NCBI GenBank assembly: GCA_038883335.1
Contig: JAVZMI010000011.1
Coordinates: 1-34,490 of the forward strand
DNA length: 34,490 nt
Source of the DNA: Candidatus Bathyarchaeia archaeon
GTDB taxonomy: Archaea; Thermoproteota; Bathyarchaeia; Hecatellales; Hecatellaceae
Direction of reading: 5' to 3'
Shown: positions 1-34,490 of the stretch, one piece after another
Position numbering within the stretch: position 1 is the stretch's first letter
Layout: every line of letters begins with the position of its first letter
The notes under the pieces: generated by a model
What the model was told of the DNA's origin: nothing
Seen by the model: only the letters and a program-made list of their open reading frames with translations
Database searches by the model: none
Program-made: the position numbers and the translations under genes

Positions 1-162
1 GAGTTAGGGCAATTAACCGTATTCACTTTAAGACCCTATGTCATTATATGGAAGATTGAAAGGGGCCACAGCAATCTTGATCTGATAGATTCAAAGTATA
101 GGTCCTGTTATGATGTGAGTTCTGATATACCAGATCAAAACGCATGCAAGCTGTGTCAGTAA
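1..162 (+). CDS. C-terminal fragment of an unidentified protein (5' end outside window)
   Basis: A reading frame open from the first base runs 53 codons to a TAA at 160-162. It has no start codon of its own that would make a convincing small gene, so it is best read as the tail of a gene beginning before the window. The segment starts with a hydrophobic beta-rich stretch (LTVFTLRPYVIIWKIE) and ends in a CKLCQ tail with two cysteines. I do not recognise the family. It could also be a chance open frame. Confidence 0.3.
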   Translation, partial: ELGQLTVFTLRPYVIIWKIERGHSNLDLIDSKYRSCYDVSSDIPDQNACKLCQ

Positions 163-372
163 AAATATCAGTATGTACCTTTTAATATTCACGGCTCAAC
201 ATCCAAAGCTCGCGGTACCCCACATATAAAGATTTAGCAGACCAGCTCGGAGAATGATCTTATATGGCGGCTTACCTATTCTTCGTGGACCCCTCGATTC
301 TAACTAGTTCATGTAGACTGCCAGGTTCAGCCAGATGCAGTAAATAGGAGACGGCTAACTGGTTAGTGGCTT

Positions 373-505
373 TGGTGCCGGGGACGGGTTTCGAACCCGC
401 GACCTCTCTCCGGATGTGTGCCGTCTTAAATGCAACACCTCTGGATTATGAGTCCAGCGCTTTGATCTAGGCCCGATGTCTTCTAACCGGCTGAGCCACC
501 CCGGC
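373..505 (-). tRNA. tRNA-Met(CAT), elongator type, with two introns outside the anticodon loop
   Basis: Reading the minus strand, a perfect 7-bp acceptor stem (GCCGGGG with CCCCGGC), a GCTC/GAGC D stem, a CTGGA/TCCAG anticodon stem around loop CTCATAA and a GCGGG/CCCGT T stem fold into a standard tRNA. CCA is encoded (complement of 373-375). The anticodon CAT lies at the complement of 448-450. Two insertions interrupt the mature sequence: about 21 nt in the 3' side of the D arm (within 461-482) and about 35 nt between the anticodon stem and the variable loop (within 404-440). Removing them leaves a 77-nt tRNA including CCA. A tRNA-Ile2 precursor (CAT modified to agmatidine) is the main alternative; the overall sequence looks more like elongator Met. 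Confidence 0.88.
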
Positions 506-529
506 TCCTTATGTGTGTTGGGTCAATAG

Positions 530-542
530 CTATAAAAGTATA
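530..542. promoter_or_regulatory. Near-symmetric TATA box between tRNA-Met and pgk
   Basis: The element reads as a TATA box on both strands (ctataaaagtat). On the minus strand it lies about 25-30 nt before the 5' end of the tRNA at 505. On the plus strand it lies about 25-30 nt before an expected start site near 563, leaving a short leader before the pgk ATG at 590. It may therefore serve both genes. This is a sequence-pattern inference. Confidence 0.5.
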
Positions 543-589
543 GATCCCTAAACTCTATTTATTGGTCACGGAAAGGGTGCAAAGGCTTG

Positions 590-1816
590 ATGGCGCCAGA
601 GTTCCTAACTCTCAAAGACATTGACATTGTGGGTAAAACCGTATTCCTCAGACTGGACATAAACTCGCCCATCGACCCAGAGACGGGGCAGATTCTTGAT
701 GATACACGAATCAGGGCTGCAGCCCCCACAGTTAAAGAACTAAGCAAGTCTCGTCTCGTTATAGGCTCTCACCAGAGCCGCCCTGGCAAAGATGACTTCA
801 CGTCCCTAAGAGCACATGCAGCCGTCTTAAGGAGGTACTGTGGCAGAAACGTGAAGTTTATCGACGATGTGATGGGGCCGTCAGCTAGGGCGGCAATACA
901 AGAGCTACGTAACGGTGAAGTCCTCGTCTTGGACAATTTAAGGTTCTGCTCCGAAGAGAACATAGAGGCGCCGGCTAAACAGCTAGTTAAGACACATCTA
1001 GTCAGGCGTCTCGCCCCTCTTTTTGATGTTTTTGTTAACGACGCCTTTGCAGCAGCCCATCGGTCTCAAGCATCGCTAGTCGGCTTCGCTGAGCTTATGC
1101 CCTCAGCAGCTGGGTTGATTATGGAGAAGGAAATCAAAAACATAAGTGGAATTCTTCAGAATCCTCGGCGGCCCTGTGTGTATCTTCTAGGCGGTGTAAA
1201 GGTGTCAGATAGGGTAGCCGTTATAGAGAATGCGTTGAAGAGCCAAAAAGTAGATTATGTCTTGTTAGGGGGACTCCTTGGGGAGTTCTTCCTGAAGGCG
1301 GCAGGATTCAACCTCGGAGTTGAGAATGAGAAGAAGTTGCAGGAACACCTCAAGTTTCTCGATAAGGCGCGAAGTATACTGGCGTCCAACAAGGATAAAA
1401 TCGTTTTACCTGTAGATCTGGCTGTGAATAGAGAGGGTGAACGTGTCGATCTCGCCCTGAAAGACTTCCCAGTCGATGAGGTTATTATGGACATAGGGAT
1501 TGAGACCACTGCCAAATACAGTAGTATCTTGAAGAATGCTGGTTCCGTGATTACAGACGGACCACTCGGCGTATTCGAGTATCAAGCTTTCAATTTTGGG
1601 ACGAAAGGTGTGTTAGAGGCTATGGCTGAGAGTAAGGCCTTTACCCTTGCGGGGGGCGGTCATGTGGCAGGCGCCCTCGAGATCTTGGGTTTGGCAGACA
1701 AGATAAGCCACATCTCAACTGGCGGTGGGGCGATGTTGGCCCTTCTTGCGGGTGATCCTCTCCCAGCAGTTGAGGCTTTGAAGAGGAGCGCTAAACGGTT
1801 CAAAGGTAAACTGTAA
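590..1816 (+). CDS. pgk: Phosphoglycerate kinase
   Basis: Catalyses transfer of the acyl phosphate of 1,3-bisphosphoglycerate to ADP, giving 3-phosphoglycerate and ATP, in cytosolic glycolysis/gluconeogenesis. At 408 residues it has the usual archaeal length. Visible signatures are the substrate loop FLRLDINSP near the N terminus, SHQSRPG, DNLRFCSEE, the NDAFAAAHRSQAS segment, GGVKVSDRV in mid-protein and the glycine-rich nucleotide site GGGHVAGALE near the C terminus. A TTG at 587 is in frame just before the ATG at 590; ATG is preferred, with a GGTG-type ribosome site around 575-578. The gene stands alone between two tRNA genes rather than in a glycolytic operon. Confidence 0.96.
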   Translation: MAPEFLTLKDIDIVGKTVFLRLDINSPIDPETGQILDDTRIRAAAPTVKELSKSRLVIGSHQSRPGKDDFTSLRAHAAVLRRYCGRNVKFIDDVMGPSARAAIQELRNGEVLVLDNLRFCSEENIEAPAKQLVKTHLVRRLAPLFDVFVNDAFAAAHRSQASLVGFAELMPSAAGLIMEKEIKNISGILQNPRRPCVYLLGGVKVSDRVAVIENALKSQKVDYVLLGGLLGEFFLKAAGFNLGVENEKKLQEHLKFLDKARSILASNKDKIVLPVDLAVNREGERVDLALKDFPVDEVIMDIGIETTAKYSSILKNAGSVITDGPLGVFEYQAFNFGTKGVLEAMAESKAFTLAGGGHVAGALEILGLADKISHISTGGGAMLALLAGDPLPAVEALKRSAKRFKGKL

Positions 1817-1872
1817 TCTGACACATAAGATTTTTCAACTAATAGGATCTAATACTTTGAGCGTATAGGGCT

Positions 1873-1965
1873 GCCCCGGTAGCTAAGCCAGGTCATAGCG
1901 ATGGCCTTGTATGCCAACGCACAGATAGCCATAGGTCGCGGGCTCAAATCCCGCCCGGGGCTCCA
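1873..1965 (+). tRNA. tRNA-Thr(TGT) with a 15-nt intron after position 37
   Basis: A perfect acceptor stem (GCCCCGG/CCGGGGC), D stem GCTA/TAGC, anticodon stem ATGGC/GCCAT, T stem GCGGG/CCCGC and an encoded CCA (1963-1965) are all visible. The anticodon TGT is at 1908-1910. Fifteen extra bases at 1912-1926 fit an intron at the canonical 37/38 site, leaving a normal seven-base loop CTTGTAA. The mature tRNA would be 78 nt including CCA. A weak TATA-like sequence lies near 1850-1858. Confidence 0.9.
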
Positions 1966-2080
1966 ATATGGAGTTTTAAAAACTAGGATGCTGGTGTATG
2001 GTTGTTTGCTCCAAAGCTTTAAATTTTCTATTTAGCATAGAAGCTGTTCTAGTGGTTTGCTAGGTGGTGAAGGGTGTTAC

Positions 2081-3337
2081 TTGAAGATTGCCTGTTTTGT
2101 CTGCGAGTTTCCACCTAGAATCGTGGGAGGTCTCGGGACTTACGCTGCAGAGATCACGCGAGAATTCATTAAGAAAGGCCACGACGTATCTGTCTTCACC
2201 GTCAATGACGGTACTCTGAAAACGAGGGAGATCATAGGTGGGATAGAGGTTCACAGACCTCTTTTAGTAAATATGAGTAAGGTTCTACCCGACCTAATAG
2301 TTGATGACGTAAGGCGGTGGGGGACTGTTGGCATGCAGTTCTTCTCAGAAATATTCGTTTGCAACATCCTCTCCGCCTCTAAATTCGTCAACCAACTCGT
2401 CCTCCATGATAAGGAAGCTTTCAAGATAATAGCAATACACGATTGGCTTTCCTCCATCGCCGGTATTCTGTCTAAGGAGATGCTTAGGCTTCCTCTCGTT
2501 TTCCATGTTCATTCAACAGAAGAAGGGCGATCTCTAGGGGACGGCTCAAAGACTATAATTGAGTTGGAAAGAAAAGCAGCAGCCCACGCCAACGCAATAA
2601 TCACTGTATCATACGCTATGAGGGATGAACTAATATCGCTAGGTTATCCTGCAGAGAAGATTCATGTCGTGTGGAATGGTGTAGATCCAGCCAAATATAA
2701 CCCATCAAATGTATCTCCCGAGACAGTCCAAGCACTCAGGCGTCAGTATGGTGTCGACGACAAAGAGAAACTAATCCTGTGCTTGGCTAGGTTAACTAGG
2801 GTGAAGGGCGTTGATAAGATGGTGTTAGCCATGCCTCACATATTACAGAAACACCCTGAGGCCAAACTGGTTCTTGTGGGGAAGGGAGATATGGAGAACT
2901 ATCTAGTAGACCTGATCGGAAGTCTCAAATTAAGAGATAAGGTGCAGTTTAACCGCAGTTTTCTACCTGAGCACGAGCGGATAGCACACTACGCCGCAGC
3001 CGATGTCGTGGTCTTCCCCAGCCTGTATGAGCCCTTCGGCATTGTAGCCTTAGAAGCCATGTCTATGGAAAAGCCCGTAGTTGTGGGAGCACGAGGAATA
3101 TGTGGCTTCAGAGAGATTGTTGTCCCTCACGGCCCAGAGCAGAATGGGTTTCATGTAAACGCATACGACCCCGCCGATATCGCGTGGGGCGTAAACAGCA
3201 TCCTAGACGACCCAGGAAGGTCGAAGATTTTGGGGGTTAATGGACGGCAGAGAGTTTTGAAAGAATTTACTTGGGAGAGGGCGGCGGATAGGACGCTGAA
3301 AATTTATGAACAGATTATTTCTGAGGCTAAGTCCTAG
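2081..3337 (+). CDS. GT-B fold glycosyltransferase (glycogen-synthase-like, GT4/GT5 type)
   Basis: Predicted to transfer a sugar from a nucleotide-sugar donor, probably in glycogen or other glycan synthesis; the acceptor cannot be told from sequence. The N-terminal acceptor domain begins with the PPRIVGGLGTY loop, includes IHDWLSS, and is followed by a C-terminal donor domain with LARLTRVKG and the donor-site motif PSLYEPFGIVALEAM (EX7E). I place the start at TTG 2081 because a GGTGA site (2066-2070) sits ten bases upstream and the protein then opens with beta strand one (MKIACFVCEFPP); a TTG at 2057 is in frame upstream. Length is 418 residues. A TATA-like GCTTTAAATTTTC lies near 2013-2026. 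It ends overlapping the convergent glycosyltransferase gene by 11 bases and is its paralogue. Confidence 0.88.
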   Translation: MKIACFVCEFPPRIVGGLGTYAAEITREFIKKGHDVSVFTVNDGTLKTREIIGGIEVHRPLLVNMSKVLPDLIVDDVRRWGTVGMQFFSEIFVCNILSASKFVNQLVLHDKEAFKIIAIHDWLSSIAGILSKEMLRLPLVFHVHSTEEGRSLGDGSKTIIELERKAAAHANAIITVSYAMRDELISLGYPAEKIHVVWNGVDPAKYNPSNVSPETVQALRRQYGVDDKEKLILCLARLTRVKGVDKMVLAMPHILQKHPEAKLVLVGKGDMENYLVDLIGSLKLRDKVQFNRSFLPEHERIAHYAAADVVVFPSLYEPFGIVALEAMSMEKPVVVGARGICGFREIVVPHGPEQNGFHVNAYDPADIAWGVNSILDDPGRSKILGVNGRQRVLKEFTWERAADRTLKIYEQIISEAKS

Positions 3338-4517
3338 GCCTCCACCCAAAAGCCTCATACTCCTTTCTGACCCGGCCATATGCATCCAAAGTTTTCTTGG
3401 CTATCTCCTCCCACCTATAACGTTCTCCTATAAGGCGCCAGCCATTCTCCCCAATCCATCTAGCATAGTTTGGGTCCTCTAGGAGCTGGGTGAGGGCCGA
3501 GGCTAGAGAAGCGGGGTCGTTGGGTGGAACTAAGATACCTGTCTCTCCATGTTTTATTATCTCCGAGAAACCTCCGATATTAGAGGCTACAACCGGTCTT
3601 CTGGCAGCCATGGCCTCCAATGCTACGATACCAAAAGGCTCGTATAGGCTTGGAAACACCGCCACATCCGACAAAGAGTAGAGTGCCCGTAGTTCTTGGT
3701 CGTCGATGAAACCTGTGAAGAATGCTTTAACTCCAACGCCAATCTCATGTGCCCTGCGAACTAATTGGGGCTTCATCGGTCCGTCGCCTACAAATATGAA
3801 CTTCACATCGCTTCTCCCCGCGAGCTTAGCAGCAGCCTCTAGGAGAATATGAACTCCCTTCTCATAGACCATCCTGCCAACATACAGGACTATTTTCTCC
3901 CAGGGAGCGGCATAGCGTGATCTAACTGCTTGGGCGTCAAGGGTACTCTTCCACTCAAAAGGGTTGATCCCGTTTGGGAGGACATCTACCTTCTCCGCTG
4001 GAAGTCCGAACATGGATAAGATCTCTCTTCGCATGAAGTGGCTGCATACAGCTACTCTCCAAGCCTCATATGTAAGTAACCACTCTAACTCATGGATGTG
4101 CCTCTGGAAGTTGTCAAGTAGTCCGCCGCGTCTCCCAAGCTCAGTGGAGTGGATGTGGGCATACAGAGGTACGCGATAGATGTGCTTAAGGCTGATGGCG
4201 GCTGGTGATACAAGCCAATCATGGGCATGTATAATATCGAACTTCTCCTTCATAACCTTGGATGCAGTTTCAATCATTGTAGCATTAAACTGGTAAACCC
4301 AGTCTAGGAAGCTGGGTGAAGCTAGTCTATAGGCGTCAACCCTGTAGACCTCAAGGTTTTCTTCTTTTTCATAGGGCGGTAAACCAGGGAAACCTAGTGT
4401 TATTATTACGACCCTTACGCCAAGTCGACTTAACTCTTTCGAGAGCCAATAAACATTCCTAGCCAACCCGCCCACAATTCTTGGTGGGTACTCCCAGGAG
4501 AGCATGAGTGAGTTCAA
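3327..4517 (-). CDS. GT-B fold glycosyltransferase (glycogen-synthase-like)
   Basis: A 396-residue two-domain glycosyltransferase. The N-terminal domain carries WEYPPRIVGGLARNVY and HAHDWLVSPA; the C-terminal domain carries VLYVGRMVYEKGV, VGDGPMKP and the donor motif PSLYEPFGIVALEAM, nearly identical to that of the gene at 2081-3337. It therefore looks like a complete enzyme using a nucleotide sugar. Its ATG overlaps the stop of the upstream gene (ATGA at 4514-4517), so it is probably translated by coupling with the N-domain-only protein before it. The two may act as partners. The exact product (glycogen, trehalose-type glycoside or cell-surface glycan) is not determinable here. Confidence 0.88.
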   Translation of the reverse strand: MNSLMLSWEYPPRIVGGLARNVYWLSKELSRLGVRVVIITLGFPGLPPYEKEENLEVYRVDAYRLASPSFLDWVYQFNATMIETASKVMKEKFDIIHAHDWLVSPAAISLKHIYRVPLYAHIHSTELGRRGGLLDNFQRHIHELEWLLTYEAWRVAVCSHFMRREILSMFGLPAEKVDVLPNGINPFEWKSTLDAQAVRSRYAAPWEKIVLYVGRMVYEKGVHILLEAAAKLAGRSDVKFIFVGDGPMKPQLVRRAHEIGVGVKAFFTGFIDDQELRALYSLSDVAVFPSLYEPFGIVALEAMAARRPVVASNIGGFSEIIKHGETGILVPPNDPASLASALTQLLEDPNYARWIGENGWRLIGERYRWEEIAKKTLDAYGRVRKEYEAFGWRPRT

Positions 4518-5161
4518 ACTTTAACCTTCTCATAGGCGTTTATAGCTGTATCCACGTCACTCGAGCCAAGGCGTGCCGGCAATATTTTCTCACACAGAAT
4601 TCCATAATCAACCTTTATTCTCGAAGCTACATCATCGTCCCCAGCTAAGATTATGTCGGCATATTTGAGGCAGAAGCGTTCTACCTCACTGATCCCATGC
4701 CCCAGAAGGTTTCCCATCCCCCCTCGAATAGACTCCGTAGAGTAGACTGTTAAGACTGTGGGGAGATTGAAGCTCCATTTCAGGTATAAGGCTGGAAGGC
4801 ATGAGGTCCAATCATGGGCGTGTATGACGTTAAGGCCCTCCCCATTCATACTGTGGAAAAAATCCGCAGACCTTCGTACTAACGTGACACTTAGAGACCA
4901 AATATAGTTGAGAATACTGGCGTGATGCTTGATAGGATGGCCAGCCATTAAAACTCTGACCGCACCATCCATCTTTTCTCCATCCCCATCTGAAGGGTGG
5001 ATTACGGTTACATCTAGCCCCCTCCCCGCGAGCCCTTGTGCGAGACTGTAAACATATCCAGCGACGCGGCCTACAATTCTTGGTGGGTACTCCCATGTCA
5101 GCAATAAAACCTTGAGAGGGCGGTCTTGCTTCCGTATTCTAGCTAAAGGAGGTGACGACAC
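4514..5161 (-). CDS. Standalone N-terminal domain of a GT-B glycosyltransferase
   Basis: A 215-residue protein homologous over its length to the N-terminal acceptor domain of its two neighbours: TWEYPPRIVGRVAGYVYS near residue 22 and VIHAHDWTSCLPALYLK in the middle. It stops at the interdomain linker, and the whole nucleotide-sugar binding domain is absent. The glycine loop that reads VGGL in the two full paralogues reads VGRV here, so activity on its own is unlikely. The gene overlaps the one upstream by 23 bases and the one downstream by 4, which argues for a stable operon arrangement rather than a fresh truncation. It could be a non-catalytic partner of the downstream enzyme; that is inference. 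Confidence 0.8.
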   Translation of the reverse strand: MSSPPLARIRKQDRPLKVLLLTWEYPPRIVGRVAGYVYSLAQGLAGRGLDVTVIHPSDGDGEKMDGAVRVLMAGHPIKHHASILNYIWSLSVTLVRRSADFFHSMNGEGLNVIHAHDWTSCLPALYLKWSFNLPTVLTVYSTESIRGGMGNLLGHGISEVERFCLKYADIILAGDDDVASRIKVDYGILCEKILPARLGSSDVDTAINAYEKVKV

Positions 5162-5378
5162 ACATTGCTCCCTTCATAGTCACGTAGTATCGGTTTCCTT
5201 CAGACCGTACGTAGTCATCTTTTTTGAGATTATCTAGTATTTGGGCGACCTCTCCTTCACTCATCTTCAGATACCAAGCCAACTCCTCCAGAGGTCTAGC
5301 GTGAACAGGGTCGGTTGATGCTAAGGAGTGCAGGACAATCAAGACCTTCATCTCCACTTCTATGGGACTATTCGGCAT
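5139..5378 (-). CDS. Small winged-helix DNA-binding protein
   Basis: A 79-residue protein with a helix-turn-helix pattern: LEELAWYLKMSEGEVAQILDNL followed by a wing-like KKDDYVRSEGNRYYVT. It resembles ArsR/MarR-type archaeal regulators but lacks extra ligand-binding domains. It is the first gene of a minus-strand operon with the two glycosyltransferase genes, so it may regulate them or itself. An internal ATG ten codons in (MKVLIVLHSLAST) is a possible alternative start. A GAGAG-type ribosome site precedes the upstream ATG, and a TATA-like box lies at 5453-5461. Confidence 0.75.
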   Translation of the reverse strand: MPNSPIEVEMKVLIVLHSLASTDPVHARPLEELAWYLKMSEGEVAQILDNLKKDDYVRSEGNRYYVTMKGAMCVVTSFS

Positions 5379-5843
5379 AGTAGTCTCTCATTCCTCAAGC
5401 ATACGATTATTTGCTACAGCTATGATTACCAGAAAACATAAGACAAGTTCGCTTTAAAAACTTTGGATAGGCTGCTAAAACGCAGGGGGTATCTCGCTTT
5501 TATTTTTTTAACTTCGTTCAATTGCCTTCAGCACGCAAACTCGTGAACAAAGAGATAAAGCGGTTTACTCGAACGTGTAAGTTTGGGTCTAGCTGCAACC
5601 TTCGTGTGTCATTGCAAATTTTATCCCTTGCCAGAAATGATTATAATAGGTTGGAAATAAACTGATCTTCGCCCGCATATCTCTCAATGACTTGAGTGAC
5701 GCTTTCGGTTAGAAAGCGTAGCTACTTTAAACCTGATACGAATACACGATAACGAGCAGTTACAACCAACATTGAAGTGAGACAGATGTAAAAAATATCG
5801 ATGGTTAGGAAGTCATGTCTGTGCCTGTTCGGGGTAGCTTTGC
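5379..5843. other. Gene-poor intergenic stretch with one perfect hairpin
   Basis: No convincing protein gene or tRNA is seen on either strand. Contents are the TATA box of the winged-helix/glycosyltransferase operon (minus strand, 5453-5461) and an isolated inverted repeat at 5699-5719 with 8-bp perfect arms (ACGCTTTC/GAAAGCGT) around a 5-base loop. The hairpin has no following T tract, so it is not an obvious intrinsic terminator. A non-coding RNA is possible but unsupported. Confidence 0.4.
5453..5461 (-). promoter_or_regulatory. TATA box for the winged-helix/glycosyltransferase operon
   Basis: On the minus strand the sequence reads AGTTTTTAAAGC, an archaeal TATA-like element about 75 bases before the ATG at 5378. 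It predicts a start site near 5430 and a leader of roughly 50 nt. No other good candidate lies closer. Confidence 0.45.
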
Positions 5844-5939
5844 TTAGACTCTTCTTTGGATTCTCTGTTTCTTTTCTATCTTCTCCTTCTCCTTCTCAGC
5901 CTTCTTAGATTGCATCGGATTCTTCTTATCTCTGCCCAT
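5844..5939 (-). CDS. 31-residue Lys/Glu-rich mini-protein
   Basis: A 31-codon frame (starts MGRDKKNPMQSKKAEKE, ends RIQRRV then TAA) with a strong GGGTGAG ribosome site at 5948-5954, eight bases before the ATG, and a TATA/BRE element at 5989-6000. The complete set of expression signals makes a real gene likely despite the size. The product would be a very basic, charged helical peptide with no membrane segment. The opening resembles the charged N-terminal extension of archaeal ribosomal protein eS25, but the winged-helix body of eS25 is not found after the stop. It may be an independent small protein or a truncated relict. Confidence 0.6.
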   Translation of the reverse strand: MGRDKKNPMQSKKAEKEKEKIEKKQRIQRRV

Positions 5940-5988
5940 TACCACATCTCACCCTAAGCAAAAAGGATGCTAAACTCTAGGCGGTCTG

Positions 5989-6000
5989 TTTAAAAGGTTT
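5989..6000 (-). promoter_or_regulatory. TATA/BRE element for the 31-residue gene
   Basis: The minus strand reads AAACCTTTTAAAC, a purine-rich BRE followed by a TATA box. It lies about 50 bases before the ATG at 5939 and predicts transcription start near 5967, upstream of the Shine-Dalgarno site. Confidence 0.5.
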
Positions 6001-6121
6001 TCGCCCATTAAATTTAATTTTTAGTTAAGGGCAGATGCTAGCCCCCCCCAGCAATTTTTAACGAAATATAACTTTATACTTAGTGCACTAACCTTGCTGC
6101 CTCTAACCTAAGTCATTTCAG

Positions 6122-6604
6122 TCATAGCTTATAGCCGAGCCTTCGGAGGAACTCCCTCCTCTCAGCGGCATCCTTATCGGTCTCGATTCCTTTAGGCTTA
6201 TATCCATCTATTACGCCGAGGATACCTCTTCCCTGCTCAGTCTCAGCCACTATCACCTCAACTGGGTTAGCCGTAGCACAGAGGACTCTGCACACCTCGG
6301 GGACAGCTTTCACCGAGTTCAATATGTTTATTGGATAGGCTCCTCGTATGAAGATTATAAATGAATGCCCAGCACCAACCCTAAATGCATTCTCAGCCGC
6401 AGCGTGTTTAAGTTCTTCATCATTCCCGCTTAACCGAACTAGGCAGGGTCCAGAGCTCTCACAAAAGCCGATTCCAAATTTTACACCAGGGACTGAGCCT
6501 ACCACTGCCTCATATAGGTCTTCAACAGTCTTAATGAAGTGAGATATGCCTAAGATCAAATTCGCATCCTTGGGCGTCTCAACCTTAACGACTTCGGTTT
6601 TCAA
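6122..6604 (-). CDS. Adenosine-specific kinase (DUF355 family)
   Basis: A 160-residue protein of the archaeal/bacterial family annotated as adenosine-specific kinase (Pfam Adenosine_kin), a cytosolic family not related to the ribokinase-type adenosine kinases. Recognisable segments are [54 protein letters not shown], the [17 protein letters not shown] block and the GILGVIDG motif. Full length for the family. The start is TTG at 6604 with a GGGGTG-like site upstream. It is divergently arranged with the thermosome operon. The biochemical assignment rests on family naming only. Confidence 0.9.
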
Positions 6605-6717
6605 GAAGCCACACCCCTAATGCTTTATATCTGTAAATCTGTAATACCCTAAGTAAAAGTTTAAGTCATCGTCAATACCGCTCTCAAGAATGGTGAATAT
6701 TTAGTTATTGCTGATTG

Positions 6718-6734
6718 CTGAGGGTTACCCTCAG
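6718..6734. promoter_or_regulatory. Perfect 17-bp palindrome upstream of the chaperone operon
   Basis: CTGAGGGT-T-ACCCTCAG: two perfect 8-bp arms around one base. It lies about 30 bp upstream of the TATA box at 6765-6772, outside any coding region. Position and symmetry suit a dimeric regulator acting on the thermosome operon, possibly in heat-shock control. A binding protein is not identified. Confidence 0.5.
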
Positions 6735-6754
6735 TAGCGTTCAGCTGCAGGATA

Positions 6755-6772
6755 ATCCGAAAGGTTTATTAA
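6755..6772 (+). promoter_or_regulatory. BRE/TATA promoter of the chaperone operon
   Basis: A purine-rich CCGAAA BRE-like element is followed by GGTTTATTAA. The predicted start site is near 6797, leaving a short leader with a GAGAGGTGG ribosome site (6815-6823) before the ATG at 6830. This is the only strong TATA element ahead of the four-gene operon. Confidence 0.6.
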
Positions 6773-6829
6773 TTAACCTTTTTTCACCATCATAGCTAAC
6801 TCGCGGTAGTTAACTGAGAGGTGGTACCA

Positions 6830-8494
6830 ATGGCAGAAGCTATTCCTGCGATGGTGGGTAATCAACCGATCCTCATATTGAAAGAGGGGTCGACGAGGAC
6901 TAAAGGTAGAGAAGCTCAGAGAGCCAACATTATGGCTGCGAAAGTGGTAGCCGAAGTTGTGAAGTCTTCGCTAGGCCCCAAGGGAATGGATAAGATGCTC
7001 GTAGACGGCATAGGCGACGTGACCATAACCAATGATGGCGCGACTATACTGGATGAGATGGAGATCCAGCATCCAGCCGCCAAGATGATGGTCGAGGTCG
7101 CCAAGACCACAGATAAAGAGGTAGGTGATGGAACTACATCTGCAACCATTCTAGCGGGCGAACTACTCAAGAAAGCAGAGGATCTACTGGACAAGAATAT
7201 ACACCCCACAGTCATCGTAGATGGGTATATGAAGGCTGCCGAGCAAGCACTCGAGATTTTAGATAAAATCGCGATACCAGTCCAGCCAGACGACAAGGTG
7301 ACATTAAAGAAGATAGCCTCAACAGCAATGGCCAGCAAAGCTCTCTCAGAAGGTAGGGAGCACCTCTCTTCACTTGTGGTCGACGCTGTCTTACGGGTGG
7401 CGGAGAAGAGTGACGGACAGTATAAGGTTGACTTAGGAAATATTAAAGTGGAAAAGAAATCCGGCGGGTCAGTTAATGAGACTAGGCTGATAGAAGGCAT
7501 TGCGTTAGATAAGGAAGTCGTCCATCCAGACATGCCACGCAGAGTCGAGAATGCTAAAATAGCTTTACTATCCTGTTCCCTCGAGATCGAGAAGACAGAG
7601 TTTGACGCCAAACTAAACATAGAAACTCCCGAGCAGATGAAAGCCTTCCTCGACGAGGAGACTGCTATGCTTAAGAGTATGGTCGACAAGATTGCTGATG
7701 CCGGTGCCAACGTAGCCATATGCCAGAAGGGCATCGACGACATAGCACAACACTTCCTATCCAAGCGTGGAATCCTCACCGTTAGACGTGTCAAGGAGTC
7801 TGACATGGAGAAGGCTGCGAAGGCATGCGGCGGCAAGGTGGTTAACAACCTTGACGATTTGACGGCTACAGATCTTGGGTTTGCTAAACTCGTGGAGGAG
7901 AGGAAGCTGGGGGAGGACAAATGGCTGTTCGTCGAAGGTTGTAAAAACCCAAGGTCACTAACACTGCTCGTGAGGGGTGGAACTGATAAAGTTGTCGACG
8001 AGGCTGAGCGCTCAATCCATGATGCCCTCTGTGTTGTCAAAGATGTAATCCACAAGCCCAAGATTGTAGCTGGAGGAGGCGCCCCAGAAGTAGAGGTCTC
8101 ATCGGAACTTAGACGGTGGGCTGATAAACTTTCAGGAAGAGAACAGTTGGCAGTTCAGGCCTTTGCGGAGGCGTTGGAAGTTATACCGATCTCCCTCGCG
8201 GAGAATGCTGGGCTAGAACCTATCGACATTATAGCAGAGTTGAAGTCTCGGCATGAGAATGGCGAACTATGGGCTGGTGTTGATCCCCTCGGAGGTTGTG
8301 TTAAGGATATGTCGAAGCTGGATGTTTGGGAGCCGCTGGCTGTCAAAGAACAGATAGTCAAGTCGGCAACAGAAGCGGCAACAATGCTACTGCGAATTGA
8401 CGATGTAGTCGCCGCAGGAAAGACGAAGGAACCAAAGGAGAAAGAGAAGGCCCCAGGTTCTGAAGGCCCTGAGACTGAGGGCTTGGGTGACTAA
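6830..8494 (+). CDS. Thermosome subunit (group II chaperonin, CCT/TCP-1 family)
   Basis: ATP-driven cytosolic chaperonin that forms a double-ring folding chamber. 554 residues, full length. Visible family signatures: SLGPKGMDKMLVD and TNDGATILDEM in the first equatorial segment, the ATPase motif EVGDGTTSATILAGELL, the apical-domain stretch around KRGILTVRRV, and GGGAPEVEVSSELR in the second equatorial segment. The C-terminal tail is charged (KEPKEKEKAPGSEGPE) and lacks the GGM repeats of many thermosomes. The start is ATG 6830 with a GAGGTGG site six bases upstream; an in-frame GTG at 6821 overlaps that site and is rejected. It overlaps grpE by 8 bases. Confidence 0.97.
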   Translation: MAEAIPAMVGNQPILILKEGSTRTKGREAQRANIMAAKVVAEVVKSSLGPKGMDKMLVDGIGDVTITNDGATILDEMEIQHPAAKMMVEVAKTTDKEVGDGTTSATILAGELLKKAEDLLDKNIHPTVIVDGYMKAAEQALEILDKIAIPVQPDDKVTLKKIASTAMASKALSEGREHLSSLVVDAVLRVAEKSDGQYKVDLGNIKVEKKSGGSVNETRLIEGIALDKEVVHPDMPRRVENAKIALLSCSLEIEKTEFDAKLNIETPEQMKAFLDEETAMLKSMVDKIADAGANVAICQKGIDDIAQHFLSKRGILTVRRVKESDMEKAAKACGGKVVNNLDDLTATDLGFAKLVEERKLGEDKWLFVEGCKNPRSLTLLVRGGTDKVVDEAERSIHDALCVVKDVIHKPKIVAGGGAPEVEVSSELRRWADKLSGREQLAVQAFAEALEVIPISLAENAGLEPIDIIAELKSRHENGELWAGVDPLGGCVKDMSKLDVWEPLAVKEQIVKSATEAATMLLRIDDVVAAGKTKEPKEKEKAPGSEGPETEGLGD

Positions 8495-9107
8495 CAAGCC
8501 ACATTTTTTATTTTTACCCTCCCAAGCGGAGCCTGATACCCTATTGGCTGCGTCAGAAAAGAGTGGAGGGAAGGTTGAAGATCTTAAGGAAGCTCCAACA
8601 GATGAAATAGAGCTTCTAAGGAAGAGTTTGAGAGAGGAGCAACTGAAGGCTGAGGAATATCTCAACCGTCTGAAATATCTCCAAGCTGATTTCGATAACT
8701 ACCGCAAGAGGGTAGAGAAAGAAGTTAATGAGATGATACAGCTTAACAGTGAAAGGTTGCTTAGAAACTTCCTCGACATCATCGATGAGCTCGAGCTCGC
8801 TGCTAAAATCGCCTCGGAACATGAGAATAGGGACGTCGTCTCAGAAGGGTTGAAGATCACGTTGAAGAAGCTTTACGACATCCTAAAACGTGAGGGGCTA
8901 ACCCCGATCGAGACTATTGGAAAACCCTTCGACCCAAACATGCACGAGGTAGTGTCTAGGATTGCAGTTGAGGGTTGCCCAGAAGGGACAGTCATATCAG
9001 AGGTTAGAAAAGGTTTCCTGTTTAAAGGTAAGGTCATCAGGCCGAGTATGGTTAATATTGCGGTAGCTCCTAAAGAGGGGATGGGGGCTGTAGAGGAGAA
9101 GAAGTAG
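8487..9107 (+). CDS. grpE: Nucleotide exchange factor GrpE
   Basis: Releases ADP from DnaK in the Hsp70 cycle. Of 206 residues, roughly 40-110 form a long charged coiled coil (EIELLRKSLREEQLKAEEY...), including the conserved LQADFDNYRKRVEKE, followed by the beta domain with PFDPNMHEVVSR, GTVISEVRKGF and RPSMVNIAV, all typical of GrpE. The GTG start at 8487 overlaps the end of the thermosome gene by 8 bases, implying coupled translation. A TTG at 8542 in the poorly conserved N-terminal region is an alternative start. It lies 13 bases before dnaK. Bacterial in type, as in other archaea that acquired the Hsp70 system. Confidence 0.95.
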   Translation: MTNKPHFLFLPSQAEPDTLLAASEKSGGKVEDLKEAPTDEIELLRKSLREEQLKAEEYLNRLKYLQADFDNYRKRVEKEVNEMIQLNSERLLRNFLDIIDELELAAKIASEHENRDVVSEGLKITLKKLYDILKREGLTPIETIGKPFDPNMHEVVSRIAVEGCPEGTVISEVRKGFLFKGKVIRPSMVNIAVAPKEGMGAVEEKK

Positions 9108-9120
9108 AGGTTGATTCTAA

Positions 9121-11004
9121 ATGAGCAAAAGTGACAGCAAAGAGAAGATAATAGGAATCGATTTGGGGACCACAAACTCCGCCGCCGCGGTGATGGAGGC
9201 CGGTAGACCTACCGTGATACCGAGTGCGGAAGGCCCAACGATAGCTGGCAAGATGTTCCCTTCCGTTGTTGCCTTCACTAAGGATGGACAGCTTTTGGTG
9301 GGTGAGCCTGCGAAGAGGCAAGCCTCCGCCAACCCTGAGGGGACCATCTTCGAGATTAAGAGGAAGATGGGAACAGACTACAAAGTAAGAGTCCACGGTA
9401 AGGAGTATACACCCCAGCAGATCTCTGCTTTCATACTCCAGAAAATCAAGAAGGACGCTGAAACATACTTAGGAATTCCCATCAAGAAGGCCGTTATTAC
9501 TGTTCCAGCTCACTTCAATGACAACCAGAGGCAGGCTACAAAGGACGCCGGCGAGATAGCAGGTCTAGAAGTTGTAAGAATCATTAACGAGCCTACAGCT
9601 GCAAGCCTCGCTTATGGCTTGGATAAACTTGACAAAGAGATGAAGATCATGGTCTTCAGCTTCGGAGGGGGGACGCATGACGTTACGGTTATGGAGTTCG
9701 GAGGCGGCGTCTTCGAGGTTAAAGCTACGAGCGGGGATACTCAGACTGGGGGGGCTGACATAGATAAAGCGGTGATGGAGTATCTCTGCGAAGAGTTCAA
9801 GAGGCAGACTGGCATAGATCTCAAGAGCGATAAGCTTGCCATGGTCCGGCTCAAAGAGGCTGCTGAGAAGGCAAAGATAGAGCTCTCAACACTCATGACA
9901 ACGGACATAGACCTGCCATTCATAGCGGTGGATGCCCAAGGTCCTAAACACCTCCACTTAACATTAACTAGAGCGAAGCTTGAAGAGTTGGCGTTACCCA
10001 CAGTCAAGAGGATTGAGGCAACCATTGAAAAAGTGCTACTTGATGCGAAGCTTGAGCCAAAAGACATAGACAAGATAATACTGATCGGCGGACAGACAAG
10101 GATGCCCCTTGTCAGGAGGGTTGTTGAGGATTTCCTCGGCAAGCCTGCAGAGCGTGGAGTTGACCCGATGGAGTGTGTAGCAGTCGGCGCTGCCATTCAG
10201 GGCGCTGTTTTAGCTGGCGAGGTTAGGGATATACTGCTCTTAGATGTGACGCCTCTATCACTAGGAGTTGAGACGATGGGTGGGATATTCACTAAAATTG
10301 TAGAGCGTAACACAACCATCCCAACAAAGAGAAGTCAAATATTCACTACGGCTGCTGACTTCCAGACGACTGTTACAATTCATGTCCTACAAGGAGAGAG
10401 ACCTATGGCGGCTGATAACGTCTCGTTAGGTATGTTCAATTTAACAGGAATTCCACCCGCACCTCGGGGAGTACCTCAAATCGAGGTAACCTTCGACATA
10501 GACGCCAATGGTATACTTCATGTGAGTGCTAAAGATCTCGGAACCAATAAAGAGGCAAAGATAACGATCACAGCGTCCACGAAGCTCTCAAAGGAAGAGA
10601 AGGAGCGTATGATCCGGGAGGCTGAGCAGTTCGCTGAACAAGACAGGAAGAAGAAGGAGGAGGCTGAGCTGCGTAACACCGCCGACTCGCTAATATACAC
10701 AGCAGAGAAGACAAAGAAGGATCTGGGCGATAAAATAAGCAAAGAAAATGTGGACAGGATCGATAAGGCTGTCAACGAGCTGAAGGACGCCTTAGCTGGG
10801 AAGGACATCAATAAGATAAAAGAGAAGAACGAAGCCCTTACCAAGGTCCTTCAAGAGGTTGGTACGGTGGTATATCAGCAGGCTGCTCAACAATACGCAC
10901 AACGGCAAGCCGCTAGTGAGGAGTCTAAGAAAACTAATGAGACTCGTGGGAAAGTAATCGAGACCGACTACAAGGTAGTGGAAGAAGAGAAAGATAAGAG
11001 ATAA
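9121..11004 (+). CDS. dnaK: Hsp70 chaperone DnaK
   Basis: ATP-dependent cytosolic chaperone working with DnaJ and GrpE. 627 residues: actin-like ATPase domain ([10 protein letters not shown] near residue 11, [28 protein letters not shown]), substrate domain ([11 protein letters not shown] linker region) and a charged helical lid (residues about 500-620). It is odd in the phosphate-2 loop, which reads [12 protein letters not shown] instead of the usual VYDLGGGTFDVS. Ser180 (codon 9658-9660) replaces the near-invariant aspartate equivalent to E. coli Asp194, while the second aspartate and the catalytic Lys, Glu and first Asp are kept. The usual EEVD-like bacterial tail is absent. The start ATG follows a GAGGT site. 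Confidence 0.97.
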
Positions 11005-11039
11005 AAATTACTTCACCACTCTTCTCCGCTGAACGCTTA

Positions 11040-12179
11040 ATGAGCAAGAGAGATTACTATGAGATTCTAGGCGTGCCTAGAAATGCAAGCCTAGATGAGA
11101 TCAAGGCAGCTTACCGCAAGCTAGCCCTACAGTACCATCCAGATAGGAACAAATCCCCTGAGGCTGAAGAGAAATTTAAGGAGATCTCAGAAGCCTACGC
11201 TGTGCTCTCCGATGAGGAGAAGCGGAGGCAGTATGATAGTTTTGGCCACGAGGGTATACATGGGCGGTACACAACTGAAGACATCTTCCGGGGAGCTGAT
11301 TTCAGTGACATCTTCAAAGATTTGGGCTTCGGCTTCGGAGGGTTTGAAGACATTTTCAATATGTTCTTCGGCCGGCAACCCTACCGTAGACCTCATGAGA
11401 CTTATCGCCCTGTGAGAGGCGCTGACTTGAGGTACGACCTGGAGATCAGCCTCGAGGAGGCTGCTTCGGGAGTTGAGTCTCAGATACAGGTTCCCCGAGA
11501 TGAGAGGTGTTCTCTCTGCAACGGTTCGGGAGCCCAGCCTGGGACTCAGCCGGTGAAATGTCAAAAATGTGGAGGGACTGGGCAGGTTCAATACAAGCGT
11601 GTTTCAGGCTGGGCTCAGCTCATTCAAATCCAAACTTGTAACCTCTGTGGTGGAAAGGGTGTGCGGGTTGAGTCTCCATGTCGCATCTGCCACGGAACTG
11701 GGATTGTGAGGCGCACTAGGACGCTTCAGATCAAGGTTCCAGCTGGTGTAGATTCAGGTTACATGTTGAAATTGAGAGGAGAAGGTGAAGCTGGTCCTAA
11801 TCTTGGTCCTCCAGGCGATCTTTACGTCGTAGTCCATGTGAAGCCGCATAAGATATTCGAGAGGGATGGCAGCGACATAATCTGTGAGACATCTATAAGC
11901 TTCCCTTTGGCTGCCCTTGGAGGGGAGATCGAGGTTCCCACCTTAAATGGGAAGGTTAAACTGAAGATTCCAGCCGGCACTCAGAGCGGTTCAGTTTTCA
12001 GGTTAAAGGGGAGAGGGTTGCCTAAGCTGGGTGAATTCGGTCGTGGTGATGAGCTCGTGAAGGTACATGTACAAGTGCCCACAAAACTTAGCGAGCGTCA
12101 AATAGCGTTGTTGAGAGAGCTTGCCAAAGAGATGGGTGAAGATGTCGCGGTAAAGAAGCGGGGATTTTTCAATTTGTAG
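11040..12179 (+). CDS. dnaJ: Hsp40 co-chaperone DnaJ (type I)
   Basis: Stimulates DnaK ATPase and delivers substrates. 379 residues: J domain with HPD at residues 33-35, a Gly/Phe-rich linker ([18 protein letters not shown]), a zinc domain with all four CXXCXGXG repeats ([32 protein letters not shown]), then the C-terminal beta domains ([39 protein letters not shown]). It is complete, so a true type I DnaJ. It is the last gene of the chaperone operon, 35 bases after dnaK. Confidence 0.97.
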
Positions 12180-12198
12180 AAGGCTCATAAAAACATTA

Positions 12199-12222
12199 CT
12201 ATTTCAAAGAAATAGATAAAAG
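12199..12222 (+). promoter_or_regulatory. Palindrome abutting a TATA box ahead of the AAA+/VWA pair
   Basis: CTATTTC-AAA-GAAATAG (12199-12215) is a perfect inverted repeat with 7-bp arms. It occupies the BRE position directly before and touching the TATA-like TAGATAAAAG (12213-12222). A protein bound here would block the basal transcription factors, so it is a candidate operator. The stem is too A/T-rich to be a convincing terminator for dnaJ. Confidence 0.45.
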
Positions 12223-12275
12223 TTAGTTTGTAGTTTGAACTTGGTAATTGCAAGTTCGGCGGAGAAAACAGTTTA

Positions 12276-13781
12276 ATGAAGTTTGAAGTCGAATCCTTAT
12301 TTTTTGAGGATGTAAAGGTAAGTAGGGGTAATGCTCCCCGTTTCACTTTAGATGGTAGTGAGATAGATCTCTGGTCAGATCCCTACGTTAAATACCATTC
12401 CAGGACGCCTGTAGATTATATCACGGAAAAGATAATTGAGGAGGAGAGGGAGGGTAGAGATCCTTTCCCAGATATAGTTGGGAAGGAAGAAGAGAAGGAG
12501 CTGGTGAAGAACGCCCTCCTCTCAGGTTCACCTATACTCTTTAAGGGCAGGCGTGGTTACGGCAAGACGACCTTCTCCAAGGCGATTGCGAAACTGCTCC
12601 CTGAGAAACAGTTGGCAGTAAAGGGTTGCAAAATATACGATGACCCCCTTCATCCAACATGCTTCTCTTGCAAAAAGAAGGTTCTAGAGGATAAAGTCGT
12701 CGAGCTTTCGTGGATACCACGGGTTTGGATCAGAATCCCAGGTGACCCCATGTTAACTTCAAGGCAGCTGATTGGAGGTATATCCATCCAGAAGATTCGG
12801 GAAGGCTACGATCTTGACCATCCAGAGGTCTTCATACCTGGGAGAGCTTTAAAGGCTAATCGGGGGGTAGGCTATTTTGACGAGTTGGGGGCTGTGCCAT
12901 CTTCCCTTCAGACTCTCCTGCATGAACTCTTCGAGGAGCAGCAAGTAACCACTATGGAAGGCGACGTGCTGCCGTTCAAAATTCAGACCTTGGAGTTAGC
13001 TTCAACTAACCCTGCAAACTACAGGGGAACGAACCCGATAAAGGAGCCCCTCCTAGACAGGATGGAGGAGATAGTGATAGGTCCCCCTGCAACTCTTGAA
13101 GAAGAGATCGAGATCGGAAAGAGGAATATGTACATCTCTAAAGTCTTGAAAAAAGATCCGCGAATTCCTAGCTGGCATCTCAAGATACTGGCAAGGGCTG
13201 TTAGGTATGGAAGGAGTGGGGAATCCAGATGCCCGCTCGCAAAAAATATAGAATCTGAGCCCTCCTGCAGAGCCACCATAAAACTATACGACCACGTCAA
13301 ATCTAGGGCTTTGAGGAGTGGTAGAGAGAGCCCCCTCCTCAGCGACTACGGTGAGTCCTACCAGATTGTGAGACTTGCATTAGCTGGGCGTATAGAGGTT
13401 GAGGCTGGGGCGACTGTAAGTAAGACGGAAATCATACGGTGCTTGGTAAATGAAGCCATAAAAGAAACTTGCAAGGAGATCTACGACAAAATTCCCTCAG
13501 ATAGGTTCGTCGAGCTATATGAGGAGCTTCGCATGGCTGGTGTCGAGCTGAACGGTAGAAGGTATCTCCCGATAGATCAGACCACGGTTTCCAGACTTAA
13601 GGGAAACGAAACGGTTGACTCGGCCGTTAGACAGATAGCTGAGAGAGAAGAGCTTGATGAAGACCTCTACCTCTCCGCTTTGGAGATACTGCTCCACTCT
13701 ATTGCTCTCTGTCTACCTAGGCTAGTTGAGCGGAAAGAGAGAGGCTACCTGATGCGAGGGATGGAAAAGTTTGAAACCTGA
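12276..13781 (+). CDS. MoxR/ChlI-like AAA+ ATPase (magnesium-chelatase-like)
   Basis: A 501-residue AAA+ protein related to the ATPase subunit of magnesium chelatase. Walker A is GRRGYGKTT (Lys97), Walker B is VGYFDELG (Asp202-Glu203), sensor 1 lies in ASTNPANYRG, and an arginine finger candidate is in PLLDRMEEI. Between Walker A and B is a cysteine-bearing insert (GCKIYDDPLHPTCFSCKKK), similar in position to the insert of ChlI-like proteins. The C-terminal third is an all-helical lid and extension. It overlaps the VWA gene by 11 bases. Such pairs usually remodel or load metal into partner proteins; no porphyrin pathway genes are seen nearby, so true chelatase function is unlikely to be provable here. 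Confidence 0.88.
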   Translation: MKFEVESLFFEDVKVSRGNAPRFTLDGSEIDLWSDPYVKYHSRTPVDYITEKIIEEEREGRDPFPDIVGKEEEKELVKNALLSGSPILFKGRRGYGKTTFSKAIAKLLPEKQLAVKGCKIYDDPLHPTCFSCKKKVLEDKVVELSWIPRVWIRIPGDPMLTSRQLIGGISIQKIREGYDLDHPEVFIPGRALKANRGVGYFDELGAVPSSLQTLLHELFEEQQVTTMEGDVLPFKIQTLELASTNPANYRGTNPIKEPLLDRMEEIVIGPPATLEEEIEIGKRNMYISKVLKKDPRIPSWHLKILARAVRYGRSGESRCPLAKNIESEPSCRATIKLYDHVKSRALRSGRESPLLSDYGESYQIVRLALAGRIEVEAGATVSKTEIIRCLVNEAIKETCKEIYDKIPSDRFVELYEELRMAGVELNGRRYLPIDQTTVSRLKGNETVDSAVRQIAEREELDEDLYLSALEILLHSIALCLPRLVERKERGYLMRGMEKFET

Positions 13782-15075
13782 GTGTGAGCTCTGCAAAGAG
13801 CCGAGAGAGAAAGGTATATCGTCAATATTTGGCAATGAGTTCGCCGAGAAGCTGGTCTACCACCTCTTCAAGCATAGTGAAGACTACCAAAAAAATGGTT
13901 TAACAGACTTGATACTCATGAAAGACCCAGCAGAAGATCTTAGAAAGAATAATGAGGAGGACGGAAAGGGTGGATGCCGGAAAAGATTACCTCGGAGGGG
14001 TGCAGATCAGCTGGATGACTATTATCTGCGACAACAGGCTGCCAAAGAGAAGTCTTGGGAGGATATAGTAACCAAGGTTAAGGCTGGAGTCATCCAACCT
14101 ACTGACATCTCGGTAGGCAGTCTGGTTCGAAACTTTTTTGGAATTATAGCTAGAGAGCTGGCTGAGGAGGGGTTGATTGGCATAAAGAGGGAGGAACATT
14201 GGCTTTGCGCCGACCTTCAGACCATTAGCCCTGAGTTCAACGAGGTCAGCGAGAGGATTATAGCTAAGCGGGTGCTTAAGGAAGTTCTCGCAGGTTTGAA
14301 GGAGTATGGCATAGGACCTCATGAAGTTGAGGCCGCAGGATTCGGGGAACAACCCTCCCACATATTGAGAGACTATGATGACTTCCAGCACACTTATGAT
14401 ATGATAGACATCCAGGAGACCCTAATCCAGACAGCCATAAAGAATCCAGTAAATTTAGAGATTAGCCTTGATGACTTGAAAGCTAGGCTTCCACTCCACA
14501 AATCTAAGTCCTCATTCGTAATCTTGATGGACTGCTCCTACTCGATGCTTGGAGCGAAATTTATCGGAACCATAATGGCTGCTATGGCCTTTAGAGAACT
14601 ACTCCAAGAGTGGTACAAAGACGATCATATCTTCATATTCGGGTATAATGAGAAGCCTTTCCCAGTGGCCCCAGCTGAGATCCTGCGACTGAAACCCTAC
14701 GGATACACGGATATAGGGCTATCCCTAGAATTTGCTACAAATACACTCATGAAAGAGGATGGTAACAGGGTTGTCCTCCTGATAACTGATGGTGAGCCTA
14801 CATGTTCATCCTTACGCGGCCAGACTCCTGAGGAAAGCGCCCTCAGAGCCGCTTACAAGGCTGGTGAAAGAGAAGTTCAGCTGAATATTATTATGCTCGA
14901 TAAACGGCCGGAGCTGAGGCGCATTTGTGAGAAGATGGCGCGGCTTAATGGGAACGCTGTTGTTACCTACGTGGACAACCCATTAAACCTTAAAGATATA
15001 GTCATCAAGTCATACCTCCTCCATAAGCGGAGGCGTACACCATTCAGCATTCAGCTGCCCTGCCTAAGCTTCTGA
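13771..15075 (+). CDS. VWA (von Willebrand A) domain protein partnering the AAA+ ATPase
   Basis: A 434-residue protein with a C-terminal VWA domain and intact metal site: DCSYS (Asp254), the threonine in GYTDIG and LITDGEP. The N-terminal half is charged and helical, beginning with a CELC pair, and is without a recognised domain. The start is TTG 13771, preceded by a GAGGG site; the gene overlaps the AAA+ gene by 11 bases. MoxR-VWA pairs are known as metal-dependent chaperone or remodelling modules, and the D-subunit of chelatases has the same architecture. It is convergent with the macrodomain gene, only eight bases apart. Confidence 0.87.
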   Translation: MKPECELCKEPREKGISSIFGNEFAEKLVYHLFKHSEDYQKNGLTDLILMKDPAEDLRKNNEEDGKGGCRKRLPRRGADQLDDYYLRQQAAKEKSWEDIVTKVKAGVIQPTDISVGSLVRNFFGIIARELAEEGLIGIKREEHWLCADLQTISPEFNEVSERIIAKRVLKEVLAGLKEYGIGPHEVEAAGFGEQPSHILRDYDDFQHTYDMIDIQETLIQTAIKNPVNLEISLDDLKARLPLHKSKSSFVILMDCSYSMLGAKFIGTIMAAMAFRELLQEWYKDDHIFIFGYNEKPFPVAPAEILRLKPYGYTDIGLSLEFATNTLMKEDGNRVVLLITDGEPTCSSLRGQTPEESALRAAYKAGEREVQLNIIMLDKRPELRRICEKMARLNGNAVVTYVDNPLNLKDIVIKSYLLHKRRRTPFSIQLPCLSF

Positions 15076-15083
15076 GGATCAAG

Positions 15084-15614
15084 TTACATGGCTTTTTCTC
15101 TAAGCTTCTCTAACTCCGCTTTGAAGACTTGAAAGGCTTCTGGGCTGTAGAGGCAGAATATAACCTTCTCCAGACCTGTTATGCCCTTGAGATATTCGAC
15201 AGTAGCCGACAGCATGATCTCTGCACACCTCTGGATAGGGAACCCGAAGACGCCGGTAGATATGGCTGGAAACGCTATACTCTTTAGGTTGTATTGATCT
15301 GCAAGTCTAAGGCTATTCAATGTTGCATACTTCAACTTCTCATCTTCATTCTCGTCCCCACGCCTCGGCCCTACCGCATGTATTACGTATTTCGCCTTTA
15401 GATTGCCACCCGTGGTGATCACAGCACCACCAACGTGGGTGCCTCCTATCCTATCGCACTCTTCCTGAATTTTTGGTCCACCCTTCCGTCTGATGGCACC
15501 TGCAACTCCGCCGCCAAGTTGTAGGGCAGAATTGGCTGCATTCACGATCGCATCCGTCGCCAGATCAGTAATGTCGCCTTGAACAAGCATAATGAGGCTG
15601 TTTTTGACTTTCAC
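15084..15614 (-). CDS. Macrodomain protein (ADP-ribose / O-acetyl-ADP-ribose hydrolase type)
   Basis: A 176-residue single macrodomain. Signatures are VQGDITDLATDAIVNAANS, the GGGVAGAIRRKGG loop, AVGPR and the phosphate loop STGVFGFP, all as in the MacroD/YmdB group that removes ADP-ribose from proteins or deacetylates O-acetyl-ADP-ribose. Start: GTG 15614 or the internal ATG at 15590 (MLVQGD). A GGAGAGG-like site is about a dozen bases before the GTG. It follows the PINA gene on the same strand after 49 bases, so co-transcription is possible, hinting at a link with DNA repair or nucleic-acid metabolism. That link is inference. Confidence 0.93.
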   Translation of the reverse strand: MKVKNSLIMLVQGDITDLATDAIVNAANSALQLGGGVAGAIRRKGGPKIQEECDRIGGTHVGGAVITTGGNLKAKYVIHAVGPRRGDENEDEKLKYATLNSLRLADQYNLKSIAFPAISTGVFGFPIQRCAEIMLSATVEYLKGITGLEKVIFCLYSPEAFQVFKAELEKLREKAM

Positions 15615-15663
15615 GTAATCTCTTCCTCTCCGATTTGTCCATTTGTTAGTTTGTGCACCATGT

Positions 15664-17511
15664 CTATACTAGAACTTTGATTCTCTTTTTGGCGACTAGG
15701 GCTTTAATCAGCTCTTTTCCTATCTCGGAGCGCTTTGTAACTTTAACTCGGCTTCTCTTACTCACCATCGCCGAGAATAGGAACACATCATCGACATATA
15801 CTGCTATCTTCTTCTCGGCAGCCTCTTTGCCGAAGATTAACTCAACAGCGTCGCTTGTCTCTCTAACCTCAAACTCGATTTCATGCACCGTCGTGAGAGG
15901 TCGAGGCTCCACGTCGATGCGAATCCCAAGCTTCTCTTCTAGCTTGGAAATGACTGAGCCATCTTTTCCGATCAGCCGTGGGATATGAGTATTCTCGACT
16001 CTGACAGTGGCCATATTATCCGAAGTTACCTCCACCTCAGCTTTCGGATCGAATCTTTTAACCTCCTGAAGTATCCTCTCAGCTGCAAGCCTCTTTATAC
16101 CCCTGACTTCGGTACCCTTTGAGACTGGGATTATGAAGTTCTCTTCCCCGAACGTATAGATCTCAAACTCTAGAACCCTACTCTCAAAGTCTCTAACCTC
16201 AACCACCGGTCTGGCGAGGTCTGCCTCCGCCATTCCCGTAGGCACCTTTACCACTAGGCTCAGCTCGTAGACCTTCGTTATCTCCCCATACCTTATGAAG
16301 AGGATGGTGTCCACTATGTAGGGTATCATCCCCAACTCAACTCTACCTATGAACCTCTGGATGGCGCCAATTGGGTCGCTAGCGTGAACAACGCCGATCA
16401 TTCCAACCCCCGCTAGACGCATATCCGCAAAGACCCTGAAATCTTCAGTCTTCCTGACCTCGTCGAAGATAGTGTAGTCAGGTCTGACTAGGAGTAGTAT
16501 GTCTGCAGTCTTCTCGAAGCTGCCTTCCAGAGGTCGATACTGAGTTACCTCGGGGCCCACTTGGAGATCTCTTGGAGACTCCAGAGTCTTCACAACACGT
16601 CCCTTCCTCATTAGAAACTCAGCTAGGGAGGAAGCAAAGGTAGTCTTCCCCGAGCCGGGCGGCCCAGCGATTAGGATGCCTTCAGCTTTGCTCTCCAAAT
16701 GTTTAATCAGCTTCTTTGAGAGTTTGTAATCTTCTAAGGTTAGCTTCATCACTGGTCTGACTACCGTGACCTCTAAGCCATCTGAGAATGGAGGTCGGGC
16801 TATCGCGATTCGGTAGATGCCCAGCTGGATGACGGAGGCTCCACTTCTGCTGATCTCGACGAAACCGTCCCTACTAACCTCTACCGCTTCATAGATCTCC
16901 TTTATCATCTTGTTCAACTCCTCAGCGGTTGAAGGTTTATCTCTAACCTTCACCAGCTCAAGTTTACCCGGCTTTCCACGCTTCGCTAAGGGCGGAGTTT
17001 CCTCTTTGAGGTGGAGGCTCAAGGTCTCCGGCGTGAAGTACTCCTCGAAGCTCAACCTTATAGGCTTCGGCTCAGGCGGCATGTACTTTACGCTTACACC
17101 CTTGGCCTCAGCGACTAGCGACTGAACGTAGTCTGCTGTTAAAAGTACGGCGCCTTCACCTTTAGCCACATCCATTATTATGGCATCGATCCTCCCTCCT
17201 CTCGCAAGTCTTATCTCCTCGAGGGTAGGTCTCACACCTGAGAACCTCACCTTAACATTTCTATCACTGCTCAAGGCTTGAATCTTCTTAAGCTCGTTTA
17301 AACCGAAGAAGCCAGTCTCGCGTCCTTGAGAGGCTTGGGCTTGAAGTTCGTCCAAAACTGCAAGCGGAATTACTATCTCCGCGTCTTTAATTTCGCCTTT
17401 CTCCATGAGTTGACTGATCTTTCCATCCACGACTACCGAGGTATCTGGTACTATCTTATCCACAACCTTCGCCCTCTGACCTAATGATTCACCACCGCAT
17501 AAACACTCCAT
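15664..17511 (-). CDS. PIN-domain ATPase with KH domain (PINA-type)
   Basis: A 615-residue archaeal protein with three modules. An N-terminal PIN nuclease-like domain (IVPDTSVVVDGK, LDELQ, GRIDAIIMDVA, LLTADY) is followed by a PilT/VirB11-type secretion ATPase core (Walker A GPPGSGKTT near residue 289, FDEVRKTEDF, the MIGVVHASDPI segment) and a C-terminal KH RNA/DNA-binding domain with LIGKDGSVISKLEE. The Sulfolobus homologue PINA is described as a hexameric Holliday-junction migrating ATPase interacting with Hjm and Hjc; that role is transferred here by architecture. The N terminus carries an extra CLCGG pair. The start is ATG 17511 after GGTTGTGA. Confidence 0.93.
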   Translation of the reverse strand: MECLCGGESLGQRAKVVDKIVPDTSVVVDGKISQLMEKGEIKDAEIVIPLAVLDELQAQASQGRETGFFGLNELKKIQALSSDRNVKVRFSGVRPTLEEIRLARGGRIDAIIMDVAKGEGAVLLTADYVQSLVAEAKGVSVKYMPPEPKPIRLSFEEYFTPETLSLHLKEETPPLAKRGKPGKLELVKVRDKPSTAEELNKMIKEIYEAVEVSRDGFVEISRSGASVIQLGIYRIAIARPPFSDGLEVTVVRPVMKLTLEDYKLSKKLIKHLESKAEGILIAGPPGSGKTTFASSLAEFLMRKGRVVKTLESPRDLQVGPEVTQYRPLEGSFEKTADILLLVRPDYTIFDEVRKTEDFRVFADMRLAGVGMIGVVHASDPIGAIQRFIGRVELGMIPYIVDTILFIRYGEITKVYELSLVVKVPTGMAEADLARPVVEVRDFESRVLEFEIYTFGEENFIIPVSKGTEVRGIKRLAAERILQEVKRFDPKAEVEVTSDNMATVRVENTHIPRLIGKDGSVISKLEEKLGIRIDVEPRPLTTVHEIEFEVRETSDAVELIFGKEAAEKKIAVYVDDVFLFSAMVSKRSRVKVTKRSEIGKELIKALVAKKRIKVLV

Positions 17512-17599
17512 TCACAACCTCTAAGTGCGGATATATGTCAACTGTATTTTTGGTGTAGACCATACTATTATATCCGTCACCTCTGGTTGTGTTAATATG

Positions 17600-17612
17600 T
17601 AATTCTTTATAT
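17600..17612 (+). promoter_or_regulatory. TATA-like element upstream of alba
   Basis: TTCTTTATATGC lies about 115 bases before the chosen alba start. A second T/A-rich element (ATACTTTATC near 17667) is closer, about 55 bases upstream, and could equally be the box. The intergenic region separates alba from the divergent PINA gene, which has its own candidates on the minus strand (around 17531-17541 and 17565-17575). Confidence 0.35.
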
Positions 17613-17722
17613 GCGTATGGAGCTTGCCATTTTTTTATCGACGCTTTAAACTGTGCATAATAGCTAAATACTTTATCTTAATTGAACGTCATATCGTGAG
17701 TTGGGTACAGAAGGGTTGGGGT

Positions 17723-18007
17723 TTGTCTAACACCGAGGTTAAATCCACTATAGTCTTGGTGGGTGAGAAGCTCGTGATGAAGTATGTAGTGGCATGTTTG
17801 GCCTTCTTTAATAAGAAGGTTGCTACTGTAACTTTGAAGGCTAGATGGAAAGCTATCGGTAAGGCGGTTGCTACTGTTGAGCTAATTCCACGAGTCTTCC
17901 CTAGAGACTTAATAATGGGAAACATAAGTACCGGTTCGGCTACGTTTGAGATGGACGGAAAACACTCAAAGCCAAGCGCCATCGAGACCTCAATACGAAA
18001 CTCCTAA
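17723..18007 (+). CDS. albA: DNA/RNA-binding protein Alba
   Basis: A small basic chromatin protein that binds DNA and RNA as a dimer. Matches to the family are STIVLVGEKLVMKYVVAC (usually IGxKPVMNYV), then KVATVTLKARWKAIGKAVATVELI, the ARGRAISKAVD-like helix. I choose TTG 17723, giving 94 residues, because this matches the usual Alba length; a GGTTGGGG purine run precedes it. Longer in-frame starts (GTG 17696, upstream 17624) would add an atypical N-terminal extension. The C terminus has an unusual tail (FEMDGKHSKPSAIETSIRNS). Downstream, after 84 bases, lies the aminotransferase-like gene on the same strand. Confidence 0.9.
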   Translation: MSNTEVKSTIVLVGEKLVMKYVVACLAFFNKKVATVTLKARWKAIGKAVATVELIPRVFPRDLIMGNISTGSATFEMDGKHSKPSAIETSIRNS

Positions 18008-18091
18008 CCTCTCCGGCGGCTAAGTTTCGCCTCTTCTAAAGTAAAACTATCTCAACCCTCTGCTTTCCTCGTAGGTGTTAAGGTAGAGATC

Positions 18092-19429
18092 ATGAAGCGG
18101 GTGTTCTCTAAAATCTCCGCGGTGCCTCCAGGCCCAAAGGCACGGGAAGTTATTCGAAGAGAGGTCAGCCTCCTAGTTAGAGGAGGGCTGAGACCCTATA
18201 CACTCGTTCCAAGCGGTGGAGAAGGCTCCGTCTTGACTGACGTAGACGGGAACAGCTACATAGACTTTACCTCAGGGGGAGGTCTCCTAAGCCTCGGGCA
18301 TAACCACCCGAGAATAATAGGCGCCCTGAAGGCTAAAATCGGGTCTTCAACTCACATACCCCCCAGCCACTGTTCGGAGGAGATGCTTACGCTAGCGGAT
18401 ACTCTGTCCAAGATAACCCCAGGCGGCTACAAGAAGAGTATCTACCTCGACGGTGGTGGATCCACTCCATTGGAGGTGGCTTTGAAGCTTCTAAGGTGGC
18501 ACACTCGAAAGCATTACTTCATCGGTTTCATCGGAGCTTTCCATGGGGAGACCTACGGCGCCTTAACCCTCACAGCCGATAAGCCTGTCCGGCGCAGATA
18601 CCTTGGGCCCTTCCTGCCTAACGTCTACCAGGCGCCATATCCCTACTGTTTCCGTTGCCCCCTCAAACTAGAGCCTTCTAACTGTAGTTATAGTTGTGTT
18701 GACTTTTTGGAGGACTGCGTCTTCAAGCGGTTTCTCCCACCTGAAGATGTTGCCGCGGTAGTGGCTGAGCCTATACTGGGTGAAGGCGGATGTGTGATAC
18801 CCCCTTCAGAGTATTTCATAAGGCTGAAGAAGCTTCTGGAATGTTATGGAATTCCCTTGCTGGTTGATGAAGGTGAGTGTGGGATTGGGAGGACAGGGCG
18901 GTGGTTTGCTATTGAATGCTGGGCGGTGGAGCCAGATCTAACATGTTTTGGTGGAGACTTAGCTGGGGGGCTATCTCTTGGCGGCTTCGCTGTTAGGGCT
19001 GATATGGCTGACTGGGATGTAGAGATTAACGCAGGCGGTTTAGGGCTTAACCCTCTAACCCTTGCCGCAGCCATAGCTACCATAGATACGATAAAAGATG
19101 AAGGGTTGCTGGATAATGCCACCAATCAAGGGCGGTACCTCCTCCGCCGTTTGGAGGAATTTCGCGGTGAACACCCTTTGATTGGGGATGTGAGAGGGAA
19201 GGGTCTAATGGTGGGCGTGGAACTTGTCAGGGAGGGCAAAGGGAAGAGGGCGGCTGAAGAGGAGGCGAAGGAGGTCATCACCACGTGCTGGAAGAGGGGT
19301 CTCTGCCTAACACTCGCTGGCGCTTCGACGCTACGGATAAACCCTCCATTAACAGTCACCCGCGAGATAATAGACGAGGGGCTGAGCATATTGGAGGGGG
19401 TACTAAAAGAGGTGAGGAGAGAGAGCTGA
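18092..19429 (+). CDS. Class III aminotransferase-fold protein lacking the PLP lysine (probable pseudoenzyme)
   Basis: 445 residues with clear fold-type I class III aminotransferase homology (GABA/ornithine aminotransferase group): SLGHNHPRI, IGAFHGETYGALTLTAD, VAEPILGEGG, LLVDEGECGIGRTGRWFA and the C-terminal LRINPPLTVT. The Schiff-base lysine, normally in an S/A-K-G-hydrophobic-G-G context, is replaced: residues 285-293 read CFGGDLAGG. The phosphate-binding GTE motif is also altered (DGGGSTPLE), while the PLP-ring aspartate (VDE) remains. Flanking sequence aligns without gaps, so a sequencing error is unlikely. A cysteine-rich stretch (YCFRCPLKLEPSNCSYSC) may bind metal. Function unknown; transamination is not expected. 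The stop lies 21 bases before the TIM-barrel gene. Confidence 0.85.
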   Translation: MKRVFSKISAVPPGPKAREVIRREVSLLVRGGLRPYTLVPSGGEGSVLTDVDGNSYIDFTSGGGLLSLGHNHPRIIGALKAKIGSSTHIPPSHCSEEMLTLADTLSKITPGGYKKSIYLDGGGSTPLEVALKLLRWHTRKHYFIGFIGAFHGETYGALTLTADKPVRRRYLGPFLPNVYQAPYPYCFRCPLKLEPSNCSYSCVDFLEDCVFKRFLPPEDVAAVVAEPILGEGGCVIPPSEYFIRLKKLLECYGIPLLVDEGECGIGRTGRWFAIECWAVEPDLTCFGGDLAGGLSLGGFAVRADMADWDVEINAGGLGLNPLTLAAAIATIDTIKDEGLLDNATNQGRYLLRRLEEFRGEHPLIGDVRGKGLMVGVELVREGKGKRAAEEEAKEVITTCWKRGLCLTLAGASTLRINPPLTVTREIIDEGLSILEGVLKEVRRES

Positions 19430-19450
19430 GCATACTCATAGGTGAAGCCT

Positions 19451-20251
19451 TTGAAGATTGGAATTTCTTCCTTATTCGCCTCTAAGAAGCCTTTCCAAGA
19501 TTTACTTCATAAGATAGCTATGTATGGTGCTGAATGTAAATATTGGGAGATCGTTGACGAGCACTGGCATAGGCTCGATCAGGAGAAGATCAGACTCCTT
19601 AAAGAGTTGAAAGAGTCTTACAATCTGGCCTTTACCGTCCACGCTCCCTTCACAGATCTAAATATAGCTTCCCTAAACCCTGAAATGCGGAGGCTAAGTC
19701 TTGAGATCTCGAAGAGGTCCCTCTCAAATGCAAGTTTGTTGGGGGCGGAGGTCTGGGTCTTCCACCCTGGAAACCACGGCCCGCTGAGTAGCTTCTTCCC
19801 AGGTCTAGATGTGAAGCTAAACCTTGAGGCTGTCGATGAGCTGGCAGGCTACGCCGAGGATATGGGAATTAAACTGGGCATCGAGAATATGCCCGGCGGC
19901 TTCTCAGCGATTCTGACGAAGGCTGAGGAGTTTGAAGGTTTCTTCCAGTTAGCGAGGCCTAACGTTGGGTTGGCCTTAGACGTAGGCCATGCCCATATTG
20001 TCGGTCAGTTAGAGGCATTCTTGAGGAAATTTAGTGGCAAGATTGTGCATGTCCACATTCACGACAACGGAGGCTTCTCTGATGCACACCTCGATGTAGG
20101 AGATGGATCTATCAACTGGACCAAGACCCTAGCCCATCTGAAGAGTAATAGCTTCGAAGGTATTCTTATGGTAGAGTCAGTTTTCAACCCTCTCCAAAGC
20201 CTGAGGACTCTCCGAGAGTTTGTGGATGAATGCACGTCATCTAAAGTATAA
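19451..20251 (+). CDS. Xylose-isomerase-like TIM barrel protein (sugar phosphate isomerase/AP endonuclease 2 superfamily)
   Basis: A 266-residue single TIM barrel. Metal-ligand motifs of the superfamily are visible: FTVHAPFTDLNIA, EVWVFHPGNHG, KLGIENMPGG, GLALDVGHAHI, VHVHIHDNGG and the terminal ILMVESVFNPL, with the Glu, His and Asp ligands in place. It could act as a sugar isomerase/epimerase or an endonuclease IV-like enzyme; specificity is not readable. I chose TTG 19451 (MKIGISSLF) because AGGTGA at 19440-19445 is five bases upstream; the GTG at 19442 overlaps that site. It follows the aminotransferase-like gene closely and overlaps the convergent RNase Z gene by 11 bases. Confidence 0.87.
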   Translation: MKIGISSLFASKKPFQDLLHKIAMYGAECKYWEIVDEHWHRLDQEKIRLLKELKESYNLAFTVHAPFTDLNIASLNPEMRRLSLEISKRSLSNASLLGAEVWVFHPGNHGPLSSFFPGLDVKLNLEAVDELAGYAEDMGIKLGIENMPGGFSAILTKAEEFEGFFQLARPNVGLALDVGHAHIVGQLEAFLRKFSGKIVHVHIHDNGGFSDAHLDVGDGSINWTKTLAHLKSNSFEGILMVESVFNPLQSLRTLREFVDECTSSKV

Positions 20252-21140
20252 CCCGCATAAAATCCTCAGCTACTTCTACGCTCTCGAAGACCTCCCTCGC
20301 TTGGCTCACCAGAATCGAGGGATCCCTGTATCTAGCGCTGACATGGGTCAGGATCAGCCTCTTCACCTTTGCCTTCTTAGCTAGCGTTGCAGCTTGACTA
20401 GGTGTACTATGCAACTCAGCCTCAGCAGCCTCACGGAACTCGTCGCCGAATGTTGACTCATGGATGAGTAGATCAGCCTCTTCGGCTAGGGCAGTGAGGC
20501 ATCGGCATGGCCGTGTGTCGCCGGAGTAGACTATCTTAACTCCCGGGCTGGGAGGCTCTACCACCTCTTCAGGCTTGACCACGCGACCTCCCGGAAGTTT
20601 TACAGCTCTGCCGTGTTGGAGCCGGTGCCACATGGGTCCTTTCGGGATCTGTAATTCTAAAGCTTTTTCTGGATGGAACTTCCCAGGCTTCTTATCCTCG
20701 ATGAACGCGTAGGCGAGGGTTGGGATTGTGTGCTCCACCCACCGTGCTTGTATCTTAAACCCTTCACCCCTACAGGCTACTCCTTCCCCTACCTCCAATA
20801 CCTCCAATGGGTAACGGAGGTTAAACCGCAACTGATCCTTCACAGTGGCTATGAATTTCGCCAAGCCTTCTGGACCATACACCTCAAGTTTCTCTCGTCT
20901 ATCAAGCAGAGACATTGTTTGGAGGAGTCCAGGTACACCCAGCACATGGTCGCCGTGAAGGTGAGTGACAAAGACTTTCATCCGTCTCCCAAAGCCGAGG
21001 TGTGCCCTCATCATCTGTCTTTGAGCTCCTTCCCCACAGTCAAAGAGGATTAACTGCCCTTCATACTTTAGTGCGATGCAGGCCAATCCTCTCTCAACGC
21101 TGGGAACACCTGCACCAGTCCCTAAAAATATGACTTCCAA
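20241..21140 (-). CDS. rnz: Ribonuclease Z (tRNA 3' endonuclease)
   Basis: Zinc-dependent metallo-beta-lactamase-fold endonuclease that removes tRNA 3' trailers. 299 residues, standard short-form length. It opens with MEVIFLGTGAGVPS, has the zinc motif THLHGDHVLG near residue 60, VYSGDTRPC and LLIHESTFGDEF for later ligands, and LILTHVSARYRD with the HxxxRY signature near the C terminus. It is the downstream member of a pair with the THUMP methyltransferase (5-base gap), so both act on tRNA. The two tRNAs in this window encode CCA, which many RNase Z enzymes must accommodate. Confidence 0.96.
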   Translation of the reverse strand: MEVIFLGTGAGVPSVERGLACIALKYEGQLILFDCGEGAQRQMMRAHLGFGRRMKVFVTHLHGDHVLGVPGLLQTMSLLDRREKLEVYGPEGLAKFIATVKDQLRFNLRYPLEVLEVGEGVACRGEGFKIQARWVEHTIPTLAYAFIEDKKPGKFHPEKALELQIPKGPMWHRLQHGRAVKLPGGRVVKPEEVVEPPSPGVKIVYSGDTRPCRCLTALAEEADLLIHESTFGDEFREAAEAELHSTPSQAATLAKKAKVKRLILTHVSARYRDPSILVSQAREVFESVEVAEDFMRVIL

Positions 21141-21145
21141 TCAGT

Positions 21146-22192
21146 TCACCTCCTCGCCAATACCACAATCTCCCTCGTTAGGCTTCTATGAACGCGAATC
21201 TGGTGTGCCTCTATAACCTTGAAACCGAGTCTCTCTCCAATGCTGGCAATGTTGACTGTTTTGGGGGATGCCATACATATAATACCACCTTTAGTTAATA
21301 GGCTGTCTGCCTTGGAGAGGAATGCCTCCACTATGGATGCTGTGGTGAGCCCCCTTGTTGTGGCAGACCGTCCATAAGGTGGATCTGTAACGACTGAGTC
21401 CACACTGTGAATCGGTGGGTTCAAGGCGTCACTAACCAGCAGGTGGTAACTTTTCACCTTAAAGGAATTTAGGTTCAGTTTGGCTCCTTTAACCATCCTC
21501 TCAATTAGGTCTGAGCCCAATGTCTCAAAGCCCATCAGACCCGCCTCAACCATTACTGTACCTGTACCGCAAAAGGGGTCATACACAACCTGCCCAACCC
21601 GTGCTCTAGACAAGTTTACCATGCACCGCGCCAGCTTGGGCTGTAAAGATGAGGGATGGAAGAAGGGTTTCCTCCTCGGTGTTCGGTGGTAAAACTTCTT
21701 CGCCTCCGCTTCCAATAACCTCAACCCGAAGACAAAGTTGCCGTCGGTAAGAAAGCCGAGGAAGACTTGCATCGGGCTCTCGAAGCTAACCCACGCCCCC
21801 TCAACCTGCCTACATATTGCGGCTCCAAGCATCCTTTCTAAAGCTGATGTGTCGATATGCTTCGAGTCACTCCTAATTCTCTTTACTCTAACCATAAAGC
21901 TCTCCTTCGGCTTTAGGAAGCCTTTGAAGCTAACCTTATGGGCTGAGTTGATTATCTGTTCAAAGGTTTCAGCTTGGCATCTGAAGATCTCTCTGCAGCA
22001 GAGGCGGGCGTAGGCTGACCTCTCTACAACTACTCCAGCTACTGCTGGGTCCAGGTCTAATGTCAGAAGCTGAGTTTCCTCTCCCACAACCATGTAGGGG
22101 GCAGACTCGGATTTTAGTATAGCTTCAACCTCAGCCTTTGGTAGTGTAGGATGTTCGCCGGAAAGGACGAAGAAGATCTTACTCACACCCAA
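21146..22192 (-). CDS. THUMP-domain tRNA (guanine-N2) methyltransferase, Trm-G10/Trm11 family
   Basis: A 348-residue SAM-dependent methyltransferase. The N-terminal half matches the ferredoxin-like/THUMP RNA-binding region; the C-terminal half has SAM motif YDPFCGTGTVMVEA, acidic motif GSDLI and the catalytic DPPYGRSATTRG of N2-guanine methyltransferases. Archaeal homologues make m2G or m22G at tRNA position 10. Starts at TTG 22192 or GTG 22186; neither has a strong ribosome site. Arranged 5 bases upstream of rnz in the same operon and 23 bases downstream of the PRPP synthetase gene. Confidence 0.92.
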   Translation of the reverse strand: MGVSKIFFVLSGEHPTLPKAEVEAILKSESAPYMVVGEETQLLTLDLDPAVAGVVVERSAYARLCCREIFRCQAETFEQIINSAHKVSFKGFLKPKESFMVRVKRIRSDSKHIDTSALERMLGAAICRQVEGAWVSFESPMQVFLGFLTDGNFVFGLRLLEAEAKKFYHRTPRRKPFFHPSSLQPKLARCMVNLSRARVGQVVYDPFCGTGTVMVEAGLMGFETLGSDLIERMVKGAKLNLNSFKVKSYHLLVSDALNPPIHSVDSVVTDPPYGRSATTRGLTTASIVEAFLSKADSLLTKGGIICMASPKTVNIASIGERLGFKVIEAHQIRVHRSLTREIVVLARR

Positions 22193-22215
22193 TCACTTTA
22201 GCTGCGCGCGCCAAG

Positions 22216-23196
22216 TTATATAATCCTCAGTGCCTGGGCAATGGTCGGTGCTACCGTGACTAGGCTGACTTTGCTTGGTATAGTGTCGGTGCCTATGACT
22301 GCCTCAGCCCCAACCTCCTTGATCTTCTCGTATGCTCCTGGGGCGAGGATTGGGTGTACGCAAGCAGCATATACCCTTCTAGCACCTCGAGCTTTAAGCT
22401 CCCTAACGGCGGCGGCTGTAGTGGAACCGCTACTTATAATATCGTCCACGATGACTATATCCTTACCTTCCACGGCGACTTGGAGTTCACTGGTTATGTT
22501 TATTTCGCCGGTGAGCCTATCCCTCTTCTTAGCAAATCGGCCATACCCTCCTCTCAATGTCTCAGCCAACTCCATAGCCATCTTCACGGCTTTCTCGTCG
22601 GGAGCCAAGGCTACAGCTCCGGAAAGGCCCAGTTTAACGAGATACTCTGTCAGGTTAGGGACTGCAGAAAGGTTCTCTGCCTTCAAACCAGAATTCTTCA
22701 GGACTGAAGGTTCGTGGATGTTTAAGGTTATGAGGCGGCTTACTCCACAGCTTTTGATAAGTTTTAGAACTGTTCTGATGCTGATAGGTTCATATGGGCG
22801 AAAATCCCTATCTTGGCGTGAGTATGCTAGGTAGGGAACCACCACTGTGACTGTCTCAGCGCCGAGCCTGAGCGCGGTATCTGATAGAAGCAGCAGCTGG
22901 AGGAGGTGTGTGTCCTGTGGTGGGTATGTGGACTGGACTATTACCACATCCGCGCCTTTAGGATCTTCTTTAAACCGGACGTAGCTTTCGCCGTCGGGAA
23001 AGAACTTTGACTCAACTTCCACAGTTCTCACTCCCAACAGCTCGGCGACCCTCAAGCCGAGATATCTCGAAGCCGGTCCAGGAACAATTATCAGGCGGAT
23101 TCCCCCACAGATGGAGCTTTCTCTACCTATATTTCTCTTCTTCAAAGAAGAAGATTTAGACTTTAGTTCGCCATGCTTGATACACGGGGTTAGCAC
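22216..23196 (-). CDS. prs: Ribose-phosphate pyrophosphokinase (PRPP synthetase)
   Basis: Makes PRPP from ribose 5-phosphate and ATP for nucleotide, His and Trp synthesis. Motifs: FFPDGESYVRF, the catalytic flexible loop YLAYSRQDRDFRPYEPIS, NIHEPS, APDEKAVKMA and the PRPP loop IVDDIISSGSTTAAA. Homology begins at RLIIVPGPASRY, so the 35 preceding residues are outside the family. The open frame starts at GTG 23196, but a TATA-like element at 23201-23208 predicts transcription starting inside that extension. TTG 23145 is then more plausible; no start has a good ribosome site. The core enzyme is secure, the N terminus is not. Confidence 0.93.
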   Translation of the reverse strand: MLTPCIKHGELKSKSSSLKKRNIGRESSICGGIRLIIVPGPASRYLGLRVAELLGVRTVEVESKFFPDGESYVRFKEDPKGADVVIVQSTYPPQDTHLLQLLLLSDTALRLGAETVTVVVPYLAYSRQDRDFRPYEPISIRTVLKLIKSCGVSRLITLNIHEPSVLKNSGLKAENLSAVPNLTEYLVKLGLSGAVALAPDEKAVKMAMELAETLRGGYGRFAKKRDRLTGEINITSELQVAVEGKDIVIVDDIISSGSTTAAAVRELKARGARRVYAACVHPILAPGAYEKIKEVGAEAVIGTDTIPSKVSLVTVAPTIAQALRII

Positions 23197-23310
23197 AGTG
23201 AAATTTAGTTCGGTCTTACTCTGGAATTAGGCGGCATCGAAGTTCAGTATTTTAGAAATATGGTGAATCTGGCGATAATCCAGTGGCTACGTCAGTATTG
23301 TCTTTCGGTA

Positions 23311-23323
23311 GTTAAAGTTATAA
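23311..23323 (+). promoter_or_regulatory. TATA box for the methyltransferase at 23349
   Basis: GTTAAAGTTATAAG lies about 30 bases before the ATG at 23349, placing the start site close to the start codon. A GGTGG site (23340-23344) lies four bases before the ATG, so the transcript is short-leadered or nearly leaderless. Confidence 0.45.
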
Positions 23324-23348
23324 GAATGAAGAAGGTGTCTGGTGGATA

Positions 23349-24032
23349 ATGAATGGTTTATATCGAAGGTTAAGGTCTGTCCTCCTCAAAGGACACCATT
23401 ACTATGTTAAGAATTGTCTGGAAAAATTTAAAGATAGCATAATAGTTGATGTAGGTTGCGGGATAAATACTGCACTAGCATGTTTGGGCGCAGAAGGATA
23501 CAAGATAGGAATTGACGTGTATGTTCCCTATATAAGAAAAGCCAAACATCTCAGGCTCTATGAGGAGTACATATGCGCGGATGCTAGATATTTACCATTA
23601 AAAGCTAAGTCTGTAGATATTGTAGTAAGCATGGAGGTAATTGAGCACCTAACAGCCAAGGAAGGTCTCCATTTTCTAGAGGATTTGGATAGGATAGCTA
23701 GAAAAGCCTCCATAATAACCACCCCTAATGGTTATATGCCTCAGAGCATTTTTGACAGAAATCCTCACCAAGAACACAGAAGCGGCTGGGTAGCAGCTGA
23801 CTTTCATAAATACGGGTATAAAGTTGTCGGCTGTGCAGGATTAAAGTTCATAAGGCATACCCCTTTAAAGATTGCTAGGGATAATGTAAGGATGGAGAAC
23901 CCTCGCAATTTAGCATTCAAATTTTTAAACGCGGTCTTCTTTTTAATAGCAGATTTTAGTGAAGCCCTTCTGCACATGAACGCTAATCTTTCTGAACATC
24001 TTGTATGTATAAAACAGTTTAACTCAAATTGA
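23349..24032 (+). CDS. Class I SAM-dependent methyltransferase
   Basis: A 227-residue methyltransferase of the Methyltransf_11/25 type. Motif I is IIVDVGCGINTA, motif II IGIDVYVPYI, followed by ADARYLPLKAKSVDIVVSMEVIEHL, a signature shared by many small-molecule and surface-glycan methyltransferases. The substrate is not identifiable. It has visibly more A/T-rich codons than the flanking genes and its own promoter, and forms no operon with either neighbour (prs is divergent, the radical SAM gene is 150 bases away). This may reflect relatively recent acquisition. No signal peptide is seen; a hydrophobic stretch near residue 195 (FLNAVFFLIADF) could be peripheral membrane contact. Confidence 0.85.
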   Translation: MNGLYRRLRSVLLKGHHYYVKNCLEKFKDSIIVDVGCGINTALACLGAEGYKIGIDVYVPYIRKAKHLRLYEEYICADARYLPLKAKSVDIVVSMEVIEHLTAKEGLHFLEDLDRIARKASIITTPNGYMPQSIFDRNPHQEHRSGWVAADFHKYGYKVVGCAGLKFIRHTPLKIARDNVRMENPRNLAFKFLNAVFFLIADFSEALLHMNANLSEHLVCIKQFNSN

Positions 24033-24185
24033 ATCCATATTACAATTGCAAGCCCAAAGATCATATACGTCGTAACTCCCACTGCGATTTTAGGTCTTAT
24101 CGTCTGAATCAATCCTGCTCTACGGAGCTGTAATCAAAATTCTTAAGCCTCATCATGTGATATTTTCTATCGGTGGCTCGACATT

Positions 24186-25277
24186 TTGGCGTGGGAAGTC
24201 TTCCGCCCGGATGCCCTAACCATCCTCAAAGATGAGAGATGCAAGCGCAGCCTCTCTAGATACTTCGGTATACTTCAAGGCAAAAGGCTCTCAAAGTTTC
24301 TAATAGCAAAAAGCCTTGCCGCAGAGTTCAGCGGAGAGGAGTCTATCGAGGATCTCTGGGAGCTTCACCATAAGTTAACTGAGCGTTACTACGAACTGGA
24401 GCGACGCATAGACGAGGAGGAGAGAGCTGTCGTAGGGGCGCCTCAGCCGGGGAGGTCATACCTAGACCTGAAGGTTAAGATAGGAAAGCGAATACTGGCC
24501 AGCTGCCACCTCTGCGAGCGGAGGGATAGGGTTAATAGGCTGAGGGGTGAGGTGGGTTTCTGTCGATGTGGTAGCGGCATAGAGGTTTCCAGTTTCTTCG
24601 AGCATATGGGTGAGGAAGCTGAACTCGTCCCCTCTGGCACCATTTTCACCTGCGGATGTACAATGAGATGCATCCACTGCCAGAACTGGACTATCTCTCA
24701 GCACTATGAGGCTGGGGAGATCTACTCTCCTGAAAAGCTGGCTTGGGTTATTGAAAGGCTTAAAGCCCGCGGTTGCCGGAACGCAAACCTTGTAGGGGGA
24801 GATCCTACGCCGTGGCTGAAGCACTGGCTGGAAACGTTCACACACGTGAAAGTTAACATTCCAGTTGTCTGGAATAGCAACTCCTACTACAGTGAGGAAG
24901 CTGCGCAACTTTTAGCAGGATTCGCAGACATATACCTGCTAGACTTCAAGTATGGTAATAATGAGTGTGCGATTAGAATATCCAGCGCCCCCCGTTACGT
25001 GGAGGTCTGCCAACGGAATCATCTATACGCCAAGCGCTACGGCGAACTAATCATTAGAATACTCCTACTCCCTGGGCATATTGAATGTTGCGCCAAACCC
25101 ATTTTGGATTGGATTGCTGAAAACCTAAACCCCGAGACTCGAATTAACATCATGGATCAGTACCGCCCAGAATGGAGGGCATTCGAAGCCTCTGAGCTAC
25201 GTCGGCGAGTAACCGCCAAAGAGTATCAGACTGTAATACACTATGCTAGGGATCTGGGTTTAACGAACCTAGCGTAA
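24186..25277 (+). CDS. PflX-like radical SAM protein
   Basis: A 363-residue radical SAM enzyme of the group named PflX (homologues of pyruvate formate-lyase activating enzyme, COG1313). The cluster motif is C158-TMR-C162-IH-C165, followed by QNW, with GGDP and ADIYLLDFKYG downstream in the barrel. Before it are CHLC (107-110) and CRC (126-128) cysteines, the zinc/iron binding preface typical of the group, and the segment SGTIFTCGCTMRC. The N-terminal 100 residues are helical. The partner glycyl radical protein is not in the window. The start is TTG 24186 with GGTGG about ten bases upstream. The physiological substrate of this group is unknown. Confidence 0.88.
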   Translation: MAWEVFRPDALTILKDERCKRSLSRYFGILQGKRLSKFLIAKSLAAEFSGEESIEDLWELHHKLTERYYELERRIDEEERAVVGAPQPGRSYLDLKVKIGKRILASCHLCERRDRVNRLRGEVGFCRCGSGIEVSSFFEHMGEEAELVPSGTIFTCGCTMRCIHCQNWTISQHYEAGEIYSPEKLAWVIERLKARGCRNANLVGGDPTPWLKHWLETFTHVKVNIPVVWNSNSYYSEEAAQLLAGFADIYLLDFKYGNNECAIRISSAPRYVEVCQRNHLYAKRYGELIIRILLLPGHIECCAKPILDWIAENLNPETRINIMDQYRPEWRAFEASELRRRVTAKEYQTVIHYARDLGLTNLA

Positions 25278-25471
25278 GTGCAAAAATCGGGTGTGAAAGC
25301 GAATGAGTATTAAAGATATGTTTGAAGGCAACGAGTTGTTTGCGAGTAAGGTGGACGGAACATGAGTTGCCTCTTCTAGGGAGAAGAGCGGTCAAGTTTA
25401 TCATGCGTCTGCGATTTAGGTAAAAAATTTTAAGCAACAGACCAATTATTGGAGTTAAAGGGTTAAGTTTT

Positions 25472-25960
25472 ATGCGTAGACGCTGGACTGCTACGTTCAT
25501 TTACCTCCTAGTCTTACATGTTGTCATGGTCGGTCTTCATTTTTATGGCACAGAGAGTGTCGCTCAGACTGGTGATCAAGCCACGCGTGAAGTTGAAATA
25601 AGTAGCGTCGCGTTTCTAGGTCGATTGGAGAATCCGCCTAGGGAACTCTACCGTATAACGTTGGGGGCGGAGAATCCCTCCTTCTGCACCGTAGAGCTAT
25701 CCCTTACCGACATGCAGATATGGTGTGACGAATTCTATTTGGGGCCTATTGACGATCAAGAGAAAGTTCTCTACCCTGGAGAGCGCATCCAGTTTGAGGG
25801 AGATTTCACTCTCTCAGGGGACGCACTGTCGAAACTTAGATCAAGGGGTGAGGTCACATTACAGGTAAAAGGGGTCGCCTTAGCCTCGACGACGTTCCTG
25901 TGGGTGGAAGGAAGAAACGGTCGAGACTTAGATGAGAGTGTGAAGATAAATCTTAGCTGA
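25472..25960 (+). CDS. Membrane-anchored LEA14/WHy-like beta-sandwich protein
   Basis: 162 residues. Residues about 5-25 form a single N-terminal hydrophobic helix (ATFIYLLVLHVVMVGLHFY), a signal anchor or uncleaved signal. The rest is predicted beta-rich: LGAENPSFCTVELSLTDM, WCDEFYLG, LYPGERIQFEGDF and GEVTLQVKGVAL, the pattern of LEA14-like domains, which would face outside the cell. No catalytic residues are recognised. Function unknown; similar small proteins are common in archaea. It stands alone with the purB gene 190 bases downstream. Confidence 0.65.
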   Translation: MRRRWTATFIYLLVLHVVMVGLHFYGTESVAQTGDQATREVEISSVAFLGRLENPPRELYRITLGAENPSFCTVELSLTDMQIWCDEFYLGPIDDQEKVLYPGERIQFEGDFTLSGDALSKLRSRGEVTLQVKGVALASTTFLWVEGRNGRDLDESVKINLS

Positions 25961-26150
25961 ATTCAATTCGCTAACACCTTCGTATGAGGGTCCTCGGCGA
26001 AATGTAGCATTAACCTATCGTCTCTGACAGTTTTATTTTTAATATGCACATGTTTTCGATATATTTGCCGCCCTTTGTCGGGTAATAGATAGAGCTTTAG
26101 GTTTGTGTGGCTCAATAGAATCTATGTGAAGTTGATTTTGGGGGGTTGAG

Positions 26151-27524
26151 ATGCCTATCCTACCCATAGATACGGGGCGTTACGGGACGCCTGAGATGCT
26201 AAGGATCTTCGAAGAGGAGAATCGCCTCCAGAGGATGCTCGACGTGGAGGCCGCCCTCGCCTGGGCTCAAGCTGAAGTGGGGCTAATCCCCCAAGCCGAC
26301 GCAGAGGTGATCATGGGGAAGGCTTCCGTTAAATATGTCAAACCCAGCAGAGTGAAGGAGATCGAGGGAATAATTCAACATGATGTTATGGCTGTGGTCA
26401 GAGCTTTGGCTGAGGCAAGCGGCAAGAGTGGGGGTTACGTCCACCTAGGAGCCACTAGTAATGACGTTAACGATACTGCTACAGCGCTCCAGTTCAAGGA
26501 GGCACTTACACTTATCCAAGATAAGCTCATCAGACTTGAAGGTGTATTATTGGAGGCTTCTAGGAAATATGCCAAGACCATCATGGTGGGGCGAACTCAC
26601 GGTCAACATGCACTGCCGATAACTCTCGGCTTGAAGTTTGCAGTCTGGATGATGGAAGTCTCCCGCCACTTGGAGAGGCTGATGGAGTGTAGGAGAAGGG
26701 TTTTAGTTGGAAAAATGACAGGCGCCGTAGGGACTCAGGCAGGAATGGGCGCTAGGGGGGTTGAGATACAGCATCTGGTCATGGAGCGGCTGGGTCTAAA
26801 ACCCGTGGAGGTCTCAACGCAAATAATCCAACGAGACCGTTACGGGGAGCTGATCTGTCTATTTGCCCTCATAGCGTCCACGCTAGAGAAATTCGCTACC
26901 GAGATTAGAGAACTTCAGAGACCTGAGATTGGAGAACTCCAGGAAGCCTTCGATGTCGAGTCACAGGTGGGGAGTTCCACGATGCCCCATAAAGTCAACC
27001 CAATCTTCTCTGAGCGAGTGTGTGGCTTAGCCAAGACAGTGCGGGGCTTAGTAATTCCTGCACTAGAGAACATTCCAACCTGGCATGAGAGAGACTTAAC
27101 CCAGTCCTCATCCGAACGGATCATCATACCCACCGCCTTCATACTCCTAGACTACATGCTGGCATTAATGGTGCGGATACTCTCAACTCTCAGAGTTAAT
27201 GAAGAGAGGATGCGGCAGAATATGGAGCTCACGCAGGGGCGTTTCATGTCAGAAGCTTTAATGCTAGCGCTTACAAGGAAAGGAATGGATCGCCAAGAAG
27301 CCCATGAACTTGTGAGAAAGCTGGCAATGAATAGCCTAGTTGAGAATAAGAGTTTCAAAGAAGTTCTGGTCAAAGATCCTAACGTAAGGCGGTACATGCG
27401 TGAAGAGGAAGTCGAAGACGCGCTCAATCCTGAGAACTACCTAGGAACCACCCTAGAACAGATTGAGAGGGCTGTAAAAACCGCAGAGTCACAGATGACT
27501 AGGCTGTCAAGCTCCATGCCGTGA
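26151..27524 (+). CDS. purB: Adenylosuccinate lyase
   Basis: Cleaves SAICAR and adenylosuccinate, releasing fumarate, in purine synthesis. 457 residues, of the short (about 450) class. Visible signatures: HLGATSNDVNDTATALQ, GRTHGQHALPITLG with the catalytic histidine, and the fumarase-superfamily loop VGSSTMPHKVNPIFSER. The start is ATG 26151 with a GGGGGG run ending a few bases upstream. The gene is monocistronic and convergent with the ribosomal cluster, ending about 100 bases before uS19. The PRPP synthetase gene at 22216-23196 serves the same pathway but is not in its operon. Confidence 0.96.
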   Translation: MPILPIDTGRYGTPEMLRIFEEENRLQRMLDVEAALAWAQAEVGLIPQADAEVIMGKASVKYVKPSRVKEIEGIIQHDVMAVVRALAEASGKSGGYVHLGATSNDVNDTATALQFKEALTLIQDKLIRLEGVLLEASRKYAKTIMVGRTHGQHALPITLGLKFAVWMMEVSRHLERLMECRRRVLVGKMTGAVGTQAGMGARGVEIQHLVMERLGLKPVEVSTQIIQRDRYGELICLFALIASTLEKFATEIRELQRPEIGELQEAFDVESQVGSSTMPHKVNPIFSERVCGLAKTVRGLVIPALENIPTWHERDLTQSSSERIIIPTAFILLDYMLALMVRILSTLRVNEERMRQNMELTQGRFMSEALMLALTRKGMDRQEAHELVRKLAMNSLVENKSFKEVLVKDPNVRRYMREEEVEDALNPENYLGTTLEQIERAVKTAESQMTRLSSSMP

Positions 27525-27625
27525 GAGAGCCCACAACACGGGTGCAACCTCTTCCAATACGCATCCAGAGTCAACCCAAGCGGCGCAAAAAGGTGTTAAT
27601 AACTCTGTTGGCAACCTCGTCCAGC

Positions 27626-28027
27626 CTACTTCAAAGGAACATACATTGAACTCCGGCTGGCTCCAATGCCCGGGTTCCCATGTACAACCTTCTTATTGGT
27701 TATAACGAACTCGCCTAGGAGATGACCTACCATCTCAGGGGTAATAGTTACATTCACAAACTCCTTCCCGTTGTGGACGGCGATGTTGACACCGATCATC
27801 TCAGGAAGTATTAGCATATCACGTGCATGAGTTTCTATGGGCGCACTCTGCGGCTTGCCGCTCTTTCTCATCGATCGTATAGTCTCGAGAAGTTTCCTAT
27901 GCTCCGGGGGTAATCCACGTGTCAGTTTCCTCTTGTACTTTGAAGGGAGAAGGCTAACGAAGTCATCCATCGACATCCTTTCAAGTTGGGCGATGCTATA
28001 GCCCCTGTAGAGGAACTCCTTCGGCAA
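27626..28027 (-). CDS. rpsS: Small ribosomal subunit protein uS19
   Basis: A 133-residue archaeal uS19 that binds 16S rRNA in the head of the 30S subunit. Recognisable segments: EFLYRGYSIAQLERM, LLPSKYKRKLTRGLPPEH, ETHARDMLILPEMIG and the conserved C-terminal core NGKEFVNVTITPEMVGHLLGEF, ending in KKVVHGNPGIGASRSS. It starts at TTG 28027 since an in-frame stop lies four codons upstream. It is the last gene of the cluster here; uL22 and uS3, which usually follow, are not present and purB comes instead. Confidence 0.96.
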   Translation of the reverse strand: MPKEFLYRGYSIAQLERMSMDDFVSLLPSKYKRKLTRGLPPEHRKLLETIRSMRKSGKPQSAPIETHARDMLILPEMIGVNIAVHNGKEFVNVTITPEMVGHLLGEFVITNKKVVHGNPGIGASRSSMYVPLK

Positions 28028-28080
28028 GGTCCCACTTACCTATTCCACTCAAACAGCTTTATTTAAGTTTACTCGTCCAA

Positions 28081-28830
28081 TCAAGCGACCATTGCTTTCT
28101 TGCTCTTCTCAGCTCTTCCGGTCTGCCGTGCAGCTATAAGCCCCACCTTCTGCCCAGGGGGTGCACCCCTCGCCACAGTAGTCGGTTTGAGGGAGCCGGT
28201 CTTATGTCGTCCCCCGCCATGGGGATGCACTGCCGCTATCATAGCGACACCCTTCACTATCGGGTAGTCGTGACCTTTAGCCCTCATAAGGTGGAACCGC
28301 TCCCCAGCCTTAAGAAATGGCTTATCAGTTCTCCCAGCCCCCGCTGCCACACCGATTGTAGCCCGACACCTCCCATCCAGATAAACTGTCTTACCTGAAC
28401 TCAGTTTGAGTGCAATTCCTGCTGGCGTGTGGGCGATAACTGTTGCGTAACCTCCCGATGATCTGATGAATCGTCCCCCATCGCCGGGGAGGCGTTCAAT
28501 GTTATAGACCATTGTGCCTTCCGGTATTTTTGACAAGGGTAGGATATTTCCAACACTTACGCTTGCCTCCTCGCCTATCTCTATCTCTCTGCCTACGTAG
28601 AGACCCTCTGAGGCTATGTTGTAGAAATCCGTCCCGTTAGCTAGGCGAATTAAGGCTAGGGGTGCCCCCCTCCCGGGGTCGTGGACAAGACATGATACTA
28701 CACCCTTCAATGTCTCGGTCTGGGCTAGGCTAGTGAAAGGATATCTAGCCGGTGCTACTCTTTTATGGGTTGCAGCCCTGAATGTTGGGGTTCCTGCACC
28801 TCTCCTTTGAACTCTGATCTTCTTGCCCAT
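28081..28830 (-). CDS. rplB: Large ribosomal subunit protein uL2
   Basis: A 249-residue uL2, part of the 50S peptidyl-transferase neighbourhood. Signatures: MGKKIRVQRRGAGTPTF start (archaeal type), GGDGRFIRSSGGYATV-like segment (PGDGGRFIRSSGGY), GRCRATIG and the highly conserved VAMIAAVHPHGGGRHKTG near residue 200. The ATG at 28830 is 18 bases after the uL23 stop, with an AGAGGG site between them. It is followed by uS19 after 53 bases. Confidence 0.97.
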   Translation of the reverse strand: MGKKIRVQRRGAGTPTFRAATHKRVAPARYPFTSLAQTETLKGVVSCLVHDPGRGAPLALIRLANGTDFYNIASEGLYVGREIEIGEEASVSVGNILPLSKIPEGTMVYNIERLPGDGGRFIRSSGGYATVIAHTPAGIALKLSSGKTVYLDGRCRATIGVAAGAGRTDKPFLKAGERFHLMRAKGHDYPIVKGVAMIAAVHPHGGGRHKTGSLKPTTVARGAPPGQKVGLIAARQTGRAEKSKKAMVA

Positions 28831-28848
28831 TTCATGTCTACCCTCTAG

Positions 28849-29115
28849 TTATAGTATTCCAAGTTTTATGGCTATGTCGGATGCGTGGTATTCTGGGGTG
28901 AGCTTCACATAGGCTTTCTTAGAGCCTAGGGGGGTGATGAGGATGTTAACCTTTTCCACCTTAACCTCGTAGAGCTTCTCCACAGCTTTCTTCACATCTT
29001 CTTTAGATGCTTTTAGGTCCACTATGAAGACCAATTTGTTCTCAGCCTCGATTAGAGCTACAGCCTCTTCTGTTATCAGAGGGTAAAGGATGACTTTGTG
29101 GGGGTCATGCGTCAT
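28849..29115 (-). CDS. rplW: Large ribosomal subunit protein uL23
   Basis: 88 codons of uL23 in the archaeal form: [25 protein letters not shown], then [16 protein letters not shown] and a final [21 protein letters not shown]. The ATG at 29115 is chosen because a GAGGT site lies about nine bases upstream; an upstream in-frame ATG (29154) would force a 26-base overlap into uL4 and add a non-conserved 13-residue extension. The protein contacts 23S rRNA at the tunnel exit and docks signal recognition particle. It lies between uL4 and uL2. Confidence 0.95.
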
Positions 29116-29128
29116 TCGTTGTTCTACC

Positions 29129-29965
29129 TCAGTTGAAGATGTTTTCCTCCTCAAGCCTCTTGATGGCCGACTCGCTCCAGATCGTGAGTCTACCTGGGTG
29201 GGCTCCGGGTGCGAGTAGTTCAGCGTTCAGTCTGTCCACCAGAGCAGTTTCGACGCCTGGTATGTTCGACGCTGCTTTACTGATGCCTTGGTCTGAGGCG
29301 ACCACTATGAGAGGGCCGCATGGGTTTCTATATTTTCTGCCTCTCGTCTTACCTCTTCCGGCACGGATCCTTGTACTACTCTCTCTGAGCCTCTCCAGTT
29401 CGTCGGCCAGTCCAAGGGACTCAATGGCTTTACATATGGCGTTGGTGGTTTTTACTCTCTCTATCTCGTCCTCAACAATGAGTGGAAGGGTATCTATTGT
29501 GCCTAGTCTATGTCCCCTTTTGGTGGCGGCGTCTGTGTTTGCAGTGGCTGCGATGGCTGACCTTATGGCGAGATGTCTCTCTTTCTTGTTTATCCGTTTG
29601 AGTATTATCTTGGCGGTTTTGGGCGGGTGGGCTAGTCTTCCTCCGACTGCGCTGTGGATCATTGCGGCTTGGCCGGCTTTCGGGTAGCCTTGGCCTTTGA
29701 TTCTTGGGACGCGTGCTATGCCGAGGCCTACGCCTCGGGAGACGGCTGAGCTTTTCTTCCCAGCTCGTGGGTCGCGGCCTTTTGGTTGGAGGCGGGTTGA
29801 TTGGACTGCGAGTACTGCTCTCTTGATCAGGTCAGGTCTTATTGGGGTTTGGAATATGGGTGGTAGGGTTAGTTTCTTGTTTGGTTTCCCTTCGAGGGTG
29901 TAGACTGGTACTGTGTGTGTGGGGTCAGGAGTTGTTTGAGTTTGCTCTGAGGGGTGGGCTGTCAT
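29129..29965 (-). CDS. Large ribosomal subunit protein uL4
   Basis: A 278-residue archaeal/eukaryotic-type uL4 lining the exit tunnel. Recognised by [31 protein letters not shown], the [19 protein letters not shown] loop region, [14 protein letters not shown] and the [17 protein letters not shown] segment. The start ATG is 29965, 16 bases after the uL3 stop. The coding strand of this gene becomes increasingly C/A-rich toward uL3. Long antisense frames across it are a by-product of that bias. Confidence 0.95.
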
Positions 29966-29981
29966 GGTTTATACCTCTATG

Positions 29982-30980
29982 CTATCTGGCTGCTACCTCT
30001 GGTGGGAAGAGTGTGATGGTTGGTGGTTTGGGTTGTGCGTGTGGTCTGGCTGGTTGGCGTAATATTATTAGGCGTTTGGGGGTTCCGGGGATGCTGCCTT
30101 TTAGTAGTAGGTAGTGTCCTTTGAGTATGCCGTAGCGGTTGAATCCCTCTCTTGGGTTTGCCTCGGCGGGGGTTGTGCCGATTTTGAGAACTCTCTTATT
30201 CAGTTCGACTCTTCTAGCGTAGCCCATCTGGCCTGCTCTGGCTACTGTGTATGTTACGGAGGCTGGGTGCCATGGGCCTATGCACCCGACGCTTCGGACG
30301 TGTTTTCGTGATTTGTCTTGGAGGATTCGGACTCCGAACCGTTTGACTGGGCCTTGGAATCCTTTACCTTTTGTTACCGCAGCTACGTCTATGCATTGGC
30401 CTTCCTTCACGAATGAGGTTACATCTATCTCTTTGCCGAGTATGGTTTTTCCGTATTCTAGTTGGTCTTTCGGCGTATTTCCGCCTATGGCTACCTCGAA
30501 GACTTCGGGTTTCTTCTTGTGGAGTCCGGCTTTGTGCGGGTTTGTGGCTGCTATGGCTCGGATTGTGGCTGTTTGGTCGAGTTTGGCTTCGAGTGTCTTC
30601 AGGTCTTCTTCGGGGTTGGGGTTTGGGGGCGGTTTGAGGGTTCGGGTTAGGTGTTTAGGTAAGGTTTTTGCCCAGGCTTCGCCTAGGGTTTTTAGGCCGT
30701 TGGTTGTGGTCTCATAGGCTCGGAGGGCGATGATTGTGAGGGGTGGGGTTTCGACTATTGTGACTGGGGTGAAGATTTCGCGGCCGTAGTTTGGGGAGGT
30801 TGGGTTGTCTTCTAGGATGAATGCGTGGGACATGCCTGCCTTATAGCCTGCGAAGCCCAGTAGCTTGGGTTCAGCTGTTTGGGGCCAGTAGCGTGGCGTG
30901 GCTATTAGGCTTGCGGCGCGCCCCCTCGGCCTGAAGGCTAGTGAGCCCCTATGTGGGGCGTGTTTCTTCCTATGCCCCAT
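29982..30980 (-). CDS. Large ribosomal subunit protein uL3
   Basis: A 332-residue archaeal/eukaryotic-type uL3 at the peptidyl-transferase base. Features: MGHRKKHAPHRGSLAFRPRGRA start, GFAGYKAGMSHAF, VTKGKGFQGPVKRFGVR with the W/GPWHPASVTYTVARAGQMGYARRVELNKRV stretch typical of the family, and KGHYLLLKGSIPGTPKRL. It is the first gene of the minus-strand ribosomal cluster and has its own TATA box, 31025-31035. The coding strand is strikingly C/A-rich (complement G/T-rich), especially 29990-30960. Confidence 0.96.
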   Translation of the reverse strand: MGHRKKHAPHRGSLAFRPRGRAASLIATPRYWPQTAEPKLLGFAGYKAGMSHAFILEDNPTSPNYGREIFTPVTIVETPPLTIIALRAYETTTNGLKTLGEAWAKTLPKHLTRTLKPPPNPNPEEDLKTLEAKLDQTATIRAIAATNPHKAGLHKKKPEVFEVAIGGNTPKDQLEYGKTILGKEIDVTSFVKEGQCIDVAAVTKGKGFQGPVKRFGVRILQDKSRKHVRSVGCIGPWHPASVTYTVARAGQMGYARRVELNKRVLKIGTTPAEANPREGFNRYGILKGHYLLLKGSIPGTPKRLIILRQPARPHAQPKPPTITLFPPEVAAR

Positions 30981-31024
30981 AAACCCTCACATCTATGTAA
31001 CGTAACACAACAACATCTAAACAT

Positions 31025-31035
31025 CTTTATTTAAG
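31025..31035 (-). promoter_or_regulatory. TATA box of the uL3-uS19 ribosomal cluster
   Basis: The minus strand reads CTTAAATAAAG, a strong archaeal TATA match about 50 bases before the uL3 ATG at 30980. It predicts transcription start near 31005 and a short leader with a GAGGG ribosome site. It gives the cluster an independent promoter, which matters because the restriction-modification gene lies between uL3 and the SPOUT methyltransferase that normally precedes it. Confidence 0.6.
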
Positions 31036-31185
31036 CATTATTTCTACCTGAGGGAACTTTTTAGTTATTTCCAAACTGGAATCTGGCTTTTAGTGTCGAA
31101 ATTATTTTAGACGTGAAAAGTGCTATGTAAGAGGAGAAGGCTTTCTCTTGGTGGAGAACGGGGAAGGTTGAGTCGAGAGGCTAAA

Positions 31186-32745
31186 GTGGAGAGTGAGTTT
31201 TACCGTCTAATAAAGAATGTCCTCGATAAGCATGGTTATGTGATCGAGGGTGTAAGGCTTGAGAATGTTGAGACGCAATATCCAGTTAACTCCGGAAGGG
31301 CTGATTTGGCTGTTCTCTTAGACTCTAGACGACCTCTGGCGATCATTGAGTGCAAGAGGAAGTTAGAGGCTGCTAGGGCCTATGTGGAGCGTCGAGACTT
31401 TGACCCGTTAAGTAGTAAGGTGATAGATCAGGCTAAGCTTTATGCAGTAAATTCTGGCGCCCCGCTTTTCGCGACGACTAATGGGAAGGTGTTCGCATTA
31501 TTCACTATGCCTGAGAGAGGTGAACCTTTCAGGATAGATAGGCATCGTCTTCTCGTGAAGGACATCCAACTTAGGGAGGAAGCGGTCGAGGAGATCCTCA
31601 AAGTTATTGTGGAATGGCATGCAGGCATAGTTATCCCACGCACACCGGTTGACTGGACGTTTATAATTAGGCTTAGAAGTTTCGTTGAGTGGCTTGCACC
31701 CTACCTAAAACGAGTAATCAAAGAGAAGCTTACCAGAGATAAGGAGTTTATCTCCAAGTTTGAAGAGTTGAGAAAGGAAGCCGGCGAAACAACCCCTGAG
31801 GTGCTGGCCAGAGAGGCCGCTTATATTCTCATGAATAAGATAATTTTCTACAAGATTCTGGAGAGGCATTACGGGCTTATTAAGCTAAGTCCTATTTCAA
31901 CACCGAATGGTTCACAGTATGTCAAGACATTAAATAGCTTCTTTACTAGGGCTGTCGAGGAGACTAAAGATTTTGAGCCTATATTTTTCGCTGGATTTTA
32001 TGATCTTATACCGTTGCCGGATGACGAGTACGTGTTAGAGGAAGTCAATACTTTCATTGGAGATATGGATACTTACAGGCTTGAGGAGATTGAGTCAGAT
32101 GTCGTAGGTTTCATATATGAGACACTCATCCCTGAGGTGGAAAGACACCAACTTGGCCAATTTTACACTCCACCGCAAATAGCTGAACTGATAACAAGAT
32201 GGGCTATACGAAGCCCAGACGATAAGGTTTTAGATCCAGGATGTGGAAGCGGTACTTTTCTTATTAAGGCTTACAAAGTTTTGAGAGAGCTTAAGGGTAG
32301 AACGAAAAGGGGGAATTTGCATGAGGAGACCCTCAGGCAATTATATGCCTTCGACGTCAACCCGTTTCCAACCCATTTAACAGCTATGAACCTAGCCATG
32401 AGGGATATTAAATCGCCTACCAGTGAGATGAATGTTATCCGCACCGACTTTTTTCATCGTCACCCTAAGGAGTCGGTTCTGTGTCCATATGCAGTTAGGA
32501 CCCCTGCGGGTGAGGTTAGGCGTGAAATCTTTATTCCGCAAGTTGACGCGGTTGTGGCCAATCCGCCATATACAAGGTGGACAGAGATACCTGAGCCTAC
32601 TAAGAAAGCCATTACAAGTAAGATTGGGGATGCATTGCGGAGGTATCACTTGACTGCTAGAGTTTCTCAGGGCATTGAACCCGGAATCTATATACACTTC
32701 ATAATTCACGGAACCAACTTAAGCCTAATGGCAGACTTGGGATGA
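31186..32745 (+). CDS. Type IIG-like restriction-modification enzyme, 5' part (nuclease plus methylase core)
   Basis: A 519-residue N-terminal portion. It opens with a PD-(D/E)XK-type nuclease module: Asp40 in GRADLAVL, then AIIECKRK (Glu55, Lys57). A helical connector follows, then an N6-adenine methylase core with LGQFYTPPQIAE, SAM motif LDPGCGSGTFL (Asp350) and catalytic NPPY (from Asn459). The frame ends in a non-homologous tail (NLSLMADLG) because of a one-base shift near 32719-32721. Read one base back, the sequence continues KPNGRLG into the next frame. GTG 31186 is preferred, with GAGAGG five bases upstream; TTG 31168 and GTG 31120 are in frame. Predicted to cut and methylate DNA. Confidence 0.85.
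   Translation: MESEFYRLIKNVLDKHGYVIEGVRLENVETQYPVNSGRADLAVLLDSRRPLAIIECKRKLEAARAYVERRDFDPLSSKVIDQAKLYAVNSGAPLFATTNGKVFALFTMPERGEPFRIDRHRLLVKDIQLREEAVEEILKVIVEWHAGIVIPRTPVDWTFIIRLRSFVEWLAPYLKRVIKEKLTRDKEFISKFEELRKEAGETTPEVLAREAAYILMNKIIFYKILERHYGLIKLSPISTPNGSQYVKTLNSFFTRAVEETKDFEPIFFAGFYDLIPLPDDEYVLEEVNTFIGDMDTYRLEEIESDVVGFIYETLIPEVERHQLGQFYTPPQIAELITRWAIRSPDDKVLDPGCGSGTFLIKAYKVLRELKGRTKRGNLHEETLRQLYAFDVNPFPTHLTAMNLAMRDIKSPTSEMNVIRTDFFHRHPKESVLCPYAVRTPAGEVRREIFIPQVDAVVANPPYTRWTEIPEPTKKAITSKIGDALRRYHLTARVSQGIEPGIYIHFIIHGTNLSLMADLG
32719..32745 (+). other. Frameshift junction in the restriction-modification gene
   Basis: In the upstream frame the sequence gives GTN then LSLMADLG and a stop. In the downstream frame, from the AAG at 32721, it gives KPNGRLGMIISN, the expected methylase continuation. 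One base is missing in the codon between Asn (32716-32718) and Lys (32721-32723). No homopolymer or standard slippery heptamer is present at the site. The ATGA overlap right after it could allow restart. Confidence 0.75.
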
Positions 32746-34181
32746 TTATCTCTAACAGTTGGCTTCAAGCCGATTATGGGCGGGATTTCGCGAAGTTTCT
32801 ATTAGATAACTATAAAGTGAAAGCTGTGGTTGATTTCTCAAGTAGGCTTTTCAGCATTCCTCTAATCGGAACTCTCGTTCTATTTTTGGAGAAGGAGACA
32901 GATAGGAGTAGTAGAGAAGATAACGAGACCGTTCTGGTCTACGCAAATGAAGAGGCCAAGGTGGAGGAGTTACTGGAGATCATCGAGAGGCCAAGGAAGT
33001 ATGAGGGCAAAATGCTTGTCAGAGTGGTGAGGCAGGGAGAGATACCTAGAGATGAGAAATGGGTTAACCTAATATTTGACACCAGTGAACTATTAGAGCG
33101 TATAAGGAAGGCCCGTCACATTGTCAAGACGAACGAGATTTTTGAGGCTTATAGAGGCAATGTGAAATGGATGGTTTGGGCTATTGAGAACGGGCGTAGA
33201 CCTGATACGGGTGCTAATAGCTTCTTTTACCTAAACAAGGATGCTGTGGATCATTGGGGATTGAAGGAGTTCGTCCATCCTGTACTGGTCAGCCCCAGAT
33301 ACGCTAGGAACTTTACGTTTACTGAAAAGGACTGGGAGTCGTTAAAGGATGATGGAAAGCTTTGCTACGTTTTTCTTTGCCACAAGCCTAGGATAGATCT
33401 GCCGAAACCGGTCGTAGAGTATATTAGATGGGGCGAAACACAGTGCACACTTCGACCTTCAAAGAAGGCTGGCGAAAAGCCTAAACATTGCGATGAAGCC
33501 CTCTCATGTCAGGAGAGGGAAAGAAATCGGAAAGCGGGATTCTTTGGATGGTACGACCTAGGTAGAGTGATAAACGCGCCGATATTTACTCCCTACTATG
33601 CAAGGTATTTGCGCCGTTTTAATTTATCAGAGTTCAATACCGCTCTAGATGCCGATTTCATATCTTTAATCCAGAAAGTTGGGCTAGATAAAAAACAACT
33701 AAAAGCATTAGTCGCATATCTTAATTCAACTTTTGCTAGGTTTTACATCGAGACCTCTGGAAGAGCAGCTGGTGGGGCTGGTCCAATAGCATTAGATATC
33801 AAGCAAACAGAAGAGATGCCCTTGTTAGATGTGCGCAAGTTGTCTAAAAGACAAATTCAAGAGTTAGTCGAGCTTTTCGATGAATTGGAGAGCAAGTCTA
33901 GAAGCCTTGGTGGGGCTGATAAAAAGTCAAACCTCGAAAAGTTAAAGCTAACGATAAACAAGATTGACATCTATATCGCTGGCCTCTTGGGATTACCTAA
34001 AAAATTCGTCAGCAAGATGGTGACGATGACTGAGACCCTCATGGAGAGGAGGCTTAGCAGAGCCGAGGAAGCCAGACCTGAAGCTGTCAGGGGTGAAGAA
34101 GAACCTAGGATGAAGCCAACCCAAAATTTAAAGACGACCAGAGAACACCAAGAGAAACCCTCACTAGACAAATGGATTTAG
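32742..34181 (+). CDS. Type IIG-like restriction-modification enzyme, 3' part (methylase end plus target recognition)
   Basis: 479 residues continuing the methylase after the catalytic motif: MIISNSWLQADYGRDFAKFLL followed by VVDFSSRLF and a long C-terminal region with the TaqI-like target-recognition pattern (LVSPRYARNF, INAPIFTPYYARYL, ALVAYLNSTFARFYIET, GGAGPIALDIKQTEEMPL). It begins at an ATG overlapping the previous stop (ATGA, 32742-32745), and its frame is open further upstream to the frameshift point. A single intact protein of about 1,000 residues was probably ancestral. It could be expressed as a coupled second chain, be inactive, or the shift could be an assembly error. Confidence 0.82.
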   Translation: MIISNSWLQADYGRDFAKFLLDNYKVKAVVDFSSRLFSIPLIGTLVLFLEKETDRSSREDNETVLVYANEEAKVEELLEIIERPRKYEGKMLVRVVRQGEIPRDEKWVNLIFDTSELLERIRKARHIVKTNEIFEAYRGNVKWMVWAIENGRRPDTGANSFFYLNKDAVDHWGLKEFVHPVLVSPRYARNFTFTEKDWESLKDDGKLCYVFLCHKPRIDLPKPVVEYIRWGETQCTLRPSKKAGEKPKHCDEALSCQERERNRKAGFFGWYDLGRVINAPIFTPYYARYLRRFNLSEFNTALDADFISLIQKVGLDKKQLKALVAYLNSTFARFYIETSGRAAGGAGPIALDIKQTEEMPLLDVRKLSKRQIQELVELFDELESKSRSLGGADKKSNLEKLKLTINKIDIYIAGLLGLPKKFVSKMVTMTETLMERRLSRAEEARPEAVRGEEEPRMKPTQNLKTTREHQEKPSLDKWI

Positions 34182-34218
34182 ACTTCTCAGAACCTTAAAT
34201 GATCAAGAGGCCACTGTC

Positions 34219-34490
34219 TCAGTCTTTGCAGGTGAAGTTTAGGAGCGCCAGCCCAATCATCACAGCCTCCTCAGTCCTGACAGTCTCCACCCCCTGAAAA
34301 CCTACAAGATTCACCGTATACTGGAACAGATCCTCAACCCTCAACCCCTCCTGCCCCAAAATCTCCCCCAACCCCATCGAAGGCGAACCAAAAGCCACTA
34401 GCACACTCCTACTCCTACCCCAATCAGCCCTCAAACCCCCAGCAACCTCGCCCAAAAGCCTACCACAACGCGAAGTAGCCACCCTCAAAT
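34219..34490 (-). CDS. SPOUT-superfamily RNA methyltransferase (DUF171 / putative RNA N3-methyluridine type), C-terminal part
   Basis: The window ends inside this gene, of which the last about 90 codons are present. VATSRCGRLLGEVAGG, then VLVAFGSPSMGLGEIL (the SAM-binding trefoil-knot FGSP..GL motif), and VNLVGFQGVETVRTEEA are diagnostic of the archaeal/eukaryotic SPOUT family that commonly sits just upstream of the uL3 gene. Here it is on the same strand as uL3 but separated by the convergent restriction-modification gene. The coding strand is very G/T-rich, opposite to uL3. The apparent TTG start at 34488 is internal; the real start is outside the window. Confidence 0.88.
   Translation of the reverse strand, partial: LRVATSRCGRLLGEVAGGLRADWGRSRSVLVAFGSPSMGLGEILGQEGLRVEDLFQYTVNLVGFQGVETVRTEEAVMIGLALLNFTCKD

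What the first reader, a model, noticed from the sequence alone, without database searches (positions are those of the whole stretch)
31186..34181. Restriction-modification gene lodged in the uL3 neighbourhood
The SPOUT methyltransferase normally lies directly before uL3. Here a 3-kb type IIG-like gene in the opposite orientation sits between them, and uL3 has its own promoter. Accessory DNA inserted into a ribosomal locus is rare; I see no repeats or integrase at the edges (30981-31185 and 34182-34218).
Basis: partly seen in the sequence, partly recalled or inferred. Interest (0 to 1): 0.55.

Follow-up and report, generated by a model that had tools for sequence, protein, structure and literature searches.

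The report
Broken restriction enzyme gene beside uL3
An archaeon carries an acquired restriction-modification gene between an RNA methyltransferase gene and the first gene of its main ribosomal-protein operon, but the gene is cut in two by a small frame-breaking deletion and the spot is one where other genes come and go, so this looks like ordinary genome turnover.

Summary
The gene is there and oriented as described, but it is not one gene any more. Two ORFs, 31120-32745 and 32742-34181 (+ strand), are the halves of a single-chain type IIG restriction-modification enzyme. The conserved LKxxGxLGMII segment is coded in the second ORF's frame already before its ATG, so the frame was lost at about 32716-32721. 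Intact relatives have one ORF of about 950-1150 aa. The only other copy in this 1.22 Mb genome is also frame-broken.

The insertion reading is supported. In 14 of 56 surveyed relatives of the class (Bathyarchaeia) the SPOUT gene lies 30-44 bp before uL3; in 4 other DNA lies between; none of the 56 has this gene there. Its nearest relatives sit elsewhere in genomes of other families, and its G+C is 0.44-0.45 against 0.48-0.55 for neighbours. But it lies before the operon's first gene, not inside it, and 37 of 56 show no SPOUT upstream of uL3 at all, so 'rare' is not borne out. No integrase or credible duplication was found. Most likely: a horizontally acquired type IIG gene, recently inactivated; sequencing error and a split but working enzyme are rivals. 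A new, broken member of a known kind; low interest.

The parts
29982..30980 (-). uL3 gene, first gene of the ribosomal-protein block uL3-uL4-uL23-uL2-uS19 (30980 down to 27626)
   Evidence: Pfam PF00297 E 5.3e-78; ORFs of the rest; uL2 and uL4 full length against NCBIfam
30981..31119 (.). divergent intergenic region between uL3 and the restriction gene; TATA-like CTTAAATA on the - strand at 31028-31035
   Evidence: sequence; motif no more frequent than chance in the window
31120..32745 (+). first half of the type IIG gene (541 aa from the most upstream start; real start about 31162-31186): PD-(D/E)XK nuclease, helical region, first part of the N6-adenine methyltransferase with DPGCGSGTF and NPPY
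   Evidence: ORF; HSDR_N_2, N6_Mtase; invariant D62, E77, K79, DPGCGSG, NPPY
32716..32721 (+). place of the frame break; relative to 15 intact homologues about four bases are missing here
   Evidence: alignments; inference by hand from the spacing of conserved residues
32742..34181 (+). second half of the gene (479-aa ORF; open in the same frame from further upstream): rest of the methyltransferase fold, target-recognition region and C-terminal tail
   Evidence: Eco57I 1-37 at 25.1 bits, just under the 25.3 cut-off; 40-47% identity to the second halves of the closest intact homologues
34182..34218 (.). 37-bp gap between the convergent ends of the restriction gene and the SPOUT gene
34219..34488 (-). 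C-terminal 89 aa of the SPOUT methyltransferase (COG2106/PF02598), cut by the contig end; its N-terminal part ends contig C14 of the same genome
   Evidence: PF02598 positions 215-302 here and 2-165 at G000:C14:21408-21845; C14 locus read

Best explanation
A solitary single-chain type IIG restriction-modification gene was acquired horizontally and came to lie between the SPOUT methyltransferase gene and uL3, head to head with uL3 and tail to tail with SPOUT. When intact, such an enzyme would methylate an adenine in its recognition sequence through its gamma-class methyltransferase domain and cut unmethylated DNA a fixed distance away with its N-terminal PD-(D/E)XK domain. In this genome a small deletion of about four bases has broken the frame inside the methyltransferase fold, after the catalytic NPPY motif and before the strand that carries GMIISNSWL. 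The first ORF then yields nuclease plus half a methyltransferase without target recognition, the second a recognition half without catalysis; the gene is most likely inactive and recently so. Shown: the two frames, the family, the absence at this site in 56 relatives, the deviating composition, the kept catalytic residues. Inferred: horizontal origin, deletion as the cause, loss of activity.
For: Two ORFs in different frames. LKPNGRLGMIISNSWL, conserved in relatives, is read in the second frame from upstream of its ATG, while the first ORF runs on with an unrelated tail. The first half keeps 66 of the 67 columns upstream of the break that are invariant in 15 chosen homologues, the second 37 of 40, so decay is recent. 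Homologues are continuous: of 56 homologues with an ORF of 800 aa or more most are 950-1150 aa (that list is selected for length). The other copy in this genome (G000:C3) is also frame-broken, near its N-terminus, and those two are the only DNA methyltransferases of PF02384 there, the remaining match being an RlmKL-like RNA methyltransferase gene by sequence and recall. Ten of ten other window genes tested are full length against NCBIfam models, against general frame errors. Site: SPOUT adjacent to uL3 in 14 of 56, IIG there in 0 of 56. In the class search 20 other genomes of 256 hold relatives at E <= 1e-40; in the 16 whose uL3 place was listed, 13 have it on another contig and 3 on the same contig at 8.9 kb, about 278 kb and about 1.0 Mb. 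G+C 0.45/0.44, GC3 0.46/0.475 against 0.48-0.55 and 0.50-0.61 for 13 other window genes. Nearest relatives (50-57%) are in other families of the class and the tree groups it with those, away from the own-family copies. Fold of the intact relative L162: best Foldseek match is type IIG BpuSI, E 2e-22 over 1039 columns.
Against: No reads or second genome of this species were available, so a sequencing or assembly error at the break is not excluded; the neighbouring SPOUT gene is itself cut by a contig gap. Low G+C is common in restriction genes (recalled) and is not proof of transfer. The grouping with L163/L164 is weakly supported (82/62). No insertion machinery or target duplication shows how the gene arrived. 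Gene loss in relatives instead of gain here would also give 0 of 56, though it would need many losses.
Confidence: 0.66

Rival explanations
1. The frame break is an assembly or sequencing error; the organism has an intact, working type IIG enzyme at this place.
For: Catalytic and structural residues are kept on both sides of the break; the genome is a draft in 18 contigs and the next gene is cut by a contig end.
Against: About four bases are missing, not one base of a homopolymer run; the second copy on C3 is broken too, by a different amount (about two bases, by hand); ten of ten other tested window genes are full length.
Confidence: 0.22
2. The two ORFs are made as two subunits by stop-start coupling at the overlapping ATGA (32742-32745) and assemble into a working split enzyme, with the nuclease and methyltransferase-core half separate from the recognition half.
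For: The stop of the first and the ATG of the second overlap by four bases, a usual coupling signal (recalled); both halves keep their invariant residues; two fragments of type IIG genes in Haloferax volcanii were proposed to act as a split enzyme, and deletion of one changed adenine methylation (PMC4389544, passages).
Against: The second ORF, read from its ATG, lacks LKPNGRLG, which precedes it in its own frame and is conserved in relatives; the first ends in an unrelated tail; none of the other 23 places of the class search is shown split at this point: 21 have open frames of 860 aa or more, one of 656 aa is cut by a contig end and one of 396 aa was not examined.
Confidence: 0.07
3. The order SPOUT - restriction gene - uL3 is ancestral in the lineage and other genomes lost the gene.
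For: No second genome of the same genus is held, so the genus cannot be tested.
Against: 0 of 56 relatives have it there, 14 have SPOUT 30-44 bp from uL3; homologues lie at other places.
Confidence: 0.05

Closest known systems
Type IIG single-chain restriction-modification enzymes (BpuSI, Eco57I, DrdV)
   Same: Domain order nuclease - helices - gamma N6-adenine methyltransferase - recognition region in the intact relative; BpuSI is the best Foldseek match over nearly the whole length, DrdV aligns over residues 1-921 at Z 21.1, rmsd 12.2, 607 aligned; Pfam Eco57I and N6_Mtase.
   Different: Only 10-20% identical to solved structures; here cut in two by a frame break; recognition sequence unknown.
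MmeI / type IIL
   Same: Weak match to MmeI_Mtase PF20473 (E 5e-8).
   Different: N6_Mtase and, in the intact relative, Eco57I score better; no MmeI recognition-domain match.
Haloferax volcanii HVO_A0006 / HVO_A0237
   Same: Archaeal type IIG gene in fragments with PD-(D/E)XK residues at similar positions (D60, E75, K77 there; D62, E77, K79 here) (PMC4389544, passages).
   Different: There the pieces are separate and flanked by transposase and integrase genes; here they are adjacent, in two frames, without mobile genes.
SPOUT methyltransferase COG2106 next to ribosomal-protein genes
   Same: Its place in ribosomal-protein operons of diverse Archaea is in print (PMC2584109, passage).
   Different: Here separated from uL3 by about 3.2 kb.

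Membership tests
Type IIG restriction-modification enzyme | N-terminal PD-(D/E)XK nuclease fused to the methyltransferase | tested here: met
   HSDR_N_2 E 3.7e-6; D62, E77, K79 invariant in six aligned proteins
Type IIG restriction-modification enzyme | gamma-class N6-adenine methyltransferase motifs (motif I and NPPY) | tested here: met
   DPGCGSGTF and NPPY in the first ORF, N6_Mtase E 5e-23
Type IIG restriction-modification enzyme | nuclease, methyltransferase and recognition region in one polypeptide | tested here: not met
   two ORFs in different frames in the window; met in intact relatives. The window copy is therefore filed as a broken descendant of the family, not as a working member
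Type IIG restriction-modification enzyme | overall fold like BpuSI/DrdV | tested here: met
   shown for the intact relative L162 only, mean pLDDT 70.4, recognition region poorly modelled
Type IIG restriction-modification enzyme | SAM-dependent cleavage at a fixed distance and methylation of the same site | not testable with these tools
   needs biochemistry
Type IIL (MmeI-like) | MmeI-type recognition domain | tested here: inconclusive
   MmeI methyltransferase model weakly matched; no MmeI recognition-domain model among matches
Mobile element insertion | integrase, transposase, tRNA site or target duplication at the edges | tested here: not met
   no such ORF of 80 aa or more at the edges, no tRNA, no credible repeats

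The most novel reading that the evidence does not exclude
The frame break produces a two-subunit type IIG enzyme by stop-start coupling at ATGA, a natural route from a fused to a split restriction enzyme, with its promoter head to head with the ribosomal-protein operon so that expression of defence and ribosome genes is linked.
Probability: 0.05. Interest if true: 0.45.

Novelty: new member of a known kind. Interest (0 to 1): 0.17.

Why it matters
It shows that the space before uL3 in Bathyarchaeia is not fixed: 4 of 18 relatives that keep the SPOUT gene upstream have other DNA there, and 37 of 56 show no SPOUT in the stretch seen. It is also a clean case of a restriction gene that was gained and then broken, with both copies of its kind in one small genome inactive on paper. 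Neither is surprising for restriction-modification genes.

Tried and rejected
Rejected: ancestral order (0 of 56); phage or plasmid cargo (no relative in one viral-contig scan with the first half; plasmid matches only under 60% identity, best place 34% on a haloarchaeal plasmid); programmed frameshift (by eye no slippery run at the break; not tested further); insertion edge marked by the 10-bp direct repeat (right copy lies in conserved last codons); a link of restriction genes with uL3 (G192 has a copy of another subfamily 8.9 kb from uL3, 6.6 kb beyond uS19, with other genes between). The PDB sequence search with the first half gave only type I and other methyltransferases, with the second half nothing at E <= 0.001. 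No MmeI structure is among the 50 rows; that excludes nothing.

Rows dropped: the tree used 38 of 56 homologues plus the first half of the window gene; 18 were left out as duplicates of another locus, near-duplicates, short, distant or frame-broken, among them the own-genome C3 copy (L064) and the G031 copy (L069). One search used 15 of the 56. One search tested 10 window genes that I chose; the other window genes were judged only by ORF length. Not in print: the searches listed no paper that I recognised from title or abstract as describing this locus; only passages of PMC4389544, PMC1829167, PMC2584109 and PMC3874165 were read.

Full report
What is there. The window is the whole of contig C11 (34,490 bp) of a 1.22 Mb, 18-contig genome. 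Relatives of its family include Candidatus Hecatella orcuttiae JdFR-11 (G001, by its 731,052-bp contig), so the class is Bathyarchaeia (class name by the records' titles and recall). On the - strand runs uL3-uL4-uL23-uL2-uS19, from 30980 down to 27626 (uL23 and uS19 named from sequence and recall). At the right end lies the C-terminal 89 aa of a SPOUT methyltransferase, PF02598. Its N-terminal part ends contig C14 (PF02598 positions 2-165 there, 215-302 here), preceded by a divergent glucose-6-phosphate isomerase (GPI) gene. Between uL3 and SPOUT, on the + strand, are two ORFs.

The gene is broken. ORF 31120-32745 (541 aa) holds a PD-(D/E)XK nuclease region (HSDR_N_2) and the first half of an N6-adenine methyltransferase; ORF 32742-34181 (479 aa) holds the rest. 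Close relatives have both in one frame. In an alignment with 15 chosen homologues the second frame already codes LKPNGRLG ahead of its ATG, while the first ORF has switched to an unrelated tail. From the histidine codon at 32707 to the conserved lysine there are 14 bases where all 15 homologues have room for 18, so about four bases are missing at 32716-32721 (by hand). The first half keeps 66 of 67 invariant columns upstream of the break and the second 37 of 40. The frame loss is therefore recent, or an error in the assembly. The only other copy in the genome, on C3, is also split, near its N-terminus (181 aa and 858 aa). Ten of ten other window genes tested are full length. These points favour real inactivation, but no reads were available.

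What the intact gene is. The intact relative L162 (1013 aa) has N6_Mtase, Eco57I and HSDR_N matches (the HSDR_N match is below its cut-off). Its predicted model (mean pLDDT 70.4, weak from about residue 670 to 850) matches type IIG BpuSI best (E 2e-22), and type I M subunits, CamA, BREX PglX, DrdV and BsaXI for its methyltransferase part and more. The break in the window falls between a helix and the strand after it in the methyltransferase fold (L162 about residues 523-530).

Is it an insertion? I took up to 5.5 kb upstream of uL3 in 56 relatives and searched them for SPOUT and for both halves of the gene. SPOUT ends 30-44 bp before uL3 in 14. It is upstream with other DNA between in 4: G001 (a CBS-domain gene, 1.1 kb), G022 (a nitroreductase gene on the opposite strand, 0.8 kb), G059 (0.9 kb) and G031 (2.2 kb). 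In 37 there was no SPOUT in at least 1 kb seen, and 1 was too near a contig end. The restriction gene was found in none. The 14 serve as the empty site. In the class search, 20 other genomes of 256 have a relative at E <= 1e-40; of the 16 whose uL3 place was listed, none has the two next to each other. Composition differs from neighbours (G+C 0.45/0.44 against 0.48-0.55). Nearest relatives are 50-57% identical in families f6 and f10 of the class, and the tree separates the window gene from the own-family copies. A 96-bp remnant of the same subfamily, 69% identical with a stop, lies in G028, so this gene is gained and lost across the class.

The gene lies before the first gene of the ribosomal block, does not interrupt it, and the space there varies among relatives, so the setting is not remarkable. 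The promoter claim for uL3 rests on position alone. The absence of repeats and integrase holds, with one 10-bp direct repeat that does not mark an edge.

Verdict. An acquired type IIG gene, most likely inactive, at a variable boundary beside the main ribosomal-protein operon. Low interest.

Noticed in passing
L064 5946-8844 (own genome C3): A second type IIG-like gene of another subfamily, also frame-broken near its N-terminus; with the window copy these are the only DNA methyltransferases of PF02384 found in the genome.
   Followed up: partly
L160 about 2004-2099 (G028:C2:62004-62099): Short remnant, 69% identical to the start of the window gene, with an in-frame stop, in another family of the class.
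   Followed up: partly
L194 6022-9063: Hodarchaeaceae homologue in three ORFs, also apparently broken.
   Followed up: no
window 4514-5161: A 215-aa glycosyltransferase with only the N-terminal GT4 domain, beside two ORFs of 396 and 426 aa that look like full-length glycosyltransferases.
   Followed up: no
window 34488 and the end of L159: The SPOUT gene is cut by the ends of contigs C11 and C14, with roughly 50 positions of the family model unaccounted for between them.
   Followed up: partly
L245 4713-7571 (G192): One of three type IIG genes of another subfamily in G192 lies 6.6 kb beyond uS19 of a short ribosomal block.
   Followed up: partly
L157 (G005:C67:3938-4733): uL3 of G005 is in two overlapping ORFs of 190 and 81 aa, a frame break in an essential gene that suggests an assembly error in that genome.
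   Followed up: no
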